The position numbers and the translations under genes are program-made. Under the pieces are notes generated by a model that searched no databases, was not told where the DNA came from, and worked only from the letters and a program-made list of their open reading frames with translations. A stretch of DNA of 64,000 nt, taken from positions 1-64,000 of the forward strand of contig CAIWWN010000157.1 in assembly GCA_903916355.1 (NCBI GenBank). Reading direction: 5' to 3'. The stretch is from an uncultured Burkholderiales bacterium. GTDB lineage: Bacteria; Pseudomonadota; Gammaproteobacteria; Burkholderiales; Burkholderiaceae_C. Each line of letters starts with the position of its first letter. Positions within the stretch are counted from its first letter, which is position 1. Below, one piece after another: positions 1-64,000 of this stretch.

Positions 1-33
1 ACTTTGTAGATGGTGGATTTGAGTGCCATCGGG

Positions 34-1500
<1,467 letters not shown>

Positions 1501-1502
1501 TT

Positions 1503-2117
1503 ATGAAACTCATCGGTGCCGTAACCAGTCCTTATGTGCGCAAAGTGCGCATGGTGTTGTCAGAGAAAAAGCTGGACTACCAGTTCGTCACCGAAGACGT
1601 CTGGTCCGCACAGACCCAAATCCACACCGCCAACCCTTTGGGCAAAGTGCCTTGTCTGATCATGGAAGGTGGCGAGGCGGTGTTTGATTCACGCGTGATC
1701 GTTGAATATTTGGACACCTTGTCGCCCGTGGGCAAATTGATACCGACCGGCGGGCGCGAACGCGCAGAAGTCAAAACCTGGGAAGCCTTGGCCGACGGCT
1801 TGCTGGACGCCGCCATTCTGGCGCGCCTGGAAGCCACCTGGGCCGGCCGTACCGAGGCACAGCGCAGCCCCGCCTGGATAGAGCGCCAAATGGGCAAGAT
1901 CGCGCTGGCCCTGCAGGCCATGGAACGCGGCCTGAGCGACAAACCTTTTTGCTCTGGCATTCACATGAGCCTGTCGGACATCGCGGTGGTTTGCGCCGTG
2001 AGTTATTTGGACTTCCGCTTTCCGCAATTCGACTGGCGCACCGGTCAGCCCCAACTGCACAAGCTGCACGACAAGCTGGCACTGCGCGCCAGCTTCATCG
2101 ACACCCGGCCAAATTAA
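1503..2117 (+). CDS. Glutathione S-transferase family protein
   Basis: 204 aa; N-term MKLIGAVTSPYVRKVRMVLSEKKLDY and thioredoxin-like fold signature (GKVPCLIMEGGEAVFDSRVIVEYLD). Confidence 0.92.
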   Translation: MKLIGAVTSPYVRKVRMVLSEKKLDYQFVTEDVWSAQTQIHTANPLGKVPCLIMEGGEAVFDSRVIVEYLDTLSPVGKLIPTGGRERAEVKTWEALADGLLDAAILARLEATWAGRTEAQRSPAWIERQMGKIALALQAMERGLSDKPFCSGIHMSLSDIAVVCAVSYLDFRFPQFDWRTGQPQLHKLHDKLALRASFIDTRPN

Positions 2118-2145
2118 TCCGGTCACAGCGCGGCTGTGGCGCCCT

Positions 2146-2604
2146 TTAGCTGACTGCGCGCGCCTTGAGCCAACGCATCACGCCGCCCAAAAGCGGCAGC
2201 TTTTCATACAGCTCTTCAGCCGCGTCCCAATAATCGCGGTGCAAGGTGATCAAGCCTTGCGCATCGAACTGCAAATGCGTGCCACCGCGCACGGTTTGCA
2301 GGGTCTGCGTGTCAAAGCGCTTGAACTTGAATTTGAAATCCCAGGTCAAAAACGCCTGATCGCCGTCCACCAAAGTGCGGGTGATCACAAAGTGTGGCGT
2401 ATCAAGTGCCACGTACATGTGCTCGAACACCTGCGTGACGGCCCCAAGCCCCTGAACCTCGTTGAACGGGTCTTTGAAGCGGGCCTCGGGTGCATAAAAC
2501 AGCGGCAGTTGCGCCACGCTGGCCGGCGACAGGTTTGCAAAATAAGCCGCCACGGCGGCCGTACGGTCTCGGTAGTCGGGGGAGGCTGAAGGGTTTAAGG
2601 TCAT
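2146..2604 (-). CDS. NTF2-like / SnoaL-like family protein
   Basis: Start chosen at MTLNPSASPDYRDR, whose start codon overlaps the end of the SDR gene; NTF2-like pattern (LFYAPEARFKDPFNEVQG...HRDYWDAAEELYEKLP). Confidence 0.8.
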   Translation of the reverse strand: MTLNPSASPDYRDRTAAVAAYFANLSPASVAQLPLFYAPEARFKDPFNEVQGLGAVTQVFEHMYVALDTPHFVITRTLVDGDQAFLTWDFKFKFKRFDTQTLQTVRGGTHLQFDAQGLITLHRDYWDAAEELYEKLPLLGGVMRWLKARAVS

Positions 2605-3395
2605 CACAATCCTGTAAAGCGGCGCACCAGTGCAAAGTACCAGCGGTAAGGCAACAGGCGCAGCAGTTTGAGCCACAGCGTAAACCGTTTGGGAAAGTGA
2701 ATGTCAAACGCGCCCTGCGCCCAGCCCTTGAGCATGGCAGCGGCGGCTTGATCGGGGGTGATCAAAGCGGGCATTTGAAAATTGTTTTGTGCGGTCAAGG
2801 GCGTGGCGACAAAGCCGGGGTTGATCACGCTCACGCCAAGGCCGCGGTCTTGCAAATCCAAATACAGCGATTCAGCCAAATGCGTCAACGCCGCTTTGGT
2901 GGGGCCATAGGCCAGGCCGTTGGGCAGGCCGCGCCAACCAGCCACGCTGCTGACCAAGCTGATGTGGCCCTGGCCTTGCGCCAACAACAGCGGCAGCACC
3001 GCGTCCAGCACCCGCAAGGCGCCCGCATAATTCACCTCTTGGTGGCGCAGCATATCGGCCAAGTCAAACTCGGTGGCGCGTTGCGCGTGGTAATGCCCGG
3101 CGCAATACACCACCACATCGAGTGGACCCCCCAGGCTGGGGTTCTGCAACAGCGTGCTCACCACCTGCGCGGTGGCGGTTTGAATGCTGGCCGCATCGGT
3201 CACGTCCATGGGCACGGGGTGCATGTTCGGCAAGCCCGCCAGTCCATCCACCTTGCGCGCCGAGACCACCACCTGCGCACCTGCAGCGGCCAAGGCCTGG
3301 GCACAGGCCAGACCAATGCCGCTGGAGGCACCGATCAGCCAAACCCGCTTGCCGGCCCATTGCGCCATAGGCGGGTTCAAGGGTGCGAACTTCAT
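2604..3395 (-). CDS. SDR family NAD(P)-dependent oxidoreductase
   Basis: 263 aa; Rossmann GASSGIGLACA and YGPTKAAL catalytic motif. Confidence 0.92.
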   Translation of the reverse strand: MKFAPLNPPMAQWAGKRVWLIGASSGIGLACAQALAAAGAQVVVSARKVDGLAGLPNMHPVPMDVTDAASIQTATAQVVSTLLQNPSLGGPLDVVVYCAGHYHAQRATEFDLADMLRHQEVNYAGALRVLDAVLPLLLAQGQGHISLVSSVAGWRGLPNGLAYGPTKAALTHLAESLYLDLQDRGLGVSVINPGFVATPLTAQNNFQMPALITPDQAAAAMLKGWAQGAFDIHFPKRFTLWLKLLRLLPYRWYFALVRRFTGL

Positions 3396-3958
3396 CGCCG
3401 TGTGAACGACAAGGTGACTTCACCCAGGCGCACGCCCCATTTGCTCATCACGGCTTTGTTCAGCATGACGCGGTCGTTCATCAGGTACATCCAGTCGTCA
3501 AACTGCACGTCCCATACCCGCCCGTCCACGGGCAAGGCCATCGTGTATTGCCAACGCAAGGCGTTGCCGCTGGCCAGGCCCTGCGCCTCGCCCACCACGT
3601 CATCGGCGCGGCCGATGTAGCGGCCATCAGGCAGGGCCTGAATGCGCCAGACACGGCGTTGCAGCGTGCCATCGCTGTAGGTGAAGGCTTCGTCCAGCAC
3701 ACCTTCGTTGCCTTGCCAGCTGCACTGCATGAGCACGGTGAAACGCTTGACCACTTTGCCGCTGCGGTCGGTGAACACGCCCCAAGCGTCCACCGTGCCG
3801 CTGAAATACTGGCGCAAATCGAGCACCGGTTTTTCTTGGGCGTAATCATGCGGTTGCGGCCCAGCGCAGCCACTGAGCAGTGTGGCCGCACCGCCTGCGG
3901 ACGCAGCGGAGGCAACGGGCCAGCTGCTGATGCGCTTTAAAACCCAACGTCGATTCAT
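3392..3958 (-). CDS. DUF3833-like lipoprotein
   Basis: Start at MNRRWVLKRI; lipobox-like LLSGCAG; PVLDLRQYFSGTVDAWGVFTDRSGKVVKRFTV pattern; overlaps both neighbours by 4 nt. Confidence 0.8.
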   Translation of the reverse strand: MNRRWVLKRISSWPVASAASAGGAATLLSGCAGPQPHDYAQEKPVLDLRQYFSGTVDAWGVFTDRSGKVVKRFTVLMQCSWQGNEGVLDEAFTYSDGTLQRRVWRIQALPDGRYIGRADDVVGEAQGLASGNALRWQYTMALPVDGRVWDVQFDDWMYLMNDRVMLNKAVMSKWGVRLGEVTLSFTRR

Positions 3959-5235
3959 ACAAGACTCCTTGGACGGACGAAAAAAACATACAGCCCCAGG
4001 GCCGCACACAACTTGAGCACGCAGGGCAGCAACACATAAGCCCAGGTCAGGGCCTGCAAGGCGGCGGGGGCTTGGCTGCCGGGGGCATAGCCCCAAAGGC
4101 CCAGCAAAGGCAAGGCCGTGCCGGCCGCCAGGGCCAAATTCAGTTTGGTGGCCAGACTCCACCAACCCAGAAACGCGCCTTCCGCGCGGGCGCGAAAACC
4201 CAAGCGGTCAATCAAGCCGTAGAGCAAGGCACCGGGCACGGCCAGGTCAGCGCCCAGCGCCAAACCCGACAGCACGCAGACCCAGGCAAAGCCAGTGGTA
4301 TCGCCCGCGCCCAACAGGCTGACGCCCGCAAAAGTCAGCACCGACAAAGCCATGCCGGCCAACCATGACGGGGCCAACCCGATGCGGCGTATGCACGCCA
4401 GCCAAAGCGGCAGTGACAGCGCACCGCCGGCAAAATACAAGGTCAAAAACCAGGGCGCCATTGCTGCAGGCGCTTGAATTTGGTCTTGTATAAAAAACAG
4501 CACCAAGGTGGCTGGGACCGCGCTGGCAATGCCGTTGAGCAAGAACACGGTCATGAGGCGCCTGAACGCAGCAAAGCGCCATGGCAAGGTCAGCGCAAGC
4601 GGCTCCCTTTGCATGTGCGTGGCCGGCCAGTGGCTGCGCGACCAGGTCCACAAACCCAGGGCCAAGGTCAACGCCAGCACGCCGGCCGTGCCGCCCATGC
4701 CGACCAGCGTGGGCAAAGCGCCGGCCAACAACACACCGAGCAAACTCCAGCCTTCGCGCCAGCTGACCAAGCGGCTGCGCTGCAACGCGTCGCCCCCCAG
4801 CAAGGCGGCCCAGGACTGGTGCAAGATGCCCAAGGCGCTGTAGGCCAAGTGGCTGAGGGTCAGCATCGCGGCCACCCACCACAGCAAGGACGCGTTGTCT
4901 TGTGGCCCGGTCCAGCGAGCCGGTGGAAAAAACAGCCCGGCAAACCCCAATACAAGGCACAAGGCGGCCAGCACCGCCGCCCACAACACGGCCGCGACAG
5001 AATGCGCATACAAGCGGTCACTGAGCCGGCCCATCCACGGATCGATCAAGGCGTCGGTCAATCGGCTCAGCAACAAGACCGCACCCAGCGCCGCCAAAGA
5101 CAGGCCATAGTGGGTGGCGTACCAATGGGGTAAATGCACATACAAGGGCAAGGCCACAAAAGCCAAAGGCAAACCCAGCCCGCCCGCCGCCGCGCTCTGG
5201 GCGTGGCTCAAAGGTGATGCTGATGTGCTGGTCAT
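3955..5235 (-). CDS. MFS-type transporter
   Basis: 426 aa, about 12 hydrophobic segments; LSRLTDALIDPWMGRLSDR motif of GPH/MFS-type carriers. Confidence 0.85.
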   Translation of the reverse strand: MTSTSASPLSHAQSAAAGGLGLPLAFVALPLYVHLPHWYATHYGLSLAALGAVLLLSRLTDALIDPWMGRLSDRLYAHSVAAVLWAAVLAALCLVLGFAGLFFPPARWTGPQDNASLLWWVAAMLTLSHLAYSALGILHQSWAALLGGDALQRSRLVSWREGWSLLGVLLAGALPTLVGMGGTAGVLALTLALGLWTWSRSHWPATHMQREPLALTLPWRFAAFRRLMTVFLLNGIASAVPATLVLFFIQDQIQAPAAMAPWFLTLYFAGGALSLPLWLACIRRIGLAPSWLAGMALSVLTFAGVSLLGAGDTTGFAWVCVLSGLALGADLAVPGALLYGLIDRLGFRARAEGAFLGWWSLATKLNLALAAGTALPLLGLWGYAPGSQAPAALQALTWAYVLLPCVLKLCAALGLYVFFVRPRSLV

Positions 5236-5241
5236 GGGGCT

Positions 5242-5793
5242 TTAAGGCCAGCGCGCCAACAAGGCTTTGCGCACGTCAGGCACGGAGGTTTGCGGCGACA
5301 ACCAAATGCCAAAAAAAAACTGCGCAAACTGCGGATCGTTCACCTGGCCCACCAAGCGGTCATTCACCCAAAATTCAGCACCCTGCTCGGGCTTGTGCAC
5401 CCCGGTGATGCGGTCGCCTTTTTGCACATCGGGAAACAGGCCTTGCATGGCATCGAGCCAAGCTTGGCCTTGGGCGCCGTTGATCGTGCCTTGGCGCTTC
5501 ATTTCATCAAGGGAGCGCCGGGCAATCGCTTCACCCTTCAAGCCCCGTAGATACTGCAGCTCCAGGGCAAATGGATGCTGCGCATACTGCGTCGGCGCAA
5601 ACCCAGGCCGGGTCCAGAGCTTGGCCTCGTACACCTCAAAACCCCATACCTTCAAGCGCACAGGGGCAGTGGGCACCGCACCGGGCAGGCTCGATTCAAA
5701 GGCCTGGACAGGGCTGAGCATCAGCAGGCCCGCCAACGCCACAAGCACCATAGCGGTGAGCGTTCGCAAAAGGGGAGCAGACACGAGCGTCAT
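5242..5793 (-). CDS. Chalcone isomerase-like family protein (secreted)
   Basis: 183 aa; signal peptide; LKVWGFEVYEAKLWTRPGF...ALELQYLRGLKGEAIARRSLDEM pattern typical of bacterial CHI-like proteins. Confidence 0.82.
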   Translation of the reverse strand: MTLVSAPLLRTLTAMVLVALAGLLMLSPVQAFESSLPGAVPTAPVRLKVWGFEVYEAKLWTRPGFAPTQYAQHPFALELQYLRGLKGEAIARRSLDEMKRQGTINGAQGQAWLDAMQGLFPDVQKGDRITGVHKPEQGAEFWVNDRLVGQVNDPQFAQFFFGIWLSPQTSVPDVRKALLARWP

Positions 5794-7019
5794 AAGCCGT
5801 ACGCCGGTTTGACCAAGGTGAACTGCACCACATCGATGTTGTCCTCATCGAAAGCTGCTTCGCAATACGCCAGGTAAAACTCCCATAAGTGGATGAAGCG
5901 GTCGTCAAAGCCGAGTTGCCGCACGGCCGCCAATTGCGCCATAAAGTCATGGCGCCAACGGCGCAGGGTTTCGGCGTAGTCAGGGCCAAATTTCAACTCA
6001 TCGACCACCTGCAAGCCGGCGGCTTGGGCCTGCTTGCGAAACTCGCTCGGGCTTGGCAAACAACCGCCCGGAAAGATGTACTGCTGAATGAAATCGGTCG
6101 ACTGGATGTAGCGCTCAAACAAGCTGTCGTCAATCACGATGCTCTGAATGCAAGCGCGGCCACCGGGTTTGAGCAAGCGTGCAATGCTGGCGAAATACGT
6201 CGGCCAGTATTCACGCCCGACAGCTTCAATCATCTCGATGGAACACACCGCGTCATAGGGGCCATCATCGATGTCGCGGTAGTCTTGCAAACGCAAGTCG
6301 GCTTGGTCTGCGCGCTGCAGCCCTTGCAGGCGTTGCTGGGCAAAGGCGAGCTGCTCTGTCGACAAGGTCACACCGGTGATGTGCGCGCCAAACTCGGTGG
6401 TCGCCGCTTCGGCCAGAGCGCCCCAACCGCAGCCGATCTCCAGCACCCGATCCCCCGGCTGCACCTGCGTCATGCGCAGGGCGCGGCGCACTTTGGCGTT
6501 TTGCGCTTCTTGCATGGGGCGACTCAGGTCGCCGTCAAACCAGGCCGATGAATAGTTCATCGTGCCGTCCAGCCACAAGGTGTAAAACGCGTTGCCCAGG
6601 TCGTAATGGGCGTGGATGTTTTTGCGGCTGTTGCTGCGGTTGTTGCGGTTCAAAAAATGCTTGATGCGGTACAGCAGCCGGCCCGCCCAATGGCCGTAAA
6701 TCATGTCTTCCATCTCGCGGCGATTGCGAATCAGCACGCGCATCAAATCGGTGAGCGAGGGGCTGGTCCAGTCGCCGCGCATATAGCCCTCGGCAAAGCC
6801 AATGTCGCCCGACTTGAGCGCCTCGGCGCAGACCGACCATTGGTGCACATGCAACACAGCAAAGGGCGCGTCATGATGACCAAAGCGTTGCTCACTGCCG
6901 TCGGGCCAATGCACGGTGAGCGTGCCGTGCTGCAATCGCGACAACAGCTGAATCACCCGCTGCGCGGCCATGGGTCGGGCCACAGGCGTGGCTGCACTGG
7001 AAGAAGTGGTTGAATTCAT
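5790..7019 (-). CDS. Cyclopropane-fatty-acyl-phospholipid synthase family SAM methyltransferase
   Basis: 409 aa; NIHAHYDLGNAFYTLWLDGTMNYSSAWF, VLEIGCGWGALAEAA SAM motif, SIEMIEAVG. Confidence 0.93.
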   Translation of the reverse strand: MNSTTSSSAATPVARPMAAQRVIQLLSRLQHGTLTVHWPDGSEQRFGHHDAPFAVLHVHQWSVCAEALKSGDIGFAEGYMRGDWTSPSLTDLMRVLIRNRREMEDMIYGHWAGRLLYRIKHFLNRNNRSNSRKNIHAHYDLGNAFYTLWLDGTMNYSSAWFDGDLSRPMQEAQNAKVRRALRMTQVQPGDRVLEIGCGWGALAEAATTEFGAHITGVTLSTEQLAFAQQRLQGLQRADQADLRLQDYRDIDDGPYDAVCSIEMIEAVGREYWPTYFASIARLLKPGGRACIQSIVIDDSLFERYIQSTDFIQQYIFPGGCLPSPSEFRKQAQAAGLQVVDELKFGPDYAETLRRWRHDFMAQLAAVRQLGFDDRFIHLWEFYLAYCEAAFDEDNIDVVQFTLVKPAYGL

Positions 7020-7079
7020 GGTGTCAAGAAATCAATAAAAAACAAGAATCTAAAAATACAAAACGATGAACCTGCACGC

Positions 7080-7859
7080 TCAGGCATGGGTCACAAAATG
7101 CTCAGGCGGCGCGGGCTTGCGCCAAAACGGCACTTTTTTGCGCCACAGCAAAAAGGCCTGCCAATGAATGCGCAGCACCACGCCCCAAGTCATCAGCGGA
7201 TACCGCCACAAGGCCTGGCGCAAAGCCGCTCGGGTGGCCGGTTGCAAGGCGCCGCTCCAGCTGGTTTCAATCAAGGCACCAGCGTCGTCGTCATGGTCAA
7301 CCCGCGCCACCACGCGCTCTTGGCCTTGGTGCACGGTGCGCATGAAGCGAAAGCGGTACTGCCCCTCCACGCTGCAAAACGGCGAGACATGAAACACCTT
7401 GCTCGCTTGCAGGGTGTGGCCGTAACGCGGCGCGTCCAGCAAATAGCAATGCCGCTCGCCAAAGGTGTTGTGCACTTCGGCCACGATGGCGGCCAGTTGG
7501 CCGTCTGCCTGGTGGCAATACCAAAAGCTCACCGGCTTGAAGGTGTAGCTCCAGACGCGCGGAAAGGTTTGCAACCAAATTTCGCCGTCGGCGTGTTGCA
7601 CGCCTTCTTGCTGCAGCACCTCGGTGATCCAAGCCAAAGCGCCGCCTTGTGCGGGACTGCGGCCATCGCCGTGGTCGGCATCGTAAAAAGACAAAGGCGC
7701 ATTGCGGTTCAGCGCCAAGTCAGCGTCAGCGCCTTCGGTTTGCAAACGCCGCATCGGCAGCATCAAAAAGTAACTGGGGTAAGCAAACACATGGCGGATC
7801 GGACGCAGCCGGGTATGGCGCACTTGCCCCAAGCCCAAGAGTGCGCCGCCCGTGGTCAT
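7080..7859 (-). CDS. DUF1365 domain-containing protein
   Basis: 259 aa; GQVRHTRLRPIRHVFAYPSYFLMLPM...VSFWYCHQADGQLAAIVAEVHNTFGERHCYLL; adjacent to FAD oxidase and CFA genes as usual. Confidence 0.9.
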   Translation of the reverse strand: MTTGGALLGLGQVRHTRLRPIRHVFAYPSYFLMLPMRRLQTEGADADLALNRNAPLSFYDADHGDGRSPAQGGALAWITEVLQQEGVQHADGEIWLQTFPRVWSYTFKPVSFWYCHQADGQLAAIVAEVHNTFGERHCYLLDAPRYGHTLQASKVFHVSPFCSVEGQYRFRFMRTVHQGQERVVARVDHDDDAGALIETSWSGALQPATRAALRQALWRYPLMTWGVVLRIHWQAFLLWRKKVPFWRKPAPPEHFVTHA

Positions 7860-9190
7860 GTCGCGCTCTGATACAGGGCGGCTTGAGCGCCGTCGCCTTG
7901 CCCGATGCGCGTCAACAATGCACGCGCCACGGACAGGCCAGCTTTGAGGCCGTCTTCATGAAAGCCGTAACCCATCCACGCCCCGGCAAACCAGGTGTGC
8001 TGCTGGCCCTGCAATTGCGGCATGCGCTTTTGCGCCTCGATCGCGGCCAGGTCGAACACCGGGTGCGCGTAGTCGTACTGGCCCAGAATCCGCTCGGGTG
8101 CAATGGGACTGACGGGGTTCAAGGAGACCACCACCGGCTGCTCAAAAGGCAAGGGCTGCAAACGGTTCAGCAGGTAGTGCAAGCACACGCGGGTGGTCTC
8201 TTGCGCGTCGCTGGCGGCGCGCTCATAGTTCCAGGCGGCCCAGGCTTTGGGGCGCTCGGGCAACACGCTCGCGTCGGTGTGCAACACCGCCACATTGGCT
8301 TGGTAACGGATCGCGCTCAGCACCTCGCGCTCGTCCACGCTGGCATCGCGCAACATGGCCAGGGCTTGGTCGGAGTGGCTGCAAATCACCACCTCGTCAA
8401 AACGCTCAACCTGACCGTCGGTGACGATGCGCACACCCTCGGCATCGCGTTCGATCAATCGCACTGGCGTGTTCAAGCGCTTGTCGGCCAGCTTCGCCAC
8501 AATTTTGTCCACATAGTGGCGCGCCCCGCCCTGCACGGTGAACCAGCGTGGCCGATTCGTCACTTGAATCAAGCCATGGTTGTGGCAAAAGCGGATCATG
8601 GTGGCTACTGGGAAGCGCAGCATCTGGTCGGTCGGGCAACTCCAAATGCAACCCAGCATAGGCAAAAAATACCAGTCGCGAAACTCGTTGCTAAACCTGT
8701 TTTCCAGCAAGAAATCAGACAGCGGTTGGTGCAGCTCGGCGTCTAAATTGGCGCTGGCCATGCGGTTGCACAGCGCGTTAAAGCGCAGCACATCGGCCAG
8801 CATTTTCAAAAACCGTGGCCGCAGCAAGTTGCTGCGCTGCGCGAACACGGTGTCCAGGTTCGAGCCGCTCCACTCCAAGGCCCGGCCGTTCAAAGCCCCC
8901 GGCACCTTGACTGAAAACGACATGTCGGACGCCACGGTTTGCACGCCGAGCTGCGCAAACAGGTTGATCAAGTTGGGGTAGGTGCGCTCGTTGAACACCA
9001 AAAACCCGGTGTCCACGCCATGCGTGACCGGGCCTTGCGGGGTGGGCAAAGTCACGTCCACCGTGTGGGTGTGACCGCCGAAATAGTCACCCGCCTCATA
9101 CAAAGTGATGTCAGCCAGTCCTTGCAAGGTATGGGCCACGGACAAACCCGAAATACCCGAGCCGACAATGGCAATTTTGCGCAAACCCAT
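7856..9190 (-). CDS. FAD-dependent amine oxidase / oxidoreductase
   Basis: 444 aa; KIAIVGSGISGLSVAHTL dinucleotide-binding motif; 4-nt overlap with DUF1365 gene. Confidence 0.92.
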   Translation of the reverse strand: MGLRKIAIVGSGISGLSVAHTLQGLADITLYEAGDYFGGHTHTVDVTLPTPQGPVTHGVDTGFLVFNERTYPNLINLFAQLGVQTVASDMSFSVKVPGALNGRALEWSGSNLDTVFAQRSNLLRPRFLKMLADVLRFNALCNRMASANLDAELHQPLSDFLLENRFSNEFRDWYFLPMLGCIWSCPTDQMLRFPVATMIRFCHNHGLIQVTNRPRWFTVQGGARHYVDKIVAKLADKRLNTPVRLIERDAEGVRIVTDGQVERFDEVVICSHSDQALAMLRDASVDEREVLSAIRYQANVAVLHTDASVLPERPKAWAAWNYERAASDAQETTRVCLHYLLNRLQPLPFEQPVVVSLNPVSPIAPERILGQYDYAHPVFDLAAIEAQKRMPQLQGQQHTWFAGAWMGYGFHEDGLKAGLSVARALLTRIGQGDGAQAALYQSAT

Positions 9191-9192
9191 GC

Positions 9193-9783
9193 TCAGTTGG
9201 CCGCTGGTACGGCCAGGCTTTTTTCGATCGCACTCACCACACTGCGGCTGCTCGGGTTGGTCATGCTGCCAAAAGTGTCCACCACCTTGCCGTCACGGCC
9301 GATCAGGTATTTGAAGAAATTCCAGCTCGGCTTTTTACCGGTCAATTCGGCCAGTTGTTTGTACAGCGGGGCGGCGTCAGCGCCGGTCACGGCGGTCTTG
9401 GTGAACATCGGAAATTTCACGCCAAAAGTGTTCTCGCAAAAATCAGCGATTTCTTTGTTGCTGGTTTTCTCCTGCGCAAAGTCGTTCGACGGAAAGCCCA
9501 GCACCACCAAGCCTTTGTCGGCGTATTTGGCGTGCAGCGCCTCCAGGTCTTTGTACTGGGGCGTGAAACCGCAGTAACTGGCGGTGTTGACCACCAACAG
9601 CACCTTGCCGCTGTATTGGCACAACGACTGCGGTTTTTCATCTTGCAGACGAAGCAGGTTCTGCTGCAGCAGTGCTGGGCATGCCGCTGCCTTGGGGGCA
9701 GGGTCTGCCGCCAAGGCCCCCACGCTGAAACACAGTCCCAAGCTCAGCCCCAAAAGGGCTTTGAATGCCGCGCGTAAAGTCAT
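9193..9783 (-). CDS. Glutathione peroxidase with N-terminal signal peptide
   Basis: 196 aa; signal peptide ending GALAADP; VVNTASYCGFTPQYKDLEALHAKY and WNFFKYLIGRDGKV motifs. Confidence 0.93.
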   Translation of the reverse strand: MTLRAAFKALLGLSLGLCFSVGALAADPAPKAAACPALLQQNLLRLQDEKPQSLCQYSGKVLLVVNTASYCGFTPQYKDLEALHAKYADKGLVVLGFPSNDFAQEKTSNKEIADFCENTFGVKFPMFTKTAVTGADAAPLYKQLAELTGKKPSWNFFKYLIGRDGKVVDTFGSMTNPSSRSVVSAIEKSLAVPAAN

Positions 9784-9912
9784 GCGAACTCCTGGTTCTG
9801 ATTTATGACTGTGTAGTCTACTTTAATTGAAAAAACTTGTCTCGCAGTCCGTTTGTGGACTGCATTGCATCAAGGGAATCTAAAAATGACTTCGACGGAT
9901 TAAAGTCCCCGC

Positions 9913-10617
9913 ATGTGCGCCCACTACGAATCCTCCCACGACAACGCCCTCCTGAAAAAGCATTTCGGCGTGACCCTGCCCAGCGAACTGGCGCGGCGCG
10001 ATGTGTGGCCGGGCTACTTGAGCACCTTCATTCGGCGCCATGAAAACGCCGATGTGGGTGACGACGCGGTGCCGCCGCGTGAAGCGCTGCTCGGCAGCTT
10101 TGGCCTGATTCCTCATTGGGCCAAAGACAACAAGATCGCCCGCCACACCTACAACGCACGCACCGAAACCGTTGCCGAGAAACCCAGCTTCCGTGATGCC
10201 TGGAAGCGCGCCCAGCATTGCGTCATCCCGGTGCAGTCTTTCTTTGAGCCCGATTGGCGCAGCGGCAAAGCGGTGCCCACGCGCATCGCGTTGGCGAACG
10301 ACGAACCTATGGGTGTGGCCGGACTGTGGGCCCAATGGCGATCACCAGAAGGCGAGACGGTGCACAGCTTCACGATGCTGACGATCAACGCCGACGACCA
10401 CGCGCTGATGCGCAACTTTCACAAACCGCAGGACGAGAAACGCATGATCGTGATCTTGCCGCCTGGGCGCTATGACGATTGGCTACAAGCCAGTGAGAGG
10501 GACAGCGGCGAGTTTCTGCAGGCCTGGCCAGCGGACGGATTGACGGCCGAAGGGCCAGGGAGCAGGGCGCAACCAGGGACGCCAGATGCGGAGCACACCA
10601 CCGCGCCGTTGTTTTAA
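9913..10617 (+). CDS. SOS response-associated peptidase (SRAP/YedK/HMCES family)
   Basis: MCAHYES start with catalytic Cys2; YNARTETVAEKPSFRDAWKRAQHCVIPVQSFFEP family motif. Confidence 0.93.
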   Translation: MCAHYESSHDNALLKKHFGVTLPSELARRDVWPGYLSTFIRRHENADVGDDAVPPREALLGSFGLIPHWAKDNKIARHTYNARTETVAEKPSFRDAWKRAQHCVIPVQSFFEPDWRSGKAVPTRIALANDEPMGVAGLWAQWRSPEGETVHSFTMLTINADDHALMRNFHKPQDEKRMIVILPPGRYDDWLQASERDSGEFLQAWPADGLTAEGPGSRAQPGTPDAEHTTAPLF

Positions 10618-10680
10618 AAGTCTCACGGCGACTTAGCGCTCAGTGCGCGCACGTTGGCGCTTTGCCAACAGCGTCTCGGA

Positions 10681-11076
10681 TTAGGCTGCGCCCTGCAGCA
10701 TCTTGTCTTTAGCCAAAAAATACTTGCGTGCGTAAGCGACCAACTGCGCATCGGTGGGATGGTCCACGGTCTCCACGCCCACCACTTTTTTCACCACATC
10801 AGGGTCATGTGCATGGATGTGTTTGATCAGTTGGAGTTTGGCCTGTGCGGGGCCCACGATCAAAATTTCCGAGGCGCCTTTCAGTGCTTCAACGACTCGG
10901 TGGTAATAGTCCTGATCCTCAGGGGCCCGCCCATCTCCGAGCGTTCCAGCACGTGAGTGAAGTTTGTGGTGTTGATCTTTGGGTTGGATCACAGACTTTT
11001 CCACATCGTCAGGGCTGATGTGCATGACATGCGCCTCAACGTGATCCAGCCAAACCAGCGCATGGTAGTGCGACAT
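10681..11076 (-). CDS. Small conserved protein, possibly eRF1 domain 1-like ('translational machinery protein' type)
   Basis: 131 aa; MSHYHALVWLDHVEAHVMHIS...ILIVGPAQAKLQLIKHIHAHDPDVVKKVVGVETVDHPTDAQLVAYARKYF. Confidence 0.65.
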   Translation of the reverse strand: MSHYHALVWLDHVEAHVMHISPDDVEKSVIQPKDQHHKLHSRAGTLGDGRAPEDQDYYHRVVEALKGASEILIVGPAQAKLQLIKHIHAHDPDVVKKVVGVETVDHPTDAQLVAYARKYFLAKDKMLQGAA

Positions 11077-11204
11077 ACAGTACTTCCTTCTTATATCAAG
11101 TCATGCCTTGCAGTTTGCGGTCCCCGATTCAATTTTTCACTGATACAAGTCAACAGATTCCATCAAAAAGCGAGGGCCACACAAGCAGGTCACAATCGCT
11201 CCCC

Positions 11205-12080
11205 ATGCACATGCCCCGCCGCCGCCGTGACGACTTTGAGGACCACCGGGTCTACGACTATCCGCAGCACTTGCGCGCCGCCATCGAAGACGCGCCCACC
11301 GGTGCGGGTGTTTACGTGTTTCATGGTCAAGAAGGGGATTTGCCGCTGTACATCGGCAAGAGCGTAAACATCCGTTCTCGCCTGCTGTCGCACCTGCGCA
11401 CACCTGACGAAGCGCGCATGCTGCGCCAGACCCAGCGCATCAGCCACATCCGCACGGCGGGAGAGATTGGCGCGTTGCTGCTGGAGGCGCAAATGATCAA
11501 GGCCCAGCACCCGTTGTTCAACCAAAAACTGCGGCGCAACCAAAAACTGCGGCGCAACAAACAACTGTGCAGCCTGCAAATGACGCAGGGCGTGCCCGAG
11601 GTGGTGTACGCCAAAGACATCGACTTTGCGAGCGCGTCCGACCTGTACGGCCTGTTTGCCAGCCGCCATGCTGCGCTCGATGCGTTGCGCGCACTGGCCG
11701 ATCAAAACAAGCTTTGTTATGCCTCCTTGGGTCTGGAAAAGTTGCCGCCCGGCAAAGCCTGCTTTCGCGCTGCGATCCGCCAATGTGCGGGCGTGTGCCG
11801 GGGAGATGAAACGCCCCAGGCGCACAGCGAACGCCTGTTCACCAGCCTGCTCGGCTTGCGGGTGGCGTGCTGGCCGCATGAGGGCGCCATCGGCTTGGTG
11901 GAGCGAGACGCAGAACTCACGCAAATCCACGTGGTGAACCACTGGTGCTATTTGGGCAGCGCCGCCACGCCGGACGAGGCGCGGCAACTGAGCACCTTGG
12001 CGGTGGGCTTTGACGCCGACGGCTACAAAATTTTGTGCCGCCCGGTGCTGACGCGCAGCGTGGAGTTGCTCGTCTTGTAA
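11205..12080 (+). CDS. cho: Excinuclease Cho-like GIY-YIG nuclease
   Basis: GAGVYVFHGQEGDLPLYIGKSVNIRSRLLSHL GIY-YIG domain and EIGALLLEAQMIKAQHPLFNQKLRR; start chosen at MHMPRRRR inside a longer ORF. Confidence 0.85.
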   Translation: MHMPRRRRDDFEDHRVYDYPQHLRAAIEDAPTGAGVYVFHGQEGDLPLYIGKSVNIRSRLLSHLRTPDEARMLRQTQRISHIRTAGEIGALLLEAQMIKAQHPLFNQKLRRNQKLRRNKQLCSLQMTQGVPEVVYAKDIDFASASDLYGLFASRHAALDALRALADQNKLCYASLGLEKLPPGKACFRAAIRQCAGVCRGDETPQAHSERLFTSLLGLRVACWPHEGAIGLVERDAELTQIHVVNHWCYLGSAATPDEARQLSTLAVGFDADGYKILCRPVLTRSVELLVL

Positions 12081-12086
12081 GCCGCG

Positions 12087-13748
12087 TTAATGCACCACCA
12101 TGCTGGTGAATGGCCACACATACGCTTGCAGCGTCACAAAGCCCCCGACCAGACAGGCCAGGGCGATGGAGTGGAAAAACACATAGCGAAGAATGTCGCC
12201 TTCATGGTCGAACCAGCGCGTGGCCGTGGAGGCCACAACGATGGACTGCGCGTCGATCATCTTGCCCATCACGCCGCCCGAGCTGTTGGCCGCGCCCATC
12301 AGGTTGGGCGACAAGCCCAGCTGCTCGGCCGCCACTTTTTGCATGCCGCCAAACAGCACGTTAGACGCCGTGTCCGAGCCCGTCATGGCCACGCCCAACC
12401 AACCCATCAAGGTACCAAAGAAGGGGTAGAACACGCCGCTGTTGGCAAAGGCCAGCCCCAGCGTGGTGTCGGTGCCTGAGTAGCGGGTCAAGGTGCCCAG
12501 CGCCAGCATCAACACGATGGTCAAGAGCGAGTAACGCACCAACCAAAAAGTGCGCAGGTAGTTGCCGACGATTTCGATCGGGTTGTACTTCATCACCAGC
12601 GCGCCGACGATGGCCGACAACAAAATGCCGGTGCCGGTGGCCGACAACAGATTGAGCGTGTAGACCGCCGCCTCGGGGTGCGGCGTGGTCACCACCGGTG
12701 GCACTTTCATGATCAGGTTGTGCAAGCCGTCGATGGGAAAAGCGGGTGCGTAAAGTTTGTTCAGGTAGGACTTGAAGTCAGGTAACCCCCACACAAAAAC
12801 GAACACCGACAAAATGACCCAAGGTGTCCAAGCGCGAAGCAACTCGGCCTGGCTATGGCGCACGATAGCTTGCGGCTCTTTGGCCTCATGCGCGCTCATA
12901 TCGTGGCCGCGCATGGAAGGCGAGGTCCACAGTTGCTCGGGTTGCCACACGCGTAAAAACAAAATCAACGAACCCATCGAGACGATGGCCGCAACGATGT
13001 CCACCAACTCAGGGCCAATGAAGTTGGAAACCAGGTACTGCGGGATCGCAAAGGACAGGCCAGTGACCAACAAGGCGGGCCAGATTTCCATCATCGCCTT
13101 GCGACCGGCAAAGGCCCAGATCAACCAGAACGGCACCAAGAGCGAGAAGAAGGGCAACTGGCGCCCGATCATGGCGGTGACCTGCATCAGGTCGTAACCG
13201 TGTACCTTGGCCAAGGTGATGACCGGCGTGCCCAGCGCACCAAACGCGACCGGCGCGGTGTTGGCAATCAAGCTCAGCCCCGAAGCCGCCAGCGGCGAGA
13301 ACCCCAGGCCAATCAAAATACCGGCCGTCACCGCCACGGGCGTTCCAAAACCGGCCGCGCCTTCAAAGAAAGCACCAAAGCAAAACGCGATCAACAGCAG
13401 TTGCAAACGCCGGTCTTCGGTGATGCCTGAGAGCGAGTCTTGCAAAATTTTGAAACTGCCGTTCTTCTCCGCCAACTGCTGCAAGAAGATGATGTTCAGC
13501 ACGATCCAGCCAATCGGCAGCAGGCCGGTAAAGCCACCGTACATGGCGGCCTTGCCGGCCATCTCAGCGGGCATGCCGTAGGCCAAAACGGCCACCAACA
13601 CCGCAGCCACAAGGCCCATGCCCGCCGCGATGTGCGCTTTGATGTGAAAGAAGCCGAGGGCGGCCAACATCACCACCACGGGAATCGCTGCCAGCGCCGT
13701 CGAAATGATCATGTTGCCGAAAGGGTCGTATATTTGTTGCCAGGCCAT
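12087..13748 (-). CDS. lldP: L-lactate permease
   Basis: 553 aa; LctP family motifs (FCFGAFFEGAAGFGTPVAVTAGILIGLGF, MTGSDTASNVLFGGMQ, NSSGGVMGKMIDAQSIVVA). Confidence 0.95.
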   Translation of the reverse strand: MAWQQIYDPFGNMIISTALAAIPVVVMLAALGFFHIKAHIAAGMGLVAAVLVAVLAYGMPAEMAGKAAMYGGFTGLLPIGWIVLNIIFLQQLAEKNGSFKILQDSLSGITEDRRLQLLLIAFCFGAFFEGAAGFGTPVAVTAGILIGLGFSPLAASGLSLIANTAPVAFGALGTPVITLAKVHGYDLMQVTAMIGRQLPFFSLLVPFWLIWAFAGRKAMMEIWPALLVTGLSFAIPQYLVSNFIGPELVDIVAAIVSMGSLILFLRVWQPEQLWTSPSMRGHDMSAHEAKEPQAIVRHSQAELLRAWTPWVILSVFVFVWGLPDFKSYLNKLYAPAFPIDGLHNLIMKVPPVVTTPHPEAAVYTLNLLSATGTGILLSAIVGALVMKYNPIEIVGNYLRTFWLVRYSLLTIVLMLALGTLTRYSGTDTTLGLAFANSGVFYPFFGTLMGWLGVAMTGSDTASNVLFGGMQKVAAEQLGLSPNLMGAANSSGGVMGKMIDAQSIVVASTATRWFDHEGDILRYVFFHSIALACLVGGFVTLQAYVWPFTSMVVH

Positions 13749-13800
13749 GCTTGTATCCGTTGATGCTGATCAAGAGGCGAATTCTCAATGGCCTTCATTC

Positions 13801-14643
13801 ATGTCTACTTGTCCTACGTCAATGTTCATCTTTTTATCCATTCGGACAAGCGCTGTGGGGCTTGCATTCACTGCTCTGGTGTTGGGCGCCGCCGCGCCCG
13901 CACTGGCGCTGAGCGGTCCCGAATGTCTGCGCCAGGCCTACCCCGAGTTTTGGGCGCCGCAAGTGAACGCTGCGGCAGATCAGACCTTGGTCAGTGTCAC
14001 GGGTCAGCGCTTTGAGTTTGACGAACACAAGGACCACCTGCCGCACGCACCATTGCTGAACCAAGCCGACCTGAAAACCCAAATGGCGCAGCCTTATGCC
14101 GCAGGCTTTCCGGCCACACCGCCGCTGCGCAACCAAGACCCGGGCCGCATGCGCGCACAGCCCTTCTTTTTGGCCTTGTACGGCGCCACGCCCACCGAAG
14201 TGCAGCGCCACTTGGTGGCCGTGCCCTGGGCACCGAACGGCCGCAGCTTGGCCTTCACTCGCCTGAACGGCGCAGCCCAAGCCTTAGAACGGGTGGGCCT
14301 CACACTGGCGCAAGAAGAGTCCACGGCCGCCTATGTGCGCCAACCTGCGGGCAGCTTTTACTGGCGCGGCATTGCCGGCGCGCCGCACCTGAGCGTGCAC
14401 GCCTTTGGCGCTGCGGTGGACTTCACCCTGCCGCACGGCCTGGGCCGCTACTGGCAATGGAGCGGCTGCACCGAAGAGGGCGCCTGCCCCTACCCGGCCG
14501 CGGTGCTGAAAGACCCCGCGCTGCAACGCGTGGTCACAGTCTTTGAACAAGAAGGCTTTATTTGGGGCGGCAAATGGGCGCACTTTGACACGGTGCACTT
14601 TGAATACCGGCCTGAGCTGGTCGGGCCGGCGTGTTCGCGCTGA
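13801..14643 (+). CDS. M15 family D,D/L,D-carboxypeptidase-like metallopeptidase (secreted)
   Basis: SVHAFGAAVDFTL and HFDTVHFEYRPEL zinc-ligand motifs; signal peptide; start at ATG 13801. Confidence 0.85.
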   Translation: MSTCPTSMFIFLSIRTSAVGLAFTALVLGAAAPALALSGPECLRQAYPEFWAPQVNAAADQTLVSVTGQRFEFDEHKDHLPHAPLLNQADLKTQMAQPYAAGFPATPPLRNQDPGRMRAQPFFLALYGATPTEVQRHLVAVPWAPNGRSLAFTRLNGAAQALERVGLTLAQEESTAAYVRQPAGSFYWRGIAGAPHLSVHAFGAAVDFTLPHGLGRYWQWSGCTEEGACPYPAAVLKDPALQRVVTVFEQEGFIWGGKWAHFDTVHFEYRPELVGPACSR

Positions 14644-14677
14644 GCGTGGTGAGCGCGATGGACTCTTCAGGCTGCGT

Positions 14678-17600
14678 TCAATGCTTTTGCAAACGCTTGA
14701 ATACCCGCCCCGCCCACTGCCCCAAATCATCCAGGTAAGTGAACACCACCGGGATCACCAGCAGGCTGAGCACGGTGCTGGTGATCAGGCCGCCGATGAC
14801 GGCAATCGCCATCGGCGAGCGAAAGCTGGTGTCGGCGCTGCCCCAGCCGAAGGCAATGGGCAGCATGCCCGCGCCCATGGCGATGGTGGTCATCACGATC
14901 GGACGGGCGCGTTTATGGCAAGCGTCCATCAGCGCGTCCCAGCGGTTCATGCCAGGCACGGCAGCTTGGCCGTCATGCGCGGGGCGGCCGCGCCGCGCTT
15001 CAATCGCGTACTCCACCAACAAGATGGAGTTTTTGGTGGCCACGCCCATCAGCATGATCAAACCAATCAGCGACGGCATGGAGAAACTTTTTTGCGCCAA
15101 CAGCAGGCCCACAAAGGCCCCGCCGAGTGACAAGGGCAGCGCCGCCAAAATCGTGACCGGGTGCAAAAAGCCTTTGAACAGCAGCACCAGCACGATGTAG
15201 ATGCACAGCACGCCAATCATCATGGCCAGGCCGAAACTGGCAAAGAGTTCGCCCATGACTTCGGCGTCGCCCACCTCCACCACCCGCACGCCGGGCGGCA
15301 GGCTTTGCAAGGAGGGCAGTTGTTGCACGGCTTGCGTCACGTCACCCAGCGGCATGCCGGACAACTCGATCTCAAAGTTGATGTTGCGCTGGCGGTCATA
15401 GCGGTCGATCACCGCCGGGCCACCGGCCACCTCGATACTCGCCACTTGCGACAGCATCACCGGGCCACGGCTGCCGGGCACCATCAGGCGTTCGAGCACG
15501 CCCAGGTCTTTGCGCGCATCGGCATCGAGCTTGACGACGATGGGCACCTGGCGCTGCGACAAGTTCAGCTTAGGCAGCGCCGCGTCGTAGTCACCCAGCG
15601 TAGCGACGCGTAGCGTGTCGCTGATGGCGGCACTGGTCACGCCCAGGTCGGCGGCTTTGGCAAAGTCAGGGCGCACCGCGATCTCGGGCCGCACCAAGCT
15701 GGCGGTCGACGCAATGGAGCCCAGGCCTTGGATGGTGCGCAGATCTTTCTCCACCGCCATGGCGGTGCTTTGCAAAGCCAAGGGGTCTTCGCCGGTCAGC
15801 ACCAAAATGTATTTCTCGCCCGAGCCACCCAGGCCGACCTTGGTGCGCACACCGGGCAGGGGCTGCAGCGCGGTACGAATGTGGTCTTCAATCACCTGCT
15901 TGCGCGGGCGTGTGCCACGCTCGCTGAGCTGGATGGTCAGCGTGGCTTTGCGCACCTCGGCCGCGCCGCTGCCGGCAAACGGATCGGTGCCCGCGCTGCC
16001 GCCACCGATGGTGGTGTAAATGCTTTTCACGTCAGCCACTTGCATCAGCAACTGGCGCGCCTGCTCGGCGCTGGCCTGGGTTTGCGTGAGCGTCGAGCCC
16101 GGGGGCAGCTCCACATAGACCTGGGTTTGCGAGTTGTCGTCCGGCGGAATAAAGCCCTTGGGCAACAGCGGCACCAGCATGATGGAGCCCACGAAAAACA
16201 CCGTGGCCAAAAACATAGTGACCAGCCGGTGGCGGGTACACCAAGCCACCCAGCCCATGTAACGCGTCAGCCACTTCGGTTCATGGGCGACGCCGACGAT
16301 GGGCTTCATGATGTAAGCCGCCATCATGGGCGTGAGCACGCGCGCCACCACCAAAGAGGCGAACACCGCCAGCGACGCGGTCCAGCCAAACTGTTTGAAA
16401 AACTTGCCCGGAATCCCGGCCATGAAGGCCGTGGGCAAGAACACCGCGATCAGAGTGAAGGTGGTGGCAATCACCGCCAAGCCAATCTCGTCGGCCGCTT
16501 CCATGGCGGCTTGGTAAGGGGTCTTGCCCATGCGCAAATGGCGCACGATGTTTTCCACTTCGACGATCGCGTCGTCCACCAAAATGCCGATCACCAGCGA
16601 CAGCGCCAAGAGCGTGACCACGTTGATGGAAAAGCCCAGATACGCCATGCCAATGAAGGCCGGAATCACAGACAAGGGCAGCGCCACCGCCGAGACAAAG
16701 GTGGCGCGAAAATCGCGCAAGAACAGCCAGACCACCAGCACCGCCAAGATCGCGCCCTCGTACAGCAGGTGCAGGGAGCCGGTGTATTCCTCCTCCACCG
16801 GGGTCACAAAGTCAAAGGCTTCGGTGATCTCGATGTCGGGGTTTTTCAGCCTGAAATCGGCCAAGGCCTGGCGCACCAAACGGCCCACGGCCACCTCGCT
16901 CTCGCCTTTGCTGCGCACCACCTCAAAGCCGACCACGGGCGTGCCGTTCAAACTCGCGGCCGAGCGCAAGTCGGCCAGGGTGTCGCTCACGGTGGCAATT
17001 TGGTCTAGCCGAACACGGCCTGCGCGTGCCGTGGCCAGCTCGATTTGCCCCACCTCTTGCGCAGTCTTGACCGTGGCCAGGGTGCGCACCGGTTGCTCGC
17101 CGACCCCTAAGTCCATGCGGCCACCGGAGCCTTCTTGCTGCACTTGTTTGAGTTGGCGCGACACCTCAGAGGCGGTGATGCCCAGCGCTTGCAAGCGGTT
17201 CACATCCAGCGCAATACGCACCTCACGCGTCACGCCGCCCACGCGGTTCACCGCGCCCACACCGCGCAGCGACAAGAGTTTGCGGGTGATGTCGTTGTCC
17301 ACCAACCACGACAGCGCCTCGTCGTCCATGCGCGTGGAGCGCACGGTGTAGGCCAGCACTGGGGTGCCAGCCAGATTGAGTTTTTGCACAATCGGGTCGC
17401 GCAGGTCGCTGGGCAAATCAGCGCGAACGCCTTGAATGGCCGAGCGCACATCGTCCACCGCTTCTTGCACCGGTTTTTCCAAGCGGAACTCGGCGGTGAT
17501 CGATACCACGCCGTCTTGCACTTTGGTGGTGATGTGCTTCAAGCCCTGCAAGGGGGCCAGCGCGTTTTCAAGCTTGCGCGCCACATCGGTTTCCAGCTGC

Positions 17601-17773
17601 GAAGGCGCTACGCCCGGCAGGCTGGCCGTGATGCTGATGGTGGGCAAATCCAAATCGGGAAAGTTCTGCACTTTCATCGAGCCAAAGGCGATGAAGCCCG
17701 CCACCGACAACAGCACAAACAGCATGACCGCCGGGATCGGGTTGCGGATTGACCAAGAAGAGACGTTGAGCAT
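14678..17773 (-). CDS. RND efflux transporter permease (HAE1/AcrB-like)
   Basis: 1031 aa; internal repeat of TM domains, LVIGILVDDAIVEVENIVRH, GPVMLSQVASIEVAGGPAVIDRYDRQRNINFE. Confidence 0.95.
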   Translation of the reverse strand: MLNVSSWSIRNPIPAVMLFVLLSVAGFIAFGSMKVQNFPDLDLPTISITASLPGVAPSQLETDVARKLENALAPLQGLKHITTKVQDGVVSITAEFRLEKPVQEAVDDVRSAIQGVRADLPSDLRDPIVQKLNLAGTPVLAYTVRSTRMDDEALSWLVDNDITRKLLSLRGVGAVNRVGGVTREVRIALDVNRLQALGITASEVSRQLKQVQQEGSGGRMDLGVGEQPVRTLATVKTAQEVGQIELATARAGRVRLDQIATVSDTLADLRSAASLNGTPVVGFEVVRSKGESEVAVGRLVRQALADFRLKNPDIEITEAFDFVTPVEEEYTGSLHLLYEGAILAVLVVWLFLRDFRATFVSAVALPLSVIPAFIGMAYLGFSINVVTLLALSLVIGILVDDAIVEVENIVRHLRMGKTPYQAAMEAADEIGLAVIATTFTLIAVFLPTAFMAGIPGKFFKQFGWTASLAVFASLVVARVLTPMMAAYIMKPIVGVAHEPKWLTRYMGWVAWCTRHRLVTMFLATVFFVGSIMLVPLLPKGFIPPDDNSQTQVYVELPPGSTLTQTQASAEQARQLLMQVADVKSIYTTIGGGSAGTDPFAGSGAAEVRKATLTIQLSERGTRPRKQVIEDHIRTALQPLPGVRTKVGLGGSGEKYILVLTGEDPLALQSTAMAVEKDLRTIQGLGSIASTASLVRPEIAVRPDFAKAADLGVTSAAISDTLRVATLGDYDAALPKLNLSQRQVPIVVKLDADARKDLGVLERLMVPGSRGPVMLSQVASIEVAGGPAVIDRYDRQRNINFEIELSGMPLGDVTQAVQQLPSLQSLPPGVRVVEVGDAEVMGELFASFGLAMMIGVLCIYIVLVLLFKGFLHPVTILAALPLSLGGAFVGLLLAQKSFSMPSLIGLIMLMGVATKNSILLVEYAIEARRGRPAHDGQAAVPGMNRWDALMDACHKRARPIVMTTIAMGAGMLPIAFGWGSADTSFRSPMAIAVIGGLITSTVLSLLVIPVVFTYLDDLGQWAGRVFKRLQKH

Positions 17774-17782
17774 GGCAGTCTC

Positions 17783-18898
17783 TTACTTGCTTGCGGGAGC
17801 CACTGGGGGGCTGGCGCTCACCACACGCACCGTGTCGCCGTGGTTCAAAAACGCCCCGCCACTGACCACCACCTGCGCCTCCGGCGGCAGGCCGCTCAGC
17901 ACTTCCATGCGGTCACCGTTCAAGCGACCGGTGCGCACCTTGAGCTGGCTGACCTTGTGGTCGGCGCCCACGGTGTAGATGTAGCTGAAACCATCACGCA
18001 CCACCACCGCGGTTTGCGGCACGGTCAGCGCTTGCAGCGCCTGGCTCTGGGCCAACGTGATCTCGCCTTTGGCGTACATGCCCGCGCGGGCGCTGCCGGT
18101 ATTGGCCGGGACGTCCACGTACACCAGGGCGTTGCGGGTTTGCGCGTCGACCGAAGGCGCCACCATGCGCACCTTGCCTTGCAACACTTGACCACTGGCG
18201 GCGGTGATCTGCGCCAAAGCACCGACTTGCACGCGGCCAATGTCGGCGGCGGTGACTTCGGCGCGCCATTCCAAGCGGCCTTGGCGAATCAAACGGAACA
18301 ATTCGGTGCCCGCGCCCACCACGCTGCCCACCGTGGCTTGGCGCGCCGAAATCACGCCAGCGTCAGGCGCCTTGACAGTGGTTTGCGCCACCCGCAGTTG
18401 CTGCAACTGCACCAGGGCGCGCGCCGATTGCACACGGGCTTGCGCCGACACCTCGGTGGCCAGTGCCTGACTCAGCTGCGCGCTGCTGTAAAACCCTTGC
18501 TGCTGCAAAGCACGGGCGCGCTCGGCCTGGACCTTGGTTTCTTGCGCGCTGGCCGTGGCCTCGGCCAAGCTGCCTTCGGCCTGCGCCAGTTCTGCGCGCA
18601 GCGTGTCGGACTGCAAAGTGGCCAACACATCGCCGCGCTGCACCCGGTCGCCCACATTCACGCGCACCTCGGTGATTTTCAAACCGTTGGCTTCAGCGCC
18701 CACCACGGCTTCTTGCCAGGCGGCCAAGGAGCCGTTGGCTTGCAAACGCTGCACCATTGAGCCGGATTGCGGTGGCGCCACGATGACGGTCAGGCTGGGC
18801 TTGACACTGACTGCTGGACTTGGATTTTTCTCTTGCGCCCACAAAGGCATTGCACACAGGCCCCACATCAGGCCCACCGTCCAAACTGATTTCTGCAT
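17783..18898 (-). CDS. RND efflux periplasmic adaptor (membrane fusion) protein
   Basis: 371 aa; signal peptide, NVGDRVQRGDVLATLQSD lipoyl-like and barrel motifs; directly upstream of permease. Confidence 0.95.
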   Translation of the reverse strand: MQKSVWTVGLMWGLCAMPLWAQEKNPSPAVSVKPSLTVIVAPPQSGSMVQRLQANGSLAAWQEAVVGAEANGLKITEVRVNVGDRVQRGDVLATLQSDTLRAELAQAEGSLAEATASAQETKVQAERARALQQQGFYSSAQLSQALATEVSAQARVQSARALVQLQQLRVAQTTVKAPDAGVISARQATVGSVVGAGTELFRLIRQGRLEWRAEVTAADIGRVQVGALAQITAASGQVLQGKVRMVAPSVDAQTRNALVYVDVPANTGSARAGMYAKGEITLAQSQALQALTVPQTAVVVRDGFSYIYTVGADHKVSQLKVRTGRLNGDRMEVLSGLPPEAQVVVSGGAFLNHGDTVRVVSASPPVAPASK

Positions 18899-18959
18899 GG
18901 TTCAATTCACTTCAATAGATTCGCTTGATTTTATTCGTCGCCCAAGCGCTAAGCTGTGT

Positions 18960-21725
18960 TCAGCCCATCACTTTTTGCCACAACGCTTGCACAGTTTCAC
19001 GTTCTCGCTGCAATTGGGCAGGATCGACCTCGGTCGGCTCTTCATTCAGCCGCGCATGGTGTTGCACGCGGCGCAGTTGCCGGTAGGCATCGGCTGCGGC
19101 TTGGCCCATGCCTGTAGGCAAGAGGCCCGAAGTTTCGGCGCGTTGCAGCAGCGCAATATTGCCCACGTTGTCGGCCAGCTCACGGTGCGTGGCCGTGTGC
19201 AGCAGCACCAGGTATTGCACCGCAAACTCCACGTCCACCATGCCGCCGGGGCTGTGCTTGACGTCAAAGCGCCCGGACGTTTCGGGGTGGCCTTTGCGCA
19301 CCCGCTCGCGCATGGCGACGATTTCAGCCTTCAAGCTGGCAGCGTCACGCGGCGCGCCCATCACGGCGCAGCGCACGGCGTCGAAGGGGGCTTGCAAGGC
19401 CGGCAAGCCCCAGACAAAGCGCGCACGGGTCATGGCCTGGTGCTCCCAGGTCCAGGCGGCGTTGCTGCCGCGCTGTGCTTGGTAATCGGCATAGGCATTG
19501 AAGGGCGTGACCAACAAGCCAGCATTGCCGTTGGGCCGCAGCGCGGTGTCAATCTCGTACAGATCGCCTTCGCCGGTTTTCACGGTGAGCCAGTTGATCA
19601 GTTTGCGCACGAACGCGGCGTAGATTTCTTGCGCGCGTTCATGCACGTCTTGGTAGACAAACACGATGTCCAGGTCGCTGCCGTAACCCAGCTCTTTGCC
19701 GCCGAGTTTGCCGTAGCCAATGATGGCCAGTTGCGGCTCCTCCTGGTGGCGGTTTTTAAAGCACGCCCAGCACCACTTGGCGCTGACACGCAGCACGGCG
19801 TCGGCCAGGGCGCTTAAATCGTCGGCCACCTGCTCGATGCTCAAGACGCCCTCCACGTCACGCGCCAAGGTGCGAAACAGCTCCGCATGGTGGGCGCGAC
19901 GCAACAGGTTCAAGAGGTTTTCTTCGTCGGCCTCCCCCGTGCGCTGCAGGGCCTGCCAACGCGACTGCAATTCGGCCTCAAAGTCGGCGGCGCTGAAGCG
20001 GCTGGTGAGCAGATCACCCCCCGCCAGCTCGTCGATCACGCCGGGGTGCTGCACCAAATAGCGCGCCGGCCAACGCGCAGCGCCCAACAGGCGCAGCAAG
20101 CGCTCGTGCACCGCAGGGCGCTCCAGCAGCATGGCCAAATAGCTTTCGCGGCGCAGCAAGGGCTCTAACCAGTCGGCCATGCGCAGCACCGCGTCTTCGT
20201 TGACGCGGCCTTCTTGTTGCCATTGCGCGGTGCGCTGCAGCAGGCGCATCAAGCGGCCGCGCGCCTCGTCACGCAAGGCGTGAATTTTCGGGTTGTCAAG
20301 CCAATGGCCCAAGCGCTCGCGCACCGGGCCGCTGAACAAATCGATCAAGGTTTCCAGCTCGGTGTGATCGCGCGCACCGTTTTTGCCGTTGCAGCCTTTG
20401 CCGTTGCAAGCCCCCGCATCGCGGTCACCGCCCAGCAGCACATCAAACTCCTCGGCCACGCGTTCGCGGTGCGCGTCCAGGTCTTTCAAAAATGCACGGG
20501 TGTCCGGATAGTCCAAGGTCTGGGCGATCCACAGCAAGTCATCGTCGCGCGTGGGCAAGACATGGGTTTGCTGATCGTCCAGGTACTGAATGCGGTGCTC
20601 CACCTGCCGCAAAAAAACATAGGCCTCTGTCAAAGCCTGCGCTGTGGCCTGCGACATCAGACCGGCCTTGGCCACGCGTTGCAGCGCGTCCAGCGTGGGA
20701 CGGGTGCGCAGCTCGGGGAACTGGCCGCCACGCACCACTTGCAGCAATTGCACGGTGAATTCAATTTCGCGAATGCCGCCACGCGACAGCTTGACATCGT
20801 TGGCGCGCTCGGGGTGGCCCGCGCTGCGTTTGGCCGCATGGTCACGGATTTGCTGGTGCAAAGTGCGCAAGGACTCGAACACGTTGTAGTCCAGGTATTT
20901 GCGAAACACGAACGGCAACACGATGCTGCGCAGGGACAATGCCGAGCCGTTGGCGAGGGCGCTGCGGGGCGCGACCACGCGGCTTTTCATCCAGGCAAAG
21001 CGCTCCCATTCGCGGCCTTGCACCAACAGGTACTCCTCCAAAGCGCTGAGCGAAACCACGCTCGGGCCGGAGTTGCCGTTGGGGCGCAGCGCCAAATCCA
21101 TGCGAAACACAAAGCCGTGCTCGGTGGTCTCACCGATCAAGGCCTGCATCATTTTCACGGCACGGCTGAAATACTCTTGGCAACTGATGCGGCCGCGCCC
21201 GTCCGCAGTGCCGGTGGTTTCACCGTCTTCGTCGTAGACGTAAATCAGGTCAATGTCGCTGGACACATTCAATTCACGCGCGCCCAGCTTGCCCATGCCC
21301 ACGATCCACAATTGAGCGCGGTCGCCCGAGGCCAAGGCGGGTACGCCATGGCGCTGGTCCAACTCGGCCAAGGCATAGCGGCAAGCGACATCCAGGGCAA
21401 ATTCAGCCAAATGCGTCACGCTCAAAGTGATGCTTTGCATCGACGCGTGTTGGTCGCAATCGTGGTCCATCAGTTGCGCCATTGCCCATTGACGCAGCAT
21501 GCGCAAAGCCGCGCCCGGATCGGCCGACACAGCGGGTTGCTGCGCGCAGATGCGGTCAAAGGCGGTTTGCAGGGTTTCGCGATTCGGAATCCCTGCAGGC
21601 AACAGCGCCCAAAGGTCCGCATAGCGTCGTGCTAAACGCTGACGGAAGCGAGAATAGGCTGCTTTTTCAAGGATTTGTCCCTCCTTGAGCAGCACAGGCT
21701 CGTCAGAGGGGGTAGGGCGGGTCAT
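18960..21725 (-). CDS. glnE: Bifunctional glutamine synthetase adenylyltransferase/deadenylase
   Basis: Two nucleotidyltransferase modules (WIVGMGKLGARELNVSSDIDLIYVY and IIGYGKLGGKELGYGSDLDIVFVYQ); start set at MTRPTPSDEP. Confidence 0.96.
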   Translation of the reverse strand: MTRPTPSDEPVLLKEGQILEKAAYSRFRQRLARRYADLWALLPAGIPNRETLQTAFDRICAQQPAVSADPGAALRMLRQWAMAQLMDHDCDQHASMQSITLSVTHLAEFALDVACRYALAELDQRHGVPALASGDRAQLWIVGMGKLGARELNVSSDIDLIYVYDEDGETTGTADGRGRISCQEYFSRAVKMMQALIGETTEHGFVFRMDLALRPNGNSGPSVVSLSALEEYLLVQGREWERFAWMKSRVVAPRSALANGSALSLRSIVLPFVFRKYLDYNVFESLRTLHQQIRDHAAKRSAGHPERANDVKLSRGGIREIEFTVQLLQVVRGGQFPELRTRPTLDALQRVAKAGLMSQATAQALTEAYVFLRQVEHRIQYLDDQQTHVLPTRDDDLLWIAQTLDYPDTRAFLKDLDAHRERVAEEFDVLLGGDRDAGACNGKGCNGKNGARDHTELETLIDLFSGPVRERLGHWLDNPKIHALRDEARGRLMRLLQRTAQWQQEGRVNEDAVLRMADWLEPLLRRESYLAMLLERPAVHERLLRLLGAARWPARYLVQHPGVIDELAGGDLLTSRFSAADFEAELQSRWQALQRTGEADEENLLNLLRRAHHAELFRTLARDVEGVLSIEQVADDLSALADAVLRVSAKWCWACFKNRHQEEPQLAIIGYGKLGGKELGYGSDLDIVFVYQDVHERAQEIYAAFVRKLINWLTVKTGEGDLYEIDTALRPNGNAGLLVTPFNAYADYQAQRGSNAAWTWEHQAMTRARFVWGLPALQAPFDAVRCAVMGAPRDAASLKAEIVAMRERVRKGHPETSGRFDVKHSPGGMVDVEFAVQYLVLLHTATHRELADNVGNIALLQRAETSGLLPTGMGQAAADAYRQLRRVQHHARLNEEPTEVDPAQLQRERETVQALWQKVMG

Positions 21726-21747
21726 AATTCCTACCACTTTGTATGCA

Positions 21748-24700
21748 ATGCGTGATTATTTTCGAATGCTGAAACTGCCATGGCTCACCACACTTCCCGC
21801 GCTGCTCATGCGATGGCTCGCATGGGGTCTGCTGAGCTTGAGCGTGCTCGTGGGGTTGACGTGGGCCGTACTGCATTTTTGGATTGTGCCGCGAATCTCA
21901 GAGCTACGCCCTCAACTTGAAAACATGGCCAGCCAAGCCGTGGGGCTGCCGGTCCAGATCGGCGAACTGACCGTGCAGTCCAACGGCTGGGCGCCGGTGC
22001 TGGAAATCAGCAACCTGCGCATCCACAACCCAGCCGGTCAGAGCGAATTGGCCTTACCCCAAATGCGCATCACCGTCAGCGCCCAGTCGTTGCTGACCCT
22101 GGGCGTGGAGCAGTTGGCCCTGGAGGGCGCCGACCTGGACCTGCGCCGCACCGAGGACGGGCAAATCCTGATCGCAGGACTGCCCCTGTCGGGCGCAACG
22201 GCCATGCCTTCTGCTGCGGCCGATTGGCTGTTGGCGCAAAAAGAAATCGTCCTCAAGCAAGGCACGCTGCGTTGGACCGATGCTTTGTCGCTGGAGCCCC
22301 AGCGCACGGTCGCGATGACCGAGGTCAACATCACACTGCGCAACAGCGCCCGCAGCCACCAACTGCAACTGCAAGCCACCCCGCCCCAAGGATGGGGTGA
22401 GCGCTTGAGCATCACGGGTCAGTTTCACCGCGGCTTGCTGTCAACCCATGCTGCGCGCTGGAAGGACTGGTCGGGGGCCCTGCAAGTTCAGCTGCCTGAG
22501 ATCGACCTGGCGCCCTTGGGGCGCAGCGTGGCCACCGGCATTGTGCTGACGTCAGGCCAAGGGGCTTTGCATTTGGTGGTCGACGTGCTGAATGGCCAAC
22601 CCGTCAAAGCCGGGGCCAATGTGAACCTGAAAGACCTGAGCCTGACTTTGGCACCGCAATTGAAACCTTTGCGATTTGACGTCTTGCAAGGGCGCCTGAG
22701 CGGTCGTCGCGACACCCTCGGTTTTGAGGTGTCCACGCAGGCACTGACCTTTGACACGCCCGATGGTTTGAACTGGCCCGGCGGTGATGGGGCGCTGGTC
22801 TACACCTATCCCCAAGGCAAGTCCTTGGCCAAAGGACAAGTTCAGGCCACCGGGCTCAATTTGCAAGCGCTGCAAAGCCTGGCCACTCGTTTGCCTCTGG
22901 ACGCGGCATCACTTGAACAGCTTCAAGCCCTGAGCGTGGCCGGTACGGTCGAGACCTTGAAGGCGCAGTGGCAAGGGGCGTGGCCTGAACTCGCCTCTTA
23001 CGAAGCCACGGGCCGCGCCCATGGCTTGCGATGGACACCGCTCACCGACAACAGCCTGTCTGGCAAGCCATGGGCGCATCTTCCTGGTATCAGCAACGCG
23101 GTCGCCGAGTTCAGTTTGAACCAGGCAGGAGGCAAACTGGCGCTGGGCATCGACAAGGGGAGCTTGACGCTCAACGGCGTACTGGAGGAGCCGGTGGTGC
23201 CCGTGGACTTGCTCAAGGCCGATCTGAGCTGGACCCTCAAAGACAAGCAGCTGACGATTCCGCAATGGCGCGTGAAAGCCAGCAACGCCGATGCCTCGGT
23301 CGATGTGAACGGCAGTTGGCGCATGAACAAAGACGGCGTGGGCCCGGGGCTGCTGGACTTGCAAGGACACATCCTTCGCGCCGACGCGGCCCAGGCCGCG
23401 CGCTACCTGCCGCTGGTGTTGTCAGAAAAGGTGCGCCACTATGTGCGTGACGCCTTGACGCAAGGCGAGCTGACGCAGATGGCGGTGCGCATCAAGGGCG
23501 ATTTGAAAGACTTGCCCTTTGCCAACCCCAAAAGTGGCGAGTTCCGCTTTGCCGGCAAGGTGCGCAATGTGCAAATGGCCTATGTGCCCACCCGATTGCA
23601 AGACCCCGGCGAAGCCCCTTGGCCGGCGCTGTCGGGCCTGAGTGGTGATTTGGTTTTTGACCGCTTGGGCGTGAAGCTGGGCAACGCCAGCGGCAAGCTG
23701 GGCAATGTGCCACTGAGCAACGGACAGGCCGCCATCGCCGACATGGCGCACGCCGCGCTCTTGGAGATTACGGCGGAATCACGCAATGCGTTGGCCAGCG
23801 AGGTGTTGAGCCTGGTGCAAAAATCCCCCTTGGATACGATGCTCAGCGGCAGCTTGCATGACAGCACGGCCACGGGCAATGTGTCTGGGCGCATCAAACT
23901 GAGCTTGCCGCTGGCCAACTTGGAGAAAACCAAACTGCAAGGCAGCGTGGTGCTGGGGGGCAATGATTTGCGCATCGTCAGCGAGTTGCCCAAGCTGGAA
24001 AAAGCCCAAGGCGCCGTGAACTTCAATGAGTCCGGGTTTACCGTCACCGCCGGCTTGGCCCGCATGCTGGGGGGTAATTTGCGCGTCGACGGCGGCTCGC
24101 GGGTGCCGAGCGCCGGCAGCAGCGAGGCACCGATTTCCCTGCGGGTGCAAGGCACTGCCACGGCGCTGGGTTTGCAACAAGCGGTCGAATTGGCGCCGCT
24201 GAACAAGTTCGCACAGCACATGAGTGGCAGCACCGCCTACAACGCGGTGATTGGTTTTCGCCAGGGCCACCCCGAACTGTCGATCACCAGCCGTTTGCAA
24301 GGCCTGGGCTTGAGCTTGCCCGCGCCCTTGGTCAAAGCACCGGCCGACGAGTTGGCGCTGCGCATGGACTCGCGCGTGATCTCCGGGGGGGGCTCCAAGC
24401 CCCTGCGTGAACAGATCCAGTTGAATCTGGGGCGCCTGCTGGCCGCCACCTACATCCGCGATTGGAGCGGCGACAAACCCCGCGTGGTGCAAGGCAGTCT
24501 GGGCATTGGACTGGACCGTGTGCAAGCGCCTCCCTTGCCTGACAGCGGCGTGGTGGCGAATATGGCGTTCCAGGTTTTTTCGCTCGACGAGTGGCAAGCC
24601 GCTTGGGCCGGCACTGGCGCCTTGCCTGCCGATACCCGCGCCGCAGGGGCCGTGTCCAAAGCCGCTTATGACGTGATTTCAGCCACTTTTTTACCCACGC

Positions 24701-25821
24701 GCATGACCTTGCAAGCGCAAGAGTTGGTCACCCAGGGCCGCACCTTGCACAACGTGGTGGTGGGCGGCTCGCGCGAGGGTTTGTTGTGGCGCGCCAACCT
24801 CGATGCACGCGAGTTCAGCGGCTATTTGGAATACCGCCAATCCTCCGGCACCAATCTGGGCCGGGTCTATGCCCGTTTGGGTCGTTTGAGCTTGCCGCCC
24901 ACGGCCGACAACGTAGTGGAAGAGTTGCTGGAAAGCGGGCCCATCGACATCCCAGCCCTGGACATCGTGGTCGAAGACTTGGAGTTGCGTGGCAAAAAGT
25001 TGGGTCGTATCGAAATCGAGGCCACGAATGCCGAAGCCCTGGCCAGCGCGGGTGGACCGCGCCTTGGCGCCACGCACGAATGGCGACTGAACAAACTCAA
25101 CGTCACTGTGCCTGAAGCCAGCTTCAAGGCGACCGGACGCTGGGTGACCGCGAAAGACAGCCGCGGCCCTCGCCAGACCGAAATGAATTTCCGGCTCGAC
25201 GTGAATGACTCGGGCAATTTACTCAGCCGCTTGGGTACACAAGACGCCATGCGCGCAGGCAACGGCCGCCTGGAAGGTCAAGTGGCATGGCAGGGTTCGC
25301 CGCTGGCTTTGCACTATCCCAGTTTGTCGGGTCGCTTCAACGTGAGCCTGGCCAGAGGTCAATTTTTGAAGGCCGACCCGGGCGTGGCCAAACTCTTGGG
25401 CGTACTGAGTTTGCAGTCGCTGCCGCGGCGCTTGCTGTTGGATTTTAGGGACGTCTTTTCAGAAGGTTTTTCTTACGATGTGATCCGCGGTGATGTGGCG
25501 ATCGATCGCGGTATCGCCAGCACCCAGAACCTGGAAATGAAGGGCGTGAATGCGCTGGTGAAAATGGAGGGCACTTCAGACATTGCCAAAGAGACACAAA
25601 ACCTGCGGGTCTTGATCTTGCCCGAGGTGGACGCCGGCACCGCATCGCTGATTGCCGGGTTCACGGTCAATCCCATCGTGGGCCTGAGCACCTTTTTAGC
25701 GCAATGGTTTTTGCACAACCCCTTGTCCAAAGCGGCCGCGCAAACGTTCCAAGTGGACGGCACCTGGTCGAACCCCAAGGTGACCAAAATCGACATCCCT
25801 GTGAAACCCGCGCCCCAGTAA
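21748..25821 (+). CDS. YhdP family AsmA-like protein (DUF3971)
   Basis: Very long single-TM protein; C-term LSLQSLPRRLLLDFRDVFSEGFSYDVIRGDVAIDRGIA...LPEVDAGTASLIAGFTVNPIVGLSTFLAQW typical of YhdP; start could also be 21766. Confidence 0.92.
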   Translation: MRDYFRMLKLPWLTTLPALLMRWLAWGLLSLSVLVGLTWAVLHFWIVPRISELRPQLENMASQAVGLPVQIGELTVQSNGWAPVLEISNLRIHNPAGQSELALPQMRITVSAQSLLTLGVEQLALEGADLDLRRTEDGQILIAGLPLSGATAMPSAAADWLLAQKEIVLKQGTLRWTDALSLEPQRTVAMTEVNITLRNSARSHQLQLQATPPQGWGERLSITGQFHRGLLSTHAARWKDWSGALQVQLPEIDLAPLGRSVATGIVLTSGQGALHLVVDVLNGQPVKAGANVNLKDLSLTLAPQLKPLRFDVLQGRLSGRRDTLGFEVSTQALTFDTPDGLNWPGGDGALVYTYPQGKSLAKGQVQATGLNLQALQSLATRLPLDAASLEQLQALSVAGTVETLKAQWQGAWPELASYEATGRAHGLRWTPLTDNSLSGKPWAHLPGISNAVAEFSLNQAGGKLALGIDKGSLTLNGVLEEPVVPVDLLKADLSWTLKDKQLTIPQWRVKASNADASVDVNGSWRMNKDGVGPGLLDLQGHILRADAAQAARYLPLVLSEKVRHYVRDALTQGELTQMAVRIKGDLKDLPFANPKSGEFRFAGKVRNVQMAYVPTRLQDPGEAPWPALSGLSGDLVFDRLGVKLGNASGKLGNVPLSNGQAAIADMAHAALLEITAESRNALASEVLSLVQKSPLDTMLSGSLHDSTATGNVSGRIKLSLPLANLEKTKLQGSVVLGGNDLRIVSELPKLEKAQGAVNFNESGFTVTAGLARMLGGNLRVDGGSRVPSAGSSEAPISLRVQGTATALGLQQAVELAPLNKFAQHMSGSTAYNAVIGFRQGHPELSITSRLQGLGLSLPAPLVKAPADELALRMDSRVISGGGSKPLREQIQLNLGRLLAATYIRDWSGDKPRVVQGSLGIGLDRVQAPPLPDSGVVANMAFQVFSLDEWQAAWAGTGALPADTRAAGAVSKAAYDVISATFLPTRMTLQAQELVTQGRTLHNVVVGGSREGLLWRANLDAREFSGYLEYRQSSGTNLGRVYARLGRLSLPPTADNVVEELLESGPIDIPALDIVVEDLELRGKKLGRIEIEATNAEALASAGGPRLGATHEWRLNKLNVTVPEASFKATGRWVTAKDSRGPRQTEMNFRLDVNDSGNLLSRLGTQDAMRAGNGRLEGQVAWQGSPLALHYPSLSGRFNVSLARGQFLKADPGVAKLLGVLSLQSLPRRLLLDFRDVFSEGFSYDVIRGDVAIDRGIASTQNLEMKGVNALVKMEGTSDIAKETQNLRVLILPEVDAGTASLIAGFTVNPIVGLSTFLAQWFLHNPLSKAAAQTFQVDGTWSNPKVTKIDIPVKPAPQ

Positions 25822-25846
25822 ACATCGCGGCACGCCCAGCTTCTCC

Positions 25847-27892
25847 ATGAAACCATCGCCGCTTTGGGCAAGACCACTCCTCCAACGACTGACTTTGATC
25901 TGGTCGCTGCGGGACCGGCGCCTGTCCTTGTGGGTGGCCTTGGTGGGTTTGGTTGCCGCCGTCTTGATCACGCTGGTGTGGTTGGCCGGGCGTTACGAAA
26001 CCAGTCAAGTGCAAGCCACCTTGGAGCGCGACACAACGGATGCGGTCAATGACATTCGCAGCGGCTTGATGCGCGATGTCCAGGCCTTGCAGGCCCTGCA
26101 GGCGAGCCACAACAGCGTGGGCGCTTGGTCAACAGAAACGGGCCGCCTGTTGCGCGAGCACCGCGACTGGCTGCGTGTGGAGTGGCGCGATGCCCACATG
26201 CAACTGCGTGCACACGTGGACTCGCCCTTGCGTGCGCCCTCGTTCGCCAGAACACCGCGCTCCAACGTCTTGAATGAAGTCACACCAGCCTGCCAACGCG
26301 CGCGCCGCTCCAGTGCGCCCGCCTATTCCAGCAGCTACTTTGTGCCGCAAGCAGATGGCATTGGGTTTGAAGTCATGGATCTGTGCCTGCCCTGGGTGAT
26401 CGCGGGCGAAACCCTGGGCTACACCATCACCACCTTCAGTTTGCAAGAGATCATGGCGGTGCATTTGAGCCCGGACTTTGCCCGGCGCAACGAGGTCTCG
26501 TTCATCGAGCCGGACGGCACGCGTTTGGCCATCATTGGTCAGCACGGCCGGGGCGTGCGCTTGTTCTCCGCGCAGCAATTGCTCGATCTGCCAGGCTTGA
26601 CCTTGGTGTTGCGGGTCGATGGCCGACGCGGCGCGCCCGATCTGTTCCCAAATGTCTTGACGGCCTTGGTCACCGCCATGTCGATTGCGCTGGTCTCGGT
26701 GCTGGTGTTGCTCGTCAAGGACTCACGTCGACGCTTGAAGGCCGAACGCGACCTGGCCGAGGCCTTGGCGTTTCGCAAAGCCATGGAAGACTCGTTGGTC
26801 ACCGGCTTGCGCGCGCGCGATTTGCAAGGCCGCATCACTTATGTGAACCCGGCTTTTTGCCAAATGGTGGGCTTTGAGCCGGCCGAACTGTTGGGCTACA
26901 ACGCCCCCATGCCTTACTGGCCACCGGAGATGGCGGGCGAATACCAGCAACGCCAAGCGATCCGACTGGCGGGCAATGCGCCGCCGCGCGAGGGTTACGA
27001 GTCGGTCTTCATGCACAAAGATGGCACGCGCATTGCGGTGCTGATCATTGAGGCCCCCCTGATCAACGTGTTGGGTCAGCAAACCGGCTGGATGAGCGCG
27101 TTTTTGGACATCAGCGAGCAGCGGCGCGTCGAAGAAATGTCGCGCGCCAGCCAGGAGCGTTTGCAGGCCACAGCACGTTTAGCCACAGTGGGCGAAATGG
27201 CCTCGCTGCTCAGCCATGAACTGAATCAACCCTTGGCGGCCATTGCCAGCTATGCCAACGGCTCGCTCAACTTGCTACAAGACCCCGAAGCCGAAGACGC
27301 CACACAGACCCTGGCCGACCTGCAACTGGCGCTGAGGCGAATTGCCGAGCAGGCCGGGCGTGCCGGCAAAATCATCAACAGCGTGCACGACTTTGTCCGG
27401 CGCCGCGATCAAGACCGTGAAGCGGTCATCCCTCAGGCCCTGATCGAGGCCATCATGCCGCTGGTGCAGCTGCAAGCGCGCAAGCTGCGCGTGCGGGTGG
27501 TGATCAAACTGGAGGACAAGCTCCCCACGGTGTGGTGTGATCGCACCATGGTGGAGCAGGTGTTGCTTAACTTGGCGCGCAACGGTATGCAAGCCATGGA
27601 CGCGCCCGATTGCACCGACCGACTGCTGCTGATCCAGGTGCGCCGCGCCGCGTCCAATCAAGAACATCAGTGGGTGGAGTTGTCGGTCACCGACCAAGGC
27701 AGTGGCATTTCAACCGAAGTGGCGGCGCAGTTGTTCACCCCGTTTTTCACCACCAAGGCCGAAGGCATGGGCTTGGGTCTGAGTTTGTGCCGAACCGTGA
27801 TTGAGCAGCATGGCGGTCATTTGGAGTTTGAAGCCCACCCGCCCCGAGGCACTCTCTTTCGTTTTACGCTGCCGGTGCCGCAGCGGCCATAG
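25847..27892 (+). CDS. PAS-domain sensor histidine kinase
   Basis: 681 aa; TM segments, PAS (FRKAMEDSLVTGLRARDLQGRITYVNPAFCQMVGFE), MASLLSHELNQPLAAIASYANGS H-box, GSGISTEVAAQLFTPFFTTKAEGMGLGLSL. Confidence 0.95.
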   Translation: MKPSPLWARPLLQRLTLIWSLRDRRLSLWVALVGLVAAVLITLVWLAGRYETSQVQATLERDTTDAVNDIRSGLMRDVQALQALQASHNSVGAWSTETGRLLREHRDWLRVEWRDAHMQLRAHVDSPLRAPSFARTPRSNVLNEVTPACQRARRSSAPAYSSSYFVPQADGIGFEVMDLCLPWVIAGETLGYTITTFSLQEIMAVHLSPDFARRNEVSFIEPDGTRLAIIGQHGRGVRLFSAQQLLDLPGLTLVLRVDGRRGAPDLFPNVLTALVTAMSIALVSVLVLLVKDSRRRLKAERDLAEALAFRKAMEDSLVTGLRARDLQGRITYVNPAFCQMVGFEPAELLGYNAPMPYWPPEMAGEYQQRQAIRLAGNAPPREGYESVFMHKDGTRIAVLIIEAPLINVLGQQTGWMSAFLDISEQRRVEEMSRASQERLQATARLATVGEMASLLSHELNQPLAAIASYANGSLNLLQDPEAEDATQTLADLQLALRRIAEQAGRAGKIINSVHDFVRRRDQDREAVIPQALIEAIMPLVQLQARKLRVRVVIKLEDKLPTVWCDRTMVEQVLLNLARNGMQAMDAPDCTDRLLLIQVRRAASNQEHQWVELSVTDQGSGISTEVAAQLFTPFFTTKAEGMGLGLSLCRTVIEQHGGHLEFEAHPPRGTLFRFTLPVPQRP

Positions 27893-27911
27893 GGCTGACT
27901 AGAATCCCACC

Positions 27912-28556
27912 ATGCTGCCCACTTTTCACGCCACGGTCTACATTGTTGATGATGATGCGAGCGTGCGCGAGGGCATGGCGTGGTTGCTGCGTTCACGCCG
28001 TTTGCTGAGCGACTCTTTTGCCAGCGCTGACGCCTTTGAGGCCCACCTTCAGCAGCCGCAGGGTCCTTTGAGTGAGGGCTTGCCCCGCGAGGCGGGCTGC
28101 ATTTTGTTGGACGTGCGCATGCCTGGCCAAAGTGGTTTGGCCTTGTTTGAAAAACTGATCGCCTCGGGCTTGGCACAGGCCTGGCCGGTGATATTTCTCA
28201 CCGGTCACGCCGATGTGCCCACGGCTGTGGACACCGTCAAGCGCGGGGCTTTTGATTTTTGCGAAAAACCGTTTTCTGACAATGCCTTGGTCGACCGGGT
28301 GGAGCATGCCTTGGCCCTGTCCCACAGCCGATGGGCCGCGCGTCAAATTCACCACGAACTGAGCGCGCGTTTGGCCGAGTTAACGGAACGCGAACGCGAT
28401 GTGATGCGGCTGGTGATCGAAGGTTTGCCCAATAAACTGATTGCGGACCAGTTGGAGATCAGCGTGCGCACCGTGGAGGTGCACCGTTCTCGGGTGTTTG
28501 ACAAAATGAATGTGAAGTCGGCCGTGGAGTTGGCTAACCTGCTGCGTGAGCTGTGA
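27912..28556 (+). CDS. FixJ/NarL-type response regulator with LuxR HTH
   Basis: 214 aa; VYIVDDDASVREGMAWLLRS, LLDVRMPGQSG, LTERERDVMRLVIEGLPNKLIADQLEISVRTVEVHRSRVFDKM. Confidence 0.96.
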   Translation: MLPTFHATVYIVDDDASVREGMAWLLRSRRLLSDSFASADAFEAHLQQPQGPLSEGLPREAGCILLDVRMPGQSGLALFEKLIASGLAQAWPVIFLTGHADVPTAVDTVKRGAFDFCEKPFSDNALVDRVEHALALSHSRWAARQIHHELSARLAELTERERDVMRLVIEGLPNKLIADQLEISVRTVEVHRSRVFDKMNVKSAVELANLLREL

Positions 28557-28563
28557 GGACCGC

Positions 28564-28731
28564 TCAGGTTTTGTCGGTCGGTGACGCGTTCGGTGGGTTG
28601 CCTTCAGGTACATGCTCCTCGTCGTCTGCGCGCGGCACTTCACCGCGGGGGCGGCCTGAAAACATGGTCCACCACACAATGAGCAGCAAAATGACCAAGG
28701 CCAATAACGCTTCCAACAGCAAACCACGCAT
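28564..28731 (-). CDS. Possible 55-aa single-TM small protein with acidic/proline-rich tail
   Basis: Suffix of ORF 28564..29091: MRGLLLEALLALVILLLIVWWTMFSGRPRGEVPRADDEEHVPEGNPPNASPTDKT; fills the rpl-poor gap between regulator and mltA. Confidence 0.35.
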   Translation of the reverse strand: MRGLLLEALLALVILLLIVWWTMFSGRPRGEVPRADDEEHVPEGNPPNASPTDKT

Positions 28732-29887
28732 GCACACTCTCCTGTGGCCAACGCGCGGCCACAAGCGCGCCCTGGCAGTAGCTCTGATTGTAGGCAGCTT
28801 GGCGGGGTGCGGGGTGATGACAGCGCCGCCCCCTGCGCGCACCACAGAGCCGCCCCTGACCGCCCCCCCTGGCAGTGAAGGCACGCTGCCGCCACCCATC
28901 CTGCAAGCCAAAAGCCGCTGGGTGGCCGCGCCTTGGTCGGATCTGCCGGGCTGGTCGCAAGACGCGCTGCCCGAGGCCTGGGGCGCTTGGTTGCAAAGTT
29001 GCCAACGGCCAAGCACGGGGGCAACCACCATCTGTGCCGAGGTGCAGCGCCTGAGCGGCGCCAGTCTGAGCGCGCAACAACAATGGCTCACGCAACGCTT
29101 TCAGCCCTACCGCGTCGAAACTTTGCAAGGGGCCAGCGAGGGCCTGTTGACCAGTTATTACGAACCGGTGATGGACGCCTCGCGCCTGCCCCGCCCCGGC
29201 TTTGCCGTCCCGCTGTACGCGGTGCCCAACGGTCTGGGCCAGCGCAAGCCCTGGTTCTCGCGCGAAGAAATGGACACCCAGGCCTTCGCACGGGCGGCCC
29301 TCAAAGGCAAAGAGCTGGCGTACCTGGCCGACCCGGTGGACGCGATGGTGCTGCACATCCAAGGCAGTGGCCGCATCCGCATCACCGAAGCCGATGGCCG
29401 GGTGCGCATGGTGCGGTTGGCCTTTGCCGGCACCAACGACCACCCCTACAAAAGCATCGGCAGCTGGCTGCTGGAGCAAGGCCTGACGCGGGACGCCACC
29501 TGGCCGGGCATCAAAGCCTGGATCGCCAAAAACCCGCAGCGCGTGAACGAGTTGCTTTGGAAAAACCCGCGCGTGGTGTTTTTCAAAGAAGAATCCTTGG
29601 CCGGCGCCGCCGCCGATCTCGGCCCCAAAGGCGCGCAAGGCGTGCCGCTCACCGCCGGGCGTTCCATCGCGGTCGATCCGGGCAGCATTCCCTATGGCAC
29701 GCCGGTGTGGCTGGCCTCCAGCGGAGCGCAGGCGCAGCTGCAAAAACTGGTGCTGGCCCAAGACACCGGCAGCGCGATTGTGGGCGGCATTCGGGCTGAC
29801 TACTTTGCCGGCTCAGGCGCCGCCGCAGGTGAGTTGGCCGGGCGACTGAAACAGCCTTTGCGGCTGTGGGTGTTGTTGCCGCGCTGA
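28730..29887 (+). CDS. mltA: Membrane-bound lytic murein transglycosylase A
   Basis: Lipoprotein signal (VGSLAGCGV); TSYYEPVMDASRL, DAMVLHIQGSGRI, SIAVDPGSIPYGTPVWL; start MHTLLWPTRGHKR. Confidence 0.93.
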   Translation: MHTLLWPTRGHKRALAVALIVGSLAGCGVMTAPPPARTTEPPLTAPPGSEGTLPPPILQAKSRWVAAPWSDLPGWSQDALPEAWGAWLQSCQRPSTGATTICAEVQRLSGASLSAQQQWLTQRFQPYRVETLQGASEGLLTSYYEPVMDASRLPRPGFAVPLYAVPNGLGQRKPWFSREEMDTQAFARAALKGKELAYLADPVDAMVLHIQGSGRIRITEADGRVRMVRLAFAGTNDHPYKSIGSWLLEQGLTRDATWPGIKAWIAKNPQRVNELLWKNPRVVFFKEESLAGAAADLGPKGAQGVPLTAGRSIAVDPGSIPYGTPVWLASSGAQAQLQKLVLAQDTGSAIVGGIRADYFAGSGAAAGELAGRLKQPLRLWVLLPR

Positions 29888-29911
29888 GGTCATGTTGAGG
29901 CCACGCGGGCT

Positions 29912-30619
29912 TTAAGCCACGCCCAGATAAATTTGCCGGATGTGATCGTCCTGGCTGAGCTCGGCCACCGGGCCGTGGCGCGCCACATGGCCATGCTCGA
30001 GAACATAGGCGCGGTCAGCGATGCGCAGTGCCGACAAGGCATCTTGCTCGGCCATCAAGATCGCCACACCGCCGTCGCGGATCTGCCCAATGGCATCAAA
30101 TATTTCGTGTTTGAGGCGGTGCGCAATGCCCACAGAGGGTTCGTCCAGCAACAGTAATTTGGGTGCGCCCATCAAGGCGCGGCCAATGGCCACCATTTGC
30201 TGCTGCCCGCCCGACAGGGTGCTGACCATTTGACTGGCGCGGTCGCGCAAGATCGGAAACAAAGCGTAGACCCGCTCCAGGTCTTTGGCGACGGCGTCCG
30301 CATCGTCACGCAAATAGGCGCCGAGCATCAGGTTTTTCAGCACCGTCAATTCGGGAAACAGGCGGCGGCCTTCCGGGCAATGGCAGATGCCACGACCCAC
30401 CACCTGGTGTGCGGCATACGGATGCAAGGACACGCCATTCAACTCCAGCTTGCCGTTTGAGTCGAGCATGCGCGAAATGCATTTGAGCAGGGTCGATTTG
30501 CCCGCGCCGTTTGGCCCCAGCACCGCGACAAACTCACCCGGCGCAATGTGCAAGCTGACGTCTTCCAACGCCAGCGCCTTGCCGTACGAGGCGCTCATGT
30601 GTTCAATCTCAAGCAGCAT
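29912..30619 (-). CDS. livF: Branched-chain amino acid-type ABC transporter ATP-binding protein
   Basis: Walker A GPNGAGKST, signature LSGGQQQMVAIGRAL, Walker B LLLLDEP; LivF length and position. Confidence 0.94.
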   Translation of the reverse strand: MLLEIEHMSASYGKALALEDVSLHIAPGEFVAVLGPNGAGKSTLLKCISRMLDSNGKLELNGVSLHPYAAHQVVGRGICHCPEGRRLFPELTVLKNLMLGAYLRDDADAVAKDLERVYALFPILRDRASQMVSTLSGGQQQMVAIGRALMGAPKLLLLDEPSVGIAHRLKHEIFDAIGQIRDGGVAILMAEQDALSALRIADRAYVLEHGHVARHGPVAELSQDDHIRQIYLGVA

Positions 30620-31343
30620 GGTCGACCTCTTGTTTTCCGATGTACGCCTCGATCACCTTCGGATTTTTCACAATCTCTTGTGGCGCGCCGGTGCCGATCA
30701 CTTGGCCAAAATCAATCGCCACCACATGGGAAACCAGTTGCATGAACTCGCGCAATTTGTGCTCGATCAGCATGATGGTCAGGCCCTGCTCACGGTGCAG
30801 ATCGCGGATCAAGGTCGACAGGGCGGCAATCTCGCCCGAACCCAAACCCGCAAAGGGCTCGTCCAACAGCAACAAGCGCGGTTCGGTGGCCAGTGCGCGG
30901 GCAATTTCCAGGCGCCGTTGATCGCCATACGACAAGAGTTCAGATAACGACTGCGCTTTGCCCGTCAAGCCCACCTGGTCCAGCAATTTGTAGGCTCTTT
31001 GTTCCAAATCGACCGCCGGTACGCGCGGCCCCAGACTGCCGACCATCACGTTTTCCAACACCGTCAGACCCACAAAGGGCCGGCACAGCTGAAACGTGCG
31101 GGCAATGCCCAAGCCCACCACCTTGTGCGCAGGAATCCCCAGCAAGGATTGACCGTCCAGCAGCACCTCGCCGCTGTCGGGCTCGATAAAGCCCGTCAGC
31201 AGGTTGTACAGCGTGGTTTTACCTGCGCCATTCGGCCCCAAGATGCCCAAGATATCGCCCTGCTGCACCTCCAGGCTGACATCCTTGACCGCATGCAAGC
31301 CGCCAAAGCGCTTGTTCAGATTGCGAACGCTGAGCAAACTCAT
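30609..31343 (-). CDS. livG: Branched-chain amino acid-type ABC transporter ATP-binding protein
   Basis: Start MSLLSVRNLNKRFGGLHAVKDVSLEV; GPNGAGKTTLYNLLTGF; LivG family. Confidence 0.94.
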   Translation of the reverse strand: MSLLSVRNLNKRFGGLHAVKDVSLEVQQGDILGILGPNGAGKTTLYNLLTGFIEPDSGEVLLDGQSLLGIPAHKVVGLGIARTFQLCRPFVGLTVLENVMVGSLGPRVPAVDLEQRAYKLLDQVGLTGKAQSLSELLSYGDQRRLEIARALATEPRLLLLDEPFAGLGSGEIAALSTLIRDLHREQGLTIMLIEHKLREFMQLVSHVVAIDFGQVIGTGAPQEIVKNPKVIEAYIGKQEVDHAA

Positions 31344-32278
31344 GACTTCACCCCCACCCAACGCTGGCGAATTTTGTGCCACGTGGGAGCCACCAGGCCC
31401 TGGGGCAAAAAGAACAAGATCAAAATCAAGGCCACGCTGTAGACCATCAAGCGCCACTCACCAAAGTTGCGCAGCAACTCGGTCATCAGCGTCAGCAACA
31501 AGGCGCCTCCCACCGCGCCGTAAATCGAGCCCATGCCACCCACATACACCATGGTGATGATGGTGATGGAGGTGACCACCGCAAACAGTTGCGGGCTGAC
31601 CTGCAATTGGTAGTGCGCATACAGGGCGCCGCCCATGCCCGCAAACGCGGCGCTGATGACCAGCGAGGCAATTTTGTAGTACGTCACGTTCAAGCCCGCG
31701 GCTTGGCAGGTCGCTTCATCGCCGCGTATGGCCTTCAAAATCAAACCCCAGCGCGAACGCGCCAAACCGCCCAACAAAGCCACCGTGAGCGCCAAGACGC
31801 CGAGCACAAACCAATAAAAGTACAGCGGAGAGCGAATCAACGGCTCAATGCCGTTGATGCCTTCCTCGCCGCCGGTGTACTCCCAAAAAATCAGCATCAG
31901 GCGCTGCATGATGACCGCGCCCGAGAGCATGGCCAAGGCAAAGTACGGGCCCTTCAAACGCAGCGTGGGAATGCCCATGATCAAGGCAAACACCACCGCG
32001 GCCGCCATGCCGGCCGGCAAACTCCACCAGGCGTTGGCGCCCCAAAGGGTGTTGAGAAATCCGGCCGCATAAGCGCCGACGCCAATAAACAAGGAGTGGC
32101 CAAAATTTTCACGACCCGTCAGGCCCGACATGAAGTCCCAGCTGACCGACCAGATGCCATAAATCGCGGCCACGGTGAGCACGCCCATGAGGTAGCGGCT
32201 GTCGAAGACGAGTGGCAACACCGCCATCACCGCCACCGCCAAGATCGCGCCACCGCGGTCTATGTTTTTCAACTGCAT
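31340..32278 (-). CDS. livM: Branched-chain amino acid-type ABC transporter permease
   Basis: 312 aa; multiple TM; SWDFMSGLTGRENFGHSLFIGVGAYAAG, GGMGSIYGAVGGA. Confidence 0.93.
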   Translation of the reverse strand: MQLKNIDRGGAILAVAVMAVLPLVFDSRYLMGVLTVAAIYGIWSVSWDFMSGLTGRENFGHSLFIGVGAYAAGFLNTLWGANAWWSLPAGMAAAVVFALIMGIPTLRLKGPYFALAMLSGAVIMQRLMLIFWEYTGGEEGINGIEPLIRSPLYFYWFVLGVLALTVALLGGLARSRWGLILKAIRGDEATCQAAGLNVTYYKIASLVISAAFAGMGGALYAHYQLQVSPQLFAVVTSITIITMVYVGGMGSIYGAVGGALLLTLMTELLRNFGEWRLMVYSVALILILFFLPQGLVAPTWHKIRQRWVGVKS

Positions 32279-32293
32279 TGGGATTTCCTTAGA

Positions 32294-33148
32294 TCAGAAG
32301 GCGGCGCGTTTGCCAAAGAAGCCCGCAGGGCGAAGCACCAGCATCAGCAACGTCGCTGCCACCGAAACGATCTCGGTCCAAGAGGTGGAGATGCCATAGG
32401 CCACCAGCGTTTCGGCATAGCCCAGCATCAAGGCGGCCACAATGCTGCCCGGAATCGAGCCCAGTCCTCCGACCACCACAATCGCAAAGGCTTTGACGAT
32501 GGGCAGCAAATGCATAGACGGCTGCACACTCAAAAAAGGCCCCGCCATGATGCCGGCCAAAGCCGCCAGCCCCGCCGACAGGGCCATCACCACGCCAAAG
32601 ATGCGGTCACTCGGAATGCCCATGTACTGCGCCGCTTCCGGGTCTTGTGAGATCGCCAAGATGGCACTGCCCAGACGGGTCTTTTGAATGAACAGGTAGA
32701 GGCAGCCAATCGACACCACCGCCACCAGCAGGGTCAAGAGCCGCTGGCCCGCGACATCAACACCACCGATCACATATTTTTGATCGCTGAAACTGGGCAC
32801 GTTGCGGTACTCCGAGCCAAAGACCAAGAACAAGGCCTGCTCGACCACCAAGGCCACCGCCAAGCTGATCATCAGCACCGCCAGCTGCGAGGTGCGCATG
32901 GGCCGAATCAAGACCCGCTCCACCACCATGCCAAACAAGGCCACGCCAATCACGACCAACGGCGCCGCCACCAGCAACGGCACCTTGAAAATCGTCGTCA
33001 ACACATAGGCGCCATAAGCGCCCAGGGCATAGAAGGAGCCATGCGCCAAGTTGAGGATGCGGGCCACGCCAAAAATCAGCGTGAAGCCCACGGCCAGCAT
33101 GGCATAGATGGCGCTGGTGACGGCACCAAAGATCAGTATTTCAAGCAC
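32294..33148 (-). CDS. livH: Branched-chain amino acid-type ABC transporter permease
   Basis: 284 aa; TLIFGVARILNLAHGSFYALGAYGAY and GGLGSIPGSIVAALMLGYAETL. Confidence 0.93.
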   Translation of the reverse strand: MLEILIFGAVTSAIYAMLAVGFTLIFGVARILNLAHGSFYALGAYGAYVLTTIFKVPLLVAAPLVVIGVALFGMVVERVLIRPMRTSQLAVLMISLAVALVVEQALFLVFGSEYRNVPSFSDQKYVIGGVDVAGQRLLTLLVAVVSIGCLYLFIQKTRLGSAILAISQDPEAAQYMGIPSDRIFGVVMALSAGLAALAGIMAGPFLSVQPSMHLLPIVKAFAIVVVGGLGSIPGSIVAALMLGYAETLVAYGISTSWTEIVSVAATLLMLVLRPAGFFGKRAAF

Positions 33149-33193
33149 AGTCGTCCCTTTGCATGATGCAAAACAGTCCTGAATTCGGTGGAA

Positions 33194-34423
33194 TTATTTG
33201 GTCAACCAAGGCGGCATGATCATGCTGCCGCTGCGCAAATTTTTCGGCCACAGCACCACGCGTTCGCCCTTGGCTTGCCACTGAGCGAACAGCAGGTTCA
33301 TGTATTTACCGCCGGCTTTCACGTCATGGCTGTCGTCGTATTCCAGTTGACCGGCAACCCCGGGCATGCTGGTTTTTTCCAACTCTTTGATGATGGCGTT
33401 GGTGTCCAAACTCTTGGCGCGATCAATCGCCTGGGCATAGGCGTGCACGGAGTCATACGCGCCAAAAGCGGTGTAGACCGGAACGCGGCCCGTGCGCTTT
33501 TTGAATTCGTCAAAAAACGGCACGGTCTTCACGGTCAACGGTGCGCGAACCGCAAAGTTCACTGCAATTTCGCTCAGCGACTTGCCACCGACGCGATCAA
33601 AAAAATCACCGTCTTGCGACTTCACGTCGATGCCGCCATAGGGAATCGGAAAGCGCGCGTCATACCACTGCTTGGCAAACACATCGCTGGAAGCATGCGA
33701 CAACACCACCACCAAGAACTGCGCTTCGGAACTTTTGATTTTCGACAGCAAAGGCGAAAAGTCAGAAGTCGTGGTGTCAAAGAACTCCACCATCCGCACA
33801 TCCGCCCCCACATCGCCCGCGCCTTTGCGCAGCACGGGCACCAGGTCTTGCACCCATTTGGCGTTCTCACCAATGATGGCGATTTTCTTCAGGCCCAACT
33901 CGCCGATCAGGTGGCCCGAAATCCACTCGACCAAGCCTTTGGCTTGGTGCACCGCGTGGATGGGGCCGGTACGGAAGATGTATTTGTAGTTCTCATAATC
34001 CTGCTTGACCTTGGCGGTGATCGCCGGGGATGCCGCCCCCACACCCAGGTAAATGGTTTTAGCCGAAGCAATGTGGGGCAACTGCGCCAGCGTCACGCCA
34101 CTGGTGTAACCGCCGACGATCACATCCACTTTTTCATCGGCCGTCAGCTTTTTGATGGCGTTGATCCCCACTTCAGGGTTTTCAGTTTCATCCGCCACGA
34201 CAAACGACAGCTTGCGGCCCATCACCCCACCCTTGGCGTTGATCTCTTCGATCGCCATCTTGGCCGCCTCTTGGGTGTCGCGACCGACCTGCAACTGCAC
34301 CGGCGTGGACAGGCCGATTTTGATCGGCCCTTGCTGCGCTTGTGCCGGTGACAATAGGGCGGCGGCGCTCAGCGCCAGCGCGAGTTTGGAAAAGGAACGC
34401 TTGGAAAAAGGGGCTTTGAACAT
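33194..34423 (-). CDS. ABC transporter substrate-binding protein (LivJ/K-like)
   Basis: 409 aa; signal peptide; IKIGLSTPVQLQVGRDTQEAAKMAIEEINAKGGVMGRKLSFVVADE. Confidence 0.93.
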   Translation of the reverse strand: MFKAPFSKRSFSKLALALSAAALLSPAQAQQGPIKIGLSTPVQLQVGRDTQEAAKMAIEEINAKGGVMGRKLSFVVADETENPEVGINAIKKLTADEKVDVIVGGYTSGVTLAQLPHIASAKTIYLGVGAASPAITAKVKQDYENYKYIFRTGPIHAVHQAKGLVEWISGHLIGELGLKKIAIIGENAKWVQDLVPVLRKGAGDVGADVRMVEFFDTTTSDFSPLLSKIKSSEAQFLVVVLSHASSDVFAKQWYDARFPIPYGGIDVKSQDGDFFDRVGGKSLSEIAVNFAVRAPLTVKTVPFFDEFKKRTGRVPVYTAFGAYDSVHAYAQAIDRAKSLDTNAIIKELEKTSMPGVAGQLEYDDSHDVKAGGKYMNLLFAQWQAKGERVVLWPKNLRSGSMIMPPWLTK

Positions 34424-34669
34424 GCGGGTCTCCTCGAGGGTGGATGAAGAATTCAGGGGCTTGGGGGCTTCTTTTTTAACTTTTCACTTTTCATTGGGTC
34501 ACGAATCGTTTTTCTCGCCAAGGTGGTTGACCCTATGGGCTGAAACCTGGGCGACAGCAGGGCCAGGCACTGCAAACAACACGGGGCTTATGGATTGCAC
34601 CCTTGTTTTTTCAGGCGTTCAGGACTAACTTGATGCGAGACCATCTCTGCAGCACACTGAAAAACCACG

Positions 34670-36358
34670 ATGAACCACTGGCAAAAAATCTGCGGCACCC
34701 ACTTTGACACGGACAAGCGCCCTGCCCAGGCGGCGCGCGGCATGGTGGTCACCAACCACCCTTTGGCCTCCGCCGCAGGCACTGAGATGCTGTGCGCCGG
34801 CGGCAATGCGGTGGACGCCGCCGTGGCGGCGCTGTTCACCTTGTCGGTGGTCGAGCCCATGATGGTGGGCTTGCTGGGCGGCGGCTTTGCGCATCTGCGC
34901 CAGCCCGATGGCACGCACACGATTTTGGAGGGGCAAGGGTCCTGCCCGCAGGCGGTGGGGCCGCACACCTTCCAACACGACGCCTCAGCGCCACCAGGCT
35001 CGCTAGAGAGCTTGGGGCGACGCCACAGCCTGGGCCGCGGGTCTGTGGCCACCCCAGGCAACCTGATGGCCTGGTGCCAGATGCTCTCTCGCCACGGCAC
35101 CCTGTCCTTGGAGGATGTGATGGCGCCCGCCATCCAGCATGCGAGCCGCGGCTTTCATGTGACGCAGTACCTGAGCGACTGCATCACCGATAACGCCGCA
35201 GATCTGGCCCTGGACCCTGAAATTGCCCGCGTGTTTGTACCGCAGGGTCAGCCGCTGCAAAAAGGGGATCGCTTGCAGCAAGGCGCTTATGCCGACACCC
35301 TGAAATTGGTTTCGCAGCAAGGCGCCACGGCCTTGTATAGCGGCGCACTGGGCCGCGCCTTGTGCGACGACATTGCCGCGCACGACGGTTTTTTAACCCT
35401 GGAAGATTTGCGCCACTACCGCACGCGCGACCCGGCTCCGCTGCGCTCGTCGTACCGCGGCTTTGACATCATTGGGCCGCCGCCGCCCTGCGCTGGGCCT
35501 TTGCACATTGGCCAGATGCTGAACGTGCTGGAGGGCTTCGATCTGCGCGCCATGGGTTTTGGCACGCCGGCCAGCGTGCACCTGCTGGCCGAGGTGCTGA
35601 AGATGGCTTTTGCCGACCGCGCCGCCGTCACCGCCGACCCCGACTTTGTCAACGTGCCCGTTGAGCGCTTGTTGTCGCCTGCTTACGCGGACTTGCGCCG
35701 AAGCCAGTTGGATCTGCAACGCGCGCAAACCTGGGTGCCAGGCCTGTCACCAAGCGAAAGCGCGCACACCACCCACATCACGGTGGCCGACAGCGACGGG
35801 CGGGTGGTGAGTGCGACGCAGACCATCAACTCGGTTTTTGGCGCGCGCTACATGGTGCCCGGCACCGGTCTGATTCCGAACAATTACCTGTACGTGCTCG
35901 ACCCCCGACCCGACCGCGCCAACTCGATGGCGCCTGGCAAGCGTGTCACCTCTTCGATGGCCCCCTTGATGGTGTTGCAAGGCGGCCAGCCGCGCTACGC
36001 CTTGGGTCTGCCAGGGGGCTTGCGCATCTTCCCCTCGGCCTTGCAGGCGGTGATCAACCTGATCGATCACGGCATGAGTTTGCAACAAGCGGTCGAGGCC
36101 CCACGCGTCTGGACGCAGGGCTTTGACCTGGAGTTGGAGCCGGCTTTTTCACCTGAGCTGCAAGCGGCGCTCGAACAGCAGGGTCATGCGGTCTTGCGCG
36201 TGCCCAACGTGGGCGGCGGCATGAATGCCATCGAATTTCATGACGATGGCCGCCTGGAAGGCGCAGCCTGCTGGCGTGCCGACGGCACGCCGATGGGCGT
36301 CGGCGGTGGAATGGCACGCAAAGGTGTTCGTTTTCTGCCCGAAACGCGCAAACCCTGA
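34670..36358 (+). CDS. Gamma-glutamyltransferase family protein
   Basis: 562 aa; GMVVTNHPLASAAGTEMLCAGGNAVDAAVAALFTLSVVEPMMVGLLGGGF and THITVADSDGRVVSATQTINSVFGA. Confidence 0.94.
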   Translation: MNHWQKICGTHFDTDKRPAQAARGMVVTNHPLASAAGTEMLCAGGNAVDAAVAALFTLSVVEPMMVGLLGGGFAHLRQPDGTHTILEGQGSCPQAVGPHTFQHDASAPPGSLESLGRRHSLGRGSVATPGNLMAWCQMLSRHGTLSLEDVMAPAIQHASRGFHVTQYLSDCITDNAADLALDPEIARVFVPQGQPLQKGDRLQQGAYADTLKLVSQQGATALYSGALGRALCDDIAAHDGFLTLEDLRHYRTRDPAPLRSSYRGFDIIGPPPPCAGPLHIGQMLNVLEGFDLRAMGFGTPASVHLLAEVLKMAFADRAAVTADPDFVNVPVERLLSPAYADLRRSQLDLQRAQTWVPGLSPSESAHTTHITVADSDGRVVSATQTINSVFGARYMVPGTGLIPNNYLYVLDPRPDRANSMAPGKRVTSSMAPLMVLQGGQPRYALGLPGGLRIFPSALQAVINLIDHGMSLQQAVEAPRVWTQGFDLELEPAFSPELQAALEQQGHAVLRVPNVGGGMNAIEFHDDGRLEGAACWRADGTPMGVGGGMARKGVRFLPETRKP

Positions 36359-36446
36359 ATGAGGCCGTGGTCTTGTCGCCTAAAGCTAAGCAAGCCCGCC
36401 CCGTGCGACCTACACTGAATTTTCGACTTCTGCGTTGGAGACCCTG

Positions 36447-39400
36447 ATGAACGCCCCACTTCCCGATTCGATTCGCAAAGCCCTGGAAACCGTGACGCTG
36501 GACGACAAGTACAGCTTGGACACCGGCCGCGCTTTCATGAGCGGGGTGCAAGCCTTGGTCAAACTGCCGATGTTGCAACGCCAGCGCGATGCGCTGCAGG
36601 GCAAAAATACCGCAGGTTTCATCAGTGGTTATCGCGGTTCGCCGCTGGGCAGTTACGATCAGTTTTTGTGGAAGGCCAAATCGTATTTGCAAGCGCAAAA
36701 CATTGTCTTTCAGCCCGGCGTGAATGAGGAATTGGCCGCCACCGCACTGTGGGGCACACAGCAGCTGGGCTTTGCACCACCGGGCAGCAACCGCTTTGAC
36801 GGCGTCTTTGGCATTTGGTATGGCAAAGGCCCGGGCGTCGACCGTTGCTCTGATGTTTTCAAACACGCCAACATGGCAGGCACCACGCCCTGGGGTGGCG
36901 TGCTGGCAGTGGCCGGTGACGACCATGTGGCCAAGAGCTCCACCGCAGCGCACCAGAGTGACCATATTTTCAAAGCCTGTGGCCTGCCCGTGTTCTTTCC
37001 CACCTCGGTGCAAGACGTGCTGGACATGGGCGTGCATGGCATCGCACTGAGCCGTTTTGCGGGTATTTGGTCAGGCATGAAGACCATCCAAGAAATTGTC
37101 GAATCGAGCGCCACCGCTGAGATAGACCCCGAGCGCGTGAAAATCATCTTGCCTGAATTTGACATGCCGCCCGGTGGCGTGCACATTCGCTGGCCAGACC
37201 CGGCGCTGGACCAGGAAGCGCGTTTGTTTGACTACAAATGGTATGCCGCACTGGCGTACATTCGTGCCAACAAGTTGAATCACAACGTGGTGCAAGGCCC
37301 GCATGACCGCTTTGGCATCATCGCCAGCGGCAAGGCCTACAACGACACGCGTCAGGCCCTGCTCGACCTGGGTTTGGACGACGCCACCTGCCAGCGTCTG
37401 GGCATTCGGGTGCACAAGGTGGGTGTGGTCTGGCCGCTGGAGTCGCACTCCACGCGCGAATTTGCCACGGGCTTGCAAGAGATTTTGGTGATCGAAGAAA
37501 AGCGCCAACTGATCGAGTACCAAATCAAAGAAGAGCTGTACAACTGGCGCGACGATGTGCGACCCAAGGTGCTGGGCAAATTTGACGAGCAAGAAGGCGA
37601 AACCACCGGCGGAGAATGGTCGGTCTCCAACCCGCACAGCCGCACCCTGCTGCGCGCCAACGCCGACTTGACCCCGGCCTTGATTGCCAAAGCCTTGGCA
37701 AAGCGACTCAAAAAACTCGGCCTGGACGCCGACACCACCGCACGCATCGATGCGCAATTGGCCATCTTGGAGGCGAAGGACAGGTCCCTGCAAGTTTTGA
37801 ATGTCAATGCCATTGGCGAGCGCACGCCTTGGTTTTGTTCGGGCTGCCCACACAACACCTCCACGCGCGTGCCCGAGGGCTCGCGCGCCATGGCGGGCAT
37901 TGGCTGCCATTTCATGAGCGTGTGGATGGACCGCAGCACCGTGGGCTTTACCCAAATGGGCGGCGAGGGCGTACCCTGGGTGGGGCAACAACCGTTCAGC
38001 CACGACCAGCACATGTTTGCCAATGTGGGCGATGGCACCTACTTTCACAGCGGCATGCTGGCGATTCGCCAAAGCATTGTGGCGGGCGTGAACATCACCT
38101 ACAAAATTCTCTACAACGACGCCGTGGCCATGACCGGTGGCCAGCAAGTGGGCGAGCGCCCGGAAGGCCACAGCGTGGTGCAAATTGCCCAAAGCATGCG
38201 CGCCGAAGGCGCGGTGCGTATCGACGTGGTGACCGACGAGCCGGACAAATACGATGGCGTGACCCTGGCCGAAGGCGTGACGGTGCATCACCGTGACGAG
38301 CTCGATCGCATCCAACGTGAAATGCGTGAGATCAAGGGCTGCACCGTCATCATTTACGACCAGACCTGTGCCACCGAAAAACGCCGCCGCCGTAAACGCG
38401 GCACCATGGTCGACCCTGCCGTGCGGGTGGTGATCAACGAGTTGGTGTGTGAGGGCTGTGGCGACTGCGGCGTGCAGTCCAACTGCCTCTCGGTGGAGCC
38501 GCTGGAAACGGAGTTCGGCCGCAAGCGCACCATCAACCAAAGCACCTGCAACAAGGACACCAGCTGCCTGAAGGGCTTTTGTCCGAGCTTTGTCACCGTC
38601 GAAGGCGGGCAGCTGAAAAAGAAATCCAAAACGCAGGCGGCCTCGCCTGCGGCTTTGGGCGCGTTGCCCGAGCCCGTCCTGCCGGTCTTGACCCAGGCCT
38701 ATGGCCTGGTCGTGGCAGGTGTGGGTGGCACCGGCGTGATCACCATTGGCCAATTGCTGGGTATGGCCGGTCACATCGATGGCAAGGGCATCATCACGCA
38801 AGACGCTGCGGGCCTGGCACAAAAGGGCGGCGCCACCTGGAGCCATGTGCTGATTGCCAATCACCAAGACGAGATTCGCACCACCCGCGTCAGCATGGCT
38901 GCCGCTGATGTGATCATTGGCTGCGACCCGATCGTCACCGCCAGCAAAGAAACGGCTTTGCGCATGCGCCAAGGGCGCACGCGCGTGGCCTTGAACTCCC
39001 ACGGCACGCCAACGGCGGCCTTTGTGAAAAACGGCAATTGGGAAAATCCTGCTGAGCAATGCCTGGCTGAAATTGCGCAAGCTGTGGGTGTGGACGGTGT
39101 GGGCGCGTTCGATGCCGACGCCATGGCCAACCAACTGATGGGCGACACGATTTATGTGAACCCCATGATCTTGGGTTACGCCTGGCAAAAAGGTTGGATC
39201 CCCTTGTCGCGCGAGAGCATTGCGCGCGCCATGGAACTCAACGGCGTGCAAGTGCAAAACAACCAAACGGCTTTTGAATGGGGACGCCATGCGGCGCACG
39301 ACGCCGCTTCGGTGCAGCGCATCATGGCGCCGTCGCAGGTGATTGAGTTCAAAAAGCGCGACAACTTGGACACCCTGATCGAGCGTCGTGTGGCATTTTT

Positions 39401-39986
39401 GTCAGACTACCAAAACGCCGCCTACGCGCAACGCTATCTCCGCTTTGTTGGCCAAGTGCAGCGAGCTGAATCCGCGCTGGGGAAAACGGTGTTGACTGAA
39501 ACCGTGGCACGCTACCTGTTCAAGTTGATGGCTTACAAGGACGAGTACGAGGTGGCGCGTTTGCATACCGATACCGCATTTTTAAAGCGCGTCAACGGCA
39601 TGTTTGAAGGCGACTTCAAACTCAACTACCACCTGGCGCCGCCATTGATGGCCGATACCAACGACAAAGGCGAACTCGTCAAACAAAAATTTGGCCCGGT
39701 CATGCTCACCGGTTTCAAAGTCTTGTCGCGGCTCAAGTTTTTGCGTGGCACGCCACTGGATGTGTTTGGCCGCAGCGAAGAACGCCGCACCGAGCGCGCC
39801 TTGATCGGTGAGTACGAAAGCAGCCTGAACGTGATCTTGGCGCAGTTAACCGCGGATAACCACAGTTTGGCGGTGGATGTGGCGCGTATTCCTGAACTGA
39901 TCAAAGGTTTTGGCCACGTGAAGGAGCGCAATCTCAAGGCCGCACGCTTGCAATGGACGGCTTTGATGGCGAAATTTGTGGCTTGA
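36447..39986 (+). CDS. Fused indolepyruvate ferredoxin oxidoreductase family protein
   Basis: About 1180 aa; NTAGFISGYRGSPLGSYDQFLW, CEGCGDCGVQSNC Fe-S motif, VVAGVGGTGVITIGQLLGMAGH gamma domain. Confidence 0.94.
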   Translation: MNAPLPDSIRKALETVTLDDKYSLDTGRAFMSGVQALVKLPMLQRQRDALQGKNTAGFISGYRGSPLGSYDQFLWKAKSYLQAQNIVFQPGVNEELAATALWGTQQLGFAPPGSNRFDGVFGIWYGKGPGVDRCSDVFKHANMAGTTPWGGVLAVAGDDHVAKSSTAAHQSDHIFKACGLPVFFPTSVQDVLDMGVHGIALSRFAGIWSGMKTIQEIVESSATAEIDPERVKIILPEFDMPPGGVHIRWPDPALDQEARLFDYKWYAALAYIRANKLNHNVVQGPHDRFGIIASGKAYNDTRQALLDLGLDDATCQRLGIRVHKVGVVWPLESHSTREFATGLQEILVIEEKRQLIEYQIKEELYNWRDDVRPKVLGKFDEQEGETTGGEWSVSNPHSRTLLRANADLTPALIAKALAKRLKKLGLDADTTARIDAQLAILEAKDRSLQVLNVNAIGERTPWFCSGCPHNTSTRVPEGSRAMAGIGCHFMSVWMDRSTVGFTQMGGEGVPWVGQQPFSHDQHMFANVGDGTYFHSGMLAIRQSIVAGVNITYKILYNDAVAMTGGQQVGERPEGHSVVQIAQSMRAEGAVRIDVVTDEPDKYDGVTLAEGVTVHHRDELDRIQREMREIKGCTVIIYDQTCATEKRRRRKRGTMVDPAVRVVINELVCEGCGDCGVQSNCLSVEPLETEFGRKRTINQSTCNKDTSCLKGFCPSFVTVEGGQLKKKSKTQAASPAALGALPEPVLPVLTQAYGLVVAGVGGTGVITIGQLLGMAGHIDGKGIITQDAAGLAQKGGATWSHVLIANHQDEIRTTRVSMAAADVIIGCDPIVTASKETALRMRQGRTRVALNSHGTPTAAFVKNGNWENPAEQCLAEIAQAVGVDGVGAFDADAMANQLMGDTIYVNPMILGYAWQKGWIPLSRESIARAMELNGVQVQNNQTAFEWGRHAAHDAASVQRIMAPSQVIEFKKRDNLDTLIERRVAFLSDYQNAAYAQRYLRFVGQVQRAESALGKTVLTETVARYLFKLMAYKDEYEVARLHTDTAFLKRVNGMFEGDFKLNYHLAPPLMADTNDKGELVKQKFGPVMLTGFKVLSRLKFLRGTPLDVFGRSEERRTERALIGEYESSLNVILAQLTADNHSLAVDVARIPELIKGFGHVKERNLKAARLQWTALMAKFVA

Positions 39987-40002
39987 AAAACCTGCTCCAT
40001 GA

Positions 40003-40032
40003 AAAAGGGCTCTGGTGATTCAGAGCCCTTTT
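40003..40032. terminator. Bidirectional intrinsic terminator between convergent genes
   Basis: Perfect 12-bp inverted repeat AAAAGGGCTCTG-GTGATT-CAGAGCCCTTTT between the + strand oxidoreductase and - strand minE. Confidence 0.9.
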
Positions 40033-40057
40033 GTTGTTAAGAGGTCTTAAACCCTGC

Positions 40058-40321
40058 TTAACGCGCGTCTGGCAGCTCGATTTTGACTTCGAGTACTTCC
40101 AAATTGTCCTGACGTTCCAAGTTCACCTTGATGTCGTCGGGGTTGATTTTGATGTATTTGCTGATCACAGCCACCAGCTCACGCTGCAACGCGGGCAGAT
40201 AGTCAGGTTCTGCCGCATTGCGTCCACTGCGCTCATGCGCCAAGATGATTTGTAGACGTTCTTTGGCCACGCTGGCCGTTTTTTTCTTTTCCCCAAGCAA
40301 GAATGAAAGGAAGGACATCAT
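40058..40321 (-). CDS. minE: Cell division topological specificity factor MinE
   Basis: 87 aa; [40 protein letters not shown]; adjacent to minD. Confidence 0.97.
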
Positions 40322-41137
40322 TTATTTCCCCCCAAAAAGACGCTTGAAAAAGCCTGTTTTTTCCACCTCAGTGAAACGCAAAGGCTTGTCTTCACCCAAA
40401 AAGCGATCGATCACGTCTTTGTAGGCTTCTGAAACATCGGCGCCGTTCATGTGAATGGCTGGCGTGCCCTGGTTGGAGGCTTGCAGCACGTTTTCGCTCT
40501 CAGGAATCACACCAATCAGCGGCACACGCAGGATGTCCTGAATGTCTTGCAGCGACAACATTTGACCGTCTTCCACACGGTTGGGGTTGTAGCGGGTGAT
40601 CAGCAAATGCTCTTTGATCGGATCGCCACCCTCAATCGCACGTTTGGTTTTGCTGCCCAACATACCCAAAATACGGTCTGAATCACGTACCGAGGACACT
40701 TCGGGGTTGGTGACGATCAGCGCTTCGTCGGCGAAGTGCATGGCCATCAATGCACCCGTCTCAATGCCTGCAGGAGAGTCGCAAACGATGTAGTCGAAGC
40801 CCATCCCTGCCAAATCGTTCAAAACCTTCTCTACGCCTTCCTGGCTCAATGCGTCCTTGTCGCGCGTTTGCGAGGCTGCCAGCACAAACAAGTTTTCGCA
40901 CTGTTTGTCCTTGATCAGAGCCTGGTTGAGGTTGGCTTCACCTTGAATCACATTGATAAAGTCATACACCACGCGGCGCTCACAACCCATGATCAGGTCG
41001 AGGTTGCGTAAACCCACATCAAAGTCAATGACCACAGTCTTCAAGCCGCGCAGGGCCAAGCCTGTGGCAAAACTGGCGCTGGTGGTGGTTTTACCCACAC
41101 CACCTTTGCCGGAAGTCACAACGACGATTTTTGCCAT
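40322..41137 (-). CDS. minD: Septum site-determining protein MinD
   Basis: MAKIVVVTSGKGGVGKTTTSASFATGLALRG deviant Walker A; C-term membrane-targeting helix GFFKRLFGGK. Confidence 0.97.
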   Translation of the reverse strand: MAKIVVVTSGKGGVGKTTTSASFATGLALRGLKTVVIDFDVGLRNLDLIMGCERRVVYDFINVIQGEANLNQALIKDKQCENLFVLAASQTRDKDALSQEGVEKVLNDLAGMGFDYIVCDSPAGIETGALMAMHFADEALIVTNPEVSSVRDSDRILGMLGSKTKRAIEGGDPIKEHLLITRYNPNRVEDGQMLSLQDIQDILRVPLIGVIPESENVLQASNQGTPAIHMNGADVSEAYKDVIDRFLGEDKPLRFTEVEKTGFFKRLFGGK

Positions 41138-41186
41138 GGGTGATAGGTCTTTCTGAGAGATAAAAATTCGAAAATAAGATTGAAAA

Positions 41187-41963
41187 TCAAGATTTAAGGC
41201 GCTGGATAACCAGTTTTTCGCCTTCAGGGCTAGGTTTGAGGCTGACCTGGGCTGCTTGGCCCCAAATGTCGGCAGGCAAAGCATTTTCGCTGGTTCGGTA
41301 CACACCCGCAATCGAGATCAACTCAGGCTCCATGCACTGCGCAAAGATCATGGCTTGGCTGTTGCCCCTGGCTCCTGCAATGGCTTTGCCGCGCAAAGTG
41401 GAATAGACATGGATGTTGCCATCGGCAATCACCTCAGCACCAGGATTGACCATGGCCAAAATCACCAAATCACGGCCTTTGGCATAGATTTGCTGACCCG
41501 AACGCAAAGGCTTGTCGATCACCAATGCGCCGAGTGCAACAACCGCTTCCAAGGGAGGTACTTTGGCAGCTAGCGCTTTGGCCGCCGGTGCTGGTGAGGG
41601 CGTACTTACCGGTGTTTTTAAAATTCGCGCGTAAGTGGCGTCGATCAATCCTGCCGCTTTACCCGCTTGCATCTGCTCGGGCGAACCTGAGCGTAAAGCA
41701 ATGGGCAACATGCTGTGCAACCGCAGCAACGCCATCAAACGAGGGAAATCAACCGCTTGCGCTTTTTCTGCTTCGGGTAAGCCACTTAAATCAATCACCA
41801 CCGGTTCTTGATCAAAAAAATCAGGCGTTTCGGCCAGTTGTTTTTTCAAATCTTGCGCGAGGGAATCGATCTGAGCCGTTTTCAATAACAGTGCCACCAG
41901 TGCCAAGTCAGCACTTTTGATTTCATAACTGATGGAGGCGCTTGAAGCAGAGGCTGACAACAT
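41187..41963 (-). CDS. minC: Septum site-determining protein MinC
   Basis: 258 aa; C-terminal beta-helix PLRSGQQIYAKGRDLVILAMVNPGAEVIADGNIHVYSTLRGKAIAGARGN. Confidence 0.96.
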   Translation of the reverse strand: MLSASASSASISYEIKSADLALVALLLKTAQIDSLAQDLKKQLAETPDFFDQEPVVIDLSGLPEAEKAQAVDFPRLMALLRLHSMLPIALRSGSPEQMQAGKAAGLIDATYARILKTPVSTPSPAPAAKALAAKVPPLEAVVALGALVIDKPLRSGQQIYAKGRDLVILAMVNPGAEVIADGNIHVYSTLRGKAIAGARGNSQAMIFAQCMEPELISIAGVYRTSENALPADIWGQAAQVSLKPSPEGEKLVIQRLKS

Positions 41964-42240
41964 AGATCCCGTGGGCTTGAAAGGTACAGATTTTACCCCT
42001 CAAGGTTATCCTCTCTCTTTCTCTTATTTCTTTATATCAATATAGTAGTAGTAGATAAGGGTGCCGTGCTTCTGTGGACAAGGTTTTAAAGCTCATATTT
42101 TTCAAAGACTTAGCCTGTCTGTACCCATGTGCACGAGTCTGCTTCGGTGGTGTATCTGAAATATGAATAACTTGGCCACTTTGAAGATTGCTGTGGATAA
42201 CTTGGTCTTTTGAGTCAAACTATCCACAACTTTATACAGC
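41964..42240. other. oriC: Candidate chromosomal replication origin (oriC)
   Basis: AT-rich intergenic. Perfect DnaA box TGTGGATAA (42192-42200, - strand TTATCCACA); one-mismatch boxes at 42073-42081 (TGTGGACAA), 42220-42228 (CTATCCACA) and 42162-42170 (TATGAATAA); TAG x4 at 42043-42054 next to a GC-rich spacer and AT-rich tract. Confidence 0.65.
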
Positions 42241-42450
42241 TCATTTTTCCAGAAACCATTGGATGAAGCCCTTGGCCACAAAACCCACCATGCCGAAGGC
42301 CAAGCCCAGAAAAATAACAAAAGTGCCGAACTTTCCGGCTTTGGATTCCCACGCCAAATGACCGATGATGAACAGCATATAGGCCATAAAGGCAGCCACG
42401 CCGAAGGTCAATCCAAAACCGGCAATTTGTGTTTCAGTGAATCCCCACAT
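42241..42450 (-). CDS. DUF2788 domain-containing small membrane protein
   Basis: 69 aa, two TM; TETQIAGFGLTFGVAAFMAYMLFIIGHLAWESKAGKFGTFVIFLGL. Confidence 0.88.
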   Translation of the reverse strand: MWGFTETQIAGFGLTFGVAAFMAYMLFIIGHLAWESKAGKFGTFVIFLGLAFGMVGFVAKGFIQWFLEK

Positions 42451-43289
42451 CAGAGAACCTCAGAAGACAAACGGTCTGGCAAATGGCGAGTGTCAACCAG
42501 GTCTTTGTAGGCATGCCAACTGGCGTGTCCCAGCATCGGGATGACGAAGATCAGACCTAAGAAGAGCGACATCAAACCCAAGGTGGCAAAACCCAAGATC
42601 AAGAAGGCCCAAAAAGCCAAAATCACAGGATGTGTGATGACCGCCTTCCAACTGGTCATGACCGCTTGCATGACAGTGACACGTTTGTCCAACAGCAAAG
42701 GCATGGACACTACACTGGAGGCGAAGATGGGTGCGGCCATCAGCCCACCCATGACCAGCCAAATTTCAAACAAAGAGCCTTCTGGTGCCAACACAACATG
42801 GTGGATGAAATCCATGGGGGTATGAATCGGTTGGCTGGCAGCCAGGGTGATCAAGGCAGAAGAGGTTAAAACCCATCCTGTTGCAGCCAATGCCAACAAC
42901 AAGCCAAATTGAATCAAACTCCAATAGCCTGCCGGGTCTTGCCTGGCGTGAAGTTGCCAACGGGTCCAGGTCTTGAAGAGTAATGTGGCATCCACTTTTT
43001 CCTGCCGCTCATCGGCGCGGCTCATGGCGTACAAACTGGTGGCCAAGACCGGTGCCACCACCAAAAATCCTGAAATAGCGCCTGCCAATAGCCAAAATTG
43101 GTCATGTGCCAAGAGTGTGATCAACAGGCCTGCGATGGACATCACGGCCCCATGCAACAAGCTCCAAAAGGGATGGCGTGCAATGTCTTTCCAGCCCAAG
43201 ACCAACCATTTCAGGGGTTGATCAAATTCAATGGATCGTATCGGTGGCAAAGAGCTTGTTGGGATGGGTGGAGTTCGGTTCGGCATCAA
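42450..43289 (-). CDS. DUF2189 domain-containing membrane protein
   Basis: 279 aa; LKWLVLGWKDIARHPFWSLLHGAVM, YAMSRADERQEKV; multiple TM. Confidence 0.88.
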   Translation of the reverse strand: MMPNRTPPIPTSSLPPIRSIEFDQPLKWLVLGWKDIARHPFWSLLHGAVMSIAGLLITLLAHDQFWLLAGAISGFLVVAPVLATSLYAMSRADERQEKVDATLLFKTWTRWQLHARQDPAGYWSLIQFGLLLALAATGWVLTSSALITLAASQPIHTPMDFIHHVVLAPEGSLFEIWLVMGGLMAAPIFASSVVSMPLLLDKRVTVMQAVMTSWKAVITHPVILAFWAFLILGFATLGLMSLFLGLIFVIPMLGHASWHAYKDLVDTRHLPDRLSSEVL

Positions 43290-43352
43290 CCGAGCTTAAT
43301 ATTGACAAGGCCTTTGTTGCTTGATGTACATCAATTTCAGAAAATGCGGACG

Positions 43353-43377
43353 AAAAAAAGGCTGTGACACCACAGCC
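43353..43377 (-). terminator. Intrinsic terminator downstream of the Spy/CpxP-like gene
   Basis: On - strand: GGCTGTG-GTGT-CACAGCC followed by TTTTTTT. Confidence 0.85.
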
Positions 43378-43403
43378 CTTGATGATCAGAGAAAAACTCT
43401 GAA

Positions 43404-43898
43404 TCAATGCAACATATGCCCTGGACCACCGTGCTGTCCTTCAGCCATGCGGTGCATGAATTTGGCGGTATGTTGGTCGAAGGTTTTTTTCTGCTCGTCA
43501 GACAAGGTGGCGTAAAACGTTTTGGTGGCATCGCCGCGTTTTTGCATTTCGGCATCACGTTGGGTTTTCAAGGCCATCATTTTGTCAATGCGTTCAGGCG
43601 TGGTTAATTTGTCCATGTCAGCCATCGCCATATGTTGCTGTTCAGTGTTGTGAGGCTTCATGCTGCCGGCAAAAGCAGTCCATTGACTTTCTTGTTCAGG
43701 CTTGAGTTTCAAGCTGGTTTTCAGTGCTTCCAAATGTTGAGCACGGCGATGTCCCATCATGTCGCGCATTTTTTGCATGGGGCCCGTTTGTCGCGCACCG
43801 GGCGGTGTGGCTGCTGTGTCGCTGGTGGTCGCGGTTTGCGCCATGGCGCTCAAACCGGTGAGCAAACTGGCGGTGATCAGGAGATGACGGAGTTTCAT
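43404..43898 (-). CDS. Spy/CpxP family periplasmic protein
   Basis: 164 aa; signal peptide; LTTPERIDKMMALKTQRDAEMQKRGDATKTFYATLSDEQKKTFD (LTxxQ-type). Confidence 0.82.
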   Translation of the reverse strand: MKLRHLLITASLLTGLSAMAQTATTSDTAATPPGARQTGPMQKMRDMMGHRRAQHLEALKTSLKLKPEQESQWTAFAGSMKPHNTEQQHMAMADMDKLTTPERIDKMMALKTQRDAEMQKRGDATKTFYATLSDEQKKTFDQHTAKFMHRMAEGQHGGPGHMLH

Positions 43899-44011
43899 GG
43901 TGTTCCCTTTGAAGTATCAAAAAACCTGAAGCCTGTGAGACCTCAAGGTGCATACCAGTGTGCGCCGTGAATGTGAACGCCAGTCATCTGGTCTGTATGT
44001 CTTTGTAAAGT

Positions 44012-44899
44012 TCAGGACTTGAACAGACCGTTGTTGAAGTCCTCAACGGCTTGCATCAATTCAGCGCGGGTATTCATGACAAAGGGGCCATATTGCGCAA
44101 TCGGCTCATGCAGTGGCCGGCCAGCAATCAACAACACGCGTGTGCCCGCCTTGGCTTGCAATTGAACTTGCTGGCCTTCGTTGCGCAGCACGCCCATGTG
44201 GTGCAAGGCCACAGCTTGGCTGTGGCCAGCAGCCTCGATGACGTCGGTGCTACCGCGGTAGGTGTAGAGGAAGGCGTTGTACGCGGGATTGAGCGCCTGT
44301 TCAAACTGGGCGTCGTGCTCAAAGTGAATGTCCAGGTACAGGGTGTCGGTGGGGTATTGATCGGCCGAGCGCTTCATGGCGCCCGATGTGCCTAGGCAGG
44401 CGCCTGAAATGATGCGCACCCGTACACCTTGAGGGCTCATTATTTCAGGAATATCTTCGCTTTGAATGTCCCGGTACCAAGGGACGCACAGCTTGTCTTT
44501 GCCCGGCAAATTCAGCCACAGCTGAAAGCCCTCCATCACGCCGGCTTCTTGCTCGGGCATTTCGCTGTGAATCACGCCTTTGCCTGCGGTCATCCATTGC
44601 ACGCCACCGTTTTGCAGCAAGCCTTGATGGCCTGCACTGTCTTGGTGGCGCATGCGGCCTGCGATCATGTAGGTGATAGTTTCAAAGCCCCGGTGCGGGT
44701 GGTCTGGAAAACCACCGCCATAGTCTTTGGGGTCGTCACTGCCAAATTGATCCAGCATTAAAAACGGGTCCAGGCGCTGCTGCAAATCGGCGGTGAGCAC
44801 GCGCGTCAATTTGACGCCATCACCATCACGAGTAGGGCGCCCCAAGACCAGCTGTTCAAGTCGGCGGTTGATCAAAGCGGGGGTGGTGGTCGCGGTCAT
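44012..44899 (-). CDS. Pirin family protein
   Basis: FLMLDQFGSDDPKDYGGGFPDHPHRGFETITYMIAGRMRHQDSAGHQGLLQNGGVQWMTAGKGVIHSEMPE; start at MTATTTPALINRR. Confidence 0.95.
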   Translation of the reverse strand: MTATTTPALINRRLEQLVLGRPTRDGDGVKLTRVLTADLQQRLDPFLMLDQFGSDDPKDYGGGFPDHPHRGFETITYMIAGRMRHQDSAGHQGLLQNGGVQWMTAGKGVIHSEMPEQEAGVMEGFQLWLNLPGKDKLCVPWYRDIQSEDIPEIMSPQGVRVRIISGACLGTSGAMKRSADQYPTDTLYLDIHFEHDAQFEQALNPAYNAFLYTYRGSTDVIEAAGHSQAVALHHMGVLRNEGQQVQLQAKAGTRVLLIAGRPLHEPIAQYGPFVMNTRAELMQAVEDFNNGLFKS

Positions 44900-44903
44900 A
44901 GGG

Positions 44904-45101
44904 TCAGGGTTGAACTTGGTAGCCTTCTTCGGCGATGGCGTGGCGCAGCGTTTCACGTGCTTGTTCAGATTCCACTGTGACGACGTTTTGACTCCGGTCA
45001 ATAATGACTTTGGCTTGAGGGTCTACAGTGACCAAGGCCTTGGTCACTGCTTTTTCACAATGACCACAGGTCATGCCCTCGACGGTGAAGAGGTGGTTCA
45101 T
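44904..45101 (-). CDS. Heavy-metal-associated (CopZ-like) metallochaperone
   Basis: MNHLFTVEGMTCGHCEKAVTKALVTVDPQAKVIID; GMTCxxC HMA motif. Confidence 0.92.
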   Translation of the reverse strand: MNHLFTVEGMTCGHCEKAVTKALVTVDPQAKVIIDRSQNVVTVESEQARETLRHAIAEEGYQVQP

Positions 45102-45157
45102 GTGTTTGTCCCGTTTAAAAAAGAAGCCCGAGCATATCCTTTTCATTGAAAAATGAC

Positions 45158-47389
45158 ATGACCATAATCAAACCTGAGACCTGCGCCATTGACATTTCTG
45201 TGGGCGGCATGACCTGTGCCTCTTGTGTCGGCCGTGTGGAAAAAGCGCTGCGCAAAGTCCCAGGCGTGCTGAGTGCCTCGGTCAATTTGGCGACGGAGTC
45301 GGCGCGCATTCAAGTCCAGGGCGATGCGTCCATGGAAGCCTTGCTGCGACGCGCCGTGCGCGATGCCGGTTACGATCCGCGCACCGCCGCGCAAGCCGAT
45401 GCGGCCTTGAACGCCTCTCCTTGGGAGGGTTTCTCCGCCGTGGCCTGGGGTTCGGCTTTGTCCCTGCCCTTGGTCTTGCCCATGCTGGGCGATCTGTTCG
45501 GGCAACACTGGATGCTGCCCGCGTGGCTGCAATTTGCCTTGGCCACGCCAGTGCAGTTCGTGCTGGGTGCGCGCTTTTACAAAGCCGGCTGGCACGCCGC
45601 GAAGGCCTTGAGCGGGAACATGGACTTGCTGGTGGCCCTGGGGACCTCGGCCGGTTGGTTGCTGTCGGTGTGGTTGTGGTGGGACGCGGCACCGGGTAGC
45701 ATGCCGCATCTGTACTTTGAAGGCTCTGCCGTGGTGGTGACCCTGGTGTTGCTCGGCAAATGGCTGGAAGCCCGCGCCAAGCAGCAAACCACCTCGGCCA
45801 TCCGCGCCTTGCACGCACTGCGGCCCGAAACCGCACATTGGATGGGGCCTGAGGGCGTGGTCGATGTGCCTTTGTTGGAGGTGCTGGTCGGTGACCACTT
45901 GGTGGTCTTGCCTGGCGAGCGCTTTCCGGTTGATGGCGTGCTGCTCGAAGGCGAGACGCAGGTAGACGAGTCGATGTTGACCGGTGAGTCCCAGGCGGTA
46001 CTGAAGACCACCGGTCAAGCCTTGACCGGGGCCTCCATCAATGGCGATGGCCGCGTGACGATGCGGGTCACCGCTGTAGGCCAAGAAACCGTGTTGGCCC
46101 ACATCATCCGTTTGGTGGAAGACGCGCAAGCCGCCAAGGCGCCGATTCAGCGGCTGGTGGACCAGGTGTCCGAGGTCTTCGTCCCGGTGGTCATCGGTGT
46201 CGCTGTGTTCACTTTGGGTGCCTGGCTGTGGCAGGGCGCCTTGTTTGAAACCGCGGTGATTCATGCCGTGGCGGTGTTGGTGATTGCCTGCCCTTGCGCT
46301 CTGGGCTTGGCCACGCCGGCGGCCATCATGGCCGGTACTGGGGTGGCGGCGAAAAATGGCATCTTGATCAAAGACGCGCAGGCCTTGGAGCTGGCTCACC
46401 GCGTCGACACGGTGGCCTTTGACAAAACCGGCACCTTGACCATGGGCTTGCCCCGCGTGACCGAGTTGTGGGCCGCTTCTGCGCCAGAAAAAGCGCAGTG
46501 GTTGCGTGTGGCTGCCGGGATTCAAAGTGGCAGCGAGCATCCTTTGGCTCGCGCGGTGTTGTCCATGGCGCACGACCAGCAGTTGGTGGCGTCGCCCTGT
46601 GAGCAGGTGCGCAGCGTCGCCGGGCGCGGTGTCGAGGCGCAGATTCAGGGCCGGTCGTATCTGTTGGGCAGCTTGGCTTGGATGCAGTCCGAAGGCCTGG
46701 ACTTGGCGCCTTGGCAAGCGCAGATCGATCTCTTGCATGGTCAAGGGGCCACCGTGTCGGCCTTGACCGAACGCCGCGTGCAAGGTCAGGCACCTGGTTT
46801 GCTCTTGCATGCCTTGTTTGCGTTTGGCGACGAGCCCAAACCCGGCGCCGCCGAGGCTTTGGCGGCCTTGCGCCAACGCGGCTTGCGCTTGGTGATGATT
46901 TCCGGCGACAACCAAGCTGCGGCCAACGCCATGGCGCGTCGTTTGGGCTTGCGCCCTGAGGCGGGCGAGGTGCGCGCCGAAGTCTTGCCGGCGGACAAAT
47001 CCGCGCTGATCAACCAGCTCAAAGAAGGCGGGCACATCGTCGCCATGGTGGGTGATGGCGTCAACGACGCACCCGCCCTGGCCGCGGCCCATGTGGGCAT
47101 GGCCATGGGCAATGGCACTGATGTGGCGATGCACGCGGCGGGCATCACCTTGATGCGCGGCGATGTCGCTTTGGTGGCGGCAGCGCTGGACATTTCGGCG
47201 CGCACCGTGGCCAAGATTCGGCAGAACCTGTTTTGGGCTTTTGCCTACAACGTGGCGGGCATTCCCTTGGCGGCGCTGGGCTTCTTGAGTCCGGTGTTGG
47301 CGGGCGGTGCCATGGCCCTGAGTTCGGTCAGCGTCATGACCAACGCCTTGTTGCTCAAGCGCTGGATGCCCTTGCGCGACAAAACCTGA
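45158..47389 (+). CDS. copA: Copper-translocating P-type ATPase (P1B)
   Basis: [50 protein letters not shown]; divergent from CopZ-like gene. Confidence 0.93.
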
Positions 47390-47482
47390 GCAGAAGTTGG
47401 GGTTTGCGCAGAGTTCTTGATTTGCGTCATTTCGGCGGGTCGAAAGCCCGGGCACACTGGTTCCCCAACCAGGAGAAATACC

Positions 47483-48064
47483 GTGAAACACAGCTGTTTG
47501 CAAATCATTCGGGATGAACACGCCTCATTGGCCGCCATGTTGCAGTCCATGCGTTTGATGGTGCAACGCGGCACGGCCGGTCAGGCGCAGAACTTTTTTG
47601 AAGTGATGCGTGCGATGTTGTTTTACATCGATGAGTTTCCTGAGCGTTTGCACCATCCGAAAGAGTCGAACCTGCTGTTTCCCCGCGTCGTGCGCAAAGC
47701 GCCCAGCGTCATGGGTGCGGTGGACCGGCTCGAGCGCGACCACATGCAAAGCGAAAAAGCGGTGCGCGATCTACAGCATTTGCTCTTGGCGTGGGAGCTG
47801 CTTGGGGAGTCGCGCCGCGAGGCCTTTGTGAGCGCATTCACCCCCTATGTGGACGCTTATTTGGAGCATATGCGGCTGGAGGAGACTGAAATCTTGCCGC
47901 AGGCTGAAAAACTGTTGTCAGCCGACGATTGGCGGGAATTGGACGCCGAGTTCGAGAAGAACGCGGATCCGCTCACCGGGAAACACCCGCCCGGCCCCGA
48001 GTTTGAAAAACTCTTCAGCCGCATCGTGATGAAAGCGCCCGCACCGATTGGTTTGGGCGCTTGA
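47483..48064 (+). CDS. Hemerythrin domain-containing protein
   Basis: GTG start after AGGAGA; CLQIIRDEHASLAAMLQSM...YIDEFPERLHHPKESNLLFP...HMRLEETEILPQAE Fe-ligand pattern. Confidence 0.9.
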   Translation: MKHSCLQIIRDEHASLAAMLQSMRLMVQRGTAGQAQNFFEVMRAMLFYIDEFPERLHHPKESNLLFPRVVRKAPSVMGAVDRLERDHMQSEKAVRDLQHLLLAWELLGESRREAFVSAFTPYVDAYLEHMRLEETEILPQAEKLLSADDWRELDAEFEKNADPLTGKHPPGPEFEKLFSRIVMKAPAPIGLGA

Positions 48065-48093
48065 GGCGAAGCCGCCCCGTGGTGCGGGCGGTT

Positions 48094-49215
<1,122 letters not shown>

Positions 49216-49224
49216 GAGGGTTTA

Positions 49225-50010
49225 TCAGGTGGCGAAATCGCTGTTTTCGCGTTGCAGTTTGCGCAGCAGGGACGGCCAAACGAATTGACCCCCCAGGCCG
49301 CCGGTTTGCACCCGCATCGAAGTGGCCACGCCGTCCAGAATCTGCGGGTCCACCGAGGTCAAGGCGTGAGCGCCTTGTTGACCGGCCAGCGCATCAACTT
49401 GGATGCGGCAGGTATTTTCAAAGGTGTACATCGACAAGAACGCGTCGGCAATGGTTTTGCCCACGGTGAGCAGGCCGTGGTTGCGCAGCATCAGGTAGTT
49501 GGCGTGGCCCAGGTCGGCCTGCAGGCGGGCTTTTTCCTCGTCGCGAATCGCCACCCCTTCGTAGCCGTGATAGGCCAGGGACGCCAGCACAAAGGTGCTT
49601 TGCTGGCTGATGGGCAAGACACCGTGGTGTTGTGCACTCACCGCCACACCGGCGCGGGTGTGGGTGTGCAACACGCAGCCCGCGTCTTCGCGCACCTCGT
49701 GCACCGCGCTGTGAATCACGAAGCCGGCGGGGTTGACCGGGAAGGGGTTGGCGTCGAGCTTGTTGCACTGCATGTCCACCTTGACCAGGCTGGAGGCGGT
49801 GATTTCGTCGAACATCAGCCCATAGGGGTTGATCAAAAATTGGTGGCTGTCGCCCGCCACGCTGTGCGGCAACTTGGCGCTGATGTGGGTGAAGACCAAA
49901 TCGCTCCAGCCATACAGGGCCACCAAGCGGTAGCAAGCGGCCAGGTCGCAGCGCAATTGCCATTCGTCGGCATGGACTTCGTTTTTCACGCTGGGGATGT
50001 TCAAGCTCAT
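49225..50010 (-). CDS. Class II aldolase/adducin family protein
   Basis: Start MSLNIPSVKNEVH; LVFTHISAKLPH, VLHTHTRAGVAVS, LMLRNHGLLTVGKTIADAF. Confidence 0.93.
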   Translation of the reverse strand: MSLNIPSVKNEVHADEWQLRCDLAACYRLVALYGWSDLVFTHISAKLPHSVAGDSHQFLINPYGLMFDEITASSLVKVDMQCNKLDANPFPVNPAGFVIHSAVHEVREDAGCVLHTHTRAGVAVSAQHHGVLPISQQSTFVLASLAYHGYEGVAIRDEEKARLQADLGHANYLMLRNHGLLTVGKTIADAFLSMYTFENTCRIQVDALAGQQGAHALTSVDPQILDGVATSMRVQTGGLGGQFVWPSLLRKLQRENSDFAT

Positions 50011-50041
50011 GGCAATGTTTCCTTCAAATGGGATCGCAAGC

Positions 50042-50314
50042 TTAATCTGGTGCGGTGAGCTTTTCCAGTCGCGCAAGGTACAGCCGGGCGTGGTGGCCGC
50101 CATCGTCTTGCGCGCCGCACATCTCAGGGTGCGGCTGCAGTTGCCCACACACGGCGGGCCGTTCAGGGCGGCCAAAAATCAAACATCGCAGGTCGTCGCC
50201 CAATTGAACGCAGCGCACCCCCGCCGGCTTGCCCAAAGGCATGCCGGGAATCGCGGAGCTGATGGAGGGCGCGATACAACAGGCGGCGCAGCCGCTGCGG
50301 CAAGAAAAAGTCAT
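50042..50314 (-). CDS. YkgJ-like cysteine cluster protein
   Basis: 90 aa; MTFSCRSGCAACCIAPSISSAIPGMPLGKPAGVRCVQL...RCLIFGRPERPAVCG spaced cysteines. Confidence 0.88.
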   Translation of the reverse strand: MTFSCRSGCAACCIAPSISSAIPGMPLGKPAGVRCVQLGDDLRCLIFGRPERPAVCGQLQPHPEMCGAQDDGGHHARLYLARLEKLTAPD

Positions 50315-50382
50315 GCCCGCATGCTAACCCGTGCCAAGCCCGTCTTGTCGCGTGCTCTGGCACTGTGGCTGCGGCAATGGCT

Positions 50383-51690
50383 TTAGGGGTAGAGGCCGCG
50401 CAACTCCCGCGCTTGCAAGATGCGCGTGCACGCGGTGATGAAGGTGGCCGTGCGCAGGCTCACCTGATGCGCTTGCGCCACCTGCCAGATGCCCTCAAAA
50501 GCCTCGGTCATGATGCGCACCAGGCGCGCGTTGACGTCGTCTTCGCTCCAGAAAAAGCTGGAGAAATCCTGCACCCATTCGAAGTAACTCACCGTCACGC
50601 CGCCGGCGTTGGCGATCACGTCGGGTACCACCAAAATGTTGCGCTCGCGCAGGATGTCGTCGGCGGCTGGCGTGGTCGGGCCGTTGGCGCCCTCAATCAC
50701 CAGCCGCGCTTGGATGCGGTGCGCATTCTCGGCGGTGATTTGCTGCTCCATCGCGGCGGGGATCATCACGTCGCACGGCGTGTCCCAGAAGGTCTCGCGC
50801 GCCACCGTTTCTGCGCCCTCCAAGCCGGCCACGCTGCCGTGCGTTTGCACGTGCTGCCACAGGGCCTGGGCGTCCAGGCCTGCGGGTTGGTACAGGGAGC
50901 CCTCGTGGTCTTGCACCGCCACCAGCACCGCTCCGGCTTGGGTGAACAGTTGCGCAGCGATGCCGCCCACATTGCCAAAGCCCTGCACCGCAATGCGCGC
51001 GCCTGGGATGGCCAAACCGATGTGCTGCGCCGCCAGGCAGCCGACGGTGAACACGCCGCGCCCGGTGGCCTCTTGGCGTCCCAGCGAGCCGCCCAGCGCG
51101 ATGGGTTTGCCTGTGACCACGGCGGTGTGGGTGGCGCCTTGGTTCATGGAGTAGGTGTCCATCATCCAGGCCATGATTTGCGCGTTGGTGTTGACGTCGG
51201 GCGCCGGAATGTCTTTGGTCGGCCCAATGATCACGCCGATCTCGCTGGTGTAGCGCCGGGTCAAGCGCTCCAGCTCGCCGCGTGACAAGGTTTTGGGGTC
51301 GACGCGAATGCCGCCCTTGGCGCCGCCAAACGGCAGGTTGACAGCGGCGTTCTTCACCGACATCCAGGCCGACAAGGCCATGACCTCCGACAGCGTGACT
51401 TCGGGGTGAAAGCGAACGCCCCCTTTGCCCGGGCCGCGACTGGTGTTGTGCTGCACCCGATAGCCCTCAAAGTGGGCCATGCTGCCATTGTCCAGCTCGA
51501 TAGGCACATCTACGATCAGGATGCGCTTGGGGCGCTTCAAGGTCTCGACCCATCGCGACAAGGGGCCCAAATAGGGCGTGACGCGGTCCACCTGCTGCAG
51601 GTAGTCGCCCCAGGGGCCGAGGTGGTCGGGGTTCAGGTAAGAGGGCAAGGCGTGGGGTGTTTGCATTGGGGCGGCTGGGGTCATGGACAT
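50383..51690 (-). CDS. Glu/Leu/Phe/Val family dehydrogenase (glutamate dehydrogenase)
   Basis: 435 aa; [43 protein letters not shown] and [15 protein letters not shown]. Confidence 0.95.
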
Positions 51691-51757
51691 CTCCGGTGAA
51701 ATCTGAATGCAAGCTTAGGTATTCAGCGCTGCGCTGTCCAAGGCCGATTTTGGGTTG

Positions 51758-51780
51758 GGTTATGCAAAAAATGAATAACC
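51758..51780. promoter_or_regulatory. Interrupted palindrome in gdh/mnmG divergent region (candidate regulator operator)
   Basis: GGTTAT-N11-ATAACC in the intergenic region. Confidence 0.4.
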
Positions 51781-51934
51781 GCGATTTTGGAAGTCGTGAT
51801 ACGGGCGGGCGCTGGGCGCGGCAAAGCCCGGCATGCCGTATTTCTACAGGGAGCTTGTAAAATCAGCCCCTTTGGGGCCGTACTGGCGCAGTGCGGCATT
51901 CGGGCGCGCTGCGCCTTGTCTGTTGGAACTTGCC

Positions 51935-53935
51935 ATGCTTTACCCTGAAGAATTCGACGTGATCGTGGTCGGCGGCGGCCACGCGGGCACCGAAGCGGCG
52001 CTGGCCGCTGCCCGCATGGGCGCGAAAACCTTGCTGCTGTCGCACAACATCGAAACCCTGGGCCAGATGAGTTGCAACCCGTCGATTGGCGGTATTGGCA
52101 AGGGCCACCTGGTCAAAGAGGTGGACGCTTTAGGCGGCGCCATGGCCTTGGCCACCGACGAGAGCGGAATTCAGTTTCGCATTTTGAACAGCTCCAAAGG
52201 ACCGGCTGTGCGCGCCACGCGGGCCCAGGCCGACCGCATTTTGTACAAGGCAGCAATCCGCCATCGCTTGGAAAACCAGCCCAATTTGTGGTTGTTCCAG
52301 CAGGCCGTGGACGACTTGATGGTCGAAGGTGATCGGGTGGTGGGCGCGGTCACGCAAGTGGGCATTCGGTTCCGTTCACGCACCGTGGTGCTGACGGCTG
52401 GAACGTTCTTGGACGGCAAGATCCATGTGGGCCTGCAAAATTACGCGGCTGGGCGCGCCGGCGATCCACCGGCGGTGAGTTTGTCGGCGCGCTTGAAAGA
52501 GCTGCAACTGCCGCAAGGTCGGCTGAAAACAGGTACGCCGCCTCGGCTCGATGGGCGCAGCATCGACTTCAGCCAATGCGCTGAGCAACCTGGCGACGGC
52601 GTACCCGGCGGTCTGAACCCCGAGGCCGGTGTGCCGGTGTTCAGTTTCATGGGCAAGGCCAGCATGCACCCGCAGCACATGCCTTGCTGGATCACCCACA
52701 CCAACGAGCGCACCCACGACATCATCCGCTCCGGCTTTGACCGAAGCCCCATGTTCACCGGCAAGATCGAGGGCGTGGGCCCGCGCTACTGCCCGAGCGT
52801 GGAAGACAAGATCAATCGCTTTGCCGACAAAGACAGCCACCAGATTTTTCTGGAACCCGAAGGCCTGACGACCCACGAGTACTACCCGAACGGCATCTCA
52901 ACCAGCTTGCCTTTTGACATCCAGTACCAGCTGGTGCGCTCGATGAAGGGGCTGGAAAACGCGCACATCTTGCGCCCTGGCTACGCGATTGAATACGACT
53001 ACTTCGACCCGCGCGCGCTGAAGAGCAACTTTGAAACGCGGCAGATCCAGGGCCTTTTCTTTGCCGGGCAAATCAACGGCACCACCGGTTACGAAGAAGC
53101 CGCGGCCCAAGGCCTGTTTGCAGGGCTGAACGCCGCGCTGCAGTGCCGGGGCGACGCGCCTTGGTTGCCTGCGCGCGACCAGGCCTATTTGGGCGTGCTG
53201 GTGGACGACTTGATCAGCAAAGGCGTGACCGAGCCTTACCGCATGTTCACCAGCCGGGCCGAGTTCCGCTTGCAGTTGCGCGAAGACAATGCCGATCTGC
53301 GTCTGACCGAGGTCGGCCGCCAGATGGGCTTGGTGGACGATGCCCGCTGGGACGCCTTCAGCCGCAAACGCGACGCTGTTTCACGTGAAACAGAACGCCT
53401 GAAGTCCATTTGGGTGAATCCGCGCAACCTGCCTGCGGCCGAGGCCGAGCGGGTTCTGGGCAAGGCCATCGAGCACGAATACAACCTGTTTGACCTGTTG
53501 CGCCGCCCGGGCGTGGGCCTGGCCGATTTGATGGGTTTGAATGAAGGACGCTATGCCAGCGCCGATGTTTCACGTGAAACCTTGGGCGACGACCTGGAGG
53601 CGGTAACCGAACAGGTGGAGATTGCCGCCAAGTACGCGGGCTACATCGGTCGGCAGATCGAAGAGGTCGAGCGCTCCAGCCATTACGAGCAACTCAAACT
53701 GCCGGCGGATTTGGATTATTTGCAGGTGTCTGCGCTGTCGATCGAAGCTCGGCAAAAACTGGCCAAGCACCGGCCCGAAACCTTGGGCTTGGCTTCGCGT
53801 ATTTCGGGCATCACGCCAGCGACCATTTCTTTGTTGTTGATTCACCTGAAGAAGGGCGGCGTCAAAGGCTTTAAGTTGGCGGCGCCTGCCGAGGCGGTGG
53901 CCCAAGCAGATACCGTCCAAGAAGGTTCGGCATGA
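51935..53935 (+). CDS. mnmG: tRNA uridine-5-carboxymethylaminomethyl(34) synthesis enzyme MnmG
   Basis: [63 protein letters not shown]. Confidence 0.98.
53377..53392. promoter_or_regulatory. parS: parS centromere site inside mnmG
   Basis: TGTTTCACGTGAAACA, perfect 16-bp palindrome identical to the canonical parS consensus. Confidence 0.95.
53566..53581. promoter_or_regulatory. parS: Second parS site inside mnmG
   Basis: TGTTTCACGTGAAACC, 15/16 match to parS. Confidence 0.92.
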
Positions 53936-54591
53936 GCGACGCCTTGGCCGCGCCCTTGCGTGAGGGCGTCCAGGCCTTGGGCCTGACGCTGTCAGATGCG
54001 ACGCAACAGCAGTTGCTCGCCTTCATGGCATTGATCCAGAAATGGACCCAGGTTTACAACCTGACGGCGGTACGTGATCCGCAAGACATGCTGACGCACC
54101 ATCTGCTGGACAGCCTTTCAGCGCTGACGCCTTTGTTGCGTCATACCGGCGGTCAGCCGATTCGCTTGTTGGATGTGGGCTCCGGCGGCGGTCTGCCAGG
54201 TGTGGTTCTGGCCATTTGCCGGCCCGAGATCCAGGTGACCTGTGTGGACACCGTGGGCAAGAAGGCGGCGTTTATTCAGCAAGTGGCTGTGACTTTGCGT
54301 CTGCCCAATTTGCGCGGGCTCCATGCCCGGGTGGAATCGGTGCAAGAGCGCTATGACGTGGTGTGTTCCCGTGCCTTTGCCTCGCTCAAAGACTTTACCC
54401 AATGGTCGCAGTCCGCCTTGGCCGAGGGCGGCGTGTGGATGGCGATGAAGGGCAAGATGCCCTCCGATGAGATGGCCCAGCTGCCCCCCGAGGTGGAAGT
54501 GTTTCACGTGGAACCATTGACCGTGCCGGGCTTGGATGCCGAGCGCTGCATGCTGTGGTTGCGTCTGCGCGCAACCGGTGTCGCTGCGTAG
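53932..54591 (+). CDS. rsmG: 16S rRNA (guanine(527)-N(7))-methyltransferase RsmG
   Basis: 219 aa; [43 protein letters not shown]; follows mnmG with 4-nt overlap. Confidence 0.97.
54500..54515. promoter_or_regulatory. parS: Imperfect parS-like site inside rsmG
   Basis: TGTTTCACGTGGAACC, 14/16 match to parS. Confidence 0.8.
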
Positions 54592-54665
54592 GCGCGTCAA
54601 TTTCTGCGGGTTGATGCGCCATAAGCATCACGTACACTTGGCGCATTCCCCCAGAAAGAATTTCC

Positions 54666-55283
54666 ATGTTTTTTGGCATTTCGGATTACGGCTCGTTCGT
54701 TGCCGCGATCATCTTGTTTCTGGCCATCCCCGGTCCGGGTAATTTGGCGCTCATCACCTCGACCAGCAAGGGCGGTATCGCCGGCGGTTTGGGTGCCACG
54801 CTGGGCGTGATTGCGGGTGATCAGGTGCTGATGTGGCTGGCGGTGGCCGGTGTGGCTGCGGTGTTGACCACGTACCCTGCGGCCTTTTCCTTCGTGCAGT
54901 GGCTGGGCGCGGCGTACCTCGCCTGGTTGGGCTGGAAGATGTGGTCTGCCAAGCCGGGTGATGCGCCGGTTTTGAATATTTTGCCGCGTCACTATTTCCA
55001 ACAAGCCTTGGCGATCACTTTACTGAACCCGAAGGCCATTGTTTTCTACATGGCGTTTTTTCCTTTGTTTGTTGACCCCAAGCACCACCAGGGGGTGGTC
55101 AGTTTTGGCGTCATGGCGGCCACGATTGCGGGACTGACGTTCCTTTATGGGCTGGGCATGACCTTGTTGACCCATCATCTGGCTGAGCGCATGCGGGCCA
55201 ACCCCCGGGTCGTGCGCTGGCTGGAAAAGTTGGCGGGTGTTTTTCTCATTGGCTTTGGCATCAAGCTCGCCACTTCCAAATAA
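54666..55283 (+). CDS. LysE family translocator
   Basis: 205 aa; LAIPGPGNLALITSTSKGGIAGGLGATLGVIAGDQVLMWLAVAG, LNPKAIVFYMAFFPLFVD. Confidence 0.93.
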   Translation: MFFGISDYGSFVAAIILFLAIPGPGNLALITSTSKGGIAGGLGATLGVIAGDQVLMWLAVAGVAAVLTTYPAAFSFVQWLGAAYLAWLGWKMWSAKPGDAPVLNILPRHYFQQALAITLLNPKAIVFYMAFFPLFVDPKHHQGVVSFGVMAATIAGLTFLYGLGMTLLTHHLAERMRANPRVVRWLEKLAGVFLIGFGIKLATSK

Positions 55284-55298
55284 ATCGGACGCGTTTTC

Positions 55299-56069
55299 AT
55301 GGCCAAAATATTCTGTGTAGCAAACCAAAAAGGCGGTGTGGGCAAGACCACGACCACGGTCAACTTGGCGGCAGGTTTGGCCCTGGTCGGGCAACGCGTT
55401 TTGTTGATCGACTTGGACCCCCAAGGCAATGCCACCATGGGTTCGGGCATCGACAAACGCCAATTGGCGCTGACGGTCTACGACGTCTTGCTGGAGTCGG
55501 CCAGCATCATGGAAGCCGCGATCTTCGCCGAGAAATGCGGCTACCACGTGGTCGGTGCCAACCGCGAATTGGCGGGTGCTGAGGTCGAGTTGGTGGACTT
55601 GGAGCACCGTGACCAGCGCCTGAAGCTGGCCTTGGCCCAGGTTCAAGACCACTTTGATTTTGTGCTGATCGACTGCCCGCCGTCCTTGTCCATGCTCACG
55701 CTCAATGGCCTGTGCTCGGCGAACGGCGTGATCGTGCCGATGCAGTGCGAGTACTTTGCGCTGGAGGGCCTGACCGACCTGGTCAACACCATCAAACAAG
55801 TGCACGCCAATTTGAACCGCGACCTGAAGATCATTGGCCTGTTGCGCGTGATGTTCGATCCGCGCATCACCCTGCAGCAGCAGGTGGGCGAGCAGCTCAA
55901 GTCGCATTTTGGCGACAAGGTGTTCAACACCGTGATCCCGCGTAATGTGCGTCTGGCCGAAGCGCCCAGCTACGGCCTGCCCGGCGTGGTGTTTGACCCA
56001 TCAGCCAAAGGCAGCCAGGCTTTCGTCGAGTTCGCCCGCGAGTTGGTTGAACGTATTCCCACAATGTGA
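55299..56069 (+). CDS. parA: Chromosome partitioning ATPase ParA
   Basis: MAKIFCVANQKGGVGKTTTTVNLAAGLALVGQRVLLIDLDPQGNATMGSGID. Confidence 0.97.
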   Translation: MAKIFCVANQKGGVGKTTTTVNLAAGLALVGQRVLLIDLDPQGNATMGSGIDKRQLALTVYDVLLESASIMEAAIFAEKCGYHVVGANRELAGAEVELVDLEHRDQRLKLALAQVQDHFDFVLIDCPPSLSMLTLNGLCSANGVIVPMQCEYFALEGLTDLVNTIKQVHANLNRDLKIIGLLRVMFDPRITLQQQVGEQLKSHFGDKVFNTVIPRNVRLAEAPSYGLPGVVFDPSAKGSQAFVEFARELVERIPTM

Positions 56070-56070
56070 A

Positions 56071-56610
56071 ATGATAACGCCCCGCGTCTTGGTGTTGCCC
56101 GGCTGGCAGGGCAGTGGTCCCGCGCATTGGCAATTGCGTTGGGTGGCCGCGCATGGCTATACCGCGGTGGAGCAGCATGACTGGCTGCGCCCCTTGCGCG
56201 GCGACTGGCTGATGCGCCTGGAAGAGGCCGTGCTCGAGGCCCCTGGCGCGGTGGCGCTGGTGGCGCACGGCCTGGGCTGCCACCAGGTGGCCGCCTGGGC
56301 GGCGCACTCTCACAATACGGCGCGCGTGCGTGCTGCTTTGTTGGTGGCGCCGGTCGACATGCAAACGCCTGAGCTGAGCCACGCCCTGCCCAGTTGGTCG
56401 CCAGTGTCGCGTCAACGTCTGCCCTTTAAGGCGGTGGTGGTGGGCAGTGAAAACGACCCCTATTGCAGCTTGGACGAGGCGCAAACGCGGGCCTTGAACT
56501 GGGGCGCGCAATGGGTGAACCTGGGGCCGGCGGGCCACATCAACACCGAATCGAAACTGGGCGACTGGCCACAAGGCCTGGCGCTATTGAATGAACTTTT
56601 GAAAGACTGA
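56071..56610 (+). CDS. RBBP9/YdeN family alpha/beta hydrolase
   Basis: MITPRVLVLPGWQGSGPAHWQLRW, ALVAHGLGCHQVAAWAA, LGPAGHINTESKLGDWPQG. Confidence 0.92.
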   Translation: MITPRVLVLPGWQGSGPAHWQLRWVAAHGYTAVEQHDWLRPLRGDWLMRLEEAVLEAPGAVALVAHGLGCHQVAAWAAHSHNTARVRAALLVAPVDMQTPELSHALPSWSPVSRQRLPFKAVVVGSENDPYCSLDEAQTRALNWGAQWVNLGPAGHINTESKLGDWPQGLALLNELLKD

Positions 56611-56612
56611 CC

Positions 56613-57533
56613 ATGGTCACGAAAAAACCCAAAGGCCTCGGCCGCGGCCTCGAAGCTTTACTGGGCCCCAAAGTGCAAGAAGCACCGACGCAGGCCGCAG
56701 GCGTGGCCAACGATGGTATCTCCACCACCTTGGCGCTGGACGCCTTGGTGCCCGGCGTTTACCAACCGCGCACGCGCATGGACGAGGGCGCTTTGTACGA
56801 GTTGGCCGAATCCATCAAGGTGCAAGGCATCATGCAGCCGATCTTGGTGCGCCAGCTGCACGAGGGGCCCAACGCCGGCAAGTACGAAATCATTGCCGGC
56901 GAGCGGCGTTTCAGGGCCTCGCGTTTAGCGGGCCTGGACCGTGTGCCGGTGTTGGTGCGCGACGTGCCTAATGAGTCTGCCGCTGCGATGGCGCTGATTG
57001 AAAATATCCAGCGCGAAGACCTGAACCCCTTGGAAGAAGCGCAGGGCTTGCAGCGCCTGATCAAAGAGTTTGGCCTGACCCATGAAACCGCCGCCCAGGC
57101 GGTGGGCCGCTCGCGCAGCGCCGCCAGCAATTTGCTGCGTTTGCTGAACCTGGCCGAGCCGGTGCAAACCATGCTGATGGCGGGCGACTTGGACATGGGC
57201 CACGCCCGCGCTTTGTTGTCGCTGGACCGGGCCACCCAAATCACAGCGGCGAACCAAATCACCGCCAAGAAAATGTCGGTGCGCGAGACCGAAAGCCTGG
57301 TCAAAAAACTCAGTGCCGAATTCAATTTGGTGCCGCAAAAACCCAAGAAAGAAAAATCTCGCGACATCCGCCGGGTCGAGGAAGAACTGGCTGATTTGCT
57401 GATGGCGGAGGTGGAGGTGCGCATCAAAAAGCGCGTCAAGCGCCACGGCAAGATAGAAGAGATGGGCGAGCTGTCGATTCAGTTCGGCTCGCTGGAAGCG
57501 CTCAACGGCTTGATTGACCGCTTGCGCGGCTAA
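56613..57533 (+). CDS. parB: Chromosome partitioning protein ParB
   Basis: 306 aa; KPKGLGRGLEALLG, YQPRTRMDEGALYELAESIKVQGIMQPILVR, YEIIAGERRFRASRLAG. Confidence 0.97.
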   Translation: MVTKKPKGLGRGLEALLGPKVQEAPTQAAGVANDGISTTLALDALVPGVYQPRTRMDEGALYELAESIKVQGIMQPILVRQLHEGPNAGKYEIIAGERRFRASRLAGLDRVPVLVRDVPNESAAAMALIENIQREDLNPLEEAQGLQRLIKEFGLTHETAAQAVGRSRSAASNLLRLLNLAEPVQTMLMAGDLDMGHARALLSLDRATQITAANQITAKKMSVRETESLVKKLSAEFNLVPQKPKKEKSRDIRRVEEELADLLMAEVEVRIKKRVKRHGKIEEMGELSIQFGSLEALNGLIDRLRG

Positions 57534-57543
57534 AGCCCGCCGC

Positions 57544-59292
57544 ATGTTCTCTTTGCGCCAAATTCTCCTTCGCTGGTGGCGACCCGAGTCGTCCCAGCCT
57601 CTGGCGCCGGGCTTCACGCGCGAGCAGTTGCTTTTCATGTGTTTGTTGGTGATCGGCGTCAACGCGCTCACCTTTTATGTTTTGCCGCAATCGGACTACG
57701 ACCACCGCGCCAATTTGCTGGCGGCGGCAGTGCTGTTGGCCATGCTGCCGTTTGCGCTGTCGCGCCGCCTGCATGTGCTGCTGGTGAATATGGCGCTGGT
57801 GGTGGCCATATCGCTGATCGTTTACATCGCCACCGAGACTGGCGGCATCAACTCATCGGCGTTGGTTTTTTTAACCGTGTTGGCGGTGCCCGCGCTGTTC
57901 TTTTTGGGGCCACGAGGCGCGGGCGTTTGGATGGGTTTGTTGCTTGCGGTGTACCTGTGGCTGTTGATGGCTAACTTGCACGGTGACATGGTCCGTCCCC
58001 CTCCCAATTCGGGCACGCTGTTGTGGGCCTTGTCCAATCATGTTTTTGCTGCGGCCAGTTTGGTGTTGGTCTTGCGTTTGTATGACCGGCTGCACCACAC
58101 CCAACTGGCCGTGGTGCAAGAGCGCAACCGCGAGCTGGAAGCCACCCAGACCCATTTGATGGAGGCGCAAGCGCACAAGGACGAATTTATCGCCGCTGTG
58201 GGCCATGAGCTGCGCACACCCATGAACGCCATCTTGGGCCTGAATGGCGTGCTGCGCGAAGAGTTCGCGGACGATCCGGTCAATGCCGAAACGGCCGAGC
58301 ACATTCGCCGCTCCACCGAGCACTTGCTGCACGTGGTCAATGACATTTTGGATTTTGCGCAGCTGCAAGCCGGGCGCGTGAACTTTTTCCCTGAGGCGTG
58401 TCTGCTGGCCCCTTGGCTGGACGCCACCGTCCAGCCCTTCAAGGCCCGAGCGCAGGCCAAGGGCTTGGCTTGGCTGCTTCAGTTGGCGCCAGCGCTGCCG
58501 CCTGAGGTCTGGATCGATCGCCAGCGCTTGGCGCAAATCCTGGGTTACTTGCTGGACAACGCCCTCAAGTTCACTGCCAGCGGCGCGCTCACCCTGACGT
58601 TGCGCCAACAAGGCGACGCCCTGCGTATTGAAGTGCAAGACACGGGCCGCGGCATTGCGCCCGAGCGGCAACAGCAGATCTTCAACCGCTTTGAGTCGGC
58701 CGATGTCGCGACCAACCAGGCCTTTGGCGGCACCGGCTTGGGCCTGAGTATTTGCGAGCGTCTGGTGGTCTTGCAAGGCGGGCGCATCGGTGTGCGCAGC
58801 GATGTCGGGCAAGGGGCCTTGTTTTGGTTCGAGTTGCCGCTTCAGCTGTCACAGCGGCCCACCGAAACCGCCCCATCCCACACCCTCTTGGCCAGCGACG
58901 CGGTGTTTGACGTGCTGGTGGTCGATGACAACGCCATGAACTTGATGGTGGCCCAGTTGCAGTTGCGCAAGGCGTGGCCGCAGGTGCGCGTCACCACCGC
59001 CAGCTCTGGCGCCCAGGCGCTGGCGTTGATGCAGGCGCAGCATTTCGATGTCGCCTTGATCGACATGGTCATGCCCGAGATGGACGGCATGGCGGTGACG
59101 CGCGCCCTGCGCCAACTGCCGTTGCCGCTGCGCAACCTGCCGGTGGTGGCCTTGACGGCCAACACCAACCCCGTGGACCGGCAGCGCTGCTTGGACGCGG
59201 GCATGAACCAGGTGCTGTACAAACCCATGGACCCCGAGCTCATGGTCCGCACCGTCTCCGAAGCCGCCGCATTGAACAAGGTGTCGGCATGA
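57544..59292 (+). CDS. Hybrid sensor histidine kinase/response regulator
   Basis: Multi-TM N-terminus, FIAAVGHELRTPMNAILGLN H-box, FGGTGLGLSICERLVVLQGG, C-terminal REC (VLVVDDNAMNLMVAQ...LIDMVMPEMDG). Confidence 0.94.
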   Translation: MFSLRQILLRWWRPESSQPLAPGFTREQLLFMCLLVIGVNALTFYVLPQSDYDHRANLLAAAVLLAMLPFALSRRLHVLLVNMALVVAISLIVYIATETGGINSSALVFLTVLAVPALFFLGPRGAGVWMGLLLAVYLWLLMANLHGDMVRPPPNSGTLLWALSNHVFAAASLVLVLRLYDRLHHTQLAVVQERNRELEATQTHLMEAQAHKDEFIAAVGHELRTPMNAILGLNGVLREEFADDPVNAETAEHIRRSTEHLLHVVNDILDFAQLQAGRVNFFPEACLLAPWLDATVQPFKARAQAKGLAWLLQLAPALPPEVWIDRQRLAQILGYLLDNALKFTASGALTLTLRQQGDALRIEVQDTGRGIAPERQQQIFNRFESADVATNQAFGGTGLGLSICERLVVLQGGRIGVRSDVGQGALFWFELPLQLSQRPTETAPSHTLLASDAVFDVLVVDDNAMNLMVAQLQLRKAWPQVRVTTASSGAQALALMQAQHFDVALIDMVMPEMDGMAVTRALRQLPLPLRNLPVVALTANTNPVDRQRCLDAGMNQVLYKPMDPELMVRTVSEAAALNKVSA

Positions 59293-61049
59293 CACTCGCC
59301 CGATTGCAGCAATGGCTGGAGCAGGTGCTGGTGCCTCGCCTGCCGCAGGCCTTTCGGCACGGCAAGATGCCGTATCTGTTTTTCTTTGAGGCGTTGCTGA
59401 CGCTTGTGCTGCTCAGTTTTCCGCTGATCAACCCGTATCACCAAGCGCCCATGACCTCGCTTGCCTTTGGCTTGGCGATGATGCTGCAGATGGTGCTGAT
59501 CAGCCGTGGCATGCCCTTGAGTCAAGCCATCCACATGATCTGCCTGCTCGGTGTCTTTTACTTGATTCATGCGGCCTGGACCTCGGGCGGACTGCTGTCG
59601 CCGCGCTTGTCGTGGTTGTTGATTTTGCCGGTGATTCCGTTCTACATCATTGGCCCTCGCGCCGGTTATGTGTGGTTGGGCGCGGTGTTTGCGGCGCAGG
59701 TCGTGGTCGCGGTCCTGACCGCGCAAGGCTGGTTGCTGCAAGCGCTGCCCAGTGACGACGCGCAAAGTAAATATGCGTTTGCCACCTTCTCCATCATCAC
59801 CTTGATGCTGGTGCTGGTGCCCTTGGTGTACGACCGCCAACACCAGGCGGCTTTGCGTGAGGGGCGATCGCGACAACAAGATTTGGAGAAAAAACAGGCT
59901 GAGTTGGAGCAAGCACAGGAGATGCGCGAGCACTTTATTGCCTCGGTCAGCCATGAGCTGCGCACACCCATGAATGCGATCTTGGGCTTTAACAGCTTGT
60001 TGATGAAGCGCGTGCACAACAAACCCCGGGCGCAAGAAATTCTGGCGCACACCAGCCAGTCGGCGGATCACCTGATGACCGTCATCAACGACGTGCTGGA
60101 TTATTCGCAGTTCTTCTCGGGCCGATTGACGGCGCATGCCGAAACCTTTGTTTTACGCGAGACGGTGCGCGACGCCTTTGATTTGTTTGCCCCGCGAGTC
60201 AAAAGCATGGACCTGGCCTACCGCTGCGAGATCGCGGACGGCGTGCCCGAATGGGTCAGTACCGACCGTCATCGCTTGATGCAAATCTTGGTCAACCTGT
60301 TGGGCAACGCGCTCAAATTCACCCACCAAGGGCATGTGGTACTGAGCGTGCAAATGGACCCACTGGGCGTGCTGTTTTCAGTCGAGGACACCGGCATAGG
60401 CATTGCCGTGGATGATCAGCCTCGCATCTTCCATCGCTTTATCCAGGCCCAAGGCGAGATACAGAAACGCTACGGCGGAACCGGTTTGGGCTTGGCCATT
60501 ACCCAAAGCTTGGTGGCGCTGCTGCAAGGGGAGATCGGTTTTGCCAGCACCCCGGGTCAGGGCTCGCGCTTCTGGTTCCGTTTGCCTTTGACGGCGCAAA
60601 CTTCGCCGCAGCCAGCGAAACTCCAGGCGATGAAGGAGCGGAAAACCGCCGGACAAGCCTGGCAATTTTTGGTGGTAGACGATCACCATCTGAACCGTTT
60701 GCTGGCCAAGCAAATATTGAAAAATGCGTGGCCCGCGTGTACAGTGGTGGAGGCTGAAAATGGTGCCCAAGCGCTCGATTTTTGGCGAGCGCAGCGCTTT
60801 GATTTGGTGTTCATGGACATGCTCATGCCCGTGATGGACGGCGTGCAAACCACGCAAGCGATTCGCCAGTCCTTCACCTCACACGGCTTGGCGCCGGTGA
60901 TTGGTCTGACGGCCAATGTGAACCCTCAGGACTTGGCACGCTTCAAAGACGCTGGCCTGAGCGCCTTGCTGCTCAAACCCTTTGACCCCGCTCAATTGTG
61001 TGATCAGGTCGAGGCTTTGTTATTGCGGGGCGCGCACCCACCCCTTTGA
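59289..61049 (+). CDS. Hybrid sensor histidine kinase/response regulator
   Basis: ATGA overlap with preceding kinase; start MTLARLQQWLEQVL; FIASVSHELRTPMNAILGFN, YGGTGLGLAITQSLVALLQG, REC FLVVDDHHLNRLLAK...FMDMLMPVMDG. Confidence 0.94.
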   Translation: MTLARLQQWLEQVLVPRLPQAFRHGKMPYLFFFEALLTLVLLSFPLINPYHQAPMTSLAFGLAMMLQMVLISRGMPLSQAIHMICLLGVFYLIHAAWTSGGLLSPRLSWLLILPVIPFYIIGPRAGYVWLGAVFAAQVVVAVLTAQGWLLQALPSDDAQSKYAFATFSIITLMLVLVPLVYDRQHQAALREGRSRQQDLEKKQAELEQAQEMREHFIASVSHELRTPMNAILGFNSLLMKRVHNKPRAQEILAHTSQSADHLMTVINDVLDYSQFFSGRLTAHAETFVLRETVRDAFDLFAPRVKSMDLAYRCEIADGVPEWVSTDRHRLMQILVNLLGNALKFTHQGHVVLSVQMDPLGVLFSVEDTGIGIAVDDQPRIFHRFIQAQGEIQKRYGGTGLGLAITQSLVALLQGEIGFASTPGQGSRFWFRLPLTAQTSPQPAKLQAMKERKTAGQAWQFLVVDDHHLNRLLAKQILKNAWPACTVVEAENGAQALDFWRAQRFDLVFMDMLMPVMDGVQTTQAIRQSFTSHGLAPVIGLTANVNPQDLARFKDAGLSALLLKPFDPAQLCDQVEALLLRGAHPPL

Positions 61050-61066
61050 CCCCCGCAGTCTGATCT

Positions 61067-62494
61067 TCACATTGAGAAAATTTTGCCCGGGTTCATGATG
61101 TTGTGCGGGTCCAGCGCCCGCTTGATGGTGCGCATCATGTCCACCGCGCCTTCGCCGGTTTCGGTGCGCAAAAAATCCATCTTGTGCAGGCCGATGCCGT
61201 GCTCGCCGGTGCAGGTGCCGCCCAGCCTGAGCGCGCGGTGCACCAGTTGCTGGTTCAGCGCCTCAGCCGTGGCGCATTCTTGCGGGTTGTTCGGGTCGAT
61301 CAAATAGCCAAAGTGGAAGTTCCCGTCGCCCACATGGCCGACCAAGAAATACGGAATGCCACTGGCGTCGGTTTCAGCGATCGAGTCGAGCAGGCAGTCG
61401 GCCAGGCGGCTGATCGGCACGCAGGTGTCGGTGCTGATGGCGCGGCAGCCAGGCCGGCTTTGCAAAGCGGCAAAGTAGGCGTTGTGGCGCGCGGTCCATA
61501 AACGCGTGCGCTCCTCGGGGGTGGTGGCCCATTCAAAGGCGTTGCCGCCAAATTCGCTGGCAATTTCTTGCACCGTCTCGGCTTGCTCTTTCACGCCGGC
61601 GGGCGAGCCGTGGAACTCCATCAACAGCATCGGCTCTTCGCGCAGACCCAGTTTGGCGTAGGCGTTGACCATGCGCACCGCGTTGTGGTCGATCAACTCG
61701 ACCCGCGCAATCGGCACGCCCAGCTGGATGGTTTGGATCACCGCGCGCACCGCCGCCTCAATGCTCGGAAACGAGCAAATCGCCGCCGAAATGGCTTCAG
61801 GCAGGGGGTAGAGCTTGACGGTGATTTCGGTCAGCACGCCCAAGGTGCCTTCGCTGCCGATCATCAAGCGCGTCAGGTCGTAGCCGGCGCTGGATTTTTT
61901 GGCGCGGGTGCCGGTGCGGATCACCTCGCCGCTGGCGGTCACCACTTCGAGGGCCAAGACGTTTTCGCGCATCGTGCCGTAGCGCACGGCATTGGTGCCG
62001 CTGGCGCGGGTCGCGCTCATGCCGCCAATCGTGGCGTCAGCGCCCGGATCGATCGGAAAGAACAGGCCGGTGGATTTGATTTCTTCGTTCAACTGCTTGC
62101 GCGTCACGCCCGGCTGCACCACGACCAGCAGGTCTTCGGGGTTGATCGACAGCACCTTGTTCATGCGCATCAAGTCAATGCTGATGCCGCCCTGCACCGC
62201 CAATAAATGGCCCTCCAAAGACGAGCCCACGCCAAACGGAATCACCGGCACCTGGTACTGGGCGCACAGGCGCACCGCGTCGGAGACGTCTTGGGTGGAC
62301 TCGGCAAACACCACGGCAGCGGGTGGCGGCACGGTGGTGAAGGCCGACTCGTCACGGCCGTGCTGTTCGCGCACCACCAAGGCGGTGGAGCAGTTGATGC
62401 CAAAGCGGGCTTTCAAAGCCTCGATCAAGGCGTCAGGAACGGCGCGTTGGGCTATTTCGGGAGCCAGGTGGGCGGCTTGAGTCGGTGCGTTCAT
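61067..62494 (-). CDS. FAD-binding oxidase (D-lactate dehydrogenase/glycolate oxidase GlcD-like)
   Basis: PVIPFGVGSSLEGHLLAVQGGISIDLMRMNKVL, PGADATIGGMSATRASGTNAVRYGTMRENVL, GEHGIGLHKMDFL. Confidence 0.94.
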   Translation of the reverse strand: MNAPTQAAHLAPEIAQRAVPDALIEALKARFGINCSTALVVREQHGRDESAFTTVPPPAAVVFAESTQDVSDAVRLCAQYQVPVIPFGVGSSLEGHLLAVQGGISIDLMRMNKVLSINPEDLLVVVQPGVTRKQLNEEIKSTGLFFPIDPGADATIGGMSATRASGTNAVRYGTMRENVLALEVVTASGEVIRTGTRAKKSSAGYDLTRLMIGSEGTLGVLTEITVKLYPLPEAISAAICSFPSIEAAVRAVIQTIQLGVPIARVELIDHNAVRMVNAYAKLGLREEPMLLMEFHGSPAGVKEQAETVQEIASEFGGNAFEWATTPEERTRLWTARHNAYFAALQSRPGCRAISTDTCVPISRLADCLLDSIAETDASGIPYFLVGHVGDGNFHFGYLIDPNNPQECATAEALNQQLVHRALRLGGTCTGEHGIGLHKMDFLRTETGEGAVDMMRTIKRALDPHNIMNPGKIFSM

Positions 62495-62599
62495 GGGGAG
62501 TGTCTCCGTGGGGCAAGATGCCATCGAGGGCAAAGTTTACGCTGTGCAGGACCTCAAGCACAATCGGGGTTAACGCAACTGAATGAACCGAAGTGACTT

Positions 62600-63172
62600 A
62601 TGGGCCAACGTTTGACGCAAATTTCCACCCGCACCGGCGACAACGGCACCACGGGCCTGGGCAATAACCTGCGCGTATCCAAAAACAGCTTGCGCGTGCA
62701 CGCCATGGGCGAGGTGGACGAGCTCAACTCCCACATCGGCGTGTTGCTCTGCGAAGACATGCCCCAAGACGTGCGCGATGTGCTGGTGGAGGTGCAGCAC
62801 CAGCTGTTCAATTTGGGGGGCGAGTTGTCCATTCCTGGTTTTGAGTTGCTCAAGACCGAGGCCGTGGCCGACTTGGATGCCGCCTTGGCCCTTTACAACG
62901 CGCAATTGCCCAAGTTGCAAGAATTCATCTTGCCCGCTGGATCCCGCGGCGCGGCCTTGGCGCATGTGTGCCGCACCGTGGCGCGCCGCGCTGAGCGGGC
63001 CACGGTGGCGCTGGGCAACGAGGAGACACTCAACGAAACGCCCAAACAGTATCTCAACCGTTTATCAGATTTGATGTTTGTCCTGGCGCGTATTTTGAAC
63101 CGCATGAATGGCGGTGACGATGTGTATTGGAAAAGCCAGCGCATGGCGCACAACACCGACGATGCGGCTTAA
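62600..63172 (+). CDS. Cob(I)yrinic acid a,c-diamide adenosyltransferase (PduO type)
   Basis: 190 aa; TRTGDNGTTGLGNNLRVSKNSLRVHAMGEVDELNSHIGVL, FILPAGSRGAALAHVCRTVARRAERATV. Confidence 0.95.
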   Translation: MGQRLTQISTRTGDNGTTGLGNNLRVSKNSLRVHAMGEVDELNSHIGVLLCEDMPQDVRDVLVEVQHQLFNLGGELSIPGFELLKTEAVADLDAALALYNAQLPKLQEFILPAGSRGAALAHVCRTVARRAERATVALGNEETLNETPKQYLNRLSDLMFVLARILNRMNGGDDVYWKSQRMAHNTDDAA

Positions 63173-63506
63173 CTGCAAAGACGTTATGGCTGCGGGCTGG
63201 ATGGCGTTTTCAGCGCTGGCCAGCAGCGCAGCCGCTTCGGCCGAAACTTTGCGGCTGGAATGCGCGGTCGTCTATATGCCCGCCCGCAGCACCTGGGTGC
63301 GCACCTTGGCCTTGACGTTGCAGGACCAACAAGTTCAGTCTTTGACGATCGATGGCGTGGTGCCTCATGCTTTTGCGAGGAACGGCGCGCTCTTGATCAC
63401 CGCCATCGACAACGAGCGTATTCAAATCGATGTGGTGCAGCGGCAATGGCAAAGCGATTACCGTGGCCATGCTTCGGGTCAAGGGCGTTGCGACGCGGTG
63501 GAGTGA
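63162..63506 (+). CDS. Hypothetical secreted protein
   Basis: Start MRLNCKDVMAAGWMAFSALASSAAASAETLRLECAVVY overlaps the previous stop; signal-peptide-like N-terminus. Confidence 0.65.
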   Translation: MRLNCKDVMAAGWMAFSALASSAAASAETLRLECAVVYMPARSTWVRTLALTLQDQQVQSLTIDGVVPHAFARNGALLITAIDNERIQIDVVQRQWQSDYRGHASGQGRCDAVE

Positions 63507-63619
63507 ACGCACCGCGCAGCGCCTTCATAAGGCCCTGCACCCAAACGCTGTCGCCAAGGTGCACCGCACGCGGGTTTTCCGGGTGACAAGGCGTCAGCGC
63601 CACTGCTACCCTTGCGCTC

Positions 63620-64000
63620 ATGAATGCAAGCTCTAACCCCCACGCCCCCGCGGCCCCGATCGCCCCGTTTGCGCCGCAAATTCGGCTGTATCAAGACTGG
63701 CTGAAGGCCCACCTGGGCCTCTCGTTTGAGACCTACAAAGAGCTGTGGCAATGGTCAATCACGGACCTGGATGCTTTTTGGCAAAGCATTTGGGACTATT
63801 TCGACATGCGCTCGCCCACCCCCCACAGCCAGGTGCTGGCCAAAAACGCCATGCCTGGCGGGCAATGGTTTCCCGGGGCCCAATTCAACTATGCGCAGCA
63901 GGTGTTGCGCCATGTGCAACCGGCCGATCAGGCCGGCTTCATGGCCCTGATTTGCCGCAATGAAAAAGGGCAACACAGCGAAATGTCCTGGCCTGAGCTG
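63620..64000 (+). CDS. Acetoacetate--CoA ligase, N-terminal part (runs off window end)
   Basis: Not in the ORF track because it has no stop; ATG 63620 reads in frame to the end: MNASSNPHAPAAPIAPFAPQIRLYQDWLKAHLGLSFETYKELWQWSITDLDAFWQSIWDYFDM...MPGGQWFPGAQFNYAQQVL. Confidence 0.85.
   Translation, partial: MNASSNPHAPAAPIAPFAPQIRLYQDWLKAHLGLSFETYKELWQWSITDLDAFWQSIWDYFDMRSPTPHSQVLAKNAMPGGQWFPGAQFNYAQQVLRHVQPADQAGFMALICRNEKGQHSEMSWPEL

Follow-up and report, generated by a model that had tools for sequence, protein, structure and literature searches.

Organization of the minC-DUF2788 Intergenic Region

The analyzed stretch of DNA (the window, 64,000 nucleotides) represents nearly all of a 64.3-kb contig within a 3.48-Mb assembly of 294 contigs from a freshwater bacterium. 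The window genus is a Limnohabitans-like group of the Comamonadaceae, and the named relatives belong to Limnohabitans and to other Comamonadaceae of fresh water. The minC gene (41187–41963, minus strand), followed by minD and minE, and a gene encoding a DUF2788 protein (PF10981; 42241–42450, minus strand) are the left and right neighbors of a 277-bp non-coding gap (41964–42240) that contains all candidate origin elements, organized as a module that is read on the minus strand. An origin-proximal type of partition locus (mnmG-rsmG-lysE-like transporter-parA-parB) is located at 51833–57533 on the plus strand, with parA at 55299–56069, parB at 56613–57533 and parS sites at 53377 (perfect), 53566 (one mismatch), and 54500 (two mismatches). 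A first-pass annotation of the same DNA had placed parS and parAB 11–15 kb from the gap, in agreement with the distances found here (11.3–12.4 kb for the parS sites and 10–15 kb for mnmG-rsmG-parA-parB).

The gap contains an oriC-type cluster of three DnaA boxes with at most one mismatch. The box CTATCCACA (42220–42228, plus strand), which reads TTATCCACA in most genus relatives, is inverted relative to the next box, TTATCCACA (42192–42200, minus strand), at a start-to-start distance of 28 bp; the latter is near-invariant in the genus and is the only perfect TTATNCACA in the whole window. These are followed on the minus strand by a degenerate DnaA-box-like site TTATTCATA (42162–42170; TTGTTCATT preceded by AAG in the majority of the genus, kept in the genus and partly in the family), a weak box-like site TCGTGCACA with a conserved CACA core (42128–42136), a conserved block CTAAGTCTTTG (AAGTC..TTG, 42103–42113), and the DnaA box TTGTCCACA (42073–42081), a putative loading box that adjoins the trios. 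An 18-nt spacer of mostly variable sequence with a conserved CTTA end (42055–42072, minus strand) separates this box from the DnaA-trio array CTACTACTACTA (42043–42054, minus strand), a (CTA)4 repeat that corresponds to 3'-GAT-5' on the other strand and is read as (TAG)4 at 42043; nowhere else in the window do three or more TAG/CTA units follow one another. The predicted DNA unwinding element (41999–42058, no strand assigned) overlaps the trios and is the least stable 60-bp stretch of the window. Based on nearest-neighbor energies, the least stable 40-, 60-, and 100-bp stretches start at 42018, 41999, and 42013, respectively, all within the trios and the adjoining AT-rich DNA.

Every motif listed in the first-pass annotation was recovered at its position, and the AT-rich unwinding element that had been proposed beyond the trios coincides with the least stable DNA of the window. 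The spacer, which had been described as GC-rich, is present but only mildly so (56% GC over 18 nt). The proposed match to the basal unwinding system (BUS) holds for the order of box, trios, and AT-rich DNA, and TTGTCCACA (at most two mismatches) followed by (CTA)4 conforms to the BUS rule of at least three NTN trios (3'-NAN-5' on the other strand). The spacer lies at the long end of what has been published: it exceeds the peak of 10–13 nt and the 16-nt limit of the published search, beyond which a second degenerate box is expected. No convincing second box was seen within the 18 nt of the window spacer. Many family members have a 14-nt spacer, so the window lineage carries extra bases beside the trios.

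Specificity of the Motif Arrangement

The 277-bp gap was compared with 4,000 versions of itself simulated under a first-order Markov model, of which one contained three boxes with at most one mismatch and none contained a box followed by 10–20 nt and (CTA)3. Sampling of two complete relatives (1.3 Mb in total) found three such boxes clustered within a 300-bp span only at the orthologous locus. The BUS pattern TCCACA-N13-20-CTACTA was rejected as an origin marker in its own right: a BUS-like pattern is present in 39 out of 44 genomes that are at least 95% complete, but the reversed control also occurs once to several times in most genomes. The pattern being non-specific, the evidence rests on position and fixed geometry.

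GC Skew at the Element and at dnaA

The first-pass annotation had sensed a change in skew across the gap, and this change is real (−0.021 to the left and +0.045 to the right of position 42060 within the window). The raw cumulative minimum in the window is located at 35965, 6 kb to the left of the element, as can happen over short distances, so that the window alone does not place the origin precisely. Because the window genome is divided into 294 contigs, skew was tested on stretches of four relatives with complete or nearly contiguous genomes (G006, G064, G034, and G081). In each of the four, the switch from negative to positive skew coincides with the orthologous element rather than with dnaA.

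The single 2.95-Mb contig of G006 carries the element at 343 kb. All sampled 20-kb stretches between 220 and 340 kb are negative, including the dnaA stretch at 260 kb (−0.03 on either side of the gene), and all sampled stretches from 340 kb to 1.82 Mb are positive; the raw minimum is 8 kb from the element and the terminus-side sign change falls between samples at 1.80 and 1.95 Mb, about half a genome away. Single stretches of G064 (one contig, 3.37 Mb) are noisy, but the cumulative minimum over 2.82–3.22 Mb is located at 3141088; the element (3139973) is 1.1 kb and dnaA 288 kb away. The values for G034 and G081 are −0.040 and −0.040 to the left of the element and +0.044 and +0.051 to its right. 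The flanks of dnaA in the window genome display mixed skew (positive on the left, near zero on the right) that does not resemble an origin-type switch.

The dnaA gene of the window genome is located on another contig (C270:60829), and the element is accordingly not adjacent to it. In relatives, the two are separated by approximately 83 kb (G006, G001, and G032), 150 kb (G034), 180–183 kb (G071 and G014), 283 kb (G081), and 288 kb (G064), which bears out the earlier proposal that the origin is unlinked from dnaA. Origins linked to dnaA are the textbook case, and the true origin might accordingly be sought in the rpmH-dnaA or dnaA-dnaN gap, with the minC-DUF2788 element as a secondary DnaA-binding site. 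The rpmH-dnaA gap of the window genome (L001, 1374–1432) contains one perfect DnaA box and CTGTCCACA, as do those of G006 and G064, which speaks for such a location. However, neither a trio array nor a three-box cluster was seen in the rpmH-dnaA gaps that were read, and no negative-to-positive switch accompanies dnaA in G006 or in the sampled stretches of G064, G034, and G081. An origin at dnaA is thus highly improbable, and the box and CTGTCCACA in the rpmH-dnaA gap probably represent autoregulation or a remnant.

Conservation within the Genus and the Family

Boxes, spacing, trios, and the AT-rich element are conserved across the genus and the family, as an origin at this site had been predicted to be. 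At the minC loci of the genus where the gap is present, three boxes with constant spacings of 28 and approximately 119 bp are followed by CTA repeats. An alignment of 69 modules shows conservation of the boxes, the degenerate AAGTTGTTCAT site, the CACA site, the AAGTC..TTG block, the trios, and the AT-rich tail, and most of the remaining positions are free, including the first dozen bases of the spacer. A DNA search with the gap as query reaches just 41 of the 91 genus genomes because the spacer bases diverge, which makes the motif geometry the better probe. About half of the genus carries an extra base between TTA and CTA (CTTATCTACTA vs. CTTACTACTA, comparing window positions 42055–42072 with relatives), and the phase between box and trios consequently differs by 1 nt between close relatives.

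A wider search showed that many genera of the family besides that of the window contain the module. Based on 24 modules from 19 genomes (including the window), the common layout consists of a TGTGGATA-like box, TTATCCACA, a AAGTTGTTCAT-like site, the CACA site, the trio-side box, the spacer, CTA-type trios, and an AT-rich end. In six other genera the module occupies the dnaA-dnaN gap or is adjacent to dnaA: in G300 it separates dnaA from the reading frames that come next and resemble DnaN and GyrB, in G301, G302, G315, and G287 it adjoins dnaA, and in G330 it is found a short way upstream of dnaA, on the other side of the record start. These modules share with the window the box geometry (in the modules measured, 127–128 bp from the TTATCCACA box up to and including the trio-side box), the AAGTTGTTCAT-like site, the trios, and the AT-rich end, and differ only in location. 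In at least 13 further genomes (G138, G293, G260, G241, G303, G351, G254, G295, G247, G268, G329, G333, and G299), the module is located approximately 13–260 kb from dnaA, mostly within 20–50 kb of mnmG. The skew figures given above cover the genus relatives and the window genome. The shared layout places the window element in the same homologous set as the classic dnaA-dnaN origins.

Overall, the anatomy, the conservation, the position at the skew switch in four relatives, and the homology to modules within the dnaA-dnaN gap or adjacent to dnaA indicate that the gap is very probably the chromosomal replication origin, oriC, of this bacterium. The first-pass annotation had come to the same identification, which the skew of the four relatives and the conservation in genus and family support and which the modules at dnaA in other genera strengthen further. 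The replication origin of a dominant freshwater genus would thereby be fixed. The sequences of complete Limnohabitans genomes have been rotated so that they begin at dnaA (PMC10019246), a start point that is not the origin by the evidence presented here. A search of the literature, as distinct from origin databases (DoriC), found no description of a Limnohabitans or Comamonadaceae oriC next to minC.

Gene Neighborhood of the Probable Origin

The mnmG gene was located within about 10 kb of the element in all nine relatives that were checked. The origin in the window lineage is split from the initiator gene and now travels with the mnmG-parAB neighborhood, a placement that is unusual and lineage-specific. 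The gene for the DUF2788 protein was rejected as a general origin neighbor, since no box clusters were found at 29 DUF2788 loci outside the genus; among the loci examined, the link between DUF2788 and the origin is confined to the genus.

The earlier description of an origin that adjoins minCDE is accurate for the window but not as a requirement. The pairing of origin and minC is kept in most genus loci that were read and is missing from the G006/G001 group and from minC loci outside the genus. In G006 (L234) and G001 (L283), the same origin site is present with no minCDE adjoining it, and neither genome contains a match to MinC.

These observations bear on two readings that involve regulation. 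DnaA-box clusters can serve titration or transcription control, and the element is directly upstream of minC, as would suit a datA- or DARS-like titration site or a DnaA-controlled minC promoter in place of an origin. Such a site would leave unexplained the trios, the least stable DNA of the window, the position at the skew switch, and the homology to the dnaA-dnaN modules, and the element persists in G006 and G001 without an adjoining minC; we consider this reading barely credible. Compatible with an oriC is the suggestion that the origin doubles as a promoter region responsive to DnaA, through which minC expression would be coupled to initiation. The start of minC adjoins the AT-rich element and the pairing recurs in most of the genus loci, but its absence in the G006/G001 group and at the minC loci of other genera makes this dual role unlikely.

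The origin is part of an island composed of a 2-oxoacid oxidoreductase gene, minEDC, the origin, DUF2788, and a copA-like gene. When window positions 36435–57533 are set against L278–L282, this island is inverted relative to mnmG. The window shares its orientation with G006 and G001, and the island is reversed in G064, G071, G081, G034, G014, and G036. Among large rearrangements of bacterial genomes, inversions centered near the origin predominate (PMC9584773), and an island that is inverted relative to mnmG while mnmG remains close fits inversions around an origin.

Proposed Mechanism and Comparison with Known Origins

The window element is very probably an ordinary DnaA-dependent oriC of the basal-unwinding type (DnaA-box and DnaA-trio). 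In other bacteria, DnaA at the trio-side box is guided onto the 3'-GAT-5' trios, where it stretches one strand and opens the duplex (PMC8287927). By analogy, we infer DnaA binding, trio engagement, unwinding, helicase loading, and firing at the window locus. DnaA would bind the inverted box pair (42220/42192), the weaker sites, and the box at 42073, from which it would be handed over the spacer onto the CTA trios to form a filament along one strand. The AT-rich element would then open at approximately 41999–42042, and the helicase could be loaded there, with two forks departing in opposite directions.

Origins of the BUS type, such as oriC of Bacillus subtilis (PMC8287927, PMC6669920), display the same order of box, spacer, 3'-GAT-5' trios, and AT-rich DNA on the correct strand. 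The window shares this order, with four trios, and differs from them in its longer spacer and in being unlinked from dnaA. Other origins are likewise displaced from dnaA (DoriC distances, PMC9584773); the particular features here are that the displaced origin lies near mnmG-parAB in most of the family genomes checked and that its minC and DUF2788 neighbors are genus-specific. This kind of origin is already known; what merits further study is its detachment from dnaA and the presence of doubled copies in some relatives. This oriC offers functional positions that are readable from natural divergence across a whole family. In a family whose origin is split from the initiator gene and sometimes doubled, comparisons could test how valuable dnaA linkage and a single origin are.

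Second Copies of the Module

The 64-kb window contains no second copy of the module. Four relatives (G065, G067, G070, and G094) each contain a second complete module that is inverted and located about 5.0–5.8 kb away on the copA side (L274 in G065, 7315–7470 and 12994–13150; L275 in G067; L276 in G070; L277 in G094). The inverted copies flank the genes from DUF2788 to copA-like, and both have boxes, trios, and AT-rich ends. As in the bipartite origins of B. subtilis and Helicobacter pylori (PMC4285127) and in putative double origins (PMC4403523), the box clusters are separated by genes. In contrast to these, the copies are inverted and each has its own trios and unwinding element; the intervening genes also differ from those of bipartite origins (DUF2788 to copA-like instead of dnaA), and a single copy is seen in the window.

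The two copies within one genome are 61–67% identical and retain the boxes, trios, and AT-rich parts, whereas a comparison of the G065 and G067 second copies gives 95% identity. Judged from this low identity within genomes, the retained parts, and the likeness of the G065 and G067 copies, the paired copies are old paralogues that have remained origin-like. The trio-side box of the second copy in G070 is TTTTCCACA. A tree built from the 245-bp modules has little resolution and does not decide between a single and a repeated origin of the second copies.

We tentatively raise the possibility that the family origin is a portable, duplicable cassette that moved out of the dnaA-dnaN gap to a place near mnmG-parAB, and that the two-copy genomes may fire both copies. 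If true, such genomes would be natural examples of a bacterial chromosome on which two functional DnaA origins lie close together. In other genera of the family, tandem modules were also observed 300–600 bp apart in G241 (L336), G287 (L331), G303 (L337), and G305 (L338), and 4.2 kb apart in G293 (L334).
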